Shown: piece after piece, positions 1 through 64,000 of the stretch
Position numbering within the stretch: the stretch's first letter is position 1
Layout of the letters: each line of letters begins with the position of its first letter
Source of the DNA: Burkholderia seminalis DSM 23518
Lineage (GTDB): Bacteria; Pseudomonadota; Gammaproteobacteria; Burkholderiales; Burkholderiaceae
Reading direction: 5' to 3'
NCBI RefSeq assembly: GCF_902832885.1
Contig: NZ_CADFDK010000001.1
Location: forward strand, 1,302,001-1,366,000
DNA: 64,000 bases
The notes under the pieces: generated by a model
What the model was told of the DNA's origin: nothing
Databases searched by the model: none
What the model saw: the letters and a program-made list of their open reading frames with translations, nothing else
Program-made: the position numbers and the translations under genes

Positions 1-71
1 GGCAGCGGCGCGTCGTTCGCGCCGGCCGTCACCGCGTCTTCAGTCGACGTCAGCGCGTCATTCGTACCCAT
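1..71 (-). CDS. recO: DNA repair protein RecO, N-terminal fragment (cut by window edge)
   Basis: Only the first 23 or so codons lie in the window. On the minus strand an ATG at 71-69 opens a frame that reads [20 protein letters not shown] and runs off the left edge without a stop. It overlaps the last 14 bases of era. RecO acts with RecF and RecR to load RecA on single-stranded DNA, and the order rnc-era-recO is widely conserved in Proteobacteria. The assignment therefore rests on position and on the overlapping start; no RecO domain is visible in the fragment. Confidence 0.75.
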
Positions 72-957
72 AGGCGCGCAGTCCGGCCTCGTTGTCGGCC
101 CAGCCGCTCCTCACCTTCACGAAGGTCTCGAGGTACACGGGGCCGTCGAACAGCTTCTCCATGTCCATCCGCGCCTCGGTGCTGATCTGCTTGAGCTTCT
201 CGCCCTTCTTGCCGATCACCATCGCCTTGTGCGAATCGCGTTCGACGAGGATCGTCGCGAAGATGCGCTTCAGCCGCCCTTCCTCCTCGAACTTGTCGAT
301 CACGACGGTGCTCGTGTACGGCAGCTCGTCGCCGGTCCAGCGGAACACCTTCTCGCGCAGGATTTCGGCCGCGAGGAAGCGCGAGCTGCGGTCGGTCAGC
401 TCGTCCTCGCCGTAGATCGGGGCGCCTTCCGGCAGGTACGGCTTGATCGTCTCGAGCAGGCGCTTGATGTCTTCCGGCTGCTGCGCCGACAGCGGCACGA
501 GCTCGGCGAATTCGCGCAGCGTGTTCATCTTCTGCATGAACGGATACAGCGTGGCCTTGTCGGCGACACGGTCGATCTTGTTCGTGATCAGCAGCGTCGG
601 CATGCCGGGCGGAATCAGGTCGAGCACCTTCTGGTCGTCGGGCCCGAAGCGACCGGCCTCGATCACGAACAGGATCACGTCGACCGACGTCAGCGTCGAC
701 GTGACCGCGCGGTTCAGCGATCGGTTCAGCGCGGTGCTGTGACGGGTCTGGAAACCCGGCGTGTCGACGAACACGAATTGCGCGTCATCGAACGTGTTGA
801 TGCCGGTGATGCGATGGCGGGTCGTCTGCGCCTTGCGCGACGTGATGCTGATCTTCTGGCCGACGAGTGCGTTCATCAACGTCGACTTGCCGACGTTCGG
901 GCGGCCCACGATCGCGATCATGCCGCAACGGAAGCCGGTAGGAGCGGGAGTGTTCAT
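58..957 (-). CDS. era: GTPase Era, 16S rRNA maturation
   Basis: A 299-residue protein, the usual length for Era. The G1 loop GRPNVGKS is at about residues 18-25, G3 DTPG near 65 and G4 NKID near 126. A type II KH domain with [12 protein letters not shown] lies near 246-257 and binds the 3' end of 16S rRNA. Era is a membrane-associated GTPase that assists 30S assembly. It sits 60 bases downstream of rnc and overlaps recO, so the three are very likely cotranscribed. All motifs are intact. Confidence 0.98.
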
Positions 958-1017
958 ATCGTTTGGGAGGCAGGTTCGGAAACGGCCGCGCGGCGCGCGG
1001 CACGATCGCTGGGCAAT

Positions 1018-2208
1018 TCAGTGGTCGGCATCGGCCACGCGCGCCTGCGCGGCGGCGAGGCTCGCGCCGCCCGGCGGCGTCTCGGCGTCCGGTGCGGCAG
1101 CGTCGCGCGCACGCGTGCGCGCAGCGGGGTCGGAACCGGCGGAAGGCTTGTCGGCGGACGATGCGGCCGGATCGGCGGCACGCGGCGCGGCGTCCGCGGG
1201 CTTGTCCGCCGCCTTGTCAGGGCGGTCGGCGGGTTTATCGGCCACCTTGTCGGCCGCCGGCTTCGCCGCCCGCTCACCCTTGTCGGCAGCCGTCTCGACA
1301 TGCGCCGCGCGAATCGCGGCCATCGGCGCGACGGCCGGCTCGGCGCCGGTCGCAGCCGCCGCGGGCACCGCACCGGCGGCCGCCCTGGCCTCGCGGGCAG
1401 CCGCCCGCTCCTTCCGCTCCGGCGAGCGCAGGTCGAGCGCTTCCTGCACGCCCTTCACGCCCGGCACGATTTCGGGTTCCACATGCTTCGAGCCGCGCGC
1501 GTTTTTCGAGCGCTTCGGCTTCGTGGCCAGCATCGGCGCGGCCGCCATCACTTCGTCGAGCGCCTTCTTCGCGGCGGCCTGCTCGGCCGCGCGCCGGCTC
1601 GCGCCGGAGCCCGATACCTTCACGTCCAGCTTCGGCACCGTGCATTCGACCTCGAACTGCTGATTGTGCGCCGCACCATGCGTCGCGACGACCGTGTAGG
1701 TCGGCAGTGCGATCTTGTGCCCCTGCAGGTACTCCTGCAGCAGCGTCTTCGCGTCCTTGCCGAGCGTGCGCGGATCGATGTGGTCGAGAATCGGGATGTA
1801 GAGGCGCTTGATGACCCCTTGGGCGGCTTCGAAGCCGCCATCGAGGAACACGGCCCCGATGATGGCTTCGAACGCGTCCGCGAGGATCGACGGGCGACGG
1901 AACCCGCCGCTGCGCAGTTCGCCCTCGCCCAGCCGCAGGCCGTCCGAGATATTCAGGGCCTGAGCAATTTCGTACAGCGACTGCTGCTTGACGAGGTTGG
2001 CGCGTACGCGCGACAGGTCGCCTTCGTCCAGCTTGCTGAAACGCTGGAACAAAAGGGCGGCCACCGCGCAATTCAGAACGGAGTCGCCGAGAAACTCGAG
2101 CCGTTCGTTGTGCGTGGCACTGTGACTGCGATGGGTCAAAGCCTGGCGCAACAATTCCGCATTGCGAAATTCGTAGCGCAGCCGGCTTTCCAACTGGGAT
2201 AGGGGCAT
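1018..2208 (-). CDS. rnc: Ribonuclease III with a long low-complexity C-terminal tail
   Basis: RNase III cuts double-stranded RNA and processes rRNA precursors. The catalytic domain shows the signature ERLEFLGDS at residues 35-43 and the second acidic cluster DAFEAIIGA at 111-119. A double-stranded RNA-binding domain covers roughly 152-222. The protein is 396 residues against about 226 in E. coli. The surplus is a tail from about 225 made of Ala, Lys, Asp and Pro with repeated ADK/ADKPAD units. The gene follows lepB by 153 bases, and a strong hairpin lies in that gap. It precedes era. The start [10 protein letters not shown] aligns with family N-termini. Confidence 0.97.
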
Positions 2209-2309
2209 GTGCAGGAGTATAACGCGGGCGCCGGTCGGGCCGAAACGGCACGGCCGGAGACGAAAAGGCGTGACGAGGCGGTGTTACCGCCGGTTCTTAA
2301 AGTAGTTCG

Positions 2310-2344
2310 GCAATACGCGACGCGGCCCGTGCGTCGCGTATTGC
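2310..2344 (-). other. Perfect 14-bp hairpin between lepB and rnc
   Basis: Arms 2310-2323 and 2331-2344 are exact reverse complements with a 7-base loop. The element lies 17 bases past the lepB stop and about 100 bases before the rnc start, in the sense of transcription. No T-run follows, so it does not look like an intrinsic terminator. A processing or stability stem in the lepB-rnc message is likelier. Confidence 0.7.
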
Positions 2345-2361
2345 GTGCGAGTCGACTGCGA

Positions 2362-3255
2362 TCAGTTGAAGGAGCCGATGCGCTTCAGGTCGCTGAAGTT
2401 CATCCAGATGAAGAACGCGCGGCCGACGATGTTCTGGTCCGGCACGAAACCCCAGTAGCGGCTGTCCGCACTGTTGTCGCGGTTGTCGCCCATCATGAAG
2501 TAGTGACCGGGCGGCACCTTGCAGATCACGCCGCGGCTGTTGTACGTGCAGTTGTCGCGATACGGATAGTCGTAGGCGCCCATCACGAACGGCGGCACGG
2601 CCGGGTTGTTGAGGATCGCGTTCTTCTTGTTGCCGATCGTTTCCTCGAACTGCTTCGCGTAATTCTGGCGCTCGTCGTCGAAGAAATCCGGCAGCGGCGT
2701 TTCGGGCACCGGCTGGCCGTTGATCGTCAGCTGCTTGTCCTGGTAGGCGACCGTGTCGCCCGGCAGGCCGATCACGCGCTTGATGTAGTCGACCGACTCA
2801 TCCTTCGGATAACGGAACACGACGACATCGCCGCGCGACAGCGGGCTGCCCTGCGTGATCTTCGTGTTCGTGACCGGCAGGCGCAGCCCGTATTCGAACT
2901 TGTTGACGAGGATGAAATCGCCGACGAGCAGCGTCGGCACCATCGAGCCCGACGGGATCTTGAACGGCTCGACGACGAACGAGCGCACGACGAACACCGC
3001 CAGGATCACCGGAAAGAAGCTCGCGGTGTACTCGAGCCACCACGGCTGGCGCAGCTTCTCGTCGCGCAGCTTCGAACGCGTTTGCACCGCGTTTTCATCC
3101 GCGAAGCGCTTGTCGATGCGCGACTGCTGGCGATCGAACTCCTCGATCGCCGAGTCGGCCGCCTTGCGTCGCCGCGGCAGGAACACCAGTTTGTCCAGCA
3201 CCCACGCTACGCCCGTCACGATGACGAGCACAAAAAGAATCAGCGCAAAATTCAT
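2362..3255 (-). CDS. lepB: Signal peptidase I
   Basis: Inner-membrane serine protease that removes signal peptides from exported proteins. I chose the ATG at 3255 (MNFALILFVL), giving 297 residues; the frame is open 15 codons further upstream but those residues are not hydrophobic. Membrane segments lie at about 3-24 and 78-96. The catalytic serine is S104 in PSGSM and the catalytic lysine is K159 in DYIKRV. The later GDNRDNSADSRYWG box is also present. The gene starts 16 bases after lepA, matching the conserved lepA-lepB pair. Confidence 0.97.
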   Translation of the reverse strand: MNFALILFVLVIVTGVAWVLDKLVFLPRRRKAADSAIEEFDRQQSRIDKRFADENAVQTRSKLRDEKLRQPWWLEYTASFFPVILAVFVVRSFVVEPFKIPSGSMVPTLLVGDFILVNKFEYGLRLPVTNTKITQGSPLSRGDVVVFRYPKDESVDYIKRVIGLPGDTVAYQDKQLTINGQPVPETPLPDFFDDERQNYAKQFEETIGNKKNAILNNPAVPPFVMGAYDYPYRDNCTYNSRGVICKVPPGHYFMMGDNRDNSADSRYWGFVPDQNIVGRAFFIWMNFSDLKRIGSFN

Positions 3256-3271
3256 AAAAGGATCAGTCCTG

Positions 3272-5065
<1,794 letters not shown>

Positions 5066-5130
5066 TCAGTGCCGATCAAGCGAAAAAGGCGCGCTCGACG
5101 ACTGCGGAGCACGCCTTGTGTAAGTCGGTG

Positions 5131-5152
5131 AAAAAACAGCTTATTTTAGCTG
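5131..5152 (-). terminator. Weak candidate terminator after the rpoE-degP-grx group
   Basis: In the minus-strand sense, CAGCT and AGCTG form a 5-bp stem with a short A/T loop, followed at once by six T residues. The stem is short and A/T-rich, so readthrough into lepA is plausible. No other terminator is seen between the glutaredoxin-like gene and lepA. Confidence 0.4.
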
Positions 5153-5233
5153 AAAAGGCTTTCGACGGGCGGTATTTCGGACGCCCGCCCGCAGCGCGGC
5201 CCGCCGCGGGCACCCGCCGGACGCGGCCGGAAC

Positions 5234-5470
5234 TCAGCGCCGGGCCGCCAGCGCGTCGCGCACCCGTGTGCCGTCGAACCGGTGGCGGCACACTTCCGCG
5301 CCGTCCAGCAGCAACACGGGCACGTCCTCGTCGTAACGGGCAACCAGCGCCGCATCGGTATCGATGTCGACGTAGTCGACCGCGACGCCGAATTCGGCCG
5401 CCACCGGCGCCAGTGCGTCGCGCATGTCGTCGCACAGGTGGCACCAGCCGCGGCCGTAGAGCGTGAACAT
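5234..5470 (-). CDS. Glutaredoxin-like (thioredoxin-fold) protein
   Basis: A small 78-residue thioredoxin-fold protein starting MFTLYGRGWCHLCDD, with the redox pair C10-x-x-C13 right after the first beta strand. The later VPVLLLDGAEVC segment contains the family's cis-proline region. I chose the ATG at 5470, 7 bases after the degP stop; the frame is open further upstream, but that part overlaps degP. It matches the glutaredoxin-like DUF836 family, which is often found next to degP/lepA in beta-proteobacteria. The substrate is unknown. Placement at the end of the sigma-E operon suggests a thiol redox role in stress, which is inference. Confidence 0.85.
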   Translation of the reverse strand: MFTLYGRGWCHLCDDMRDALAPVAAEFGVAVDYVDIDTDAALVARYDEDVPVLLLDGAEVCRHRFDGTRVRDALAARR

Positions 5471-5477
5471 CGGCGCG

Positions 5478-6977
5478 TTACTTCTGGCGCGGCCGCACGG
5501 GCACGAACTGCGTGTTGTCGCCACGCCGCACGAGCACCGCGACCGCCTTCTGCGGATCGAGCTGCGCCGTCACGTCGGCGAACTGCTTCGCGTTCGTGAT
5601 GTCGGTGTCGCCGACGCGCAGCACGATGTCGCCGCGCTGCAGGCCCGCACGGGCAGCCGGGCCGTCGACGCCGTCGATCTGCACGCCGTTCTTCAGCTTC
5701 AGCGCCTTCATCTGGTCGGCCGTCAGGTCGCTCACCGTCAGACCGAGCGAATTGGTCTGGCGCGGCTTCTGCGGCGCGTTCTTGCGCTGTTCGGCCTTCG
5801 CCGTCGACTCGGCCGGCGTCTCCGCGATCGTGATCGGCAGATCGCGTGCCTGACCCTTGCGCCACACGCTGACCGTCGCCTTCGTGCCGGGCTTGGTGTC
5901 GCCGACCATGCGCGGCAGGTCCGACGCCGTGTCGACCGAACGGCCGTTGAACTTCAGGATAATGTCGCCCGGCTGGATGCCCGCCTTGTCGGCCGGGCCG
6001 CCCGGCTCGACGCTGCTGACGAGCGCGCCTTCGGCCTTCGGCAGCCCGATCGAGTCGGCCACGTCCTTCGTCACCTCGCCGATCGCCACCGCGATCCGGC
6101 CGCGCGTGACCTTGCCGGTCGCCTTCAGCTGGTCGGCCACGCGCATCGCCTCGTCGATCGGAATCGCGAACGAGATGCCCATGAAGCCGCCGGTACGGCT
6201 GTAGATCTGCGAATTGATGCCGATCACCTCGCCCTGCATGTTGATCAGCGGGCCGCCCGAGTTGCCGGGGTTCACGGCGACGTCGGTCTGGATGAACGGC
6301 AGATAGTCGCCCGTGTTGCGGCTCTTCGAGCTGACGATGCCGGCCGTCACCGTGTTGTCGAGGCCGAACGGCGAACCGATCGCGACGACCCACTCGCCGA
6401 CGCGCACCTTGTTCGAATCGCCGATCGCGACGACCGGCAGGTTCGACGCCTGGATCTTCACGACCGCGACGTCCGTGCGGTCGTCCACGCCGATCAGCTT
6501 CGCCTTGAATTCGCGCTTGTCGGTCAGCGTCACGTAGATGGTGTCCGCATCGTCGACGACGTGCGCATTGGTCATCACGTAACCGTCGGCCGACACGATG
6601 AAGCCCGAGCCCACGCCACGGTTCTGCTCGGTGTCGGGCGGATTGTCCGGCGCCGGCGCGCTCTTCGGGTTGCTGCCGTTGCCGCCGCCGTTGCCGGGCG
6701 CCTGCGGCAGCGGAATGCCGAAGAAGCGCCGGAAGAATTCCGACATGTCGCCGTTGTCGAAGCCCGGCGGGAGCATCCCGCGCGGGCCGCTGTTGGTCGG
6801 CACGTTGGCGGTGGTCCGGATGTTCACGACGGCCGGCCCGACCTTTTCGACCAGGTCGGCGAAGTCGGGCAGGCTGGCAGCGGGAGCCGTCACGGCGAAT
6901 GCGGTATGCGGCACGAGCGGCAGGCAGGCAGACAACGCCGCCGCCGCGAGCCATTTGCGCAGCGTGAGTTTCATCAT
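5478..6977 (-). CDS. degP: Periplasmic serine protease/chaperone DegP (MucD type)
   Basis: Do-family protease that degrades misfolded envelope proteins. A signal peptide covers about residues 1-28 (cleavage near AFA-VT). The triad is visible as H139 in TNAHVV, D169 in DDRTDVAVV and S240 in NPGNSGGPL. Two PDZ domains follow, at about 285-375 and 410-490. A Gly/Asn/Pro-rich linker at 92-118 sits in the LA-loop region. Length is 499 residues. It starts 16 bases after mucB in the rpoE-rseA-mucB-degP operon, the same order as algU-mucA-mucB-mucD. The start could also be the second Met. Confidence 0.97.
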   Translation of the reverse strand: MMKLTLRKWLAAAALSACLPLVPHTAFAVTAPAASLPDFADLVEKVGPAVVNIRTTANVPTNSGPRGMLPPGFDNGDMSEFFRRFFGIPLPQAPGNGGGNGSNPKSAPAPDNPPDTEQNRGVGSGFIVSADGYVMTNAHVVDDADTIYVTLTDKREFKAKLIGVDDRTDVAVVKIQASNLPVVAIGDSNKVRVGEWVVAIGSPFGLDNTVTAGIVSSKSRNTGDYLPFIQTDVAVNPGNSGGPLINMQGEVIGINSQIYSRTGGFMGISFAIPIDEAMRVADQLKATGKVTRGRIAVAIGEVTKDVADSIGLPKAEGALVSSVEPGGPADKAGIQPGDIILKFNGRSVDTASDLPRMVGDTKPGTKATVSVWRKGQARDLPITIAETPAESTAKAEQRKNAPQKPRQTNSLGLTVSDLTADQMKALKLKNGVQIDGVDGPAARAGLQRGDIVLRVGDTDITNAKQFADVTAQLDPQKAVAVLVRRGDNTQFVPVRPRQK

Positions 6978-6993
6978 GTCGGAAGCCGTAGCG

Positions 6994-8046
6994 TTACTTG
7001 GAAGCCTTGTATTCTATGGCAGACGCGAACTGCTGCAACGTGGCCGGCGGCACTTCGCCGAGCACGGTGATCCAGTAGTCGCCACGGCGCTTCACGAGAA
7101 CGTGCGTCGCACCGGTGCTGCCCGCGCCTTCCTTGCGCGTATTCTTTTCGGCCGGCTCGATGAACACCGAGATCGTCGCGAGACCGTCGGTGAAGACGGC
7201 CTGATCGACCGCGATCGGCGGGTCGCCTGCATCGCGCGCGGCCATCGGCCGGCGCACTTCACGAATCTTCTGGAAGCCGGCAACGCTCGGTGCGAGCTGC
7301 CAGCCCTGCGCTTCCATGTCGACCGTCGCGACCGGCGGGCGCACGACCGTCCAGCCGCTCAGGTTGCGCATGCCGGCCGCGATCGCGGCCTTGTCGCCGT
7401 TCGCGCCCCCCGTCTGCAACTGGGAGAACGCAATCTGTTCGAGCACGTGATCGTTCGCATCGAGCGTCTGCGAACGCAGCAGCAGCCCGGTGCGCGCGTC
7501 GGCCCACAGCTTGTACGTGAAACGGTACGCATCCTTCGGCACGAGCTCGACGACCTGCGCGTCGATCCCGGCCACGCGGTCCTTGCCGAGCGACTTCGCG
7601 TCGTAGACCGACATCACGTGCTCGCCGCTCGCGCCGAGCAGCGCGGGGAACGAGTCGCGCGTCTGGCGGCGCTCGACCACGCACAGCTTGCGCTCGGGCA
7701 CGAACGTGTACAGCTCGTCGTTATGCCGCAGCAGCTTGCGCGGCTTGCCGTCGAGCGTCTCGATTCGCTCGAACTCGCCATCGCGGGACGCGACGTGCGC
7801 GATGCGCGACGACTGGACATACCCGCCGCGCTGGTAGACGAACGTGCCTTCGTAACTCTGCTGCTGCGCCGCCTGCTGGACGCGGTCGAGCCAGTCCGCG
7901 GCGCCCTTGCGGGTCGCGACGGGATCGTCCGGTTGCTGGGCGCTGGCAGGAAGGGATTGAACGGACAACAGGGCGGCTGCGCAAAGCAGGAGGGCCGGCA
8001 GCCGCTTCCATCCGGAGATGGCGTGATTCAACTGCAATGTCCGCAT
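6994..8046 (-). CDS. mucB: Sigma-E regulatory protein MucB/RseB
   Basis: Periplasmic protein of 350 residues that binds the anti-sigma factor RseA and shields it from proteolysis until envelope stress. The N-terminus has a basic and hydrophobic signal region ending about PASA-QQ (residue 36). The body matches the two-domain RseB architecture, with a LolA-like N-terminal part and the conserved WLDRVQQAAQQQSYEGTFVY stretch near the mature N-terminus. It starts 5 bases after rseA, which indicates tight translational linkage. Confidence 0.95.
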   Translation of the reverse strand: MRTLQLNHAISGWKRLPALLLCAAALLSVQSLPASAQQPDDPVATRKGAADWLDRVQQAAQQQSYEGTFVYQRGGYVQSSRIAHVASRDGEFERIETLDGKPRKLLRHNDELYTFVPERKLCVVERRQTRDSFPALLGASGEHVMSVYDAKSLGKDRVAGIDAQVVELVPKDAYRFTYKLWADARTGLLLRSQTLDANDHVLEQIAFSQLQTGGANGDKAAIAAGMRNLSGWTVVRPPVATVDMEAQGWQLAPSVAGFQKIREVRRPMAARDAGDPPIAVDQAVFTDGLATISVFIEPAEKNTRKEGAGSTGATHVLVKRRGDYWITVLGEVPPATLQQFASAIEYKASK

Positions 8047-8051
8047 CGGGT

Positions 8052-8669
8052 TTATTGGCCTGGCGTGGTGGTCACGGCTGCGCGGATCAGCGGCATCGAA
8101 CCCGTGACGACGGGCTGCTGCGCGAATTGCTGGTGCGCTTCAAGATATTGGTCGAGGCTCGCGTCGCGAATGATGTTGACGTCCTGCAGGCCCGGCTGGG
8201 CCGATGCCTGCGCAACCGTCACGCGCTGCAGGTTGCCGCCTTGCTGCGCACCGGCCGATGCGACCTGGACGGCGCCCGGGGCACCGGCCGTCTGCATCTG
8301 CGGGACGACGATCCAAGTCAGCGTGGCCGCCGCGGCCGCGACCGCGAACGCGGGCACGACACGCCGGCGCAGCGACAGCAGCTTGCGCGCGACCGGCGCC
8401 GCCGCCGGCGCGAGCAGGTGCGGCTCGCTGTCGAGCGCAGCCGACATGCGCGCGGTGAACGCGACGCTCACGGCGGGCGACAGCGCGAGCTCGTCCGAGC
8501 GCAGCGCATCGCCGATCAGGTGGTAATGGGCCCACGCAGCGCGATCCGCGCGGTCGAGCTCAGCCAGAAACTGCCCGTGGTCCGGGCCATCGAACATTTC
8601 GCCGTCGACCAGCGCGGAAAGGCGCTCGCCGCGCGAGCACGCTTGCGATTGCGTATTGACCGACCCCAT
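8052..8669 (-). CDS. rseA: Anti-sigma-E factor RseA/MucA
   Basis: Membrane-spanning anti-sigma factor that sequesters RpoE. The N-terminal cytoplasmic domain includes SALVDGEMFD, typical of RseA. One membrane segment lies at about residues 104-122, followed by a periplasmic tail. I chose the ATG at 8669 (MGSVNTQSQ, 205 residues) because GGGGAG lies just ahead of it; upstream ATGs at 8681 and 8690 are in frame but have weaker ribosome sites. It lies 86 bases after rpoE and 5 bases before mucB. Confidence 0.92.
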   Translation of the reverse strand: MGSVNTQSQACSRGERLSALVDGEMFDGPDHGQFLAELDRADRAAWAHYHLIGDALRSDELALSPAVSVAFTARMSAALDSEPHLLAPAAAPVARKLLSLRRRVVPAFAVAAAAATLTWIVVPQMQTAGAPGAVQVASAGAQQGGNLQRVTVAQASAQPGLQDVNIIRDASLDQYLEAHQQFAQQPVVTGSMPLIRAAVTTTPGQ

Positions 8670-8755
8670 GATGCTCCCCATCTTGCACACCCCGTCGTGA
8701 CTTCACGACTCTATCCGTAACTAGACCCCGACCCGCGTCGTTACGCCCATCGCGC

Positions 8756-9355
8756 TTACCAGCGCTTGCCTTCGGGCGTATCGAGCAGCGGACGCAACTT
8801 GGCAGCGATTGCTTCGCGCGCGCGGAAGATCCGCGACCGGACCGTCCCGATCGGACAGCCCATCATTTCCGCGATCTCTTCGTAGCTCAGGCCCTCGATC
8901 TCGCGCAGCGTGATTGCCTGGCGCAGTTCCTCGGGCAGCAGAGCCATTGCAGCGTTGACCGTCTCGGCAATCTGCTTGCTCATCAACATCGACTCAGGCG
9001 TGTTGATATCCCTTAGTTGGTCTGCGTCGGAGAAAGTTTCCGCTTCCTCTGCATCGGCCTCGGTCGAGGTCGGTGCCCGGCGGCCTTGCGTCGCAAGGTA
9101 GTTCTTGGCCGTATTGACGGCAATCCGGTACAACCACGTATAGAACGCCGATTCGCCGCGAAATTGCGGCAGCGCACGATACGCCTTGATGAACGCGTCC
9201 TGGGCCACATCCTCGACCTCGGCGGGATCCCGCACGAGGCGCGAGATCAGCCGAATGATCTTGCGGTGGTATTTGGAGACCAGGAGTTCGAACGCCGCCT
9301 TGTCGCCCTTCTGTACGCGCTCGACCAGAGCCTGATCGATTTCTTTTTCACTCAC
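8756..9355 (-). CDS. rpoE: RNA polymerase sigma factor RpoE (AlgU-like)
   Basis: ECF sigma factor of 199 residues controlling the envelope stress regulon. Region 2 is seen at about 25-90 with DVAQDAFIKAYR (49-60), and region 4 at about 133-185 with LREIEGLSYEEIAEMMGC and TVRSRIFRARE. It heads the rpoE-rseA-mucB-degP group. The 90-base upstream gap contains a TACAAT -10-like hexamer but no convincing -35, and I could not identify a clear sigma-E autoregulatory promoter by eye. Confidence 0.98.
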   Translation of the reverse strand: MSEKEIDQALVERVQKGDKAAFELLVSKYHRKIIRLISRLVRDPAEVEDVAQDAFIKAYRALPQFRGESAFYTWLYRIAVNTAKNYLATQGRRAPTSTEADAEEAETFSDADQLRDINTPESMLMSKQIAETVNAAMALLPEELRQAITLREIEGLSYEEIAEMMGCPIGTVRSRIFRAREAIAAKLRPLLDTPEGKRW

Positions 9356-9446
9356 CTGACAAATCCGTTAACTAGGGATGCAACGCGGAGCGCTATTGTA
9401 GCGTTCCAGCGCCGGCCGCTGGTTACGGTCGGTAACCGTGCCGCGG

Positions 9447-9893
9447 TCATGCCCGCCCCGCCGCGCCCGCGGTTCTCGCCAGCACGGACAGCGCGCTGAA
9501 CGATGCCGCGTCGAGCGCATCGGCCGGAATCAGCAGCGGCCGGGCCCGCCGGGCACCCTGCCCGACCGACAGCACCAGCAGCAGGCTGCTCCAGTGCGCA
9601 TGGCCGGTCACGCGGCCACGGGCCAGCAGCCGCCCGGTGCGGCCAAACGCCGCAATCTCCCCGAATGCATCGATCCGCAGCTCGGCCGGCAGCCGGCGCG
9701 CACCGGCCCGCGCCGCGCACACGGCCAGCAGCGCGGCCGTCGCGGCCGACACGCATGCGCCGGCGACGGCGCCCGCGCGCGGCGCCCAGAACAGATAGGC
9801 CGACGCGGCAGCCGATGCGACGAACACGGCCAGCACGAGATACGAGACAGCCGAGGCCCGCAACGCAAAGCGCTGCGGGCGCCCGGCCGGCAT
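9447..9893 (-). CDS. Small inner-membrane protein of unknown function
   Basis: A 148-residue protein starting MPAGRPQRFALR at 9893; a TTG at 9911 is an alternative start. Two hydrophobic segments, about 14-37 and 40-63, are followed by a basic soluble tail with LRIDAFGEIAAFGRTG and HWSSLLLVLSVGQG. The layout resembles short YgfX-like or toxin-CptA-type membrane proteins found near rpoE or fab genes, but I cannot confirm homology. It begins 29 bases after fabF and ends 91 bases before rpoE, so it may be cotranscribed with both. Codon use matches its neighbours. Confidence 0.75.
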   Translation of the reverse strand: MPAGRPQRFALRASAVSYLVLAVFVASAAASAYLFWAPRAGAVAGACVSAATAALLAVCAARAGARRLPAELRIDAFGEIAAFGRTGRLLARGRVTGHAHWSSLLLVLSVGQGARRARPLLIPADALDAASFSALSVLARTAGAAGRA

Positions 9894-9922
9894 GTCGAAT
9901 GGACTCGTCAAGCGATTCAGCG

Positions 9923-11155
9923 TCAGACGCGCTTGAACACCAGCGTGCCGTTGGTCCCGCCGAAGCCGAAGTTGTTCTTCACGGCGACGTCGATCTTCAT
10001 GTCCCGCGCGGTGTTCGCGCAGTAATCGAGATCGCACTCGGGGTCCTGGTTGAAGATGTTGATGGTCGGCGGCGACACGTTGTTGTGCAGCGCCAGCACC
10101 GTGAACACCGATTCGAGGCCGCCCGCGCCGCCCAGCAGGTGGCCCGTCATCGACTTCGTCGAGTTCACGACGAGCTTGTACGCGTGCTCGCCGAAGGCCG
10201 CCTTCACCGCGTCGGACTCGTTCTTGTCGCCCAGCGGGGTCGACGTGCCGTGCGCGTTCAGGTACTGGACCTCGTCCGCGTTCATGCCGGCGTCGCGCAG
10301 TGCCGCGACCATGCAGCGGCGCGGGCCGTCCATGTTCGGCGCGGTCATGTGGTACGCGTCGCCCGTCATGCCGAAGCCCGAGACTTCCGCATAGATCTTC
10401 GCGCCGCGCGCCTTCGCCGCCTCGTACTCCTCGAGCACCATCACGCCGGCACCCTCGCCCAGCACGAAGCCGTCGCGGTCCTTGTCCCACGGACGCGAGG
10501 CGCTGGCCGGATCGTCGTTGCGGGTCGACAGCGCACGCGCCGCCGCGAAACCGCCGATGCCGAGCGGCGACACCGTCGATTCGGCACCGCCCGCGACCAT
10601 TACGTCGGCGTCGCCGGCCTGGATCAGGCGCGCGGCGAGGCCGATGCTGTGCAGGCCGGTCGTGCAGGCCGTCACGGCCGCGAGGTTCGGGCCCTTCAGG
10701 CCGAACATGATGCTCAGGTGGCCCGAGATCATGTTGATGATCGAACCCGGCACGAAGAACGGCGAAATCCGGCGTGCGCCGCGATCGACGTAGGTCTGGT
10801 GCGTGTCTTCGATCATCGGCAGGCCGCCGATGCCGGAACCGACCAGCACGCCGATGCGTTCCGCGTTGGCTTCGTTCACTTCCAGCCCGCTGTCCCGGAT
10901 GGCCTGGACGCCGGCGGCGATGCCGTAATGGATGAACGTATCCATGTTCCGGGCTTCCTTCGCCGGAATGTACTCCTCGGCGCTGAAACCCTTCACTTCG
11001 CCCGCGAAATGGCAGGCGAGGTTCGACGCATCGAACTTCGTGACGGTGGCGATACCGGACTTGCCGGCGACGAGATTGGCCCAGCCGTCGGCAACATTAT
11101 TGCCAACAGGCGAAATCAGCCCCAGGCCTGTAACAACAACACGACGGCGGCTCAC
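9923..11155 (-). CDS. fabF: 3-oxoacyl-ACP synthase II (KAS II)
   Basis: Condensing enzyme of fatty acid elongation, 410 residues from a GTG start at 11155 ([10 protein letters not shown]), with AAGAGG five bases ahead; a longer ATG-initiated frame to 11191 lacks a ribosome site and homologous residues. The Cys-His-His triad is C164 in TACTTG, H302 in [11 protein letters not shown] and H339 in SMTGHLLG, with K334 nearby. The C-terminal glycine loop FGFGGTNG is present. It lies 164 bases after acpP, with a terminator-like stem in between. Confidence 0.97.
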
Positions 11156-11183
11156 GGTAACCTCTTTTCCATTATTGGATGAC

Positions 11184-11235
11184 AAAAACAAAAGCCACAG
11201 TGGCCACAGGAACCAGCCCTGCGAGCCCTGTGGCT
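11184..11235 (-). terminator. Terminator-like stem between acpP and fabF
   Basis: Read in the minus sense, AGCCACAG (11235-11228) pairs with CTGTGGCT (11200-11193), followed by TTTTGTTTTTG. It lies downstream of acpP and just ahead of the fabF ribosome site. It probably ends part of the acpP transcripts, so that the abundant acyl carrier protein is made in excess over FabF. Confidence 0.6.
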
Positions 11236-11319
11236 GTTAGTCCGTCCGGCGCGAAGCCGGCAGGATGGCGCGTCAATCGCGAAGATCGCGGCGACGTGGC
11301 GGACAAGCGCGAAAGGCGC

Positions 11320-11559
11320 TTACGCCTTGACGTTTGCGCGAGCGTAGTCGATCGCTTGCTGAACGGTCGTGATCTTCTCTGCTTCTTCGTCCGGGATTTC
11401 CATGCCGAACTCGTCTTCCAGAGCCATCACCAGTTCGACCGTGTCGAGCGAGTCGGCGCCCAGGTCGTTCACGAACGAAGCTTCGTTCTTGATCTCGGCT
11501 TCCGCGACGCCCAGTTGCTCAGCGACGATCTTCTTGACACGTTGTTCGATGTTGTCCAT
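11320..11559 (-). CDS. acpP: Acyl carrier protein
   Basis: Acidic 79-residue carrier that holds growing acyl chains on a 4'-phosphopantetheine arm. The attachment serine is S37 in [10 protein letters not shown]. The sequence is a canonical AcpP from [12 protein letters not shown] to the end. A strong ribosome site (GGAGGGG) precedes the ATG. It stands between fabG and fabF, with its own candidate promoter upstream and a terminator-like stem downstream. Confidence 0.99.
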
Positions 11560-11598
11560 TACCCCTCCGAGGGAAAGTTCAGATTTACAAGTGCGCGC

Positions 11599-11607
11599 AT
11601 TTTATCA
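11599..11607 (-). promoter_or_regulatory. Extended -10 promoter candidate for acpP
   Basis: In the minus sense the element reads TGATAAAAT, an extended -10 (TGN plus TAAAAT), 40 bases before the acpP ATG. No strong -35 is evident, which fits extended -10 promoters. An internal promoter here would explain high acpP expression within the fab cluster. Confidence 0.5.
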
Positions 11608-11703
11608 GGTTTGCTGACGCCAAAACGCGCGTTGGCTTGATGGTCGATCAAGCGCCTATCCGCCTGAAAATCGGGATACGGCGCGGATGGTAAACGAAAA
11701 CCG

Positions 11704-12453
11704 TTACGACATGTACATGCCGCCGTTCACGTGCAGCGTCGTGCCGGTGATATAACCGGCCTGCGGCGATGCGAGGAACGCGACGGCATGGGCGATGTCC
11801 TCCGGGCTGCCGAGGCGGCCAAGCGGAATCTGGGTCTTGAGCGCGGCCTGCTGTTCTTCCGGCAGCGTCTTCGTCATGTCGGTATCGATGAAGCCCGGCG
11901 CGACGCAGTTCACGGTGATGCCGCGGCTGCCGATCTCGCGCGCGAGCGCACGCGTCATGCCCGCCACGCCTGCCTTCGCGGCCGCGTAGTTGACCTGACC
12001 CGGGTTGCCGGCCGAACCGACCACCGACGTGATGTTGATGATCCGGCCGCCGCGCGCCTTCATCATCGGGCGCAGCACCGCGCGCGACAGGCGGAACACC
12101 GATTTCAGGTTGGTGTCGATCACCGCGTCCCAGTCCTCGTCCTTCATCCGCATCGCGAGCTGGTCCTGCGTGATGCCCGCGTTGTTGACGAGCACGTTCA
12201 GCGCGCCGAATTCCTTCACGGTCGCATCGATCAGCGCCTCGGCGGCCGCTGCGTCGTTGACGTTCAGCACCGCGCCGCGACCCGTGACGCCCGCCTCGGC
12301 GAATGCCGCGCTGATCGCGGCGGCGCCCGATTCGCTCGTCGCCGTGCCGATCACCGTCGCGCCCAGGCGCGCCAGTTCGAGCGCGATCGAACGGCCGATG
12401 CCGCGCGACGCGCCGGTCACGATCGCGACCTGTTTATCGAGAGTCTTTTCCAT
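11704..12453 (-). CDS. fabG: 3-oxoacyl-ACP reductase FabG
   Basis: NADPH-dependent short-chain dehydrogenase that reduces beta-ketoacyl-ACP, 249 residues. The cofactor loop TGASRGIG is at 13-20 and NNAG near 90. The catalytic residues are S143 (NITSVVG), Y156 and K160 (VNYAAAKAG). The C-terminus GTTLHVNGGMYM is typical of FabG. It follows fabD by 36 bases and precedes acpP by 144. Confidence 0.98.
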   Translation of the reverse strand: MEKTLDKQVAIVTGASRGIGRSIALELARLGATVIGTATSESGAAAISAAFAEAGVTGRGAVLNVNDAAAAEALIDATVKEFGALNVLVNNAGITQDQLAMRMKDEDWDAVIDTNLKSVFRLSRAVLRPMMKARGGRIINITSVVGSAGNPGQVNYAAAKAGVAGMTRALAREIGSRGITVNCVAPGFIDTDMTKTLPEEQQAALKTQIPLGRLGSPEDIAHAVAFLASPQAGYITGTTLHVNGGMYMS

Positions 12454-12489
12454 GAATCGAATATCCGTTTCTTGAAAAAAGGCGCCGCG

Positions 12490-13422
12490 TCAGGCGGTCA
12501 CCAGCTTGAGGGCTTCGTCGAGCGATGCCGGATCGAACACCGACGCACCGGTCAGGTTGCCGTCGATGCGCTTCGTCAGGCCGGCGAGCACCTTGCCCGG
12601 ACCGCATTCGATCACGTGCGTGACGCCGGTGCCGGCGATGTGCCGCACGCACTCGACCCAGCGCACCGGGCCCGCGGCCTGGCGCACCAGCGCGTCCTTG
12701 ATCGCGGCCGGATCGTTGATCACGGCCACGTCGATGTTGTTGACGACCGGAATCTGCGGCGCCTTCACGTCGACGTTCGCGAGGTAGTCGCGCAACTGGT
12801 CCGACGCCGGCTTGAGCAGCGACGAATGGAACGGCGCCGACACCGGCAGCGGCAGCGCGCGCTTCGCGCCCTTCGCCTTCGCGATCTCGCACGCCTTTTC
12901 GACCGCGGCCTTGCTGCCCGCGATCACGACCTGCGCGGGCGCATTGAAGTTCACCGCTTCGACGACGCCCGCTTCCGCGGCTTCGGCACACACCGCGCGC
13001 ACAGTGTCGTCGTCAAGGCCCAGGATCGCGGCCATGCCGCCCTGGCCGACCGGCACGGCCGTCTGCATCGCCTGCGCACGGAAGCGCACGAGCGGCACCG
13101 CGTCCTTGAACGCCAGCGCACCCGCGGCGACGAGCGCCGTGTACTCGCCGAGGCTGTGGCCGGCGACGATCGACGGCGCCGGGCCGCCTGCCTGCTGCCA
13201 CGCGCGGTAGCACGCGTAGGCGGCGGTCAGCATCACCGGCTGCGTATTGGTGGTCAGGTTCAGCTCTTCGGCCGGGCCTTCGGCGATCAGCTTGCCGAGA
13301 TCCTGATTGAGTGCATCGGACGCTTCCTGAAGCGTCTCGCGCACGACGGCCAGATCGGCGAATGCGTTGAGCATGCCGATCGCCTGCGAGCCCTGCCCCG
13401 GAAAAACGAATGCAAATTTCAT
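12490..13422 (-). CDS. fabD: Malonyl-CoA-ACP transacylase FabD
   Basis: Loads malonyl groups onto ACP. The protein is 310 residues from the ATG at 13422 (MKFAFVFPGQGSQ); the same frame stays open far upstream, but only as a shadow of fabH. The nucleophile S90 lies in GHSLGE, R115 in LVRFRAQAM, and H199 in SAPFHSSLL. Position between fabH and fabG is the standard fab order. Confidence 0.98.
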   Translation of the reverse strand: MKFAFVFPGQGSQAIGMLNAFADLAVVRETLQEASDALNQDLGKLIAEGPAEELNLTTNTQPVMLTAAYACYRAWQQAGGPAPSIVAGHSLGEYTALVAAGALAFKDAVPLVRFRAQAMQTAVPVGQGGMAAILGLDDDTVRAVCAEAAEAGVVEAVNFNAPAQVVIAGSKAAVEKACEIAKAKGAKRALPLPVSAPFHSSLLKPASDQLRDYLANVDVKAPQIPVVNNIDVAVINDPAAIKDALVRQAAGPVRWVECVRHIAGTGVTHVIECGPGKVLAGLTKRIDGNLTGASVFDPASLDEALKLVTA

Positions 13423-13505
13423 ATCGTCCCCAATTGAATCGATTCGGACGGCGCGCACGAACGGCGCGCCGGTGGGATCCGCGCGCAGCGGTCGCGCGCC
13501 GCGGA

Positions 13506-14495
13506 TCAGAAGCGGAAGACCGACGCGCCCCAGGTGAAGCCGCCGCCGACGCCTTCGATCAGCACGTGCTGGCCACGCTGGATGCGGCCGTCGCGCACCG
13601 CGGTGTCGAGCGCCAGCGGGATCGACGCGGCCGACGTGTTGCCGTGCTGGTCGACCGTCACGACCATGCGCTCCTGCGGCAGGCCGAGCTTGCGGCAGGT
13701 GCTGGTCATGATGCGGATGTTGGCCTGGTGCGGAATCAGCCAGTCGATCTGTTCGGGCGCGAGATTCGCCTTGGCGAGCGCCTCGATCGCGACCTTTTCG
13801 AGCACGTTGACCGCGAGCTTGAACACGGCCTGCCCGTCCATGTACAGGAACGCGCTGCCCTCGATCACGCCGCGGTTGACGTTGCCCGGCGTGCAGAGGA
13901 TGTGCGAATAGCTGCCGTCGGCATGCAGCGCGCTGCCCAGCACGCCCGGCTCCTCCGATGCGGACAGGATCACCGCGCCCGCGCCGTCGCCGAACAGCAC
14001 GCAGGTCGTGCGGTCCTTGAAGTCGAGAATGCGCGAGAACGTCTCCGCGCCGACCACGAGCGCCGTACGGTGCTGGCCGCTGCGGATGAAGCTGTCGGCC
14101 GTTGCCATCGCGTACGCAAAGCCCGAGCACACGGCCTGCACGTCGAACGCCGCGCCGCCGTTCTTGATGCCGAGCTTGTTCTGCAACAGGCACGCGGTGC
14201 TCGGGAACACGAAATCGGGGGTCGAAGTCGCGACGATGATCAGGTCGATCGACTGCGGATCGACACCGGCCGCCTCGATCGCACGGCGCGACGCCTCGAG
14301 CGCGAGATCGCTCGTCGTGACGTCGGGCGCGGCGAAATGGCGCGCATGGATGCCCGTGCGCGCAACGATCCATTCATCGCTCGTCTCGATGCCTTCCTTC
14401 GCAAGACGATCGGTCAACTGCTGGTTCGTGACGCGGTCGGGCGGCAGGTAGCTGCCCGTGCCGAGCACGCGGGAATAGAGAGTCGATTGGGCCAT
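13506..14495 (-). CDS. fabH: 3-oxoacyl-ACP synthase III (KAS III)
   Basis: Starts fatty acid synthesis by condensing acetyl-CoA with malonyl-ACP; 329 residues. The active-site cysteine is C123 in [10 protein letters not shown], with the histidine in [10 protein letters not shown] and the asparagine in [13 protein letters not shown]. The start codon directly abuts the plsX stop, which suggests coupled translation. Confidence 0.98.
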
Positions 14496-15602
14496 TTATG
14501 CTTTAGAGGATTGCGCAGCGGAAGGTTCGGCGTGTTGGCCTGCGGCCGGGCTTGCCTGGCCCGCGCCACCCGCGTCGTGTTCGCCATCGCCGAGCGACAC
14601 TGAATTATCCGCCATCGCGCGCGCGAGGCGCTCCAGCACGCCGTTTTTGACGGCATCATACCCGCGTTTGATCGCCCACTCAAACGCGTACGCGTCGGCC
14701 GAACCGTGGCTCTTGATCACGAGGCTCTTCAGCCCCAGCAACGCCGCGCCGTTGTACTGGCGGTGGTCGACGCGCTTCTTGAAACGCATCAGCACCGGCA
14801 GCGCGAGCAGCGCCATCAGCTTCGACATCAGCGAACGGCCGAACTCCTCGCGGATGATGTCGGACAGCATCTGCGCGAGTCCTTCCGACGTCTTCAGCGC
14901 GACGTTGCCGACGAAGCCGTCGCACACGATCACGTCGACGGTGCCCTTGTAGATGTCGTTGCCTTCCACGTTGCCGCGGAAATTGAGCGTGCTGGCGCGC
15001 AGCAGCTCGCCCGCGCGCTTGATCGTCTCGTTGCCCTTGATGACCTCCTCGCCGATGTTCAGCAGGCCGATCGTCGGACGCTCCTTGCCTTCGAGCGCCG
15101 CCACGAGCGCGTGCCCCATCTCCGCGAACTGCAGCAGGTGCTGCGGTTCGCAGTCGACGTTCGCGCCGAGGTCCAGCATCATCGTGTAGCCGGTCGGGTT
15201 CGGCAGCGCGAACGCGATCGCGGGCCGCTCGATGCCGGGCAGCGTCTTGAGTACGTAACGGGAAACGGCCATCAGCGCGCCGGTATTGCCGGCGGAGATG
15301 CAGGCCTGCGCCGCGCCATCCTTGACGTGATTGAGCGCGACACGCATCGAAGAATCCTTCTTCTTGCGCAGCGCCACTTCGACAGGGTCGTCCATCGCCA
15401 CGACTTCGGTGGCGGGAACGATGGTCAGCGCGGGATCGTCGAGGGCTTTCAGCTTCTTCAGCTGAGCGCGGATCGCGCTTTCGATGCCGACGAGCATCAG
15501 GTGCGCATCGGGATGCGCGCGGACGAACTTGACTGCCGCGGGAACGGTCACGGACGGGCCGTGGTCGCCTCCCATGCAATCGATTGTGAGCTTTACGGTC
15601 AT
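14496..15602 (-). CDS. plsX: Phosphate acyltransferase PlsX
   Basis: Makes acyl-phosphate from acyl-ACP at the entry to phospholipid synthesis, 368 residues. The N-terminus [16 protein letters not shown] is the family signature, and later [11 protein letters not shown] and [12 protein letters not shown] are conserved. The C-terminal 35 residues are a Gly/Ala/Ser-rich tail beyond the usual fold. The gene follows rpmF by about 130 bases and is fused to fabH without a gap, the classic rpmF-plsX-fab arrangement. Confidence 0.97.
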
Positions 15603-15731
15603 GGAATGTGACGAATTTCAGGCACAAAAAAGCGGCAGTAGAATGTCGCCTTTTTGTTGCGCCAGGAAAGTGTCAAGCGAACCAGTTGTCACGCGAACGG
15701 CAAACGTAGCGCGCAACGCGTGACTTGACGC

Positions 15732-15911
15732 TTAGTCGTTCTTCGTCTTGACGACTTTCTTGCCGCGGTAGTAGCCGTTCGGGCTGACGTGGTGACGCAG
15801 GTGCACTTCACCCGTGCTCGGCTCGACTGCCAGCGGCGCTGCCGTCAGGAAATCGTGCGAACGATGCATGCCGCGCTTCGACGGCGACTTCTTGTTTTGC
15901 TGGACTGCCAT
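15732..15911 (-). CDS. rpmF: 50S ribosomal protein L32
   Basis: A 59-residue basic protein reading [20 protein letters not shown] at the start and ending KKVVKTKND. It is the L32 protein of the large subunit, of the type without zinc-binding cysteines. The gap to yceD upstream is 98 bases and to plsX downstream about 130, the conserved yceD-rpmF-plsX order. A GGAG-like site precedes the ATG. Confidence 0.97.
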
Positions 15912-16009
15912 GACTAACTCCTAAATAATTTTCCGGATTCTAACACAGCCCGATCCGGCGCTTAACTACCCTGGCCCAAAGCCCTTACGCCTTCCCGCGC
16001 CACAACTGC

Positions 16010-16645
16010 TTAGTGTTTCTTGTTGCCGTCACCGCCCTTCTTCAACGCTTCCAGCGCTGCGAACGGATTCGGCCGCTTGCCTTCGTCCCCGGCTTCGTCG
16101 GACTCTTCGTCCGACTCTTCCGCGGGACCGCTCGCACCCGACACGAGGCTTTCGTGAACTGCCGGGCAAACCTCGTGCTTGGGCACGAGCGGCAACGAAA
16201 GCAGCAATTCCTCTTCGATCAAGTCGACGAGATCGAACTGGCGTGAGCCCACGATCACATCGGCTTCATCGTCGTCGAGCGGAAATTCTTCAGCTTCTTC
16301 TTCGGTCGCGACGATCCGGTACGTCATGTCGACGTCGAACGTCTGGTCGTACGGCGTCATGCAGCGCTGGCACGTGAGCCACGCATGGCCATGCACCGCG
16401 AGGCGCAGGTACGGCTGCTGACCGTCGGCGCCGTCGTCCTGCAGTTCCTTCTGCGTGAACCCTTCCGCCTGCCATGTGAAGACCGTGTCGCGATCTGGCG
16501 CGTCCGCCGGCACTTCGTTTAACATGCGCGGCAGTTGCGAGAGATGCACCGCACCGGCTGCCTGCCGCCCGCTGCGGGCGAACTCGAACAGGTCGACCGC
16601 GCGCGGATCGAGCGCCGCCGCAGGTTTGCCAGAAGAAGTGTTCAT
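16010..16645 (-). CDS. yceD: YceD family (DUF177) protein, 23S rRNA accumulation
   Basis: A 211-residue acidic protein of the DUF177/YceD family, which in E. coli and plants affects 23S rRNA accumulation. The conserved core includes LTCQRCMTPYDQ, with a CxxC pair, followed by an acidic stretch and DLIEEELLLSLPLVPKH. The C-terminal 40 residues are rich in Glu, Asp and Lys. It lies directly upstream of rpmF, its standard partner, and is divergent from the yceF-type maf gene. Confidence 0.93.
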   Translation of the reverse strand: MNTSSGKPAAALDPRAVDLFEFARSGRQAAGAVHLSQLPRMLNEVPADAPDRDTVFTWQAEGFTQKELQDDGADGQQPYLRLAVHGHAWLTCQRCMTPYDQTFDVDMTYRIVATEEEAEEFPLDDDEADVIVGSRQFDLVDLIEEELLLSLPLVPKHEVCPAVHESLVSGASGPAEESDEESDEAGDEGKRPNPFAALEALKKGGDGNKKH

Positions 16646-16875
16646 GTGCGCTCCCGCCTACAGGCTGACTTGCGGATCCGGCTTGGTACCGCTCGCGTAC
16701 GGCTCATCCGCGGATGACGTACTTTACTTCCGAAGACCCGGCAGGCGCCACCACCGCGGAAGCCTGCCGACGAAAAGCGGGAAAGCATACCTGTTTTACC
16801 TTTTGCGGTCAATCACTTAAGCTTGCGTCCGCGCAACGCCGCGCCACACCTGAAGACTCACCGATCCAACCGACC

Positions 16876-17508
16876 ATGCCGGATACCGTTTGCCGCCCGC
16901 CGCGGCTGATTCTCGCCTCCAGTTCCCGCTACCGCCGCGCGCTCCTCGAGCGCCTCGGCGTGCCGTTCGACGTCGTGTCGCCCGACCTCGACGAGACCCC
17001 GCTCGACGGCGAAACCCCGGCCGCGACCGCACTGCGCCTCGCCGGTGCGAAAGCGCGCGCCGTCGCCGCGACGATCGACGCACCCGATGGCGTGCTCGTG
17101 ATCGGGTCGGACCAGGTCGCGACCTTCGACGGCCTTCAGATCGGCAAGCCCGGCACGCACGAGCGCGCGCTCGCGCAGCTCGTGTCGATGCAGGGCCGCG
17201 CGGTCGAATTCCACAGCGCGCTGTGCCTGTACGACAGCCGCACGGGCGAAGCGCAGGTCGAGGACGTCGTCACGCACGTACGCTTCCGCTCGCTGCCCGA
17301 AGCCGAACTCGACGCGTACCTGCGCGCGGAAACCCCGTACGACGTCGCCGGCAGCGCGAAATCCGAAGGGCTCGGCATCGCGCTGCTCGACGCGATCGAC
17401 TCAGACGACCCGACCGCGCTGGTCGGCCTGCCGCTGATCGCGCTCACGCGGATGCTGCGCGCCGCCGACTACCCGCTGTTTGCAACCACCCGTGGAGACC
17501 GCGCATGA
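16876..17508 (+). CDS. yceF: Maf-family nucleotide pyrophosphatase (YceF type)
   Basis: House-cleaning enzyme that hydrolyses modified nucleoside triphosphates. The protein is 210 residues from the ATG at 16876; an upstream in-frame extension to 16714 is not conserved. Motifs are [16 protein letters not shown] near residue 13, IGSDQV at 77-82, KP at 91-92 and [10 protein letters not shown]. The ending [13 protein letters not shown] is the YceF (m7GTP-type) form rather than YhdE. It is divergent from yceD-rpmF-plsX, the same neighbours as in E. coli, and its stop overlaps the next start (ATGA). Confidence 0.94.
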
Positions 17509-18227
17509 CCGCCGGCACGCTTTACCTCGTCCCGAACACGCTCGGCGAAGGCGACGAATCGATGCTTGCCGCCGTGCTGCCCGCCGCCGTCCAGGCGCGC
17601 GCCGGCACGCTCGGCTATTACATCGGCGAGAACGCGAAAACGACGCGCGCGTTTCTGAAGAAGATCGGCACGACCCGCCCGATCCAGGAAATCGAGATCA
17701 GCGAGCTGAACGTCAATACGCCGGCCGGCGCCATCGACCGGCTGCTCGCGCCGATCCTGGCCGGCGCGGACGCCGGCCTCGTGTCGGAAGCCGGTTGCCC
17801 GGCCGTCGCCGATCCCGGCGCGCTGCTGGTGCGCCGCGCGCACGAGCGCGGCGTGAAGGTCGTGCCGCTCGTCGGGCCGAGTTCGATCCTGCTCGCCTTG
17901 ATGGCGTCGGGCCTGAACGGCCAGAGCTTCGCGTTCAACGGCTACCTGCCGGTCGATGCGGCCGCGCGCGCGAAACGGCTGCGCGAACTCGAGCAACTGT
18001 CGCGCAAGGCGCGCCAGACGCAGATCTTCATCGAAACGCCGTACCGGAATCACGCGATGCTCGACACGCTGATCGCGACCTGCGCGCCGTCGACGCAGAT
18101 TTGCGTCGCGGCCGACCTGACCCTCGCGACCGAAACGATCGCGAGCCGCACCGTGACCGACTGGAAAAAGGCGCCCGCGCCGAATCTGCACAAGCGTCCC
18201 GCCATCTTCCTGCTGCTCGCGAACTGA
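17505..18227 (+). CDS. RsmI-family SAM-dependent methyltransferase
   Basis: A 240-residue protein of the tetrapyrrole methylase superfamily. The N-terminus [14 protein letters not shown] matches RsmI-like proteins, with [13 protein letters not shown] and [17 protein letters not shown] being the conserved SAM-pocket loops. RsmI itself 2'-O-methylates C1402 of 16S rRNA. This shorter relative is a separate family often paired with maf, so its substrate is not certain. It overlaps maf by four bases, has GGAG upstream, and is therefore translationally coupled. Confidence 0.88.
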
Positions 18228-18258
18228 CGCGTCAGCCGGCACAAGCCGGTGGCACGAA

Positions 18259-18279
18259 GGCGGGCCGTCGCGGCCCGCC
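18259..18279. terminator. GC-rich hairpin between convergent genes
   Basis: GGCGGGCC, a GTCGC loop and GGCCCGCC form a perfect 8-bp stem in the 60-base gap between the RsmI-like gene and sppA, which converge here. There is no T-run, so it may work only as a transcript-end stabiliser or with Rho. Confidence 0.45.
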
Positions 18280-18288
18280 GCCAGCCGG

Positions 18289-19281
18289 TCAGCGCAGGCT
18301 GACCGACGCGCCGCCGGCCGTCAGCGCCTTCATCGCGGCGCCGCCGACGGCCGCGCCGAACTTGCGCGCGACGCGGTTCGTCAGGCTTTCCTTCACCGTG
18401 TAATCGACGAGGTCCGGCGCCTTCAGCACGTCGCGCGCGACCGTGTCGGTGGTGCCGTAGCCGTCGGCGAGCCCGAGCTCGACGCTCTTCTCGCCCGTCC
18501 AGAACAGCCCCGAGAACAGGTCGGGCGTCTCGTGCAGCCGCTTGCCGCGGCCATCCTTCACGGCCTTGATGAACTGCGCGTGCACCTGGTCGAGCAGCGC
18601 CTGCGCGTGCGCGTCCATCTTCGGCGTCTCCGGCGAGAACGGATCGTAGAAGCCCTTGTTTTCACCCGACGTATGCAGGCGGCGCTCGACGCCGAGCTTG
18701 CCCATCAGCCCGGTGAAGCCGAAACCGTCCATCAGCACGCCGATCGACCCGACGATGCTCGCCTTGTCGACGAAGATCTTGTCGGCCGCGGCCGCGATGT
18801 AATAGCCGCCCGATGCGCACATGTCGGTCACGACGACGTACAGCGGCTTGTCCGGATGCTTCGCGCGCAGCCGCCGGATCTCGTCGTAGACCATCCCGGC
18901 CTGCACGGGGCTGCCGCCCGGGCTGTTGATCCGCAGCACGACACCGACCGTGCCGTCGTCGTCGAACGCGGCGTCGAGCGCCGTGTTGATGTCCTCGGCG
19001 TTCGCGTTGACGCCGGCCGCGATCTCGCCGTCGATCGTCACGAGCGCCGTGTGCCGCCCGCTCGACGAGAACTTCGAATCGCTCGAGAAATCGATCAGCG
19101 CGAACGCAAGCAGCACGAACACGCCGAGAAACGCGAAGCGGAAGAAGATTTTCCAGCGCCGCGCCGCGCGCTGCTCCTTGACGGCCGCGAGCGCGATCCG
19201 TTCGAGCGCCGCGCGCTCCCAGTTCGGTTCACGGCTGTCGGGACGGGAGGAGGATTCCGGGGAATTCGGTTGGTCGGCCAT
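18289..19281 (-). CDS. sppA: Signal peptide peptidase SppA (S49 family, short form)
   Basis: Membrane-bound serine protease of 330 residues that degrades leftover signal peptides. A basic cytoplasmic N-terminus is followed by a membrane segment at about 46-64. The nucleophile is S157 in DMCASGGYY and the general base is probably K209 in SGENKGFYDPF. The SIVGSIGVLMDGFG segment is also typical. It ends the rluC-HAD-Rieske-sppA run, 13 bases after the Rieske gene. Confidence 0.93.
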   Translation of the reverse strand: MADQPNSPESSSRPDSREPNWERAALERIALAAVKEQRAARRWKIFFRFAFLGVFVLLAFALIDFSSDSKFSSSGRHTALVTIDGEIAAGVNANAEDINTALDAAFDDDGTVGVVLRINSPGGSPVQAGMVYDEIRRLRAKHPDKPLYVVVTDMCASGGYYIAAAADKIFVDKASIVGSIGVLMDGFGFTGLMGKLGVERRLHTSGENKGFYDPFSPETPKMDAHAQALLDQVHAQFIKAVKDGRGKRLHETPDLFSGLFWTGEKSVELGLADGYGTTDTVARDVLKAPDLVDYTVKESLTNRVARKFGAAVGGAAMKALTAGGASVSLR

Positions 19282-19293
19282 GCAGTGGTGTCG

Positions 19294-19695
19294 TCAGTCG
19301 GTCGTGGCGGAAGTGGCGGGATGCAGGTCGGCATCCGGCACCCAGAATACCGCACGGCCGTCGGGCGTGTCCCGTTCGTCGACCTCGACCGGGCGCAAGC
19401 GGCCGCCGCGGCACGGGCCGCCGACACACTTGCCGGTATCCGGCGCATAGATCGCGCCGTGCGTCGCGCACATCAGGTAAAGGCCCGACGACTCGAAGAA
19501 CTGCCCTTCGGCCCAGTCGAGCTCCATCGGCACATGCGCGCAGCGGTTCAGGTAGCCGTACGCGCGGCCGTCGTAGCGCACGAAGAACACGACGGCCTGC
19601 TCGCCGCGCAGCGTCGCGTCGACGCGCACGCCGGCGCCGCCGTCGGCCAGCGCATCCGATGCGCACACGCGCACGGCGTCCGGCGCCGCGCTCAT
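19294..19695 (-). CDS. Small Rieske [2Fe-2S] protein
   Basis: A 133-residue protein consisting of a single Rieske domain. The cluster ligands are C52-A-H54 (NRCAHVP) and C77-A-T-H80 (MCATHGAIY), followed by the family's GPCRGGRLRP loop. No signal peptide or membrane anchor is visible, so it is probably a cytoplasmic ferredoxin-type carrier. Its partner is unknown; no oxygenase or reductase lies nearby. The start at 19695 overlaps the stop of the phosphatase gene, and sppA follows 13 bases later. Confidence 0.92.
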   Translation of the reverse strand: MSAAPDAVRVCASDALADGGAGVRVDATLRGEQAVVFFVRYDGRAYGYLNRCAHVPMELDWAEGQFFESSGLYLMCATHGAIYAPDTGKCVGGPCRGGRLRPVEVDERDTPDGRAVFWVPDADLHPATSATTD

Positions 19696-20351
19696 GCGTG
19701 CTCCCTCAGCCATTCGGCCAGCGCACCGACATCGGGCGCGACGAAGCGAGGCGCGAGCGCCGCCAGCGCATCGGCCGTATGCGCGCCATACGCGACACCG
19801 ACACCGGCCGCCCCGGCGCTCGCGGCCATCTGCAGGTCGTGCGTCGTATCGCCGATCATCACGGTGCGCGCCAGATCCTGCCCCAATTCTCGCGACAATT
19901 CGTGCAGCATCGCCGGGTGCGGTTTCGAGAACGTCTCGTCCGCGCAGCGCGTCGCGTCGAACAGGCTCGTCAGCTTCGACTGGTCGAGCACGCGGTTCAG
20001 CCCCACCCGCCCCTTGCCGGTCGCCACCGCGAGCAGGTAGCCCGTGTCGCGCAGCTCGGCAAGCAGTTCGCGCACGCCGGCGAACAGCTCGATGCGCTGG
20101 TCGTCGAGCAGATAGTGATAGCGGTAGCGCTCGGCGAGCCTCGCGTACTCGGACGGATCGAGGGTCGGAGCGGTAATCTGCAGCGCGTCGCGCAGGCCGA
20201 GGCCGATCACGTAGCGCGACGCCTCGTCGGACGGCGTGGGAAGGCCGAGATCGCGGCACGCGGCCTGGATGCTGTGCGCGATGTGCGCAGTCGAATCCAT
20301 CAGCGTGCCGTCCCAGTCGAAGACGATCAGGTCAAATTGCTGTCGAGCCAT
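19692..20351 (-). CDS. HAD-superfamily phosphatase (Gph-like)
   Basis: A 219-residue haloacid dehalogenase-type hydrolase. Motif I is FDWDGTLMDS with D12 and D14, the lysine lies in FSKPHP and motif IV is MIGDTTHDLQMA. The class-1 cap fits phosphoglycolate-phosphatase-like enzymes. The substrate cannot be told from sequence. Start at 20351 (MARQQFDLIVF) is 5 bases after rluC, and the stop overlaps the Rieske start. Confidence 0.92.
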   Translation of the reverse strand: MARQQFDLIVFDWDGTLMDSTAHIAHSIQAACRDLGLPTPSDEASRYVIGLGLRDALQITAPTLDPSEYARLAERYRYHYLLDDQRIELFAGVRELLAELRDTGYLLAVATGKGRVGLNRVLDQSKLTSLFDATRCADETFSKPHPAMLHELSRELGQDLARTVMIGDTTHDLQMAASAGAAGVGVAYGAHTADALAALAPRFVAPDVGALAEWLREHA

Positions 20352-20356
20352 GCGGT

Positions 20357-21361
20357 TCAGGCGGTATCGCGCAGTGCGCTGAGTTGATCGAGGAAGCGCC
20401 GGCATTCGTCCGGCAGCGGCGCGTCGAACTGCAGCGCCTCGCCGGTCAGCGGATGCGCAAGCCGCAGCCGGTGCGCATGCAGGAACATCCGCTTCAGTGA
20501 CGGTTGCGCGTTCGCGCGCGCCAGCGCCTTGTTCAGTGCGAAATCGCCATACTTGGCGTCGCCGGCGATCGGCAGGCCGAGATGCGCGAGGTGCACGCGG
20601 ATCTGATGGGTCCGACCCGTTTTGAGTTCCGCCTCGACGAGCACATAGTCGGACCAGCGGTCGACGAGGTTGAACACCGTATGGGACGCCAGCCCGTCGT
20701 CCTGCACGCGCACGCGGCGCTCCCCTTCCGGGGTCGAATACTTGAACAGCGGCGCCTTGACCGCGCGGCGGCGGCCCCAGTCGGGCTGCCATTCGCCGTG
20801 CGCGCACGCGAAGTAACGCTTGTCCATCCGGTTCTCGCGGATCTGTTCGTGCAGGCCGACCAGCGCCGTGCGCTTTTTCGCGAGCATCAGGATCCCGGAC
20901 GTCTCGCGGTCGAGCCGGTGCACGAGTTCGAGGAATTTCGCGCGCGGGCGCGCCTGGCGCATCTGCTCGATCACGCCGAACGCGACGCCGCTGCCGCCGT
21001 GCACGGCGACGCCGGCCGGCTTGTCGATGACGAGCATCGCGTCGTCCTCGTACAGCACGTCGAAATTCGCGGGCGGCACGACCGGCGTGTCGGCGCGCGC
21101 CAGGTCGGCTGCCGCCACCCGTACGGGCGGCACGCGGACGATGTCGCCCAGCGCCAGGCGGTACTGCGCATCGATCCGGCCCTTGTTCACGCGCACTTCG
21201 CCGCTGCGGAGGATCCGGTAAATATGGCTTTTCGGCACGCCTTTACAGACGCGCAACAGGAAGTTGTCGATACGCTGACCGGCCGAGTTTTCGTCGATCT
21301 CGATCATCGATACCTGGCCGCTTGCGACCGAATTCTGGGATATTTTGCCTAACTCATTCAT
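20357..21361 (-). CDS. rluC: 23S rRNA pseudouridine synthase RluC
   Basis: Isomerises uridines 955, 2504 and 2580 of 23S rRNA in E. coli. An S4 RNA-binding domain at about 25-85 (SAGQRIDNFLLRVCKGVPKS) precedes the catalytic domain with D151 in HRLDRETSG. The conserved KTGRTHQIRVHLAHLG and IAGDAKYGD stretches follow. Length is 334 residues. It is divergent from rne, a pairing seen in many Proteobacteria, and heads a four-gene minus-strand group. Confidence 0.95.
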   Translation of the reverse strand: MNELGKISQNSVASGQVSMIEIDENSAGQRIDNFLLRVCKGVPKSHIYRILRSGEVRVNKGRIDAQYRLALGDIVRVPPVRVAAADLARADTPVVPPANFDVLYEDDAMLVIDKPAGVAVHGGSGVAFGVIEQMRQARPRAKFLELVHRLDRETSGILMLAKKRTALVGLHEQIRENRMDKRYFACAHGEWQPDWGRRRAVKAPLFKYSTPEGERRVRVQDDGLASHTVFNLVDRWSDYVLVEAELKTGRTHQIRVHLAHLGLPIAGDAKYGDFALNKALARANAQPSLKRMFLHAHRLRLAHPLTGEALQFDAPLPDECRRFLDQLSALRDTA

Positions 21362-22083
21362 ACTGAATATAATTTTGCCCAGCCTGACGTTGTGGGTGGC
21401 CTGACCGGCCGGCCCCGGCTGAATCGGGCAAGGCGCAAGCGCAAACCGTTATTTTACTTGCGCCGGGGGTCCGCTGCTCACCCCTAATCAAAGAGATGCA
21501 GCAAGTTGCACGCACGGCGCCGCCCGTCGGCAAGGATCGCGCCCACAGGCGGATTCGGTCGGCAAGGCGCCGCGGTAACGGAAAGTTGGTTGAAAAGAAT
21601 TTGATCGGCAGCCCGACGGCGCGAAGTGCGTCCGCAGGCTGCCGGTTGCGAAAATTACGGCGTTGCGCCCGATTTGGTCCCGCGAAGCGTGCGGGACTTG
21701 GCGACGTCAAACCAGGGAAGTACACCCCAAGCGGGAAAGTCGGGCTGGATTCGATACTCCCCGCTGCGGCCCAAGCCGCAGCATCTGCCGCCCGTCGGCG
21801 CGCGCGACGCATTGTGCGCGCCCGTGGCAATGCCCGGACTCAGGCTTAGCGCGCTTTTGCAGCGTGCGGTGTGTGAACGCCGTGCTTTGAAGCCGTATTC
21901 GCAGGTGCCCTATGGCCGCCGGCTCCGTCTTTCGGGCCCAAGCGCCTCTTCAGGCAATTCTCCCCGCCATCGTTCCCGCTCCAGCGTGCTCGTGACAACA
22001 CAACAAGGTGCGGCCTGCCGTCGTTCCCGCCCTCGCGACTGACAACCGCGAGGCGCCGGCAGCGGAGCCGCCTGGAGCCGTTC
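21362..22083 (+). promoter_or_regulatory. Long non-coding rluC-rne gap: probable structured rne leader
   Basis: 722 bases without a convincing gene. Two perfect hairpins stand out: GTCCCGC/GCGGGAC with a 7-base loop at 21677-21697, and GCTGCGGC-CCAA-GCCGCAGC at 21763-21782. GGAG at 22074-22077 serves the rne ATG. In E. coli the rne leader is also long and structured and lets RNase E control its own mRNA. I could not pick a reliable promoter by eye. Open frames in this stretch lack ribosome sites and recognisable content. Confidence 0.6.
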
Positions 22084-25000
22084 ATGAAACGCATGCTGTT
22101 CAATGCGACGCAGCAGGAGGAGCTGCGCGTCGCCATCGTCGATGGGCAAAAGCTCATCGACATCGACATCGAGACAGCCGGGCGCGAACAGCGCAAAGGC
22201 AATATCTACAAAGGTGTCATCACCCGTATCGAGCCTTCGCTCGAGGCGTGCTTCGTCAACTACGGCGAAGACCGCCACGGCTTCCTGCCGTTCAAGGAAG
22301 TCGCCCGCCAGTACTTCAAGGAAGGCATCGACATGCGCTCCGCGCGCATCCAGGATGCCCTGCGCGAAGGCCAGGAGCTGATCGTCCAGGTCGAGAAGGA
22401 AGAGCGTGGCAACAAGGGCGCCGCCCTCACCACCTTCATCTCGCTCGCCGGCCGTTACCTCGTGCTGATGCCGAACAATCCGCGCGGCGGCGGCGTGTCG
22501 CGCCGGATCGAGGGCGACGAGCGCCAGGAACTGCGCGAAACGATGGCGCAACTGCAGATCCCGGACGGCATGAGCATGATCGCCCGTACCGCGGGCATCG
22601 GCCGCAGCGCCGAGGAACTGCAGTGGGACCTGAACTACCTGCTGCAGCTGTGGCGCGCGATCGAAGCGGCGTCGCAAAGCGGCAATGCCGGCCAGCCGAT
22701 GCTGATCTATCTGGAATCGAGCCTCGTGATCCGCGCGATCCGGGACTATTTCCAGCCCGATATCGGCGAAATCCTGATCGACACGACCGAGATCCACGAT
22801 CAGGCCCGTGCGTTCATGGATATCGTGATGCCGGACAACGTGTCGAAGGTGAAGCGCTACCACGACGACGTGCCGCTGTTCTCGCGCTTCCAGATCGAGC
22901 ATCAGATCGAAACCGCGTACTCGCGTACGGTGCCGCTGCCGTCGGGCGGCGCGATCGTGATCGACCACACCGAAGCGCTCGTCGCGATCGACGTGAACTC
23001 GGCGCGCGCGACCAAGGGCGCGGACATCGAGGAAACGGCGACCCGCACGAACCTCGAAGCGGCCGACGAAGTCGCCCGCCAGCTACGCCTGCGTGACCTC
23101 GGCGGCCTGATCGTGATCGATTTCATCGACATGGAATCGGCGAAGAGCCAGCGTGAAGTCGAGCAGCGCCTGAAAGATGCGCTCAAGCACGACCGGGCGC
23201 GCGTGCAGATGGGCAAGATCTCCCGCTTCGGCCTGATGGAGCTGTCGCGCCAGCGCCTGCGTCCGGCCCTGTCGGAAGGCAGCCACGTGACCTGCCCGCG
23301 CTGTAACGGCACCGGCCACATCCGCGATACCGAATCGTCCGCGCTGCAGGTCCTGCGGATCATTCAGGAAGAAGCGATGAAGGAAAACACCGCGGCGATC
23401 CACTGCCAGGTGCCGGTCGAGGTGACCGCCTTCCTGCTCAACGAAAAGCGTCAGGAAATCAACAAGATCGAGTCGCGCTTCAAGGTCGGCATCGTGCTGA
23501 TCCCGAACAAGCACCTCGATACGCCGCACTATAAGCTCGAGCGCCTGCGTCACGACGATGCGCGCCTCGACGATCCGCGCGCGTCGTGGAAGATGGCCGA
23601 GGAAGCCGCCCGCGAACTCGAGTCGGAAACCGGCTACAGCAAGCGCGCCGCGGAAGTAAAGCCGAAGCAGGAAGCCGCGGTCAAGGGCATCACGCCCGAG
23701 CGTCCGGCCCCGAGCCCGGCGCCGCAGCGCCCGGTCGAACCGGTGGCCGCGCCCGCCCCGGCTGCCCCTGTCGCCGCGGCAAGCGGCGGCTTCATCGGCT
23801 GGCTGAAGGGCCTGTTCGGCGTCGCGCCGGCACCGGCGCCCGCACCGGTTGCTCCGGCACCGGCGAAGGAGCAGGCGGCCCGTCCGGCCCGCGAGCGGAC
23901 CGAAAAGACCGAGCAGCGCGGCGGCGATCGCAATCGCAACCGCCGCGGCGGCGCGCAGCAGGCGCAAGGCGGCCGCGATCAGGCAGCGGCAGGCCGTGGC
24001 CAGCCGCAACGCCAGGAACGCGAAGGCAAGGAAGTGCGCGAACCGCGTGAAGGCCGTGAGCCGCGCGAGGGCCGTGAGCTGCGTGAAGGTCGCGAAGGTC
24101 GCGAAGGTCGCGAAGGTCGTGAGGGCCGCGAAGGTCGCGAGGGCCGTGGCCCGCGCGAAGGCCGCGAGCCGCGTGAAAGCCGTGAGCCGCGCGAACCGCG
24201 CGAGAACCGCGAACCGCGCGAGCGTGCCGAGCAGGCGGACGCCGTCGAGGCAACCGGCCGCGGCGAGCGCCAGGAACGCGGCGAGCGTCGCGAGCGCGGC
24301 GAGCGCCGCAAGCCGACCCAGCATGCGGCCACGCTCGAGACCGTCAACCGCGGTGAAAACCACCCGGAACCGGAAGACGACAAGGCCGTTGCGGAGGCCC
24401 TGCCCGGCGCCGATCTGGCAGCCGATGCGGAAGCCGTCGCGCGCGACGGCGAAGAGCGCCGTCGTCGCCGTCGCGGCCGCCGCGGCGGTCGTCGTGAGCG
24501 CGAAGAAGACGGCACGGTCGTCGACCAGGCCGAGCAAGGCGCGGATGGCGAAGGCGCCGTGCAAGCCGTGACGCCGGCGGCACCGGCCGCTGTCGAACCG
24601 GCCCACACGGCCGCGCCGGCAGTCGTCGCAGCCGTGGCAAGCGCGGTCGTCGTGGAAGCAGTCGTCGAGCAGCATGCTGCTCCGGCCACTGTCGAAACCC
24701 CGGCGCCGGCACCCGTCGAAGCGGCTCCGGTCGAGCCGGCCGTCGCCGTGCAGGTCGCGGAACCGGCGCCGGTTGCACCGGCCGTCGTCGCCGAAGCCGG
24801 TCCGGCTCCGGTCGCGGTTTCGCCGACCGACGCGTTCGAAGTGCCGGCAGTCCCGGCCGCGGCCCCGGTCGCTGTCGAGGCGCCGCAGCCGGCGCCCGTC
24901 GAGCAAGCCGCGCCGGCCGTAGCGATCGAAGCCGCTCCGGTGGCAGTCGAACCGGCACCGGTCGCCGTTGCGCCGGTCGAGGTCGCCGCCGCACCGGCGC

Positions 25001-25227
25001 CGGCAGCCGCTCCCGCGCAACCGGCAGCCGCGCCCGCTTCGGCGAGCCTGGACGCCGTGCTGGAGCAAGCCGGCCTCGTCTGGGTGAACACGGACGCCGG
25101 CAAGCTCGCTGCCGCGCAGGAAGCCGCGTCGCAGCTCCCGCGCCCGGCCCGCGTGCCGCGCGAACGCAAGGTGCTGCCGCCGGCCGATACGGCCCCGATG
25201 CAGCAGGTCGAAACGACGCATCACTAA
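22084..25227 (+). CDS. rne: Ribonuclease E
   Basis: Essential endonuclease of mRNA decay and rRNA/tRNA processing and degradosome scaffold, 1047 residues. The catalytic half aligns with E. coli numbering: S1 domain about 37-120, metal-binding D303 ([12 protein letters not shown]) and D346 (IDFIDME), zinc-link cysteines C404 and C407 (CPRCNGTG). The non-catalytic half, from about 510, is low-complexity: an amphipathic patch [11 protein letters not shown] near 571 (probable membrane anchor), then Arg/Gly/Glu repeats at about 640-760 and a long Ala/Pro/Val tail. A conserved ending [13 protein letters not shown] is the C-terminal interaction motif seen in Burkholderia and related species. Confidence 0.98.
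24046..24235 (+). repeat. Tandem EGR/REP-coding repeats in rne
   Basis: In-frame 9- and 12-base units coding EGR and EPR repeat more than ten times, for example successive cgcgaaggt units around 24090-24120. The peptide is a highly charged RNA-binding-like patch in the RNase E tail. Repeats of this kind change copy number readily between strains. Confidence 0.85.
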
Positions 25228-25246
25228 GTCGCATCGCCCGACCAGG

Positions 25247-25272
25247 AAAAGCCCGCCTCCGGCGGGCTTTTT
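25247..25272 (+). terminator. Intrinsic terminator of rne
   Basis: AAAAGCCCGCC, a TCC loop and GGCGGGCTTTTT form a 10-bp stem with a T-run, 20 bases past the rne stop. It is a textbook Rho-independent terminator. Confidence 0.9.
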
Positions 25273-25356
25273 CATGTCCGCGCTGCGGGTTTCCGCCCAC
25301 CGGACCCGCCGGCCGCTTGCGGCTAAAATGGAGGTCTGATTCGCACTTCTTTCAAC

Positions 25357-26469
25357 ATGTCCCGACGCATCATTCCCCTCGCCGACGTCAGCGGGATGCC
25401 GGACGTCTCCGGCGTCGCGCATGCCCCCGACGGCACGCTGGCCGACACGCTCGCCAGGCCGCTGCGCGACCTGCGCATTTCGGTGACGGACCGCTGCAAC
25501 TTCCGTTGCGTGTACTGCATGCCGCGCGCGGTCTTCGACAAGGACTACCCGTTCCTGCCGCACAGCGCCCTGCTCACGCACGAGGAGATCGAGCGCGTGG
25601 CGCGACTCTTTGTCGCACACGGCGTCGAGAAGATCCGCATCACGGGCGGCGAGCCGCTGCTGCGCAAGAATCTCGAATTCCTGATCGAGCGCCTCGCGCG
25701 CCTGACGACGCACGCCGGCCGCCCGCTCGACCTGACGCTGACCACCAACGGCTCGCTGCTCGCGCGCAAGGCGCGTGCGCTGAAGGACGCCGGGCTCACA
25801 CGCGTGACGGTCAGCCTCGACGCGCTCGACGACGCGCTGTTCAAGCGCATGAACGATGCCGAGTTCGCGAGTGCCGACGTGCTCGACGGCATCTTCGCCG
25901 CGCAGGCGGCCGGCCTCGCGCCGGTCAAGGTCAACATGGTGGTGAAGCGCGGCACCAACGACAGCGAGATCCTGCCGATGGCCGAGCGTTTCCGCGGCAC
26001 CGGCGTGGTCCTGCGCTTCATCGAATACATGGACGTCGGCACGTCGAACGGCTGGAACATGACCGAGGTGCTGCCGTCGGCCGACGTCGTCGCGCGGATC
26101 GCCGAACATTTCCCGCTGGTGCCGCTCGACGCGCACACGGCGGCCGAAACCGCGCAACGCTGGGGTTATGCGGACGGCAGCGGCGAGATCGGCGTGATCT
26201 CGAGCGTCACCCAGGCCTTTTGCGGGGACTGCACGCGCGCGCGGCTGTCGACCGAAGGCAAGCTGTACCTGTGCCTGTTCGCGTCGACGGGTCACGACCT
26301 GCGCGCGCTCGTGCGCGGCGGCGCGACCGACGCCGAGATCGCGACCGCGATCGCCCGCATCTGGCAGGCCCGCACCGATCGCTATTCGCAGCTGCGTGGC
26401 AGCGCATCGGCCGAGGCCATGCCCGACGGCACCGGCAAGCGTGTCGAAATGTCGTATATCGGCGGCTGA
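25357..26469 (+). CDS. moaA: GTP 3',8-cyclase MoaA
   Basis: Radical SAM enzyme for the first step of molybdenum cofactor synthesis, 370 residues. The SAM cluster cysteines are C47, C51 and C54 in [12 protein letters not shown]. The second cluster is formed by [11 protein letters not shown] and the later LCLF cysteine. The C-terminal GG (YIGG) needed for activity is present. The first 35 residues are a non-conserved extension. It opens a moaA-mobA-moeA group. Confidence 0.97.
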
Positions 26470-26498
26470 CGCACGCCGCCCCGTTCCGCTTTCGCGCG

Positions 26499-27116
26499 AT
26501 GCCCGCTTCCGCCTCCCCCTCGATCGCCGGCCTGCTGCTCGCAGGCGGGCGCGCCACGCGCATGGACGGCGTCGACAAGGGCCTGCAGTTGCTCGACGGC
26601 ACGCCGCTCGCGCTGCATGTGCTGCGCCGGCTGTCGCCGCAGGTCGACGAGACGCTGATCAGCGCGAATCGCCACGCCGATCGCTATGCCGAGCTCGGCG
26701 CGCCGTTCGGCGCGCGCATCGTCGCGGACGACACAACCGACTTCCCCGGTCCGCTCGCGGGCCTGCTCGCCGGCATGCGGGTGGCGCGCGCGCCGCTCGT
26801 CGCGTGCTCGCCGTGCGATACGCCCTACCTGCCCGCCGACCTCGTCGCGCGGCTGCACGCGGCGCTCGACGCGCAACAGGCCGACATCGCGATGGCCGTG
26901 ACCGTCGATGCGCAGCAGGCGCGCTCGCCGCAACCGACGTTCGCGCTGCTGCGCACGTCGCTGGCCGACGATCTGGCCGCCCGGCTCGCGGCCGGCGACC
27001 GCAAGGTGCGTGCGTGGTACGCACGCCACAAGACGGTCGAAGTCGAGTTTCGCGACGAGCGTGCGTTTTACAATGCCAATTCCTGGCAGGATCTCGCCGC
27101 GCTGGCCCGTCGCTGA
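26499..27116 (+). CDS. mobA: Molybdenum cofactor guanylyltransferase MobA
   Basis: Transfers GMP from GTP to molybdopterin, making the bis-MGD form used by DMSO-reductase-family enzymes. The 205-residue product starts MPASASPSIAG at 26499. The nucleotide-binding motif LLLAGGRATRMDGVDKGLQ is at about 12-30, and later ACSPCDTPYLP fits the family. It follows moaA by 29 bases and precedes moeA by 114. Confidence 0.95.
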   Translation: MPASASPSIAGLLLAGGRATRMDGVDKGLQLLDGTPLALHVLRRLSPQVDETLISANRHADRYAELGAPFGARIVADDTTDFPGPLAGLLAGMRVARAPLVACSPCDTPYLPADLVARLHAALDAQQADIAMAVTVDAQQARSPQPTFALLRTSLADDLAARLAAGDRKVRAWYARHKTVEVEFRDERAFYNANSWQDLAALARR

Positions 27117-27230
27117 CGGCGCGTCCGTGCCGCTCCCGCCCGGTGCCCGCCGCACGCGACACTCGCGCCCAGGCACCCTCCTCGCGCCACCGGCCACGAA
27201 CCCGATACGCCTTGCGGCGCAGTCCGACTG

Positions 27231-28529
27231 ATGATCACGCAATCCTCGCCCGCCTCCCGAGCCGCACCCGATTCCGATGCCCCGCTGTCGCTCGCCGACG
27301 CACAGGCACTCGCGTGCCGTTTCGCGGCGCCGGTCGACGCGTGCGACACGGTGATGCTGCGTGATGCGCTCGACCGCGTGCTCGTGGCTGACGTGAACGC
27401 ACCGTTCGACATTCCCGCGTACGACAACTCGGCGATGGACGGCTACGCATTCGACGGCAGCGCCGGCGCGCCCGCGACGCCGCAGGGCGACATCGCGATG
27501 ACGGTCGCCGGCACCGCGTTCGCGGGTCATCCGTTCGATGGCGCCGTGGCAGCCGGCTCGTGCGTGCGCATCATGACGGGCGCGCCGATGCCGGCCGGAT
27601 GCGACACGGTGATTCCGCAGGAACGCGTGCGCATCGACGGCGACACGATCCGTTTCGGCGCGCACGAAGTCTCGCGCGGCGCGAACTGCCGCAAGGCCGG
27701 CGAGGATCTCGCGCGCGGCGCCTGTGCGCTCGCCGCGGGCCGCATTCTGCGCCCGTCGGATCTCGGCCTGCTCGCCTCGTTCGGCGTCACCGACGTCACG
27801 GTGCGCCGCCGCGTGCGCGTCGCCGTGTTCTCGACCGGTGACGAGCTGCGCGAACCCGGTGAACCGCTCGCCCGCGGCGCGCTGTACGACAGCAATCGCG
27901 GCATGCTGATCGCGATGCTGGAAAGGCTGCATGTCGACGCGCTCGATCTCGGGATCGTTCGCGACGACCCGGCCGCGCTCGAAGCCGCGTTGCGCGACGC
28001 CATCGACGTGCAGGCCGACGCGGTGATCACGTCGGGCGGCGTCTCGGTCGGGGAAGCCGACTTCACGCGTGACGTGATGGCAAAACTCGGCGACGTGACG
28101 TTCGCGAGCCTCGCGCTGCGGCCCGGCCGGCCGCTCGCCTGCGACACGCTCGCGCGTGCGGCCGGCGGCACCGGTCACGCGCTCTTCTTCGGGCTGCCCG
28201 GCAATCCGGTCGCGTCGGCCGTGACGTTCTACGCGATCGTGCGCCCGGCGCTGCTGACGCTGGCCGGCGCGCGGACGCCGCCGCCGGCGACGTACCCGGC
28301 GCTCAGCACGCAGGCATTGAAGAAGCGCCCCGGCCGCACCGAATACCTGCGCGGCATCGCGACACGCTCCGCCGACGGCCGCTGGCACGTCACGCCGGCC
28401 GGCTCGCAGAGTTCCGCCTCGTTGAGCGGCCTCGCGGCCGCCAACTGTTTCATCGTCCTGGGCCACGATACCGCGGCAGTCGACGCGGGCACCCCGGTCG
28501 ACATCCTGCCGCTCGACGGCCTGATCTGA
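27231..28529 (+). CDS. moeA: Molybdopterin molybdenumtransferase MoeA
   Basis: Inserts molybdate into adenylated molybdopterin; 432 residues. The N-terminal MoeA domains include DIPAYDNSAMDGYAF, and the MPT-binding domain shows VFSTGDEL, TSGGVSVGEADF and FFGLPGNPVASAVTF. Third gene of the molybdenum cofactor group; mogA, which makes its substrate, lies 26 kb away in this window. Confidence 0.97.
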   Translation: MITQSSPASRAAPDSDAPLSLADAQALACRFAAPVDACDTVMLRDALDRVLVADVNAPFDIPAYDNSAMDGYAFDGSAGAPATPQGDIAMTVAGTAFAGHPFDGAVAAGSCVRIMTGAPMPAGCDTVIPQERVRIDGDTIRFGAHEVSRGANCRKAGEDLARGACALAAGRILRPSDLGLLASFGVTDVTVRRRVRVAVFSTGDELREPGEPLARGALYDSNRGMLIAMLERLHVDALDLGIVRDDPAALEAALRDAIDVQADAVITSGGVSVGEADFTRDVMAKLGDVTFASLALRPGRPLACDTLARAAGGTGHALFFGLPGNPVASAVTFYAIVRPALLTLAGARTPPPATYPALSTQALKKRPGRTEYLRGIATRSADGRWHVTPAGSQSSASLSGLAAANCFIVLGHDTAAVDAGTPVDILPLDGLI

Positions 28530-28568
28530 ATTCCACTATCGGTATATTTCTACGGGGGCAATCCGCAC

Positions 28569-28844
28569 ATGAAGAAACAAATCTCGTCGATCGCCGCGGG
28601 GCAGACCGCAAAGGCGCTGATCCTCGTGTATCTGACGTTCAGCGTGCCGATCGTGCTGCTCGGCATTCTCGTCGCGTACATCCGCTACGGGATGGTCGAA
28701 CTGAGCACGATCCTGAGCGCACTGCTGCTGAACGCCATTCTCGGCTTCGTGCTGCTGTGGATCGCCTGCCACGCGTACAACTGGGTCGCGTCGCGCTTCG
28801 GCGGCATCGAGATCGTGCTGTCCGATCCGCCGGAGGAAGCGTGA
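28569..28844 (+). CDS. Small two-span membrane protein, unknown function
   Basis: A 91-residue protein with hydrophobic segments at about 16-38 and 46-67, a short loop and a C-terminal tail EIVLSDPPEEA. I do not recognise the family. The stop overlaps the GTG start of the acetyltransferase gene, so the two are translationally coupled. It lies 39 bases after moeA with a GGGGCA-like site upstream. Confidence 0.75.
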   Translation: MKKQISSIAAGQTAKALILVYLTFSVPIVLLGILVAYIRYGMVELSTILSALLLNAILGFVLLWIACHAYNWVASRFGGIEIVLSDPPEEA

Positions 28845-29326
28845 GCGGCACGCCGCTGATCCGCGCGGCCGAAACACGCGACGTCGGCGCGATCCTCGCG
28901 CTGATGCGCGAACTGGCCGCGTTCGAAAAGCTCACGGATCTGTTCGTCGCGACCGAGGCCGATCTCGCCGATGCGTTGTTCGGCGAACACCCCGCCGCCG
29001 AAGCGCGGGTGGCCGAGCACGACGGTGCGATCGTCGCGTATGCACTGTTCTTCCACAACTATTCGACGTTCCTCGGCCGTCGCGGCCTCTACCTCGAGGA
29101 TCTGTACGTGCAGCCGTCGCAGCGCGGCACGGGCCTCGGCACCGCGATGCTGCGTCATCTCGCGGCCCTGGCCGTCGAGCGCCGTTGCGCTCGCTTCGAA
29201 TGGTCGGTCCTCGACTGGAACCAGCCCGCGATCGAGTTCTACGAGAAAATGGGCGCGACCGTGCTGCCCGAATGGCGCATCGTCCGCGTCACGGGCGACG
29301 CGCTGGGTACACTCGCCGGACAATGA
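28841..29326 (+). CDS. GNAT-family N-acetyltransferase
   Basis: A 161-residue acetyltransferase from a GTG start at 28841 that overlaps the previous stop (GTGA); starting further upstream would run through the membrane-protein gene. The core YLEDLYVQPSQRGTGLGTAML carries the acetyl-CoA pyrophosphate loop (Q/RxxGxG/A), and WNQPAIEFYEKMGA is the typical C-terminal motif. This is close to the diamine/spermidine acetyltransferase type, but the substrate is not known. Confidence 0.88.
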   Translation: MSGTPLIRAAETRDVGAILALMRELAAFEKLTDLFVATEADLADALFGEHPAAEARVAEHDGAIVAYALFFHNYSTFLGRRGLYLEDLYVQPSQRGTGLGTAMLRHLAALAVERRCARFEWSVLDWNQPAIEFYEKMGATVLPEWRIVRVTGDALGTLAGQ

Positions 29327-29373
29327 GCGCGGGCCGGCCGCTCCGGTGGTCGCTTCAGAAACTGCTTCAACGG

Positions 29374-29401
29374 AAAACGGGCGCCTCGGCGCCCGTTTTT
29401 T
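29374..29401. terminator. Bidirectional intrinsic terminator (GNAT / rmuC)
   Basis: AAAACGGGCGCC, a TC-centred loop and GGCGCCCGTTTTTT form a strong stem. It has T-runs on both strands and sits between the convergent acetyltransferase and rmuC genes. Confidence 0.85.
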
Positions 29402-29428
29402 CGTCCCGCTTGCTGTGGGCGACTCACG

Positions 29429-30907
29429 TCATGCGTCGTCCGCATCGGCGCCGTCAGCACCTTCCGCACCGAGCAGCCCGGCCGCCGTATCGCCCGGCAG
29501 CGCCTCGACCTGCTTCAGCTTGCGGCTCATCACGCGCGTGCGCTGCTCGGCCGCCTCGATCGAACGCGTGACCGTTTCGAGCTGCGACTTCGTGCGCGCG
29601 AGCACGTCGCCGAACTTGCCGAATTCCGTCTTGACCGCGCCGAGCACCTGCCACACCTCGCTCGAGCGCTGCTCGATCGCGAGCGTGCGGAACCCCATCT
29701 GCAGGCTGTTGAGCAGCGCGGTGAGCGTCGTCGGCCCGGCAATCGTCACGCGATAGTCGCGCTGCAGCAGGTCGGTCAGTCCGGGGCGGCGCAGAATCTC
29801 CGCGTAAAGCCCTTCCGTCGGCAAAAACAGGAGCGCGAAATCGGTCGTGTGCGGCGGCGCGACGTATTTCTCGGCGATCGTGCGCGCTTCCAGCCGCACG
29901 CGCGTCTCGAGCGCACGGGCCGCCTCCTCGACGGCCACCACGTCGGCGCGCTCCTGCGCATCGATCAGCCGCTCGTAGTCTTCGCGCGGGAATTTCGCAT
30001 CGATCGGCAGCCACACGGGCGGCGCATCGCGCGTACCGGCGTCGCGCCCCGGCAACCGGATCGCGAATTCGACGCGCTCGGTGCTCTTCGGCACCGTTGC
30101 GACGTTCTTCGCGTACTGGTCGGGCGTCAGCATCTGTTCGAGCAACGCCTCGAGCTGCACTTCGCCCCAGGTGCCGCGCGTCTTCACGTTGGTCAGCACC
30201 TTCTTCAGGTCGCCGACGCCGGCCGCGAGCGTCTGCATTTCGCCGAGCCCGCGATGGACCTGTTCGAGCCGGTCCGACACGAGCTTGAACGATTCGCCGA
30301 GCCGCTGCTCGAGCGTCGCATGCAGTTTCTCGTCGACGGTACGGCGCATCTCCTCGAGTTTCGCCGCGTTGTTGGTCTCGATTTCCTTCAGCCGTTGTTC
30401 GAGCGTCGCGCGCACCTCGCCGATCCGGCGGTCGTTCGCCTCGGTCAGTTGCGTGAGTTGCCGGTTCAACGTGTCGCCGAACAGCCGGAGCGCGCCCGTC
30501 TGCTCTTCGCGCGCCTGCTGCGCCTGGCGCTGCACGCTCTCGCGCATCGCGTCGAATTGCTGCGCATTGCCGGCGACGAGCTTGCCGAGCTGCTGCGCGA
30601 AACCCTCGATCTGGTTGTTCTGTACGGTCGCCACGCTCGTCAGCTGCGCGGCGAGCGTCTGCTGAAGCTGCGCGAAACTGCCGGCCAGCTCGGTGCGCGA
30701 GCCGCGCGCACTCTCGACGATCTCCCCGCGCAATTCGCGTTCGAGCCGCTCGACCGCGCGCGCCTGCGCGTGCGCGGCGTCCTCGATCTGGTCGCCGAGT
30801 ACGGCCGCGTCGTCGTGACGGCCGCCGCCGCGCACGAGCGCGACGATCGCCACCGCGAGCGCGACGGCCAGCACGACGACCGCCGCAAGCAACAACGTCA
30901 TCGTCAT
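29429..30907 (-). CDS. rmuC: DNA recombination protein RmuC
   Basis: A 492-residue member of the RmuC family, which limits inversion at short inverted repeats and has a nuclease-like fold. The N-terminal segment at about 4-25 is a membrane anchor, then a long coiled coil rich in Glu, Gln, Arg and Leu runs to about 220, and the RmuC domain follows (GTWGEVQLEALLEQML; FLPTEGLYAEILRRPGL). Its start overlaps the stop of the dehydrogenase gene upstream by four bases. Confidence 0.94.
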   Translation of the reverse strand: MTMTLLLAAVVVLAVALAVAIVALVRGGGRHDDAAVLGDQIEDAAHAQARAVERLERELRGEIVESARGSRTELAGSFAQLQQTLAAQLTSVATVQNNQIEGFAQQLGKLVAGNAQQFDAMRESVQRQAQQAREEQTGALRLFGDTLNRQLTQLTEANDRRIGEVRATLEQRLKEIETNNAAKLEEMRRTVDEKLHATLEQRLGESFKLVSDRLEQVHRGLGEMQTLAAGVGDLKKVLTNVKTRGTWGEVQLEALLEQMLTPDQYAKNVATVPKSTERVEFAIRLPGRDAGTRDAPPVWLPIDAKFPREDYERLIDAQERADVVAVEEAARALETRVRLEARTIAEKYVAPPHTTDFALLFLPTEGLYAEILRRPGLTDLLQRDYRVTIAGPTTLTALLNSLQMGFRTLAIEQRSSEVWQVLGAVKTEFGKFGDVLARTKSQLETVTRSIEAAEQRTRVMSRKLKQVEALPGDTAAGLLGAEGADGADADDA

Positions 30908-31899
30908 GCGCGCGGCTTCCCGATCACGTCAGGGTTGATCGGATTCGGCGGCTGACCGGCGCGCGGCCCCTCGCCCAGTGCGGCGATCAGGTTGTCGGCG
31001 GCGAGGTTCGCCATCGCGCGGCGCGTCTGTTCGGTCGCGCTCGCGATATGCGGCGTCAGCACGACGTTCGGCACCTCGAGCAGCGCCGGATGCACGGTCG
31101 GCTCGCCCTCGTACACGTCGAGGCCGGCCGCGGCGATCGTCCCGTCACGCAGCGCGGCAGCCAGCGCCGCGTCGTCGACGATCCCGCCGCGCGCGATGTT
31201 GGTCAGCGTCGCGGTGGGCTTCATCTTCGCGAGCTCGGCCGCACCGATCGTGTGATGGTTCTCCTTCGTGTACGGCAGCACGAGCACGACGTGATCGGCG
31301 CGTGCGAGCAGCGCATCCTTCGACACGTACTCGGCGTTCAGCTCGGCCTCGATCTCGGGCGCGACTCGCGAACGATTGTGATAGATCACCTGCATCCCGA
31401 AGCCGCGCGCGCGGCGCGCGAGCGCCTGGCCGATGCGGCCCATCCCGATGACGCCGAGCGTCGAGCCGTAGATGTCGGAGCCGAGAAAACCGTCGTACGC
31501 CCACTTCCGCCAGTGACCGGCGCGCAACCAGTGCTCGGATTCGGCGATCCGGCGTGCGGCGGCCATCATCAGCGCCCAGCCGAAATCGGCGGTCGACTCG
31601 TTCAGCACGTCGGGCGTATTGGTGCCGAGCACGTTCGCCGCGTTGAACGCGGCCATGTCGAAGTTGTTGTAGCCGACCGCCATGTTCGCCACGACGCGCA
31701 GGCGCGGGGCCGCCGCGAGCGTCGCCGCGCCGACCGGGTCGCCGGCCGTCAGCGCGCCGTCCTTGTCGGCCAGACGCGCGGCGAGCGCATCGGGCGCGAG
31801 CGCGTCGCCGTCGTTCCAGTCGACGTCGAAATACTGCTTGAGCCGTTCGATCACGTCCGGAAAGATCGGACGCGCGACCAGGATCTTCTGCATCGCCAT
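30904..31899 (-). CDS. 2-hydroxyacid dehydrogenase (glyoxylate/2-ketogluconate reductase type)
   Basis: NAD(P)H-dependent D-2-hydroxyacid dehydrogenase of 331 residues. The cofactor loop is GMGRIG at 152-157, and the catalytic residues are R237 (IARGGIVDD), E266 (DVYEGEP) and H284 (TPHIASAT). The sequence is closest in style to GhrB. The exact substrate (glyoxylate, hydroxypyruvate or ketogluconate) cannot be fixed from sequence. It begins about 75 bases after nhaD. Confidence 0.92.
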   Translation of the reverse strand: MAMQKILVARPIFPDVIERLKQYFDVDWNDGDALAPDALAARLADKDGALTAGDPVGAATLAAAPRLRVVANMAVGYNNFDMAAFNAANVLGTNTPDVLNESTADFGWALMMAAARRIAESEHWLRAGHWRKWAYDGFLGSDIYGSTLGVIGMGRIGQALARRARGFGMQVIYHNRSRVAPEIEAELNAEYVSKDALLARADHVVLVLPYTKENHHTIGAAELAKMKPTATLTNIARGGIVDDAALAAALRDGTIAAAGLDVYEGEPTVHPALLEVPNVVLTPHIASATEQTRRAMANLAADNLIAALGEGPRAGQPPNPINPDVIGKPRA

Positions 31900-31974
31900 C
31901 TCCGTATGCCGCGAGCCGGTCGCGGCGCGCGCCGCGCCGCCGGGACCACCCGCGCTGGGTTGAAAGTCGTCAGG

Positions 31975-33405
31975 TTACGCCGGGAAGAAAATCAGCGACG
32001 TCAGCAGGAACACCGGGACCAGAATCACGAGTGCCCAGCCGAGGTACGCGAAGAAGCTCGGCATCTTCACGCCGCGCGACTCCGCGATCGCCTTCACCAT
32101 GAAGTTCGGCGCGTTGCCGATATAACTGTTCGCGCCCATGAACACCGCACCCGCGGAAATCGCCGCGAGCGTCGATGCGCCCGTCGTCATCAGCGCCTGC
32201 GCATCGCCGCCCGCGAGGTTGAAGAACACGAGATACGTCGGCGCGTTGTCGAGGAACGACGACAGGATGCCCGTCGCCCAGAAGTACATCGCGTCGATCG
32301 GCTTGCCGTCCGGCCCCGTGACGAGATGGACGATCTGTGCGAACGCGCCGTCCGAGCCCGCGCGCAGGATCACGATGACCGGCGCGATCGTCACAAAGAT
32401 CCCGGCAAACAGCTTCGCGACTTCCTCGATCGGCGCCCAGTTGAATGCATTGCCCTCGCGCGCGGAACGCGGGGTGAGTGCGAGCGACGCGAGCGTCACC
32501 AGCACGAGCGCGACATCGCGCACGAGATTCTGCAGCGCGACGTGCGTGCCCCACACGTCGAACGCGATGCCCGGCTTCCACACGCCGCTCATCAGCACGA
32601 GCGCGATCACGGCCGCGAGCAGCACGAAGTTGATCTTGCCGTCGATCGACAGTGCGGCGCCGTCGGGCGTCGGGTCGAGTGCGGCCGGCCGCTCCTCGCC
32701 GCCCTTCCGGTAGAAGTATGTATCGAGCGCGAAGAACAGCGTCAGCAGCACGACGCAGATGAACAGCATCGGCAGCGCGAGATGGGTCGTCGTCCAGAAG
32801 AAGCTCACGCCGTTCAGGAAGCCGAGGAACAGCGGCGGATCGCCGAGCGGCGACAGCGAGCCACCCGCATTCGCGACGAGGAAGATGAAGAAGATCACGA
32901 CGTGCACGACGTGCTTGCGGTTGTCGTTCGCGCGCAGGAGCGGCCGGATCAGCAGCATCGCGGCACCCGTCGTGCCCATCACGCTCGCGAGCAGCGTGCC
33001 GAGCGCGAGGATCGCGGTGTTCAGCTTCGGCGAGCCGTGCAGGTTGCCGTTCACGCAGATGCCGCCCGCGACCGTATAGAGCGCGGTGAGCAGCACGATG
33101 AACGGAATGTATTCCTCGAGCAGCGCATGCACGAGCGTGCCGAACGCGGTGCCCGCGCCGAACGCGACCGCGAACGGGACCAGGAACACGACCGCCCAGC
33201 CGGCCGCGATCTTGCCGAAGTGGTGATGCCAGAACACCGGCGCGACGAGCGGGAACAGTGCGATCGACAGCAGGATCCCGGCGAACGGGATGCCCCAGAG
33301 TGCGGACAGCGCGGCACCGTCGAGCGTGGCGGCCGATGCAAGCGCGGGCGCCGCGCCAAGCGCGATTCCCGACGCCATGCCTGCCCAGGCGGCATGTCGT
33401 TTCAT
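31975..33405 (-). CDS. nhaD: Na+/H+ antiporter, NhaD family
   Basis: Inner-membrane protein of 476 residues with a signal-like N-terminus and about a dozen hydrophobic segments. Family features include GGSLSPLGDPPLFLGFLNGV and FLDNAPTYLVFFNLAGG, both characteristic of the NhaD/ion transporter superfamily. It exports sodium (or lithium) in exchange for protons. It lies 43 bases after lutC on the same strand. Confidence 0.92.
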   Translation of the reverse strand: MKRHAAWAGMASGIALGAAPALASAATLDGAALSALWGIPFAGILLSIALFPLVAPVFWHHHFGKIAAGWAVVFLVPFAVAFGAGTAFGTLVHALLEEYIPFIVLLTALYTVAGGICVNGNLHGSPKLNTAILALGTLLASVMGTTGAAMLLIRPLLRANDNRKHVVHVVIFFIFLVANAGGSLSPLGDPPLFLGFLNGVSFFWTTTHLALPMLFICVVLLTLFFALDTYFYRKGGEERPAALDPTPDGAALSIDGKINFVLLAAVIALVLMSGVWKPGIAFDVWGTHVALQNLVRDVALVLVTLASLALTPRSAREGNAFNWAPIEEVAKLFAGIFVTIAPVIVILRAGSDGAFAQIVHLVTGPDGKPIDAMYFWATGILSSFLDNAPTYLVFFNLAGGDAQALMTTGASTLAAISAGAVFMGANSYIGNAPNFMVKAIAESRGVKMPSFFAYLGWALVILVPVFLLTSLIFFPA

Positions 33406-33448
33406 GCAGAACTTCCTTGTTCGAGTGGTAGCGGATGCAGCGGGCGCG

Positions 33449-34111
33449 TCATGCGCCGCGTACGATGATCACATGCACGCGATACGGGCCGTGCGCGCCC
33501 AGGACGATGGTCTGCTCGATGTCGCCCGTGCGCGACGGGCCCGACACGAAGTTGACCGCGCGCGGCAATTCGCCGCGCTCCGCGCGAATCAGCGCGAACG
33601 CGTCCTCATGCCCGGCGACGATCCGCGAAGCCGGTACGAGCGCGATGTGCGTTTCCGGCAGCAGGCCGGCCGATGCATAGGTGTCGGGGCCGGACAGCAG
33701 TACCAGCGAACCCGTTTCGGCGGTCGCGCAAAAGCAGCCGGTAAGGCCGACGAGATCGCCGTCGCGCGGCTTGCGGCACTCGACCGACAGGCCGGCGCCG
33801 GCCCAGTCGAGATCGGCCAGCGTGCGCCACGCGACGGCCTGCGCCGGCAGCCCGTGAGCGGAAAGATAGCGGGCGGCGGCGGCAGGCGCGTCGGCCAGCG
33901 TCGCGACTTCGTCGACCGTGGTCGACAGGCGCGCGGCTTCGTCGACGAAGGCGGCGACGAGGTCGGCCGGCGCCGGCGGGCGCGGGCCCGGCGGATGACG
34001 CGCGAGATAGTCGGCGACGCCGTCGCGCTCCGCTGCGTCGGGTTCGGCCGCGCGCCCCTGCGCCGCGCGGATGCGCGCGAGGATCTGGCGACGGGCAGCG
34101 GAAGTGTCCAT
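33449..34111 (-). CDS. lutC: LutC/YkgG-family (LUD domain) protein
   Basis: A 220-residue LUD-domain protein starting MDTSAARRQILARI at 34111, with GAGGA seven bases upstream. The C-terminal core shows LTGCFCATAETGSLVL and NFVSGPSRTGDIEQTIVLGAHGP, the hallmark of LutC. In other bacteria LutA, LutB and LutC form an iron-sulfur L-lactate dehydrogenase complex. Here neither lutA nor lutB is next to it; pncB lies upstream and nhaD downstream. The role in lactate use is therefore uncertain. Confidence 0.9.
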   Translation of the reverse strand: MDTSAARRQILARIRAAQGRAAEPDAAERDGVADYLARHPPGPRPPAPADLVAAFVDEAARLSTTVDEVATLADAPAAAARYLSAHGLPAQAVAWRTLADLDWAGAGLSVECRKPRDGDLVGLTGCFCATAETGSLVLLSGPDTYASAGLLPETHIALVPASRIVAGHEDAFALIRAERGELPRAVNFVSGPSRTGDIEQTIVLGAHGPYRVHVIIVRGA

Positions 34112-34199
34112 GAACGGTCCTCGTGACGTTGGCGTGCAATACCGTCCGATTATACCGGCCGCCCCTGCCGCCACGCACCTTCGGCCGAACGGCCGGCGC

Positions 34200-35399
34200 T
34201 CACTTCGACGCGTCTTCCTCGACCGGCTGCGCGATGCCGAACACCTGGCGCAGGTACGCGAGATACGCCTTGTCGTCGCACATGCTCTTGCCCGGCGAGT
34301 CCGACAGCTTCGCGACCGGCTGGCCGTTGCAGCGCACCATCTTGATCACGATCTGCAGCGGCACGTAGCCGAGATCGTTGGTGAGGTTCGTGCCGACGCC
34401 GAACGCGAGCTTGCAGCGCCCGCGGAACCGTTCGTACAACTGCATGACCTTCGGGATGTCGAGCGCGTCCGAGAACACGAGCACCTTGGTGCGCGGGTCG
34501 CAGCGGTTCGCCTCGTAGTGGCGCAGCATGCGCTCGCCCCATTCGAACGGATCGCCCGAGTCGTGGCGCGCGCCGTCGAACAGCTTGCAGAAGTACATGT
34601 CGAAGTCGTTCAGGAACGCATCCATCCCGTAGACGTCCGACAGCGCGATCCCGAGGTCGCCGCGATATTCCTTCGCCCACATCTCGAAACCGTAGATCTG
34701 CGAATCGCGCAGCCGCGGGCCGAGCGCCTGGCATGCCTGCAGGTACTCGTGCGCCATCGTGCCGAGCGGCGTGATGTCGTGCTTCATCGCGTACAGCACG
34801 TTGCTCGTGCCCGCGAACTGCGGGCCGAGCCCGTCGCGCAGCGTGAGCGCGACTTCCTCGTGCCAGACCTTCGAGAAACGCCGGCGCGTGCCGTAGTCGG
34901 CGATCTTGCAGTCGGCGAACTCGGGTTCCGCGCCGAGCAGCTTGATCTTCTCGCGCAGCCGCTCGCGGCCCTCGCGATAGTCGGGCTCGCGCTGGGTGTT
35001 GCGGAAATAGACTTCGTTGACGATCGCGAGCACCGGGATCTCGAACAGGATCGTGTGCAGCCACGGCCCCTCGATCACGATGTCGATCTCGCCGTTGCCC
35101 TTCGGCGACGGCGTGATCGAGATGTATTTCTCGTTCAGGTGGAACAGCGCGAGGAAGTCGACGAAATCGCTCTTGATGAAGCGCATCCGCCGCAGGTAGT
35201 CGAGTTCGACGTCGGAAAAGCGCAGCGCGCACAGGCCGCGCACCTCGTCGCGGATCTCGTCGATGTACGGCACGAGGTCGACGCCGGGCGTGCGGCACCG
35301 GAAGCGGTACTCGACGTTTGCAGCCGGAAAGTGATGCAGGACGACCTGCATCATCGTGAACTTGTAGAGATCCGTGTCGAGCAGCGAAGTGATGATCAT
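34200..35399 (-). CDS. pncB: Nicotinate phosphoribosyltransferase
   Basis: Converts nicotinate and PRPP to nicotinate mononucleotide in NAD salvage. The protein is 399 residues from the ATG at 35399 ([18 protein letters not shown]), which matches the family N-terminus; 58 further codons upstream are open but unconserved. Conserved stretches include [14 protein letters not shown] and [11 protein letters not shown]. It is divergent from fdxA. Confidence 0.97.
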
Positions 35400-35686
35400 G
35401 GTGACGGCACCGCCAATATCGAGACAGGGCACCTGCGCACCGCGCGCCGCCCGGTCAGGCGGCCATGTTACCCGAATGCGGGACCGACCATCGGGAAACC
35501 GCCCGCGGCCCTGCTCCCGTCGCGCAGGCGCGCCGCGCACGCGCCTGCGTTGCGCACCCCATAAACTAATCACGAAACGATATAAGCCGGATAGCCGACC
35601 ACGCGATGCGGGTTTGGCGCTTCAGTTACAATGCCGCTTTTGGCGCAAACGCCACCCCATATATACCGCCAAGCAGGAGCGTTTTA

Positions 35687-36010
35687 ATGACTCACGTTGT
35701 GACCGAAGGCTGCATCAAGTGCAAATACACGGATTGCGTGGATGTGTGCCCGGTGGATTGCTTCCGTGAAGGTCCCAACTTTCTCGCCATCGATCCGGAC
35801 GAGTGCATCGACTGCGCCGTGTGCGTCGCCGAGTGCCCGACCAATGCGATCTATGCCGAAGAAGACGTTCCGGGCGACCAGCAGCAGTTCACCGAGCTGA
35901 ACGCCGAGCTGGCCAAGAACTGGCCGTCGATCACCAAGACCAAGCCGGCACCGGCCGACGCGGACGAGTGGAAGGACGTGCAGGAGAAGCTGCACCTGCT
36001 CGAGCGCTGA
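35687..36010 (+). CDS. fdxA: 7Fe-8S ferredoxin FdxA
   Basis: A 107-residue ferredoxin. The 3Fe-4S ligands come from C9, C17 and C21 in the first motif and a cysteine of the second; the 4Fe-4S cluster uses C40, C43 and C46 ([12 protein letters not shown]). The C-terminal part is the standard extension of the Azotobacter FdI type. I chose the ATG at 35687, with AGCAGGAG upstream. The leader contains the dyad TGGCG-caaa-CGCCA at 35641-35654. Confidence 0.97.
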
Positions 36011-36058
36011 TCGCGCGGCGGCCGCAGAAATTTTTTTGTAGATCGCGGCCCGAAGGTA

Positions 36059-36087
36059 TTGACAGGTTAGCGACCACTCCATACAAT
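36059..36087 (+). promoter_or_regulatory. Sigma-70 promoter for the tRNA-Asn genes
   Basis: A consensus -35 TTGACA (36059-36064), a 17-base spacer and a -10 TACAAT (36082-36087) lie 26 bases before the first tRNA. This is near-consensus and should be very strong. Confidence 0.9.
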
Positions 36088-36113
36088 CTCGTTTCTCTGC
36101 TGTTGTTGTTTGT

Positions 36114-36189
36114 TCCCCGATAGCTCAGTCGGTAGAGCGCCGGACTGTTAATCCGTAGGTCCCTGGTTCGAGCCCAGGTCGGGGAGCCA
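36114..36189 (+). tRNA. tRNA-Asn (GTT), copy 1
   Basis: A 76-base tRNA starting TCCCCGA and ending GCCA. The D-arm AGCTCAGTCGGTAGAGC, anticodon loop CTGTTAA (GTT anticodon, asparagine) and TTCGAGC T-loop are all present, with CCA encoded. The acceptor arms TCCCCGA and TCGGGGA pair fully. Confidence 0.98.
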
Positions 36190-36201
36190 AAAACACGAAG
36201 G

Positions 36202-36226
36202 CCCGTTGAAAGTGGACGGGTTTTTT
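36202..36226 (+). terminator. Weak stem with T-run between the tRNA genes
   Basis: CCCGT and ACGGG pair across a 9-base loop, followed by six T residues. It may end or pause part of the transcripts after the first tRNA. Confidence 0.45.
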
Positions 36227-36260
36227 GTTGGAAACAACGCACGCAGATGTACCGATTTAT

Positions 36261-36336
36261 TCCCCGATAGCTCAGTCGGTAGAGCGCCGGACTGTTAATC
36301 CGTAGGTCCCTGGTTCGAGCCCAGGTCGGGGAGCCA
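36261..36336 (+). tRNA. tRNA-Asn (GTT), copy 2
   Basis: Base-for-base identical to the first copy over all 76 positions, including the encoded CCA. It lies 71 bases downstream. Exact identity suggests a recent duplication or gene conversion. Confidence 0.98.
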
Positions 36337-36343
36337 AACAATG

Positions 36344-36371
36344 AAAGGCCCGTCATTCGACGGGCCTTTTG
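36344..36371 (+). terminator. Intrinsic terminator after tRNA-Asn copy 2
   Basis: AAAGGCCCGTC and GACGGGCCTTTT form a strong stem with a short loop and a T-rich end, 8 bases past the tRNA. Confidence 0.88.
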
Positions 36372-36463
36372 TTTTTCCGGCCACCCTTCCGCGTTTCCGC
36401 CGTTCATCGCCCCGTCGCGCGCATGCTAGAGTCTCTGTCCCGCATTCGCATCCGGTTCCGTCG

Positions 36464-36949
36464 ATGAAGCATCGTCTCCTGCGCTCCGCCCCGTTCGCCC
36501 TCCTGTTCTCCGCCTTCGCCGCGGCACCGCTCGCGCACGCGGAGGAAGTCGGCAGCGTCAACACCCATTTCCGCGTCACGGGCTCCGACCGCGTGGTCGT
36601 CGAAGCGTATGACGATCCGGTCGTGAACGGCGTGACCTGCTACGTATCGCGCGCCCGCACCGGCGGGATCAAGGGCACGCTCGGCGTGGCCGAGGATCCG
36701 AGCGAGGCGTCGATCGCCTGCCGGCAGGTCGGGCCGATCAGCTTCAAGGAGCCGCTCAAGCAGCAGACCGACGTGTTCAGCGAACGCATGTCGTTCATCT
36801 TCAAGACGCTGCACGTCGTGCGCGTGGTCGACCAGAAGCGCAACACGATCGTCTACCTGACCTACAGCGACCGGATCGTCAGCGGCAGCCCGAAGAATGC
36901 CGTCACCGCGGTGCCGATGCCGGCCGGCACGACGATTCCGGTCAAGTAA
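36464..36949 (+). CDS. creA: CreA family periplasmic protein
   Basis: A 161-residue exported protein. The signal peptide covers about 1-26 (cleavage AHA-EE). The mature part shows the CreA core: [31 protein letters not shown] and [10 protein letters not shown]. CreA is widespread in Gram-negatives and its function is unknown. I used the ATG at 36464, where the signal peptide starts; upstream codons overlap the tRNA terminator. It stands alone on plus. Confidence 0.92.
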
Positions 36950-37012
36950 CGCGCACACCGGCCGGGCGCGCGAGCGATACACTGTCGTGTCCGACCGCTC
37001 CCGCGCCCGATC

Positions 37013-37912
37013 ATGTCCGCCACCCGCCTTCCCGACGCCGCACGCTACTGGCGCACGCCGCTGCTGCCGGACGCGGATCTCCTCACGGCGACCTATCGCG
37101 ACCACGCGTTCGCGCCGCACTGGCACGACGCGTACACGATCCCCGTGATTCTCGAGGGCGCGGAACGCTTCACCTATCGCGGCAACGGCTATGTCGCCGA
37201 AACGGGCACCGTGCCCGTGATCAATCCCGGTGAAGTGCATACGGGTTCGCGCGCAACCGACGAAGGCTGGTGCTATCGCGTCAGCTACCTGCCGGTCGAA
37301 TTCGTCCGCGGACTCGCGAGCGCGATCGCCGGCCGCCCGCAGGATGCGCCGTGGTTTGCCTCCGACGTGATTCGCGACGCCGATCTCGCCGCCAGGCTCA
37401 CCCTCGCGCACCGGATGATGGAAGCCGGCAGCGAGCGCGCGCTGTCGTCGCATGCGCACGGGCAGCCGGCCGGCGATCCGGCAGCCGACGCACCGCGCAT
37501 CTACGATCCGCTCGCCGCCGAAACGGCGATGCTCGACGCACTGTCGACGCTGATCGTGCGTCATGCCGACGCGCGGCCGCGACCGGCGCCGCTCGCGGCC
37601 GACGAACCGCGCGTCGACGCGATGCGCGAGCGGCTCGCGGCCAATCTCATGTGCACGGTGACGCTCGATGACGTCGCGCAGGCAGCCGGCCTGTCGCCGT
37701 TCCACGCGGCACGCCTGTTCACGCGCACCACCGGCATGCCGCCGCATGCGTGGCGCAACCAGTTGCGGCTGCAGCGCGCGCTGGCGCCGCTGCGCGCGGG
37801 CGTGCCCGTCGCCGACGTCGCGGCGGCCAGCGGCTTCGTCGACCAGAGCCACTTCACGCGACACTTCAAACGGATGTTCGGGGTTCCGCCCGGGCGCTGG
37901 CAGGCGAGCTGA
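37013..37912 (+). CDS. AraC-family transcriptional regulator
   Basis: A 299-residue regulator. The N-terminal cupin-like sensor contains FAPHWHDAYTIPVI and VINPGEVHTG. The C-terminal AraC domain, at about 200-299, has two helix-turn-helix units (VTLDDVAQAAGLSPFHAARLF and PVADVAAASGFVDQSHFTRHFKR). It lies about 90 bases upstream of azlC on the same strand and is probably its regulator. The ligand is unknown; an amino acid is a reasonable guess given AzlCD. Confidence 0.94.
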   Translation: MSATRLPDAARYWRTPLLPDADLLTATYRDHAFAPHWHDAYTIPVILEGAERFTYRGNGYVAETGTVPVINPGEVHTGSRATDEGWCYRVSYLPVEFVRGLASAIAGRPQDAPWFASDVIRDADLAARLTLAHRMMEAGSERALSSHAHGQPAGDPAADAPRIYDPLAAETAMLDALSTLIVRHADARPRPAPLAADEPRVDAMRERLAANLMCTVTLDDVAQAAGLSPFHAARLFTRTTGMPPHAWRNQLRLQRALAPLRAGVPVADVAAASGFVDQSHFTRHFKRMFGVPPGRWQAS

Positions 37913-37999
37913 CGCGGCCGCCCACGCATTCGCGAGCGCAAGAACATACAAGCCGGCCCGCCACCGGCCCGCTATCCTCCCGTTCATGGAGGAGCCCCT

Positions 38000-38752
38000 T
38001 TGAACCCGACACCCGCCTCGCCCCCTCGCCGCCCGCTCAACGAATGGCTCGACGGCGCGCGCGACACGATTCCGATGATGATCGGCGCAGCACCGTTCGG
38101 CGTGATTTTCGGCACGCTCGTCGGCGGCGGCCCGCTCGCCGCATGGCACGGCGCACTGATGTCGCTCGCCGTGTTCGCGGGCTCCGCGCAATTCATCGCG
38201 CTCGGCCTGATCGCGGGCAGCGCGAGCTTCGTCGTCGTGCTCGCGACCACGCTGATCGTGAACCTGCGCCACCTGCTGTACAGCGCGACGCTCGCGCCCT
38301 ACGTCGCACACCTGCCGCTGCGCTGGCGTGCCACGCTCGGCGCGTTGATGACCGACGAGGTGTTCGCGGTCGCCCATGCGCACTACCGGCACTTCGCGCC
38401 CGGCACGGTTGGCCCCCACTACTTTTTCGGCTCCGGGCTTGCGATGTACCTGAACTGGCAGGTCTGGACGCTCGCGGGCATCGGCTTCGGCGCGGCGTTC
38501 CCGGGCCTGCAGTCGCTCGGACTCGATTTCGCGATGGCGGCGACCTTCATCGCGATCGTGGTCCCGCAGCTCGGCACGTTGCGCTATTTCGCGGCGGCCG
38601 CGACGGCCGGCACGCTCGCCTGCTTCTGGCAGGGCTGGCCGTACAAGCTCGGGCTGCTCGGCGCGGTCGCCGCCGGCGTCGCGATCGGCGTCACGCTCAC
38701 GTTGCTGCACGAACGCAGGCGCACCGGCTCGCGCACGGAGGCGACATCGTGA
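38000..38752 (+). CDS. azlC: AzlC-type branched-chain amino acid exporter, large subunit
   Basis: A 250-residue inner-membrane protein with several hydrophobic segments. The start MNPTPASPPRRPL is followed by the family's TIPMMIGAAPFGVIFG and FAGSAQFIALGLIAG. AzlCD-type proteins export branched-chain amino acids or analogues. GGAGGAG-like sequence (ATGGAGGAGCCCC) lies just ahead of the start. Its last codons overlap azlD. Confidence 0.93.
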   Translation: MNPTPASPPRRPLNEWLDGARDTIPMMIGAAPFGVIFGTLVGGGPLAAWHGALMSLAVFAGSAQFIALGLIAGSASFVVVLATTLIVNLRHLLYSATLAPYVAHLPLRWRATLGALMTDEVFAVAHAHYRHFAPGTVGPHYFFGSGLAMYLNWQVWTLAGIGFGAAFPGLQSLGLDFAMAATFIAIVVPQLGTLRYFAAAATAGTLACFWQGWPYKLGLLGAVAAGVAIGVTLTLLHERRRTGSRTEATS

Positions 38753-39087
38753 GCTACGCGCTGCTGATCCTCGGAATGGCCGTCATCACCTACGCGATCC
38801 GCTCGACGCTGTTCCTGTTCGGCGAGCGGCTGACCTTCCCGCCGCTCGTGCGGACCGCGCTCGGCTTCGTGCCCGTGACCGTGCTGACGGCGATCATCGT
38901 GCCGATGACCGTCTCGCCGCACGGCGGCCCGGCCGAGCTGACCTGGCGCAATCCGCAGCTCGTCGGCGCGCTCGCCGCCGTGCTCGTGTCGGCGGCAACC
39001 CGCCGCCCGCTCGTGACGATCGCCGCGGGGCTCGCGGTGTTCTTCTTCTGGCAAGGGGTCGTGATCCCCCACTGGCTGCCCGCCTGA
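38749..39087 (+). CDS. azlD: AzlD-type branched-chain amino acid exporter, small subunit
   Basis: A 112-residue membrane protein from a GTG start at 38749 that overlaps the azlC stop (GTGA). Four hydrophobic segments are visible, with TYAIRSTLFLFGERLTFPP near the N-terminus, typical of AzlD. It is the required partner of AzlC. Confidence 0.93.
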   Translation: MSYALLILGMAVITYAIRSTLFLFGERLTFPPLVRTALGFVPVTVLTAIIVPMTVSPHGGPAELTWRNPQLVGALAAVLVSAATRRPLVTIAAGLAVFFFWQGVVIPHWLPA

Positions 39088-39248
39088 GCGGACGCTCTAC
39101 CGCGCACGCTCAAGTTTCCGCCCGGCGCGCCGATATAGGGGATGAAGACCCGCCACCGGCCTCGGCGCGCACCGGTCAGTCGACGCTGCGCCCGCCCCGG
39201 TGCGCCGTGCCGGCCGTCGGCTTGCGCGGGCCGCCATCGAGACGATTC

Positions 39249-40034
39249 ATGGGCCAGATCACCCTTTCCCTCAAGGACGACACGCTCGAGTCCCTGCGCA
39301 AGGACTACGACGCGTTCGTCCGCGTGTCGCTGAAACTCGACCCGCAGTTCGCGACACCGTCGTTCGAGGATTTCCTGCGCGCCAAGCTGCTCGACAACAT
39401 GGTGCCGCTGACCGAACACGCGGTGCAGCGGATGCTGCAGGGCGGCCAGTACGCATGGGCCAAGCGCACGCTCGACAAGGAGTTTCCGGACGTCGTCGCG
39501 ATCCTGATGCGACAGGCCGGCGAATTCGGCTTCGGCTTCGCGTCGCGCTCCGAATGGACCCCCGACGAACTCGCGAAAGCGTGCCGCGACTGGGCGAAGG
39601 CGATCGTCGCCGAAGCGCAGGGCGACCCGTCGCTGATCGACCCGCTCGCGTCGCAGATCAAGGGCGCGGCGCAGGACATCCAGGCGCTCGAGGAGCTGAT
39701 GCAGACGCCTGCGTGGCGGCTCGCCGAATCGTTGCGCCAGCGCATCTACGAGGCCAAGCTCGCGTGCGAGATGAGCGTCGGCAGCACCGCGCGCGACAAG
39801 CTCGGCGAACTGCGCGGGCTGCTGCGGCTGGGCCTTGCGCACGGCTCGTTCCAGAAGCAGGAAGCGCAGCAGATCATGGAGTACCTGCGGCTGCTGAAGC
39901 CGGAGATCTTCGTCGAGGAACCGTACGACGTCTTCGCACGGCTCGCCGCGTGGCTGCGCAGCGTGTTCACGCCGGCCGCCGTGCGACCGTCGCAGGGACA
40001 ACCGGGACAAGGGCAAGGACAGCGCCGGCCATGA
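39249..40034 (+). CDS. Uncharacterised cytoplasmic protein
   Basis: A 261-residue protein starting MGQITLSLKDDTLESLRKDY at 39249; codons upstream to 39207 are Arg/Pro-rich and unlikely to be used. It is mostly helical, hydrophilic, without signal peptide or membrane segments. The C-terminal 20 residues are Gln/Gly/Pro-rich. I do not recognise a family or catalytic motif. The N-terminal amphipathic strand could be a ribbon-helix-helix-like start, but that is a guess. It has no clear operon partner. Confidence 0.8.
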   Translation: MGQITLSLKDDTLESLRKDYDAFVRVSLKLDPQFATPSFEDFLRAKLLDNMVPLTEHAVQRMLQGGQYAWAKRTLDKEFPDVVAILMRQAGEFGFGFASRSEWTPDELAKACRDWAKAIVAEAQGDPSLIDPLASQIKGAAQDIQALEELMQTPAWRLAESLRQRIYEAKLACEMSVGSTARDKLGELRGLLRLGLAHGSFQKQEAQQIMEYLRLLKPEIFVEEPYDVFARLAAWLRSVFTPAAVRPSQGQPGQGQGQRRP

Positions 40035-40068
40035 CCGCGCACCCATCCCGCTGACAGCATGAACCCAT

Positions 40069-40105
40069 GAAAACGGCCCGGCTCGCATGAGGCGAACCGG
40101 GCCGT
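40069..40105 (-). terminator. Hairpin terminator for the secreted Ala/Gly/Lys-rich protein gene
   Basis: ACGGCCCGG (40073-40081) and CCGGGCCGT (40097-40105) pair, with an inner TCGC/GCGA extension. On the minus strand TTTT follows the stem. It also stands 35 bases past the stop of the plus-strand gene. Confidence 0.7.
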
Positions 40106-40162
40106 CGGACCGCTGCGGGCGCGACGCCCGGGGGGCGAGCGTCGCGCGGCGCCGGGCGTCGC

Positions 40163-40564
40163 TTACTGCGTGGCGCCCTGGGCCGATGCACCGCCTTGCG
40201 CGCCGACCGACGCGCCGCCTTCGGTCGCTTCGCCGGCTTTCGCCTTGGCGGCGCCGACATGGCCCTTGGCCGACTTCGCGGCATGCTTCGTGTGCTTCTT
40301 GGCCGAATGGACGGCCGACGACGCGGTATCCTTCGCGCCGTCGGCTGCCGCGCCGACCGCATCGGTTGCGCCGCCGACCGCGTTGCCCGACGCGTTCGCG
40401 CCGGCGCTGCCCTGTACGCCTGCGCCGACACCTGCGGCCGGCGTCTGTGCCTGCACGCCGGCACCGGCTGCACCCTGCGCCGCCGTCCCCGTCTGGGCAA
40501 ATGCGGCCGAAGTGGCGAACGCCGTCAGCGCGGCACCGATCAGCATCGTACGAATCTTGGACAT
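40163..40564 (-). CDS. Exported Ala/Gly-rich protein with a basic histone-like segment
   Basis: A 133-residue product from the ATG at 40564 (MSKIRTMLIGAALTAF), with signal cleavage near AFA-QT (residue 23). The mature part is very low in complexity: Gln/Gly/Ala repeats, then a Lys/His/Ala segment (VHSAKKHTKHAAKSAKGHV) like a histone H1 tail, then an acidic-neutral tail. Longer frame to 40741 lacks a signal peptide at its start. No family recognised. Possible nucleic-acid or surface-polymer binding is inference. Confidence 0.72.
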   Translation of the reverse strand: MSKIRTMLIGAALTAFATSAAFAQTGTAAQGAAGAGVQAQTPAAGVGAGVQGSAGANASGNAVGGATDAVGAAADGAKDTASSAVHSAKKHTKHAAKSAKGHVGAAKAKAGEATEGGASVGAQGGASAQGATQ

Positions 40565-40833
40565 GGCAATTCTCCTCGAGAAGTTGTGAGCCCGGACCGC
40601 TGCGATGCGGTCCGTCGCGTCCCCGCCGCAACACGCAGCAGGTACGACAAAAGACCCGCGGCGCGCCCGGCCGGTTCTCGAATCTCTCAGACTGTTACCC
40701 ACCGTTTCATTTGCTGACGAATCGCTCACAGTCCTTAACAACTGCGGGCCGTGGCGGCCCGCGCTCGCGCGTCGGCCCGCGGTGCCGTATGATGCGGAGC
40801 GTTTCCTCCCGCGCCTTGCGCACCTCCTTCGTC

Positions 40834-41052
40834 ATGCCCAACCTGGATTTCACGCTGACCGGCGAATACGTCGAGCTGCACAACCTTCTCAAGATCACCG
40901 GCCTCGCGGACAGCGGCGGGAGCGCGAAAGTGATCGTCGCGTCCGGCGCGGTCAAAGTCGACGGCGCGGTCGAGCTGCGCAAGACCTGCAAGATCCGCGC
41001 GGGCCAGGTCGTGCTGCTCGGCGACACGCGCATCGCGGTGCGCGAGGCCTAG
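40834..41052 (+). CDS. S4-domain RNA-binding protein (YbcJ type)
   Basis: A 72-residue protein that is a single S4 domain: MPNLDFTLTGEYVELHNLLK, then GSAKVIVASGAVKVDGAVE and AGQVVLLGDTRIAV. It resembles E. coli YbcJ, a small RNA-binding protein of unclear function. An in-frame ATG at 40789 would add 15 residues. It lies 137 bases upstream of the MATE exporter gene. Confidence 0.85.
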   Translation: MPNLDFTLTGEYVELHNLLKITGLADSGGSAKVIVASGAVKVDGAVELRKTCKIRAGQVVLLGDTRIAVREA

Positions 41053-41189
41053 CACCCGCGGCGTTCCCCCTGTCCGCGACATGGCCATCGGCGCACGCGT
41101 TCGACACCGTACGAATAAAGCCGTAAGCTAGCCGTCTCTCAAAATAAATACATACAGCGCGGGCCCGCACCCGCGCGAGCGCCCATTCC

Positions 41190-42578
41190 ATGTCGCATTC
41201 CGGTCTTACGCGGACGGCCGCCGCGCCGCCGTCGCTATCCAGTCACGCCGCCGATACCGCGCGCCTCGCCGCGCCACTCGCGATCGCGCAACTTTCCCAG
41301 ATGGCGATGAGCGTCACCGACACGGTGCTGCTCGGTTCGCTCGGCCCCGATTCGCTCGCGGCGGGCGGGCTCGGCGCGAACTTCTTCTTCGTCATCGTCA
41401 CGATCCTGCAGGGCGTGCTGTCGTCGGTCAGCGTGAGCGTCGCGCACGCGCGCGGCGCGCAGGCCGAGGACCGCGTGCCGCACATCTACTGGACGGGCTT
41501 CGCGCTGTCGGTGCTGCTCGCGATCCCGGCGATCGTTGCGCTGTCGCTGTCCGAACCGATCCTGCTGATGTTCCACGAGCCGCCGCTGCTCGCGCATCAC
41601 GTCGGCGAATACACGGGCATCCTGCGCTACGCGGCGCTCGGCAGCCTGATCGGCGTCGGGCTGATGCGGGCATTCCTGCCGGCGATCGGCGCCGCGCGGC
41701 GGTTGCTGTGGGTGTCGATCGGCGGCGTCGGCGTCAACGGCGTGCTGAACTACGGGCTGATCCACGGCGCGTTCGGGCTGCCGCGCCTCGGTTTTCTCGG
41801 CTCGGCCGTCGCGACGACGATCACGATCTGGCTCACCGCGCTCGCCCTGATCTGGCTGCTGCACGGCCGGCGGCGCTTCCGTCATTTCGTGACCGCGTCG
41901 CGCCCGAAGCTGCCCACGATGGGCGAACTGATCGGCATCGGCTGGCCCGTCGCGATCACGTACGGGGTCGAATCGACGCTGTTCCTCGCCACCGGCCTCA
42001 CGGTCGGCGTGCTGGGCGCGACGTCGCTTGCCGCGCACCAGATCGCGCTGAACGTCGCGTCGGTGTCGTTCATGGTGCCGCTCGCGATCGGCCAGGCCGC
42101 CAACGTGCGCGTCGGCTACTGGGTCGGCGCGGGTTCGCCCGTCGCCGCGCGGCACGCGGGCTTCGTCGCACTCGCGCTCGGCGTCGCGTTCATGTCGCTG
42201 TCGGGCGTCGTGATGATCGTCGCGCCGCATACGATCGTCGGCCTGTACCTGAATCTCGACGACCCGGCCAACGCGGCCACGGTGTCGCTCGCCGCCTCGC
42301 TGCTCGGCATCGCCGCGGTGTTCCAGATCGTCGACGGCATGCAGACCGTCGCGTCGGGCGCGCTGCGCGGCCTGAAGGACACGCGCATCCCGATGCTCGC
42401 GGCGACCTTCGGCTACTGGGGCATCGGCTTCCCGACCGGCTACTGGTTCGCGTTCCACGCGGGCCTCGGCGCACGCGGCCTGTGGTGGGGGCTCGCCGCC
42501 GGCCTCGCGAGCGTCGCCGCGCTGATGGCATGGCGCTTTCATCTGAAAACCGCGTCGCTCGTCGCGACGCGGCACTGA
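41190..42578 (+). CDS. MATE-family multidrug/metabolite efflux protein
   Basis: A 462-residue inner-membrane exporter with about 12 hydrophobic segments. Family features are the N-terminal APLAIAQLSQMAMSVTDTVL and the repeat in the second half, VAITYGVESTLFLATGLTVG. It uses a Na+ or H+ gradient to expel drugs; the substrate is not inferable. NorM-like by length and layout. Confidence 0.93.
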   Translation: MSHSGLTRTAAAPPSLSSHAADTARLAAPLAIAQLSQMAMSVTDTVLLGSLGPDSLAAGGLGANFFFVIVTILQGVLSSVSVSVAHARGAQAEDRVPHIYWTGFALSVLLAIPAIVALSLSEPILLMFHEPPLLAHHVGEYTGILRYAALGSLIGVGLMRAFLPAIGAARRLLWVSIGGVGVNGVLNYGLIHGAFGLPRLGFLGSAVATTITIWLTALALIWLLHGRRRFRHFVTASRPKLPTMGELIGIGWPVAITYGVESTLFLATGLTVGVLGATSLAAHQIALNVASVSFMVPLAIGQAANVRVGYWVGAGSPVAARHAGFVALALGVAFMSLSGVVMIVAPHTIVGLYLNLDDPANAATVSLAASLLGIAAVFQIVDGMQTVASGALRGLKDTRIPMLAATFGYWGIGFPTGYWFAFHAGLGARGLWWGLAAGLASVAALMAWRFHLKTASLVATRH

Positions 42579-42723
42579 GCGCGACACGACGCGAAATCGC
42601 GACCGGCGCTATGCTTGTCGGCTGAACACCTCGAGACGCCGCGCGAGCGGCGCGACTGCCTCACGATACGCCTGATGCCGCGCGACGACGCGCGGCCTTT
42701 CCCCTTTCCAGGAGGAGTGCATC

Positions 42724-44118
42724 ATGAACGAAGCAGTTCGGATGGAACGCGACACGTTCGGCGAAATCGCCGTGCCGGCCGACCGACTTTGGGGCGCGCA
42801 AACCGAGCGCTCGCTGCAGAATTTCCGGATCTCGACCGAGAAGCAGTCGCCCGAGCTGATCCACGCGCTGGCGATCGTCAAGCGCGCCGCGGCGGCCGTG
42901 AACCAGTCGCTCGGCGTGCTCGCCGACGACAAGGCGCGCGCGATCATCGACGCGGCCGACGAGATCATCGCCGGCAAGCATCCGCGCGAATTCCCGCTCG
43001 CGGTGTGGCAGACGGGCTCCGGCACGCAGACCAACATGAACCTCAACGAGGTGATCGCGAATCGCGCGAGCGAGCTGCTGGGCGGCGAGCGCGGCGAAGC
43101 GCGCAAGGTCCATCCGAACGACGACGTGAATCGCGGCCAGTCGTCGAACGACGTGTTCCCGACCGCGATGCACATCGCGGCCGCGTACGCGATCGTCAAT
43201 CATCTGCTGCCGGCACTGCGCACGCTGCGCGCGACGCTCGACGCGAAGTCGAAGGCGTTCGCCGACATCGTGAAGATCGGCCGCACCCACCTGCAGGACG
43301 CGACGCCGCTCACGCTCGGCCAGGAGTTTTCCGGCTACGTCGCGCAGCTCGACCAGGGCATCCGTCACGTCGAATCGGCGCTGCCGCACCTGTACGAGCT
43401 CGCGCTCGGCGGCACCGCGGTCGGCACCGGGCTGAACGCGCATCCGGAGTTCGCGGTGCGCGTCGCCGACGAGATCGGCCGGCTCGCGAAGCTGCCGTTC
43501 GTGACGGCGCCGAGCAAGTTCGAGGTGATGGCGGCCGCCGATGCGCTGGTCTTCGCGCACGGCGCGCTGAAAACGGTCGCGGCGGGCCTGATGAAGATCG
43601 CGAACGACGTGCGCTGGCTCGCGAGCGGGCCGCGCTGCGGGCTCGGCGAATTGTCGATTCCGGAAAACGAGCCGGGCAGCTCGATCATGCCGGGCAAGGT
43701 GAACCCGACGCAGTCGGAAGCCGTGACGATGCTGTGCTGCCAGGTGTTCGGCAATGACGTCGCGGTCAACGTCGGTGGCGCAAGCGGCAATTTCGAGCTG
43801 AACGTGTTCCGGCCGATGATCGCGCACAACGTGCTGCAGTCGGTGCGGCTGCTCGCCGACGGCGCGCAGAGCTTCAACGACCACTGCGCGGTGGGCATCG
43901 AACCGAACCGCGCGCGGATCGACCTGCTGCTGAACGAGTCGCTGATGCTCGTGACGGCGCTCAATCCGCACATCGGCTACGACAAGTCCGCGCAGATCGC
44001 GAAGAAGGCGCACAAGGAAGGCACGACGCTGAAGGCGGCCGCGCTGGCGCTCGGCTACCTGACCGAGGCGGAATTCGATGCGTGGGTGCGCCCCGAGCAG
44101 ATGATCGGGACGCGCTAG
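42724..44118 (+). CDS. fumC: Fumarate hydratase class II
   Basis: Oxygen-stable, iron-free fumarase of the TCA cycle, 464 residues. The N-terminus [50 protein letters not shown] and the signature [11 protein letters not shown] (about 318-328) are all present. AGGAGGAG precedes the ATG by a good distance. A stand-alone gene. Confidence 0.97.
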
Positions 44119-44164
44119 GGGCAGGACGACGGGCGCGGCGCGTCGAGCGCGGCGCCCGCTGCGG

Positions 44165-44677
44165 TCAGACCGTGCCCTTCGCGACTTCTTCCGGTTTCAT
44201 CTCGACGATCTTGTCGAGCGCGGCCCGTACGTCGGCCGCATATTTCGCGAGTACCTTCTGCTCGGCGGTCTCGGGCACGAACGGCGGCACCGGCACCGGG
44301 TTGCCGTTCTCGTCGACCGCGACGAACACGACGAGGCAGTCGGTCGTCTGGCGCAGCACGCCGCCCTTCGGGTCCCCCGCGTGCACGGACACATGGATGT
44401 GCATGCTGGTGCGGCCCGTCGCCACGACGCGCGCCTTCAGCTCGACCAGGTTGCCGACCAGGATCGGACGCTGGAATCGGATGTTGCCGACACTGACCGT
44501 CACGCAATAGCGGCTCGACCAGACGGCCGCGCACGCATACGCGACCTCGTCGATCCACTTCATCAACGCGCCGCCGTGCACCTTGCCGCCGAAGTTCACG
44601 GACGAAGGCTCGGCGAGGAAGCGGAATACGGTTTCGGTACGGTCGAGGGCGGCCGGCACGGGGGACGGTTGGGGCAT
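44165..44677 (-). CDS. Acyl-CoA thioesterase (hotdog fold, YciA-like)
   Basis: A 170-residue single-hotdog thioesterase. The N-terminal FLAEPSSVNFGGKVHGGALMKWIDEVA holds the catalytic Asp region, and RFQRPILVGNLVELKARVV is typical of the BFIT/YciA family. It hydrolyses acyl-CoAs; chain preference is unknown. It converges with fumC, and a GC-rich stem without a T-run lies between them. Confidence 0.9.
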   Translation of the reverse strand: MPQPSPVPAALDRTETVFRFLAEPSSVNFGGKVHGGALMKWIDEVAYACAAVWSSRYCVTVSVGNIRFQRPILVGNLVELKARVVATGRTSMHIHVSVHAGDPKGGVLRQTTDCLVVFVAVDENGNPVPVPPFVPETAEQKVLAKYAADVRAALDKIVEMKPEEVAKGTV

Positions 44678-44808
44678 CGTTCTGGCTCCAGGCGGCAGGG
44701 GCGCTGTAATCGGGCCATTATACGTTGCAGTGCGGCAATGCGTCGCGGCCAGCGCCGCGTGGCGCGGCCGCGGCGGCGCCACCCGCCCCGCGCGCGCAGC
44801 GCCGCCGG

Positions 44809-44949
44809 TCAGCGGCGCACCGTGACGCCCTGGTCGATCGTCCCGTACATCTCGATACTGCCGCCCTGCCCGCCGGCGGCGCCCGCGCCGCCCTGCGCAC
44901 AGGCCGCGCAGACGAGCGCGGCGGCCAACATGCAGAAAATCGTCTTCAT
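44809..44949 (-). CDS. 46-residue lipoprotein-like peptide
   Basis: A short gene: ATG at 44949, stop at 44809. The peptide begins MKTIFCMLAAALVCAACAQ, a typical signal region with cysteines at 14 and 17; C17, followed by Ala-Gln-Gly-Gly, looks like a lipobox although its -3 residue is unusual. The mature part is Gly-rich and ends SIEMYGTIDQGVTVRR. No family recognised. A GATG-type weak ribosome site precedes the start. Confidence 0.65.
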   Translation of the reverse strand: MKTIFCMLAAALVCAACAQGGAGAAGGQGGSIEMYGTIDQGVTVRR

Positions 44950-45135
44950 CGTTGCATCGTGTCACATGCGGCGGCCCGCTGCCGCCGCGTCCGGCCCATT
45001 CTACGCGCGCCGCAACGGGCCGCAGCCAGGCTGCCGCGGGACGGCGCCGCCGCATCCGACATTTCATCCGGATACGAAACATCGAATGCGCACACCCACT
45101 ACACTGCCCCTCATCCCGCTTGACGAGAGACGACG

Positions 45136-45843
45136 ATGACCGATCAAGACGACCACCACTTTCCGGGCCTCAGCCGCATCGGCGCACTGATCGCCGACCC
45201 CGGCCGCGCCGCGATGCTGTGGGTGCTGATGGACGGCAGCGCGCGGCCGGCCGGTGAATTGACGATGATCGCGGGGCTGTCGCCGTCCGCGGCAAGCGCG
45301 CACCTCGCGCGGCTGACCGAAGGCGGCCTGCTCGCGCTCGACGTGCGCGGCCGGCACCGCTACTACCGCATCGCGTCGGCCGACATCGCGGCGTCGCTCG
45401 AGGCGCTCGCGAACGTCGCCCGCGCGGCTGCGCCGCACCGCCCGGTACCGGCGCCGTCGCGCACGGTACCGGCCGAACTGCGCTACGCGCGCACCTGCTA
45501 CGACCACATGGCCGGCGAACTTGCGGTGCGCATTTTCGACGGGCTCACCGCCCGCGGCTGGTTGCTCGCGGACGGCGACGCGATCGAAGCCACCGAGCTC
45601 GGCACGCAGGCCCTCGCGCAATGGGGCATCGACGTCGCGCAGCAGCGCACGCGCCGGCGCCGCTTCGCATGCGGCTGCCTCGACTGGAGCGAGCGGCGCT
45701 CGCATCTGGGTGGCGCGCTCGGCGCGGCGCTGCTCGAAAGCTTCTGTGCGCACGGCTGGATCGAACGTTCCGCACGGCCGCGGGTGCTGCGCGTCACCGT
45801 GCCCGGCCAGCAGGTTTTCGACGCGTGGCTTACGTCCGCTTGA
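45136..45843 (+). CDS. ArsR-type winged-helix transcriptional regulator
   Basis: A 235-residue regulator. The N-terminal 95 residues carry a winged helix (RPAGELTMIAGLSPSAASAHLARLTEGG, then LLALDVRGRHRYYRI), as in ArsR/SmtB proteins. The C-terminal half (RYARTCYDHMAGELAVRIFDGL; RFACGCLDWSERRSHLGGALG) is a conserved extension seen in a longer ArsR subfamily; C-x-C at CGC might bind metal or redox signal, but that is a guess. It precedes the large FecR-like gene by 150 bases on the same strand. An 8-bp stem (45853-45873) follows it. Confidence 0.88.
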   Translation: MTDQDDHHFPGLSRIGALIADPGRAAMLWVLMDGSARPAGELTMIAGLSPSAASAHLARLTEGGLLALDVRGRHRYYRIASADIAASLEALANVARAAAPHRPVPAPSRTVPAELRYARTCYDHMAGELAVRIFDGLTARGWLLADGDAIEATELGTQALAQWGIDVAQQRTRRRRFACGCLDWSERRSHLGGALGAALLESFCAHGWIERSARPRVLRVTVPGQQVFDAWLTSA

Positions 45844-45993
45844 CGCCCGCATTGCGGCTGCACGACAGCCGCACGCGACAGACAGGTTTTGTTACACCGC
45901 GTGCCATCCGACTTACAAAACACCGAGCATTGAAACAGGCCGAGCGGATATTGTGAACTCAACGGCACGAATCGACGCGCCGCGATAACGACG

Positions 45994-48585
45994 ATGACGC
46001 TCACCATGGCCCCCCTGTTCACGCTCAAGCGAACCGCCCGCTATACGCTGCTCGCGTTCGCCGCGCTTGCGGCCCTGCCGCCCGCCTTCGCGCAATCGGC
46101 CGGCGCGCCGCCGTATTCGGCCGCGGCACGGCAACCGGGCGGCGACCCGCCCGGCCGCGTCGCGCGGCTCAACTACCTGTCGGGTGCCGTGACGACCGAA
46201 CCGGCCGGCACCGATACGTGGTCGTATGCGGCCGTGAACCGGCCGCTGACGACCGGCGACCAGCTCTGGAACGACGCCGGCGCACGCTCGGAACTGCATA
46301 TCGGCTCGACCGCGGTGCGGCTCGGCGATTCGACGAGCCTGTCGATCCTGAATCTCGACGACACGACGACGCAGTTGAAGGTCGGCCTCGGCACCGTATC
46401 GACGCACGTGCGCGATCTGCCCCGCGGCGGATCGTACGAAATCGACACGCCGAACCTCGCGCTCGGCATCACGGGCCCCGGCGACTATCGCGTCGATGTC
46501 GCGCCGAACGGCGCGAGCACGACCGTCACGATGCGCAGCGGCAGCGCGACCGTCTACGGCAGCAACGGGCAGTACCCGCTGTCGCCCGGGCAGCAGGTCG
46601 TGTTCACCGGCACCGACCTGCAGGTCGCACAGCAATCGGCGGCGCCGGGCCCCGACCCGCTCGACCAGTGGGCCGCCAGCCGCGACGCGGCCGAGGAGCG
46701 CTCGGTGTCGGCCCGCTATGTGTCCCGCGACATTCCCGGCTATCAGGATCTCGACGCGAACGGCACGTGGCGCGAAACCCCGAATTACGGCTCGGTCTGG
46801 GTGCCGAACGACACGCCGGCCGACTGGGCGCCGTATCACGACGGCCACTGGATCTGGCAGGCGCCGTGGGGCTGGACGTGGGTCGACGACGCACCGTGGG
46901 GCTTCGCGCCGTACCACTACGGCCGCTGGGCGTACGTGGACGACAGCTGGGCCTGGGTGCCCGGCCCGATGGTCGTCAGCCAGCCGCCGGTCTACGCGCC
47001 GGCGCTCGTCGCGTTCGTGGGCGGTGGCGGCGGTCCCGACTGGAGCGTCGCGCTCACGGTCGGCGGCGTCGCCGCGGCCGGCTGCGCATGGTTCGCGCTC
47101 GGCCCGGGCGAGCCGTGGCACCCGCGCTGGGGCGGCTGGAGCCCGCACTACTACGACCGCGTGAATCGCAATATCGTGGTGAACAACGTCAACGTGAACA
47201 AGACCGTGAACGTGACGAACATCACCAATATCACCAACATCAACAAGACGTACGTGAACTTCCGTGCGCCGCACGCGATCACGGCCGTGCCGGCCGCCGC
47301 GTTCGTGCATGGCCAGCCGGTCGCGCACTTCTCGCAACACGTCGATCCGCGGCAATGGCGCAATGCGCACGTCACGCCGGGCACACCCGGCATCGCGCCG
47401 GTGCGCCAGAGCTTTACCGGCGGGCTGCGCAATGCCGGCTACCGTCCGCCGGCGGCGATCGCGCAGCACCCCTACGTCGCGACGCGCAATCCTGCGGTGC
47501 CCGCCGCCTATCGAGACCAGGCAGCCGCGCATCTCGCGCAGCAAGGCGGGCGCGTGCCGGGCGCCGGCGCGCCGGTCGTGAAGACGAGCGTGCCGGCCGA
47601 TTACAGGGCCCGCCCGGTCCGCGTGTCGGGTAATCCGAGCGGCGGCGCGTGGGCGATGCACAACGTGCAGCTCGTGAATCCGCACGGCCCCGTCGTGCAG
47701 CCGTCACGCGCGCCGCGCGAAGGCCAGCCGCCTGCCGTGCAAACCGGACGGCCGGGTGCGCCCGGTGCGCCATTGCCGGGCGTGCCGAATGCCGGACGGC
47801 CGGCGAACGGCGAAATCCCCAATGGGCCGCATTTCGCCACCGGCGGCATGCCGCAGGCGCCCGGCAACGCGACGCCGCATCAGGCCTTCGGGCCCGGCAA
47901 CGGCGTCCCGCACCCGCCGATCGCAAGCAACACGCCGTCGGGCATCGGCAACACGCACGCGCCCGAGGCGCCGTCGCCGGCGTGGATGCAGCCGCACACG
48001 CCGATGGAACGCCAGCGCCCTGCCCCGCCGAGCGCCCTTCACGCGGCAGGCCGGAATGCACTGCCGCCCGTGCGCAGTGCGGCGGTGCCGCATCCGGAGG
48101 GCATACCGACACCGCAGGGCACGCAGCCCGGCGGCCGGAACGACGCGCCGCGCGCGTTGCCTCAGCCGAGGGTCGACCACACGGCGCAGATTCCGCAGCC
48201 GCGTCCGCGCCCCGATTTCCCGACACTGGCCCAGCACGGGCAAGCGCAACCGGAACGGGCCGCCCCCACGCCGCAACCCCGCCCCGAATTCGCGCAACCG
48301 GCGCCGCACCGCGAAGTCGCACCGCCGCGCGTGAACGAGTACCGTCCGCCGGCGCCAGCCGTACACGACATGCCGCGCCCGCAACCGCAGGCGCCGCGCA
48401 TGGAGCCGCGCCCCCAGCCCGCACCTCGAATGGAGCCGCGACCGCAGCCGGCACCCCGCATGGAACCGCGCCCGTCGATGCCCGCTCCCCGCATGGAACC
48501 GCGGCCGCAACCGGCACCGCACGTCGAGGCGCCGCGCCCGAGCAGCCCGCCGCCAGGCGGGCACGACGAGCGGCATCGCCAGTAA
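45994..48585 (+). CDS. Large secreted FecR-domain protein with Trp-rich, Asn-rich and Pro-rich regions
   Basis: An 863-residue exported protein. Signal peptide about 1-33 (cleavage near AFA-QS); M5 is an alternative start. Residues about 55-165 form a FecR-like domain (LNYLSGAVTTEPAG to TMRSGSATVYG). A Trp/Tyr-rich segment at about 255-330 (GTWRETPNYGSVWVPND, WIWQAPWGWTWVDDAPWG) matches the DUF6600-type repeats. An Asn/Val stretch lies at 390-425, followed by Gly and Pro-rich sequence from about 480 with four to five PRMEPRPQPA repeats. No FecA/FecI genes are near. Function unknown; a cell-surface role is inference. Confidence 0.85.
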   Translation: MTLTMAPLFTLKRTARYTLLAFAALAALPPAFAQSAGAPPYSAAARQPGGDPPGRVARLNYLSGAVTTEPAGTDTWSYAAVNRPLTTGDQLWNDAGARSELHIGSTAVRLGDSTSLSILNLDDTTTQLKVGLGTVSTHVRDLPRGGSYEIDTPNLALGITGPGDYRVDVAPNGASTTVTMRSGSATVYGSNGQYPLSPGQQVVFTGTDLQVAQQSAAPGPDPLDQWAASRDAAEERSVSARYVSRDIPGYQDLDANGTWRETPNYGSVWVPNDTPADWAPYHDGHWIWQAPWGWTWVDDAPWGFAPYHYGRWAYVDDSWAWVPGPMVVSQPPVYAPALVAFVGGGGGPDWSVALTVGGVAAAGCAWFALGPGEPWHPRWGGWSPHYYDRVNRNIVVNNVNVNKTVNVTNITNITNINKTYVNFRAPHAITAVPAAAFVHGQPVAHFSQHVDPRQWRNAHVTPGTPGIAPVRQSFTGGLRNAGYRPPAAIAQHPYVATRNPAVPAAYRDQAAAHLAQQGGRVPGAGAPVVKTSVPADYRARPVRVSGNPSGGAWAMHNVQLVNPHGPVVQPSRAPREGQPPAVQTGRPGAPGAPLPGVPNAGRPANGEIPNGPHFATGGMPQAPGNATPHQAFGPGNGVPHPPIASNTPSGIGNTHAPEAPSPAWMQPHTPMERQRPAPPSALHAAGRNALPPVRSAAVPHPEGIPTPQGTQPGGRNDAPRALPQPRVDHTAQIPQPRPRPDFPTLAQHGQAQPERAAPTPQPRPEFAQPAPHREVAPPRVNEYRPPAPAVHDMPRPQPQAPRMEPRPQPAPRMEPRPQPAPRMEPRPSMPAPRMEPRPQPAPHVEAPRPSSPPPGGHDERHRQ
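48391..48530 (+). repeat. Tandem repeats coding PRMEPRPQPA in the FecR-like gene
   Basis: Four to five in-frame copies of about 30 bases coding PRMEPRPQPA-like units, near the 3' end of the gene. Pro/Arg-rich tandem repeats like these are typical of wall- or membrane-linked surface proteins. Confidence 0.85.
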
Positions 48586-48603
48586 GTGCCGCAAACGTGA
48601 AAC

Positions 48604-48642
48604 AAAAAAGCCCGACCGGTCTCAGCCGGTCGGGCCTTCTTC
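48604..48642. terminator. Strong terminator between the FecR-like gene and thyA
   Basis: AAAAAAGCCCGACCGG and CCGGTCGGGCC form a long stem. On the minus strand six T residues follow, serving thyA; on plus the T-run is weaker, serving the FecR-like gene. The arms recur almost exactly after folA at 52698. Confidence 0.9.
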
Positions 48643-48673
48643 CTGCAGGGCGCGGATCGATGAAACCGCGCGC

Positions 48674-49645
48674 TCAGACCGCCATCGGCGCAGTCAGCGG
48701 CTCATGGTGGCGGTAACCGACCAGCGAGAAATCGGACGGCTCGACCTGCTCGAGCCATTCGGGCGCATAAACGCCCGTCTTCGCGTAGTCGGGCACGCGC
48801 TCGGCAATCTCGAGCCGCGGGCTTTCGTAAGGCTCGCGCGTGAGCTGCCGCTGCAGCATGTCGAGCTGGTTCTCGTAGATGTGCGCGTCACCGATGAAAT
48901 ACGTGAACCAGCGCGGCGTGTAGCCCGTCAGGCGGCCGACGAGCGACAGCAGCGCGGCCCCTTCCGTCAGGTTGAACGGCGTGCCGAGGCCGACGTCGTT
49001 GCTGCGGATGTACAGGCACAGCGAGATCTCGCGCTTCGTCGCGTTCGGCAGGAACTGGTACAGCAGGTGGCACGCGGGCAGCGCGATCTGGTCGAGCACG
49101 GCCGGATTCCACGCGTGAAACAGAATGCGGCGGTCGGCCGGATTCTCCATGATCGTGTCCAGGCACTGGCGCAGCTGGTCGATCGCCTTGTACAGCAGCA
49201 CCTTCGGCGCGCCGTCTTCGTCGAAACGCGTGACGATCCGGAAGCCGCGGCGCGTCGCGTCGGCGATCTGCGCGTCGGCGCCCGCGTCGAGCACCTTGTA
49301 GCCCGGCCACTGGCGCCATTGCACGCCGTACACGTCGCCGAGATCGTCGACGCCCTGACGGTACGGATTCGCGAGCCACTGCGCGTTCTCGTTCGCGTTC
49401 GCGTCCCACACCTTGCAGCCGAGCGCGCGGAACTCGGCCGCGCTGCGCGACGCGCGCAGGAAGCCGACCAGTTCGCCGATCGCCGACTTGAACGCGAGCT
49501 TCTTGGTCGTCACGGCCGGAAAGCCTTGCTGCAGGTCGAAGCGGAGCATCGCGCCCGGCATGCTGATGGTGCGGATCCCCGTGCGGTTCTCCTGCCAGGT
49601 GCCGGTATCGAGAATGGTACGAACGAGGTCGAGATACTGTTTCAT
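48674..49645 (-). CDS. thyA: Thymidylate synthase
   Basis: Makes dTMP from dUMP using methylene-tetrahydrofolate. The protein is 323 residues from the ATG at 49645 ([12 protein letters not shown]), against 264 in E. coli; the additional 40-50 residues form an insert at about 113-155, as in the longer ThyA class. The nucleophile is C192 in [10 protein letters not shown], and [12 protein letters not shown] is the substrate loop. The longer frame to 49771 is shadow of the activator gene. It is followed by the activator gene, which lies on the same strand upstream. Confidence 0.97.
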
Positions 49646-49686
49646 GCGGGTTCCTTCGGCCGCGAGGGCGGCCGTACCCGCCAATT

Positions 49687-51084
49687 TTAGCAAGCGTGGT
49701 GAGGAAGCTCCGGCAACGGCGCCGAAAACCCTGCCAGCGTGTCGCCGCGATCGCGCATGCCGTGCGCGCACATCAGCCGGTAGAGCGTGACGCGCGACAC
49801 GCCGAGTTCACGCGCGGCATCCGCGAAACGGCCGCGGTGGCGCAGCAGCGCCTGCTCGATCGCCTGCCGTTCGGCCGCTTCCCGCGCCTCCAGCAGCGAC
49901 ACGGGCGCGAGCGTCGCGAAGTCGTTCAACTCGAGATCGGCCGCGGTGATCATCCGGCCCTCCGACATCACGATCGCGCGGCGCACGCGATTGATCAGCT
50001 CGCGCACGTTGCCCGGCCACGAATAGCCGTACAGCGACGCGACCGCGTCCGGAGAGAAACCGCGCAGGCGGCGATGCGCATCGCCCTTGAAACGCTCGAG
50101 CATGTGACGCGCGAGCACCTCGATGTCCTTGCCGCGCGCGCGCAGCGGCGGCTCCTCGATCTTCAGCACGCACAGGCGATGGAACAGGTCCTCGCGGAAC
50201 CGCCCTTCGCGCAACGCGGCGTCCATGTCCACGTGCGTCGCGCAGATCACGCGCACATCGACGGGCACCGACACGTGCGCACCGAGCCGCTCGATCTTGC
50301 CTTCCTGCAGGAAGCGCAACAGGCTTGCCTGGCTTTCCAGCGGCAGATCGCCGATCTCGTCGAGAAACAGCGTGCCGCCGTTGGCGGCCTCGACGCGGCC
50401 GATCTTGCGCTGGTTCGCCCCGGTGAATGCGCCGCGCTCATAGCCGAACAGTTCGGCCTGCAGCAGCGTCGACGGAATCGCGCCGCAATTGATCGCGATG
50501 AACGGTGCCTGCGCGCGCGACGAACGCTCGTGAATCGCGACCGCCGTCAGTTCCTTGCCGGTACCCGATTCGCCGGAGATGAACACCGGCGCATCGGTCG
50601 CCGCGACGCGGCGAATCGTCCTGAAGAGCCCGAGCATCGCATCGCAGGTGCCGACCATCTCGCCTTCGCTGCGCCCGGCGCCGACCGGCGGCGCAACGGG
50701 ATCGGTCAGCGCGACCATGCCGTGCGCATGACCGACGGTCTCGACGATTCGCGACGTCTCGTACGGCATCGTCACATAATCGAAGCAGTAGTCGCGAATG
50801 AGGTGGCGCAGCGTGGCATCCTGCAACTGGCCGCGACGCGTCGCGGCGATCCAGCCGATGTGCTGGATGCTCAGGCAGGATTCGAGTTCGCGCAGGTCCG
50901 AGGGCTTGAAGCCCGGCGAAAAGTCGAGCAGGCCGGCGGTTGCCACGCCATGCTGCACGACACGCCGGACGTCGCGTACGGTCTCCGCGAGATCGACGCG
51001 CCAGCCGCACTCGTCGAAATGGCCGCGCAACGCGTCGTTCGGTTCGCGCGAATAGTAGATCACGTGCCGCTGATCGGCTCCCAT
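49687..51084 (-). CDS. VpsR-like sigma-54-dependent activator
   Basis: A 465-residue enhancer-binding protein. The N-terminal 125 residues form a receiver-like domain resembling VpsR, with a single candidate aspartate D54 (GLLDFSPG). The AAA+ domain shows Walker A GESGTGKE (171-178), an intact GAFTGA (218-223) that contacts sigma-54, Walker B TLFLDEIG (238-245) and the arginine finger region REDLFHRL (297-304). A Fis-type helix-turn-helix is at 407-440 ([19 protein letters not shown]). It is divergent from the small secreted protein gene, across 500 bases holding a palindrome and a sigma-54 promoter, and it is upstream of thyA by 41 bases. Confidence 0.93.
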
Positions 51085-51452
51085 ATCCTCACCCCGTTCA
51101 TCAACCGTCTAACGATTGCCGCGCACGTCAGAGTTCGTGCGAAAAGGATCGAATCGGGTCAGCCAGAGGCGGCTCGATTCGCCATGCCGATGCTCGGCAA
51201 CGACAAAGCCTCGCATGATGGCGCTTATCTCGCGTCCAGTTATTTTTGGTCAAGACAGCTTAGTTATAGGCACCAGATACGACAAACGGATTTCGGCGCC
51301 GACGGCGATACGGCCCAATCGCACAGGAGGTCGATGCAGGTCAATCATCTGCACATAGCGCATGCGCAGCAAGGTGTTCGTTCATCAACACACGGGCCGA
51401 TTTTCATCCTTGAAGCGAATCGATTGAATCCGCAGTATTCCCGAGCCCCCTC

Positions 51453-51468
51453 GTTTCAGGCCTGAAAC
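51453..51468. promoter_or_regulatory. Perfect 16-bp palindrome, candidate activator-binding site
   Basis: GTTTCAGGCCTGAAAC is an exact dyad. A further half-site TTTCAGGC is repeated at 51471-51478. It stands about 70-85 bases upstream of the sigma-54 promoter, the distance expected of an enhancer site. Confidence 0.75.
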
Positions 51469-51534
51469 ATTTTCAGGCGTTTTCGGCCACAATTCGCAAC
51501 GCTTGAGCGCGAATCGCCGTAGCGACAACGGTCC

Positions 51535-51551
51535 CGGCACGGTGGCATGCA
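51535..51551 (+). promoter_or_regulatory. Sigma-54 (-24/-12) promoter
   Basis: CGGCACGGTGGCATGCA matches the consensus TGGCACGG-N4-TTGCW at all but two of its fixed positions. The invariant GG (51536-51537) and GC (51549-51550) have the required spacing. A transcript would start near 51562, about 26 bases before the ATG at 51588. Confidence 0.8.
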
Positions 51552-51587
51552 TTTCGCTGAATCCGTAAACGATCGGAGACAGCGGCC

Positions 51588-51914
51588 ATGCGCAAACATC
51601 TTTTACTTTCTTTCGTGCCGATGGCGCTCGCGCTCTCGGCCGCCGGCCCGCCTGCGCCGGCCCGCGCGGATGACATCGCAAAACCGGATCGCGCCATGCT
51701 GCCGGCCGAAAATGCGCCGAGCCTGCGGCACGGCAGCGGCTTCGGCATCGTGACCGTGTCCGCACCGCAACCGCTGCCGACCGGCAAGGCAACCGTCACG
51801 CTGTGGGACGAGATCCCGCCACCGCCCCCACTGCCGATGCCGCTTCCGGTATCGCAACCCGGTGACGTGCAGCACGCGATGGAAGGCAACGTTCAAGGCA
51901 ACAAGCGTCAGTGA
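51588..51914 (+). CDS. Small secreted proline-rich protein
   Basis: A 108-residue exported protein. The signal peptide MRKHLLLSFVPMALALSAAG ends near ARA-DD (about residue 27). The mature 80 residues contain a short GFGIVTVSAPQPLPTGKATVTLWDE core and then a run of prolines (IPPPPPLPMPLPVSQP). No cysteine is present. No family recognised. It has GGAG ahead of the start, follows the sigma-54 promoter and faces the VpsR-like activator divergently, so it is the likely target of that activator. Confidence 0.78.
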   Translation: MRKHLLLSFVPMALALSAAGPPAPARADDIAKPDRAMLPAENAPSLRHGSGFGIVTVSAPQPLPTGKATVTLWDEIPPPPPLPMPLPVSQPGDVQHAMEGNVQGNKRQ

Positions 51915-52172
51915 GCCTGCGTCGCCCCACTCAATGAGGATTCCGTATTGATTTGACGATTCGAGCCGGCCGACACCGATCCGCGCCGGTATCGCCGTTC
52001 CCGCGACACGACAAAGGTTTTGTGCTCCGTCCCCCGGCGGGCACTCTTTTTATTCGGTCCGTCGCCGCGACGCCATGCATCGAGCGTCGCGGCGCGCAGC
52101 ACGCGAAAGGCGGCGCATGCCGCCGTTCCGGTAGAATCGGCGCCATTCCGGTTTTCCTCTTCCCCGACCTTC

Positions 52173-52673
52173 ATGACGACGTTGACCCTGATCGTCGCGC
52201 GTGCCCGCAACGGCATCATCGGCCGCGACAACCAGTTGCCCTGGAAACTTCCCGAGGATCTCGCGTTCTTCAAGCGCACGACGATGGGCGCGCCGATCGT
52301 GATGGGCCGCAAGACCCACGAATCGATCGGCCGGCCGCTGCCGGGCCGCCGCAACATCGTCGTCACGCGCGAGGCGGCGCGCCGTTTCGACGGTTGCGAC
52401 ACGGTCACGTCGCTCGCCGATGCACTGGCGCTCGCCGCGCGCGACGGCGTACCCGAGGCATTCCTGATCGGCGGCGCGCAACTCTACGCGGAAGGGCTCA
52501 CGCTCGCCGACAAGCTGGTCGTCACCGAGATCGACGCCGACTTCGACGGCGACGCGTCGTTCCCCGCGCCCGATCCCGCACATTGGCAGGAAGTGTCGCG
52601 CGATGCGCACCAGGCTGCCGCGCCGAACACGTTCGGTTATGCGTTCGTGGTCTACGAACGCAAGCGCGGCTGA
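52173..52673 (+). CDS. folA: Dihydrofolate reductase
   Basis: Reduces dihydrofolate to tetrahydrofolate, restoring the folate that thymidylate synthase oxidises. The protein is 166 residues from the ATG at 52173. The proton-donating residue is D29 in [13 protein letters not shown], and [18 protein letters not shown] is the NADPH-binding region. The frame upstream to 52020 is not conserved. A trimethoprim target. The 258-base gap before it contains nothing I can identify. Confidence 0.96.
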
Positions 52674-52697
52674 CGCGGTACGCGGCCGCACGCGATG

Positions 52698-52735
52698 AAA
52701 AAAGCCCGACCGGCTTGCCGCCGGTCGGGCTTTTT
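52698..52735. terminator. Bidirectional terminator between folA and pmbA
   Basis: AAAAAAGCCCGACCGG and CCGGTCGGGCTTTTT form a strong stem with T-runs on both strands. It ends the convergent folA and pmbA genes. The arms equal those of the terminator at 48604. Confidence 0.92.
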
Positions 52736-52769
52736 CGCTGGAGGGCGGGCGGCTGACGCCGCGCCTCGC

Positions 52770-54140
52770 TTACTGCCCCGCGATCGTCATCTGCTCGATC
52801 AGCACCGAGCCCGTTTCCTTCGTACCGCGCACGATCGAATCGGCACCGATCGCGACGATGTGCCGGAACATTTCCTGCAGCGTGCTCGCGACGGTGATTT
52901 CCTCGACCGGATACTGGATCGCGCCGTTTTCCACCCAGAAACCCGCCGCGCCGCGCGAATAGTCGCCCGTCACGTAGTTCACGCCCTGCCCCATCAGCTC
53001 GGTCAGCAGCAGGCCCGTGCCGAGCTTCTTCAACATGGCTTCGAAGTCGTCGCCCGCCTGCGTGTTCGAGCTGCGCAGCGCGAGGTTGTGCGACCCGCCC
53101 GCGTTACCGGTGGTCTGCGTGCCGAGCTTGCGTGCCGAATAGGTCGACAGGAAGTAGCCCTCGACGACACCGTCCTTCACGACGCTGCGCGCGCGCGTGC
53201 GCACGCCTTCCTCGTCGAACGGCGCGCTGCCCATCGCGCGCGGCACGTGCGGATCCTCGACGACCTGAATGTGCGGCGCGAACACCGGCTTGCCGAGGCT
53301 GTCGACGAGGAACGACGTCTTGCGGTACAGCGCGCCGCCGCTCACGGCCTGCACGAACGCGCCGAGCAGGCCGGCCGCGAGCGGCGCCTCGAACAGCACG
53401 GGCACCTTGCGGGTGTCCAGGCGGCGCGCGCCCATCCGCGCGAGCGCACGCTCGGCCGCGTAGCGGCCGACCGCCTCGGGCGCCGCGAGATCGATCGCGC
53501 TGCGCTTCGACGAATACCAGTCGTCGCGCTGCATGTGACGGCCGCTGCCCGCGATCGGCGCGCAGGCGATGTAGTGGCGCGAGTACGGGTAGCCGGACAG
53601 GAAGCCGCGCGACGTCGCGAGCACGAACTGCGAATGCTGCGCCGACACGCTCGCGCCTTCCGAATTGCGGATCTGCGGGCTGACCGCGAAGGCGGCGTCT
53701 TCCGCGCGGCGGGCCAGTTCGACGGCGTCGTCGGCCGTCAGCGCCCACGGGTGGTAGAGATCGAGATCGCGCGGGTCGGTTTCGAGCAGTTCGGCCTCGG
53801 CGAGGCCGGCTGCCTCGTCCTCGGCCGTGAAGCGCGCGATGTTGTACGCGGCGGCGACGGTATCCTTGATCGCGGCCGGCGAGAAATCGGACGTGCTCGC
53901 GTTGCCGCGCTTCTTGCCGATGAACACCGTCACGCCGACCATCTTGTCGCGGTTGTGCTCGATCGTTTCGACTTCGCCGCGGCGCACCGATACCGACAGG
54001 CCGTCGCCTTCGGAGATTTCGGTCGCGGCGTCCGACGCGCCGAGCGCCTTCGCATGGCGAAGGATGTCCGACGCGATTTCCTTGAGCTGGTCCTGCGTGT
54101 GCGGGAAATAGCGCGCTTGTACGTCGAGATTGGCTGCCAT
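52770..54140 (-). CDS. pmbA: Metalloprotease PmbA (TldE)
   Basis: A 456-residue protein of the TldD/TldE family, which in E. coli matures microcin B17 and degrades CcdA. PmbA/TldE is the non-metal-binding partner of TldD; no HExxxH is expected and I see none. Conserved features include [22 protein letters not shown] and [22 protein letters not shown]. Divergent from darP. tldD is not in this window. Confidence 0.95.
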
Positions 54141-54267
54141 CGTCTTGGTATCCGGTGGCGGGCGGGCGCCCGCATGGTCAAAATGTTGCGTATCCCGCGA
54201 TCATAGCAAGGTCCGGGGCCGGACACAGACAAGCTTGGGGTGTCCGCGCCGCGATACAATGCCGCCC

Positions 54268-54870
54268 ATGACACGCAAAACCCGAATCCAGCCGATCGAG
54301 CATGCCGTCGAAGACGACGACAACGGCTACGATCGCCCCAGCAAATCCCAGTTGAAGCGCGAGATGCACGAGTTGCAGGTGCTCGGCCAGGCGCTCGTCG
54401 ACCTGCCGAAAGACGCACTGAAGCGCATGCCGATGCCCGAAAACCTCGCGGACGCCGTTCGCGAGGCACGCCGGATCACCGATCACGAAGGCAAGCGCCG
54501 CCAGCTCCAGTACGTCGGCCGCGTGATGCGCTCGCTGACCGACGACGAAACGGCCGCACTGCGCACCGCACTCGACGCGCAACGCGGCGTGAACAAGGCC
54601 GCGACGGCCCGCCTGCACTGGATCGAACGCACGCGCGACCAGTTGCTCGCCAGCGACGACGCGCTGACCGAATTCCTGCGCCAGCACCCGGAAGCCGATA
54701 TCCAGGAAGGCCGCACGCTGATCCGCAACGCGCGCAAGGAAGCACAGCAAGGCAAGCCGCCGCGCTATTTCCGCGAGCTGTTCCAGTGGATCAAGACCGC
54801 GAGCGGCTCGCCCGACGCGGGTGACGATGCGCCGGACGACACCGAAGACGACCATGACGACGAAGCGTAA
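54268..54870 (+). CDS. darP: Ribosome biogenesis factor DarP (YjgA)
   Basis: A 200-residue acidic protein that binds 50S precursors. It starts [16 protein letters not shown] at 54268; an ATG at 54259 would add MPP. The conserved [20 protein letters not shown] and [13 protein letters not shown] stretches identify it. The tail is rich in Asp and Glu. A TACAAT hexamer overlaps the upstream ATG, so the message may have almost no leader. The last 17 bases overlap mogA. Confidence 0.94.
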
Positions 54871-55471
54871 CCACCCGGACGAACTCGTCGTCGGCCTCGT
54901 GTCGATCAGCGACCGCGCGAGCACGGGCGTCTACGAGGACAAAGGCATTCCGGCGCTGCAGGAATGGCTCGGCGCCGCGCTCACGTCGCCGTGGCGCGCC
55001 GAAACGCGCCTGATCCAGGACGATGCGCCGACGATTTCCGCCACGCTCGCCGAGCTCGTCGACGTCGCGGGGTGCGACCTCGTGCTGACGACCGGCGGCA
55101 CGGGCCCCGCGCGCCGTGACGTGACGCCCGAGGCCACGCTGGCCGTGGCGACGAAGGAAATGCCGGGATTCGGCGAACAGATGCGGCAGATCAGCCTGAA
55201 TTTCGTGCCGACCGCGATCCTGTCGCGGCAGGTCGCGGTGATCCGCGAGACGGCCGACCATGCGGCGCTGATCATCAACCTGCCGGGCCAGCCGAAGTCG
55301 ATCCGGGAAACGCTCGAAGGGCTGCGCGATGCAGACGGCAAGTCGACCGTGCCCGGCATCTTCGCCGCGGTGCCCTACTGCATCGACCTGATCGGCGGCC
55401 CGTACATCGAAACCGACGCCGCGGTGGTCGCGGCGTTCCGGCCGAAAAGCGCGCGGCGGGCGCCGCGCTGA
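54854..55471 (+). CDS. mogA: Molybdopterin adenylyltransferase MogA
   Basis: Adenylates molybdopterin for MoeA. The protein has 205 residues from the ATG at 54854, 17 bases inside darP. The motifs [31 protein letters not shown] and [14 protein letters not shown] are those of MogA/MoaB. It belongs to the pathway of moaA, mobA and moeA but lies far from them. It converges with orn. Confidence 0.95.
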
Positions 55472-55487
55472 CCGCGTGCCGGCCCGC

Positions 55488-56111
<624 letters not shown>

Positions 56112-56191
56112 TCATCCTGGAAAATGGCGGACGGCGCGCGCCGCCGCCCGGGCGGCCGGCATCGCATCAGCGGGGCCGGTCCGCAAGAACA

Positions 56192-56197
56192 TATAAT
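56192..56197 (+). promoter_or_regulatory. Consensus -10 hexamer upstream of the M48 protease gene
   Basis: TATAAT stands 28 bases before the ATG. No matching -35 is seen at 16-18 bases upstream, so this is only a partial promoter. Confidence 0.4.
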
Positions 56198-56225
56198 TCT
56201 CGCATAGAACCCTTTGGCGCCTTCG

Positions 56226-57485
56226 ATGTCACCCTTTTCATTCACCCTGCTGTTCGCGATCGCCGTACTCGCGATGGTCGTCACCAAGCTGTGGCTCGCG
56301 TCGCGGCAGATCCGCTTCGTCGCGGCGCACCGCAACGGCGTGCCCGCGCAGTTCAGCGCGACCATCCCGCTGACCGCCCACCAGCGCGCGGCCGACTATA
56401 CGGTCGAGCGCACCCGGCTGACGATGCTCGAGATCGTCGTCAGTGCGGCCGTGCTGGTCGGCCTCACGCTGCTCGGCGGCGTCGGCGCGCTCGATACGCT
56501 GCTGACCGGCTGGCTCGGCCGCGGCTACGGGCAGCAGGTCGCGCTCGTCGCCGCGGTGCTCGTGATCACGAGCGTGATCGACGTCCCGTTCGAGTACTAC
56601 CGGCAGTTCGGGGTCGAGCAACGGTTCGGCTTCAACCGCATGACGAAACGGCTGTTCTTCACCGACATGCTGAAAAACGCGCTGCTCGGCGCCGCGCTCG
56701 GCCTGCCGCTGCTGTTCGTCGTGCTGTGGCTGATGAACCAGGCCGGCAGCCTGTGGTGGCTGTGGACCTGGATCGTCTGGGTCGCGTTCCAGATGCTCGT
56801 GCTGCTGATCTACCCGACCTTCATCGCGCCGATCTTCAACAAGTTCGAGCCGCTGAAGGACGACGCACTGCGCACGCGCATCGAGTCGCTGATGAAGCGC
56901 TGCGGTTTTGCGGCGAAGGGGCTGTTCGTGATGGACGGCAGCCGCCGCTCCGCGCACGGCAATGCGTACTTCACGGGCTTCGGCGCATCGAAGCGGATCG
57001 TGTTCTTCGATACGCTGCTCGCGCGCCTGTCCGGCCAGGAAATCGAGGCCGTGCTCGCGCACGAGCTCGGCCATTTCAAGCGCCGCCACGTGATGAAGCG
57101 GATGCTCGTGTCGTTCGTGCTGAGCCTCGTGCTGCTCGCGCTGCTCGGCTGGCTCGCGCAACGCACGTGGTTCTACACCGGGCTCGGCGTCACGCCGTCG
57201 CTCGACACCAGCAACGCGGGCGCCGCGCTCGTGCTGTTCTTCCTCGCGATTCCGGTATTCCTGTTCTTCGCGACGCCGTTCAGCAGCCTTACGTCGCGCA
57301 AGCACGAATTCGAGGCCGACGCGTTCGCGGCCAGCCAGACCGACGCGCAGGATCTCGTCAGCGCGCTCGTGAAGCTCTACGAGGACAACGCGTCGACGCT
57401 GACGCCCGACCCCGTCTACACGGCCTTCTACTACTCGCATCCGCCTGCGTCGCAGCGGATCGACCGCCTGCTGCAACACGCATGA
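56226..57485 (+). CDS. M48-family membrane metalloprotease (Ste24/CAAX-prenyl-protease type)
   Basis: A 419-residue inner-membrane zinc protease with five or more hydrophobic segments. The zinc site is HELGH at about 279-283, with the third ligand in HEFEADAFA near 359. The N-terminal domain with [19 protein letters not shown] is the Ste24 family signature. Start at 56226 ([10 protein letters not shown]); an upstream TTG is unlikely. It probably acts in membrane protein quality control. Its stop overlaps rsgA. Confidence 0.93.
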
Positions 57486-58423
57486 GCCGCCCGACGTCCC
57501 GCAAGCCGGCCCCGCGCGCGTCGAACGCGCAACGGGTCGAAGGCCGCGTGATCGCCGCGCACGGGCGCCACTACATCGTCGCACCCGACAACGGCGGCCC
57601 GATGCTGCAATGCTTCCCGCGCGGCAAGAAGAGCGACATCGCGGTCGGCGACCGCGTCGTGTGCGAACTCGCATCGGCCGACCAGGGCGTGATCGTCGAG
57701 ATCGGCGAACGGCGCAATCTGCTGTACCGCTCCGACCAGTTCAAGTCGAAGCTGTTCGCGGCCAACCTCGACCAGTTGCTGATCGTGCTCGCGACCGAGC
57801 CCTATTTCAGCGAGGACCTGCTCGGCCGCGCGTTGATCGCGGCCGAGGCGAACGAGCTGAAGCCGCTGGTCGTGCTGAACAAGATCGACGTCGAGGCCGC
57901 GCTGCCCGTCGCACGCGAGCGCCTCGCGCCGTACCGCGCGCTCGGCTACGACGTGCTCGAGCTGTCGGTGAAGGGCTCGCCCGACGACGCGCGCGCGCAG
58001 TTGATGCCGCACCTCGCCGGGCACTCGACGATCCTGCTCGGCCAGTCCGGGATGGGCAAGTCGACGCTCGTGAACCTGCTCGTCCCCGATGCCGAAGCCG
58101 CGACGCGCGAGATCTCGGCCGCGCTCAACAGCGGCCGCCACACGACGACGTTCACGCGCCTCTACCCGCTGGAAGGCGGCGGTGCACTGATCGATTCGCC
58201 GGGTTTCCAGGAATTCGGCCTCTACCACCTGACGGAAGGCCGCCTCGAGCGCGCGTTTCCGGAGTTCCGGCCGCTGCTCGCGGATTGCCGTTTCTATAAT
58301 TGTCATCATCTGCACGAGCCCGGCTGCGCGATTCTCGAAGCCGTCGCCGACGGCCGTATCGCGCCGTCGCGGCATGCGCTGTACGCCCAGCTCGTGCACG
58401 AGGCGAGCCAGATCGTCCGCTGA
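57482..58423 (+). CDS. rsgA: Ribosome small-subunit GTPase RsgA
   Basis: A circularly permuted GTPase of 313 residues that checks late 30S assembly. The motif order is G4 NKID (near 133), G1 GQSGMGKST (near 186) and G3 DSPG (near 238). The zinc site [15 protein letters not shown] follows at about 268-283. An N-terminal OB fold is present. It overlaps the protease stop by four bases (ATGA), so coupling is likely. Confidence 0.97.
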
Positions 58424-58485
58424 GCGCGAGAGGCGCGCGGGGCCGGCCGGCACGCCCGGGCCGGCCTTCATCGACAGGAGCCGCG

Positions 58486-58803
58486 ATGCGTTTCAAGGCA
58501 CCCGATCTCGCGACCGCGCAACATTGGGCCAACGTGCTTCAGGTGGCCGGCGTCGGTTGCGAGCTGCATAACTGCTACGCGACTGGTGCGCTCGGCGGCC
58601 TGCCGGCCGATGCGTGCACGCCCGAGCTGTGGCTCGACGACGAACGTGACGGCGCCCTCGCGCGCCGGCTCCTCGATGCCGCCTCGCACGGCCCGTCGGC
58701 CGGCGCCGCGCCCTGGTTTTGCCGGCAGTGCGGCGAAGCGCTCGAGGCCCAGTTCACCGCGTGCTGGCAATGCGGCGCCGTGCGCGATCCGCGCGACGAC
58801 TGA
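58486..58803 (+). CDS. DUF2007-like protein with zinc ribbon
   Basis: A 105-residue protein starting MRFKAPDLATAQHWANVLQ. The N-terminal half fits the DUF2007 fold (signal-transducing PII-like) with AGVGCELHNCYATGALGGLPA. The C-terminus has two CxxC pairs (FCRQCGEAL and ACWQCGAVR), a zinc ribbon. Function unknown. It follows rsgA by 62 bases, with a GC stem and GACAGGAG upstream. Confidence 0.85.
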   Translation: MRFKAPDLATAQHWANVLQVAGVGCELHNCYATGALGGLPADACTPELWLDDERDGALARRLLDAASHGPSAGAAPWFCRQCGEALEAQFTACWQCGAVRDPRDD

Positions 58804-58812
58804 CCCACAGCG

Positions 58813-58845
58813 ACAAGGCCGGCATCGAGCCGGCCTTGTTCTTTC
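58813..58845 (+). terminator. Intrinsic terminator after the DUF2007-like gene
   Basis: ACAAGGCCGGC, an ATCGA loop and GCCGGCCTTGT form an 11-bp stem ending in a T-rich run. It also precedes the end of the convergent CobD-like gene. Confidence 0.8.
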
Positions 58846-58866
58846 ATCGGATCCCGCCGTGCGACG

Positions 58867-59805
58867 TCACGACACCCAGACGGCGAGCGTCAGCATCAGC
58901 AGCAGGATCATCCACAGGATCACCGCACGCCAGACGAGGCCGACCGCCGATTGCAGCGTCCGCGGCGTGCAATCGTCTCCGACCGTCAACGGACCGCTGT
59001 CGCCGACCGCCAGCGCATCGAGGCTCGACGGCTCCGCGAGCGGCCCCGCGAGACGCGCGCCGAGCGCCCCGCTGCCGGCGGCGAGCAGCACGCCGTCGTT
59101 CGGGTCGGGCCACTGGCGCGTGTGATTGCGCCACGCGTAGATCGCATCCTCGAAATTGCCGACGATCGCGAAGCCGAGCGCGGTCAATCGCGCGGGAATC
59201 CAGTCGATCACGAAAAACGCGCGCTGCGCGAACGTCGAGAACGCGGCCGTGCGGTCGTCGCCCGGCGTCGACCAGCTGCGCGCGAGGTATTCGGAAATCC
59301 GGTACAGCACGGCGCCGGCCGGGCCGATCGGCAGCACATACCAGAAGAACACGCCGAACACGTGGCGATGCGACGCGACAACTGCATGAATCAGCGTATG
59401 GCGGACGATTTCGCCGACCGGCATGTCGACCGTGTCGATGCCCGTCCACTCACGGAGGATTTCGCGCGCACGCGGCACGTCGTCGTTGTTGAGCGCGAGG
59501 TGGATGTCGGTGAAGTAGTGGCTGAACTGGCGGAAGCCGAGCGTGAAATACACGACGACGACGTTCCACAGGAACGCGAGCACGAAGCTCACCTTGTACA
59601 GCAGGAAATAGATCAGCGCGACGATCAGCACCCACGGCAGCACGACCGCGAGCCAGGCGAGGATGCCGTGCTTCTGCTTGCCGGCGTCGAGGCCATGCGC
59701 AACGGTTTCCGCATGAAACTGGAACAGCGCAAACACCGGATTGCTCGGTGATAACGCGCGGACCTGTTCGATGATGAGGGCGAGGAGAACCGAAAAGAAA
59801 GTCAT
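58867..59805 (-). CDS. CobD/CbiB-like membrane protein
   Basis: A 312-residue inner-membrane protein with four or five hydrophobic segments. It matches the CobD/CbiB family by FFSVLLALIIEQVRALSPSN near the start and VGEIVRHTLIHAVVASHRHVFGVFFWYVLP in the middle. The true CobD makes adenosylcobinamide phosphate, but no cobalamin genes are near and the sequence also resembles AmpE-type proteins. The role is unknown. Confidence 0.82.
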   Translation of the reverse strand: MTFFSVLLALIIEQVRALSPSNPVFALFQFHAETVAHGLDAGKQKHGILAWLAVVLPWVLIVALIYFLLYKVSFVLAFLWNVVVVYFTLGFRQFSHYFTDIHLALNNDDVPRAREILREWTGIDTVDMPVGEIVRHTLIHAVVASHRHVFGVFFWYVLPIGPAGAVLYRISEYLARSWSTPGDDRTAAFSTFAQRAFFVIDWIPARLTALGFAIVGNFEDAIYAWRNHTRQWPDPNDGVLLAAGSGALGARLAGPLAEPSSLDALAVGDSGPLTVGDDCTPRTLQSAVGLVWRAVILWMILLLMLTLAVWVS

Positions 59806-59925
59806 GCGTGGCGCCGTCTTCGGAGTTATGTCATTTTTTGCATAACGATAGCACAGCGCCAGCCCCGCATGGCTGCCGACGCGGTCGCCCGGCGGCCGGC
59901 CGCGCGCGCCGGCCGGTGCATGCGC

Positions 59926-60612
59926 CTAGCCGGCGGCCAAGAAGCGGTAGAGATTGCGAAACATGCCGGCAGTTGCGCCCCAGATGAAGTAATGCCCGCC
60001 CGGTTCGCCATTCGGATAGGGCATCGCAAAAAAACGACGCTCGCCGCCTTCCCAGCGGAACACGCGGACCTGATGGTTCGCGGGATTCATCACGAACGCG
60101 AGCGGCACTTCGAAAATCTCGGCGACTTCGAACGTATCGGCCTGCACCGTGAACGGCGGATGCACGAGGCCGACCACCGGCGTCACGCAGAAGCCCGTGC
60201 CGGTCAGGTAGTCGGGTAGCGCACCGAGGATCTCGACCCGTTCGGCGGCCAGCCCGATCTCTTCCTTCGCCTCGCGCAACGCGGTGGCCGTTGCATCGCG
60301 ATCGAACGTCTCGCGACGGCCGCCGGGGAAGCTGATCTGCCCGGCGTGGTCGTTCAGGTGGTCGGCACGCTGGGTCAACAGCACGGTCAGGCCCGACTCG
60401 CGGACGACGAGCGGCATGAGGACGGCCGCGCTGCGCGGATCGACGCCTTCCTGCAGCCTCGCCTCGCCGGGCTCGACGCTCCAGTCGAGCGTACGCGCGA
60501 AACGTTCGCGCAAGCCGGACGGCGTCATCAGCGGGGGATCGATGACAGGCAGGCCGGCACCGGTGCCTTCGACCGGCAGGACTTCGGGATCGATGATGGG
60601 GCGGCGATTCAA
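59926..60612 (-). CDS. Nudix hydrolase, CoA pyrophosphatase type
   Basis: A 228-residue Nudix enzyme. The motif GGRRETFDRDATATALREAK to EEIGL is at about 97-121, with the family's LTQRADHLNDHAGQISFPGG upstream, as in NudL/YeaB-type CoA pyrophosphatases. It probably cleaves CoA or its oxidised derivatives. It stands 87 bases from rplS, separated by a terminator. Confidence 0.92.
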   Translation of the reverse strand: MNRRPIIDPEVLPVEGTGAGLPVIDPPLMTPSGLRERFARTLDWSVEPGEARLQEGVDPRSAAVLMPLVVRESGLTVLLTQRADHLNDHAGQISFPGGRRETFDRDATATALREAKEEIGLAAERVEILGALPDYLTGTGFCVTPVVGLVHPPFTVQADTFEVAEIFEVPLAFVMNPANHQVRVFRWEGGERRFFAMPYPNGEPGGHYFIWGATAGMFRNLYRFLAAG

Positions 60613-60661
60613 TGGGGCTCTCGGGTTCGTGTCGTATCGAGCATATTGTCGCGCCAGAATG

Positions 60662-60688
60662 AAAAAAGCACCCGGGTGGGTGCTTTTT
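60662..60688 (-). terminator. Terminator of the rpsP-rplS operon
   Basis: In the minus sense GAAAAAGCACCC and GGGTGCTTTTTTC form a strong stem with a T-run, about 12 bases past the rplS stop. Confidence 0.9.
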
Positions 60689-60699
60689 CCTTACAGCTC

Positions 60700-61092
60700 T
60701 TACTCTTGGGAAGCTGCTGCGGCGCGATCCTTCGACACCAGCTTTTCCTTGATACGAGCCGACTTGCCCGAACGCTCGCGCAGGTAGTACAGCTTCGCAC
60801 GACGCACATCGCCGCGACGCTTCACGACGATGCTTGCCAGCAGCGGCGAGTACGTCTGGAACGTACGCTCGACGCCTTCGCCCGACGAGATCTTGCGGAC
60901 GATGAAGTTCGAGTTCAGACCACGGTTGCGAATCGCGATCACGACGCCTTCGTAAGCCTGAACGCGCTTGCGGTTACCTTCAACCACGTTCACGTTCACG
61001 ATCACCGTGTCGCCCGGGGCGAATTCGGGGATCGTCTTGCCGGCGAGCGCGCGCTCGATTTCTTCCTGCTCAAGTTTTGCGATCAGATTCAT
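60700..61092 (-). CDS. rplS: 50S ribosomal protein L19
   Basis: A 130-residue protein from the ATG at 61092 ([16 protein letters not shown]). It is at the 30S-50S interface. Conserved segments are [32 protein letters not shown] and [21 protein letters not shown]. The frame to 61263 is unconserved. Last gene of the rpsP-rimM-trmD-rplS operon. Confidence 0.98.
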
Positions 61093-61225
61093 TACTGACT
61101 CCTTATGCCATCGTGTCGGCGTTGGTACCCGCCTGCTTCCAGGCCTGGCCCCGATAGAGGATGGATTCACATCAGGCACCGCACACGCATGCACGGCACC
61201 GCCAATTCCCGCTCGCGCAGCCGCC

Positions 61226-62020
61226 TCAGGAGGCGTCCTTCGCTTCGCGTGCGAGGTTCGCAAGCCACGCCTCGTCGGCCCGGCTCAGCAACTTCTCGCG
61301 GCGCGCCCGGACGATCAGGTCCGGCCGCTTCCGCCACGTATTCCGCAATGCTTCCTGCCGCCGCCACCGCTCGATCTCGGCATGATGCCCGCCGAGCAGC
61401 ACGTCCGGCACGCGCACGCCATGGTATTCCTCGGGGCGCGTGTAGTGCGGGCAATCGAGCAGGCCGTCGGCGAAACTGTCCTGCACGGCCGACAGCGAAT
61501 CGTTCAGCACGCCGGGCAGCAGCCGTACGACGGCATCCATCATCGCCATCGCCGGCAGTTCGCCGCCCGACAGGACGAAATCGCCGAGGCTGATTTCCTC
61601 GTCGACGCACCGGTCGAGCAGACGCTGATCGATCGCTTCGTAGCGGCCGCACAGCACGACGACACCGGGCTCCTGCGCCATCCGCACGGCACGCTCATGC
61701 GTGAGCGGCGCGCCCTGCGGCGACATCATCACGACACGCGTGCTCGCGATGCCCTGCTCCGCCTGCGCCGCTTTCGCGGCGTCAATGGCGGCTTCGAGCG
61801 GCTTCGCCAGCATCACCATGCCCGGACCGCCGCCGTACGGACGATCATCGACCGTGCGGTAGTTGTCCGTCGTGAAATCACGCGGGTTCCAGGTGCGCAG
61901 CCCGAAGCGCCCCTGCTTGACGGCCCGGCTGGTGATGCCCCAGTCGGTCAGTGCACGGAACATCTCGGGAAAGAGCGTGACGACGTCGAACTGCACCGCG
62001 CTCTCGGTTACCTGGTTCAT
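61226..62020 (-). CDS. trmD: tRNA (guanine37-N1)-methyltransferase
   Basis: Methylates G37 in tRNAs that read CNN codons, preventing frameshifts. It has 264 residues from the ATG at 62020 ([21 protein letters not shown]), one base after the rimM stop. The SAM-binding trefoil-knot region includes [13 protein letters not shown] and [15 protein letters not shown]. The first nine or so residues are an extension over E. coli. Confidence 0.97.
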
Positions 62021-62021
62021 T

Positions 62022-62699
62022 TCAGTAATCGGCTTCCCAGTCGACGACGATCCGACGCGCCGCCTGATCCACCGTTTTGACGTATACGCCGACAAACGGG
62101 ATCAACCGTTCGTCGGTGGTCGGCTGACCGTCTTTGCCGGTCGCCGGATACTCGACACGCATGATCGAATGCACGCCGTTGTCGATCATCCCGCTCACCT
62201 TCCCGAGCGCCACCGATTGCTCGTTGACGACATCGAGACCGATCAGGTCGACCCAATAGAATTCGTCCGCGGCCAGTGCCGGGAAATCTTCCCGGCGCAC
62301 GAACACGCGAAAGCCGCGCATCGCGAGTGCGGCATCGCGGTCGCTGACGCCCGCGGGTTGCGCAACGACGGTGTCGCTGTGCGTCTTCGACTGCATGATG
62401 CGGACCGAAAGCCGCTCCGCACCGCGCTCCAGCCACCAGCGACGCGCGTTGAGCAATGCATCGCCGCCGCGACCGGCGTCGGCATGCGTCGCCACCTTGA
62501 CCCAGCCCTTCAGGCCGTAGGCGTCGACTACCGCCCCGACCTCGACTGCGTCGTCGGGCCAGGCTTGCGTCGCTTCGAGACCACCTTGCTCGGCAGCCTC
62601 ACCGGCGCTCGCGACAGCGTCGCGCTCGACCGGCTTGCGGACGAACGCGCCGAATGACGCACGCCCGCGCCTTGCATTACCGGAATCGTGACCCGCCAT
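62022..62699 (-). CDS. rimM: Ribosome maturation factor RimM
   Basis: A 225-residue 30S assembly factor. The N-terminal 45 residues are a non-conserved extension; the RimM domain starts near [20 protein letters not shown], and the PRC-barrel follows with [16 protein letters not shown] and [14 protein letters not shown] used the ATG at 62699, with GAGGTG upstream; a TTG just before is also possible. It is in the canonical ribosomal operon. Confidence 0.95.
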
Positions 62700-62741
62700 C
62701 AATGCACCTCACAGCCGGCACGACCGGCACACCGTGCCATG

Positions 62742-62996
62742 TTAGGCAGCCGGTTGCGCCTTTTGCGCTTCCTTCACGAGACGCTGGACGGTCGGCGACA
62801 GTTGCGCGCCAACGCCTTGCCAGTACGTCAGGCGATCCTGAGCGATACGCAGCGATTCGCCCTTCGTGGCGACCGGGTTGTAGAAGCCGACGCGCTCGAT
62901 GAAGCGGCCGTCACGACGGTTGCGCGAATCGGTAGCGACGATGTTGTAGAACGGGCGCTTCTTCGAGCCGCCACGAGCCAGACGGATGATAACCAT
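62742..62996 (-). CDS. rpsP: 30S ribosomal protein S16
   Basis: A compact 84-residue protein reading [20 protein letters not shown], followed by the S16 core ([19 protein letters not shown]). First gene of the operon, and it has the consensus-like promoter noted at 63042. Ends in KAQPAA. Confidence 0.98.
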
Positions 62997-63041
62997 ATGA
63001 TGTCCTTCGGAAAACCGGGTTCGAAACTACTGAAACACGCG

Positions 63042-63070
63042 ATTATAGCCGGAAACCAGAGGTACAACAA
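63042..63070 (-). promoter_or_regulatory. Sigma-70 promoter of the rpsP operon
   Basis: On the minus strand, -35 TTGTTG (63070-63065), a 17-base spacer and a perfect -10 TATAAT (63047-63042). The transcript would begin near 63035, about 39 bases before the rpsP ATG. Confidence 0.88.
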
Positions 63071-63146
63071 ACACTTACGCGCAAAATTCCGCGGGCGGCC
63101 TGTCGGGCGGGCATACAATCGTCGTGTCCAGGACGTTTCCCGCCGT

Positions 63147-64000
63147 CATGCCGCCCCTTCCCGCTGCCTCGACGCGCCGCGCGCAGAACCGTTTCACGGC
63201 GCTGCTCGCCGGCCTTGCCAGCCTCGCGTCCGCACCGGCGTTTGCCGCGCCGTTGCCGGTGAGTGAACTCGTCGTCCCGCCCGGCTTCCACGTGGAAATC
63301 CTGACCGACACGGTACCGGCCGCGCGCGAAATGGCCTGGTCGCCCCGCGGCATCCTGTATGTCGGCACACGCGAAGGCCGCGTGCACGCGTTCGCGATGC
63401 ACGAGGGCCGGATCACCGCGCACTACGTGATCGCCTCCGGGCTCGACATGCCCGTCGGCGTCGCCTACCGCGATGGCGCCCTCTATATATCCGCCGTATC
63501 GCGGATCCTGCGCGTCGATCATGTCGACGATCGGCTCGCCCGACCGCCCGCCCCCGTCGTCGTGACCGATGCGCTACCGACGGAACATCATCACGGCTGG
63601 AAATTCATCGCGTTCGGCCCCGACGGCAAGCTGTACGTGCCGACCGGCGCACCGTGCAATGCCTGCCTCGCCGATCGCAGCCGCTACGCGATCATCGCGC
63701 GCATGAAGGCGGACGGCAGCGAACGCGAGGTGGTCGCGCGCGGCGTACGCAATACGGTCGGCTTCGCATGGCATCCCGATTCGGGCGAGCTGTGGTTTAC
63801 CGACAACGGGCGCGACCTGATGGGCGACGACGTACCCGATGACAAGCTGAATCGCGCCCCGCGCGCCGGGCTCGACTTCGGCTTTCCTTATTGCCATGGC
63901 GGCGATACGCCCGACCCCGAATTCGGCAGCGCCGGCGTGTGCCGCCGCTACGCGCCGCCCGTCGTGAAACTCGGCGCGCATGTCGCCGCGCTCGGCATGC
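63147..64000 (+). CDS. PQQ-type sugar dehydrogenase (sorbosone dehydrogenase-like), truncated by window end
   Basis: A frame of 284 codons that runs off the right edge. The signal peptide covers about 1-33 (ASAPAFA-APLPV). The mature part begins VPPGFHVEILTDTVPAAREMAW and shows the beta-propeller pattern of PQQ-dependent glucose/sorbosone dehydrogenases (GPDGKLYVPTGAPCNACL; RNTVGFAWHPDSGELWFTDNGRD; FGFPYCHGGDTPDPEF). A periplasmic sugar or aldose oxidase is likely; the substrate is unknown. It is divergent from rpsP. Confidence 0.85.

Follow-up and report, generated by a model that had tools for sequence, protein, structure and literature searches.

The window, that is, the whole 64,000-nt stretch of Burkholderia seminalis DSM 23518 DNA that was analyzed, contains a locus flanked by thyA on the left (48674..49645, minus strand) and folA on the right (52173..52673, plus strand). 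Two divergent genes lie between these flanks. One of them, taken from the ORF list and characterized by domain search (49687..51084, minus strand), encodes a VpsR/BrfA-type sigma-54 enhancer-binding protein (bEBP) of 465 aa; the other (51588..51914, plus strand) encodes a small proline-rich protein of 108 aa with the core motif VTLWDE. The first-pass annotation of this DNA had proposed a small secreted protein here; the ORF is indeed present, and its signal-like N-terminus is consistent with secretion.

The divergent activator had been described as VpsR-like and as carrying an intact GAFTGA, and both points hold. Pfam places a VpsR domain (PF20161, 75.9 bits against a cut-off of 23.7) at residues 3–118, followed by an AAA+ sigma-54 interaction domain (144–310) with GAFTGA at residues 218–223 and by a Fis-type HTH (401–436), so that all the features by which a bEBP is recognized were found. 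The protein is also similar to solved VpsR chains, and its match to the VpsR N-domain chain 7y19 has an E of 2.5e-9.

Between the two genes, and reading toward the small ORF, we found a conserved block around ATCATCTGCACATA (51343..51358), a distal dyad TTTTCATCCTTGAAGC (51401..51416) that matches 10 of 12 dyad positions and lies 52 bp upstream of the proximal one, a second conserved block TTGAATCCGCAGTATTC (51424..51440), the perfect proximal dyad GTTTCAGGCCTGAAAC (51453..51468), the -24/-12 box TGGCATGCATTTCGCT (51543..51558, plus strand), and a Shine-Dalgarno GGAG (51575..51578, plus strand) read from the sequence. The two blocks are strongly conserved alongside the dyads and the box of the same region. 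Transcription is predicted from the position of the -12 element to start near 51569 on the plus strand, which would leave a 19-nt leader before the ORF and would place the centre of the proximal dyad, a putative upstream activator site, at about -108.

Conservation of the sigma-54 box and the dyads

We aligned the intergenic region of the window with its counterparts in 31 Burkholderia loci, taken from 76 fetched activator loci. In the box TGGCATGCATTTCGCT, 14 of 16 positions are identical in all 32 rows; its GG and GC start 12 bp apart in a TGGCAC-N5-TTGC-like sequence, which is the arrangement of a -24/-12 promoter. Box scores throughout are simple match counts to a consensus from the literature and not values from a calibrated matrix. 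The earlier claim of a sigma-54-type promoter in this gap therefore stands for the conserved box with the 12-bp step, but its coordinates have to be moved. The element originally named, CGGCACGGTGGCATGCA (51535-51551), does contain a GG and a GC; however, the two are 13 bp apart from start to start, the alignment shows variation in the -24 part, and the conserved box starts 8 bp downstream. We give almost no credence to the reading in which 51535-51551 is the promoter of a switch dedicated to one gene, since the step is 13 bp, the -24 part is unconserved and the regulon described below comprises several promoters.

The perfect dyad GTTTCAGGCCTGAAAC is present where it had been reported, and all 32 rows agree at 13 of the 16 dyad positions. 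Its exact sequence occurs once in the 7.97-Mb genome. The window contains 11 perfect 16-bp palindromes, against a mean of 1.5 in 20 mononucleotide shuffles; because of this excess a palindrome alone is weak evidence, and conservation had to decide. Both the dyad and the -24/-12 element proved to be kept across the 31 aligned relatives, as the first reading had expected of a genuine promoter. The DNA between them is less conserved (means of 0.66–0.89 in 10-nt bins from 51474 to 51533). The distal dyad is weaker and fairly conserved, its columns agreeing in 25 to 32 of the 32 rows. An additional half-site TTTCAGGC, to which weight had been given, does occur at 51471-51478, but its columns vary (A in 14/32 rows, G in 22/32 and 24/32), and it was set aside for this poor conservation.

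Recurrence of the module at a fixed spacing

For the count of sites, 47 of the 76 activator loci were used; dyads were scored out of 12 positions, and spacing was taken as the start-to-start distance. All 37 thyA-linked activator loci carry a dyad (at least 10/12) together with a box at 90 bp (24 loci) or 91 bp (13 loci), and none of the 10 activator-like loci without thyA has a dyad and box at -90/-91. VTLWDE, the core motif of the small protein, follows the same division, being encoded in 36/37 thyA-linked loci (all but L039) and in 0/10 of the others. When the 47 loci, L119–L121 and the window were considered together, 72 boxes scored at least 10, and dyads scoring at least 10 were found at -90 (26), -91 (14), -142 (15), -143 (3) and elsewhere (3); among the 1572 boxes scoring 8 to 9.5 in the same set, none had a dyad at -90/-91. 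A strong dyad at -90/-91 was likewise not found at distant activator loci beside fap-like genes in Dechloromonas (L053), Azonexus (L059) and Rhodoferax (L062); in the first two of these, a weak GTTTCA half-dyad (9/12) was seen at -101.

The same combination recurs within the B. seminalis genome, where the composite searches and the reading of six loci revealed seven modules, in the window and at six further places. One of them (L122+5842, dyad 9/12) precedes an exopolysaccharide-type cluster with GT2, bactofilin and YaiO genes; a second in the same locus (L122+10539) precedes a weakly deacetylase-like protein (20.0 bits, under the 23.1 cut-off), and a third (L123-12195) a Gly-rich, secreted-looking protein. 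The module L119+5144 lies some 900 bp upstream of the C4 activator and of small repeat proteins that look secreted, L120+12117 follows the C2 activator, and the last is L124+7029 (C2 near 858028). L122, L123 and L124 were chosen for a dyad plus box and L119–L121 for the presence of paralogues, L119 being also matched in the composite search; L120+12117 and L122+5842 can therefore be regarded as unselected modules, because their loci or sites were not picked for dyad and box. Across the window and the six loci (11–20 kb each, 175 kb), 7 of 14 boxes scoring at least 10 have a dyad (at least 9/12) at -90/-91, and 0 of 3723 lower-scoring boxes do.

At three of these loci (L119, L120 and L124) no clear ORF was found immediately 3' of the promoter. 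Behind L124+7029 (L124:7029-7330), about 130 bp are almost identical to the relative L162, contain no long ORF and are followed by a strong hairpin, which makes this stretch a candidate sigma-54-dependent small RNA. A search of L119, L120 and L124 with Rfam gave one match, far under the gathering score and away from the modules. At L120:12117-12530 the module stands directly 3' of the C2 VpsR paralogue, and the relative L173 shares with this stretch an inverted repeat rich in GC as well as the start of a short ORF.

In searches with one element at a time, the dyad with one mismatch was found at 16 places in the genome, 15 of which were read, and 4/15 (window included) have a box of at least 10 at -90/-91; at the other 11 (L002, L099, L102–L107, L109–L111) no such box was found. 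One of these, L103, lies within L119, which has another module, and has a box at -81. In the divergent region between prpR-like and prpB-like genes (L107), a similar dyad GTTTCAAAAATGAAAT is accompanied by a sigma-54-like box at -102. The box alone was found at 16 places, with a dyad in the window and none at the other 15. The 11 dyads that lack a strong box at this distance, and the one between the prp-like genes with its other spacing, are what would be expected if the dyad were the operator of an unrelated regulator and its distance from the box accidental. We nevertheless regard this as very improbable indeed, as the 90/91-bp spacing is fixed at unlinked promoters and as the composite pattern far exceeds its controls throughout the genus.

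In 51 Burkholderia genomes, our own included, the composite pattern with a gap of 75 gave 172 matches in 47 genomes and that with a gap of 74 gave 106 in 43, a total of 278 (summed from the per-genome counts) against 1 + 1 for the reversed-pattern controls. At least one match was present in 49/51 genomes. The two without any, G030 and G033, are also the sole genomes with a single match to the activator N-terminal domain, and this match has 34% identity and a BerB-like length. In 88 distinct modules the 5th C and 12th G of the dyad are invariant, a result that the selection for 9/12 dyad matches partly builds in. According to the available text of PMC8268162, the 5th C and the 12th G are also the positions on which the palindrome of BrpR, a VpsR orthologue, depends.

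Among the relatives, modules stand before SCPU and usher genes (L155), before a 502-aa protein with 53% Gly (L163), and before a DUF2334 gene and, divergently, a GT2 gene (L154); some (e.g., L157 and L164) have no clear target. The first-pass annotation had suggested that dyads near -24/-12 promoters of exopolysaccharide or secreted-protein genes would support its reading, and such sites do occur both in the own genome and in the genus. Its further notion of a single dedicated switch did not survive, as the module is common to several promoters and two VpsR paralogues could also act. The six further modules in the own genome and the 278 matches in 51 Burkholderia genomes point instead to a regulon. 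We propose that one dyad code, at a fixed spacing from a sigma-54 box and common to matrix-type loci, defines a genus-wide regulon.

The small gene and the fap operon of relatives

The small gene of the window is homologous to the gene that opens the fap operon in relatives. In relatives that lie beyond the close group (L029–L031, L033, L035, L037, L038, L040, L047, L170 and L172), the same promoter stands before fap-type genes. First comes the VTLWDE gene, then one for a product of about 160 aa, usually one in the FapB position (about 215 aa), and one for a FapC-like repeat protein; in loci whose sequence extends beyond this, a FapD-type C39 peptidase, a FapE-position protein and FapF follow. 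FapB and FapE are named by position only. For FapC, FapF and the C39 peptidase the sequences themselves show homology: the FapC-like protein of L158 matched solved FapC at E 1.3e-12, and the FapF-like protein of L170 matched solved FapF at E 1.1e-81. The locus is syntenic, and in L170 (in which the FapB-position gene was not called) and L172 the DNA from the small gene to folA contains the fap operon together with a second activator of VpsR type, within the same thyA–folA flanks as in the window. Reduced states were also observed: L169 and L174 keep the promoter, the small-protein motif and the second activator with no called fap genes, and L039 keeps a FapC-like gene while VTLWDE is absent.

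In the window, a fap operon beside the activator was not found, and a search of the own genome for FapF gave 0 matches; FapC and FapD were sought in the fetched loci, and the six of these from the own genome yielded one weak low-complexity FapC match (L119, E 2.8e-6). FapF was found in 14/51 genomes, at 79–100% identity in 8 and as a distant form (30–34%) in 8, with both in two. The distant FapF family occurs without a near FapF in G012, G015, G019, G023, G037 and G046. At the two Pseudomonas loci that were read, L067 and L071, a fap match was not found. According to the part of PMC3792158 that was available, fap genes are absent from the B. cepacia complex, to which the own genome probably belongs, judging from its nearest loci. 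With respect to the Fap amyloid system as presented there, the promoter is followed in some relatives by genes like FapC, FapD (C39) and FapF, and FapF was not found in the own genome. The simplest reading is a loss of fap in this lineage that left only the small first gene, rather than gains elsewhere.

The promoter could then be a functionless relic of the lost operon, an idea that agrees with the lack of a detected FapF and with the rapid evolution of the small gene. In the set of 25 relatives plus the window, with 324 of the 325 pairs retained after filtering on dS, the median dN/dS of this gene is 0.54, and among the first six 20-codon blocks it falls to 0.36 over codons 60–80, where VTLWDE lies. 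We consider a relic very unlikely, however, because the box and proximal dyad are kept in 31/31 aligned relatives while the intervening DNA is less conserved, and because the small ORF is open (91–120 aa) in all 25 relatives read, as in the window. A retained regulatory module, with one small gene still behind it, suggests a switch that survived the loss of its operon.

Activator paralogues and comparison with known systems

Four proteins with a VpsR domain are encoded in the own genome: that of the window and those designated C4, C2 and C9. The recognition helices of the window activator and of the C4- and C2-type paralogues are nearly identical, and by its sequence the window activator cannot be told from them; both paralogues could thus also act on the module. 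In the tree, which has several long branches and open forks, C4 falls within the group of second activators that flank fap in relatives. C9 has a different recognition helix (SRATLYRWM) and is probably BerB, because the exact published berA sigma-54 box stands before a CRP-like gene in its stretch, together with exopolysaccharide-looking genes.

The near identity of the helices leaves room for the same module being served by a C4-type or C2-type paralogue, with the neighbouring protein not cognate or not acting alone. In relatives, the fap operon has the second activator as a neighbour, and in Pseudomonas fluorescens brfA likewise lies downstream of fapA-F, according to the accessible part of PMC9207406. 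Against this, the second activator is absent from the window locus, and the adjacent activator and the site occur together in 37/37 thyA-linked loci. We therefore judge action by a paralogue unlikely, although with an appreciable chance, and prefer the neighbouring activator, which we infer to be the protein that binds the dyads.

Several characterized systems resemble parts of this arrangement. In the portions of the cited papers that were available, the fapA promoter of P. fluorescens is of the -24/-12 type and fap expression needs RpoN and BrfA (PMC9207406). The BrfA–RpoN system of strain PF07, which controls fapA-E (PMC9207406, PMC13101488), is like the loci of our relatives in that a bEBP stands beside fap with a -24/-12 promoter, and c-di-GMP sensing is reported for BrfA. 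It differs, with BrfA compared by its description, in that fap is absent from the window locus and one fixed-spacing dyad code is common to several matrix-type loci. As far as the accessible text goes, the BerB–RpoN–berA system of B. cenocepacia (PMC5552954, PMC9684580) also combines a bEBP with GAFTGA, RpoN and a biofilm target; its probable BerB counterpart here is distinguished from the window activator by the recognition helix given above. The berA promoter was considered as a member of the module and rejected, as no such dyad was found upstream of the exact berA box (published in PMC5552954, seen in part) in the own genome; therefore, not every VpsR-type activator uses the dyad.

VpsR and BrpR of Vibrio (PMC8268162, PMC3162934, in their accessible parts) share the N-terminal domain with the window activator, and the BrpR regulon holds several exopolysaccharide loci. 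In contrast to the window activator, which has GAFTGA and a sigma-54-type promoter, VpsR reportedly has no intact GAFTGA and acts independently of sigma-54. Binding or sensing of c-di-GMP has been reported for VpsR, BerB and BrfA, and BrpR, VpsR and BerB reportedly bind DNA alike with or without it (PMC8268162, PMC5552954, again in the parts available). A bEBP of the BrfA/BerB type acting with sigma-54 is thus already known. What differs here is a code shared by several promoters at a fixed spacing, and a switch that seems to have outlived its operon. Among the open-licence papers listed, none was seen to describe such a motif or regulon in Burkholderia.

As dyad and box keep their spacing in all 37 thyA-linked loci, GTTTCAGGCCTGAAAC looks like an upstream activator site. 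A VpsR/BrfA-family enhancer-binding protein would sit on one or two dyads (centres at about -108 and -160), loop in a fixed phase to the sigma-54 polymerase at 51543-51558 and drive ATP-dependent open-complex formation, most likely at high c-di-GMP. The window module would then be one copy of a genus-wide regulon under VpsR-type activators that ties together amyloid operons, exopolysaccharide-type clusters, an usher pilus cluster, and Gly-rich and other secreted proteins. We hold this explanation as a whole, a sigma-54 control module with a VpsR/BrfA-type activator on its dyads and membership in a genus-wide matrix regulon, to be highly probable. A more far-reaching version has about an even chance of being correct: that one VpsR-type code (a 16-bp dyad, 90–91 bp from the box) marks a genus-wide, c-di-GMP-gated Burkholderia regulon of amyloid, usher pili and several exopolysaccharides together with Gly-rich secreted proteins and, probably, small RNAs under sigma-54, and that in the own lineage the switch outlived the amyloid operon for which it was built and persists beside one small secreted protein.

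Such a DNA code would be testable and would predict from sequence which Burkholderia genes join the sigma-54 matrix regulon; BrfA-type control would no longer be confined to one amyloid operon but would cover several matrix loci. The fixed spacing would also offer a clean system for studying how enhancer geometry limits sigma-54 activation.

A separate observation concerns the glycosyltransferase behind the module of the relative L154 (L154:5944-7848), which has a C-terminal MshEN domain. MshEN is a c-di-GMP-binding domain; this enzyme and its promoter may therefore both follow c-di-GMP.
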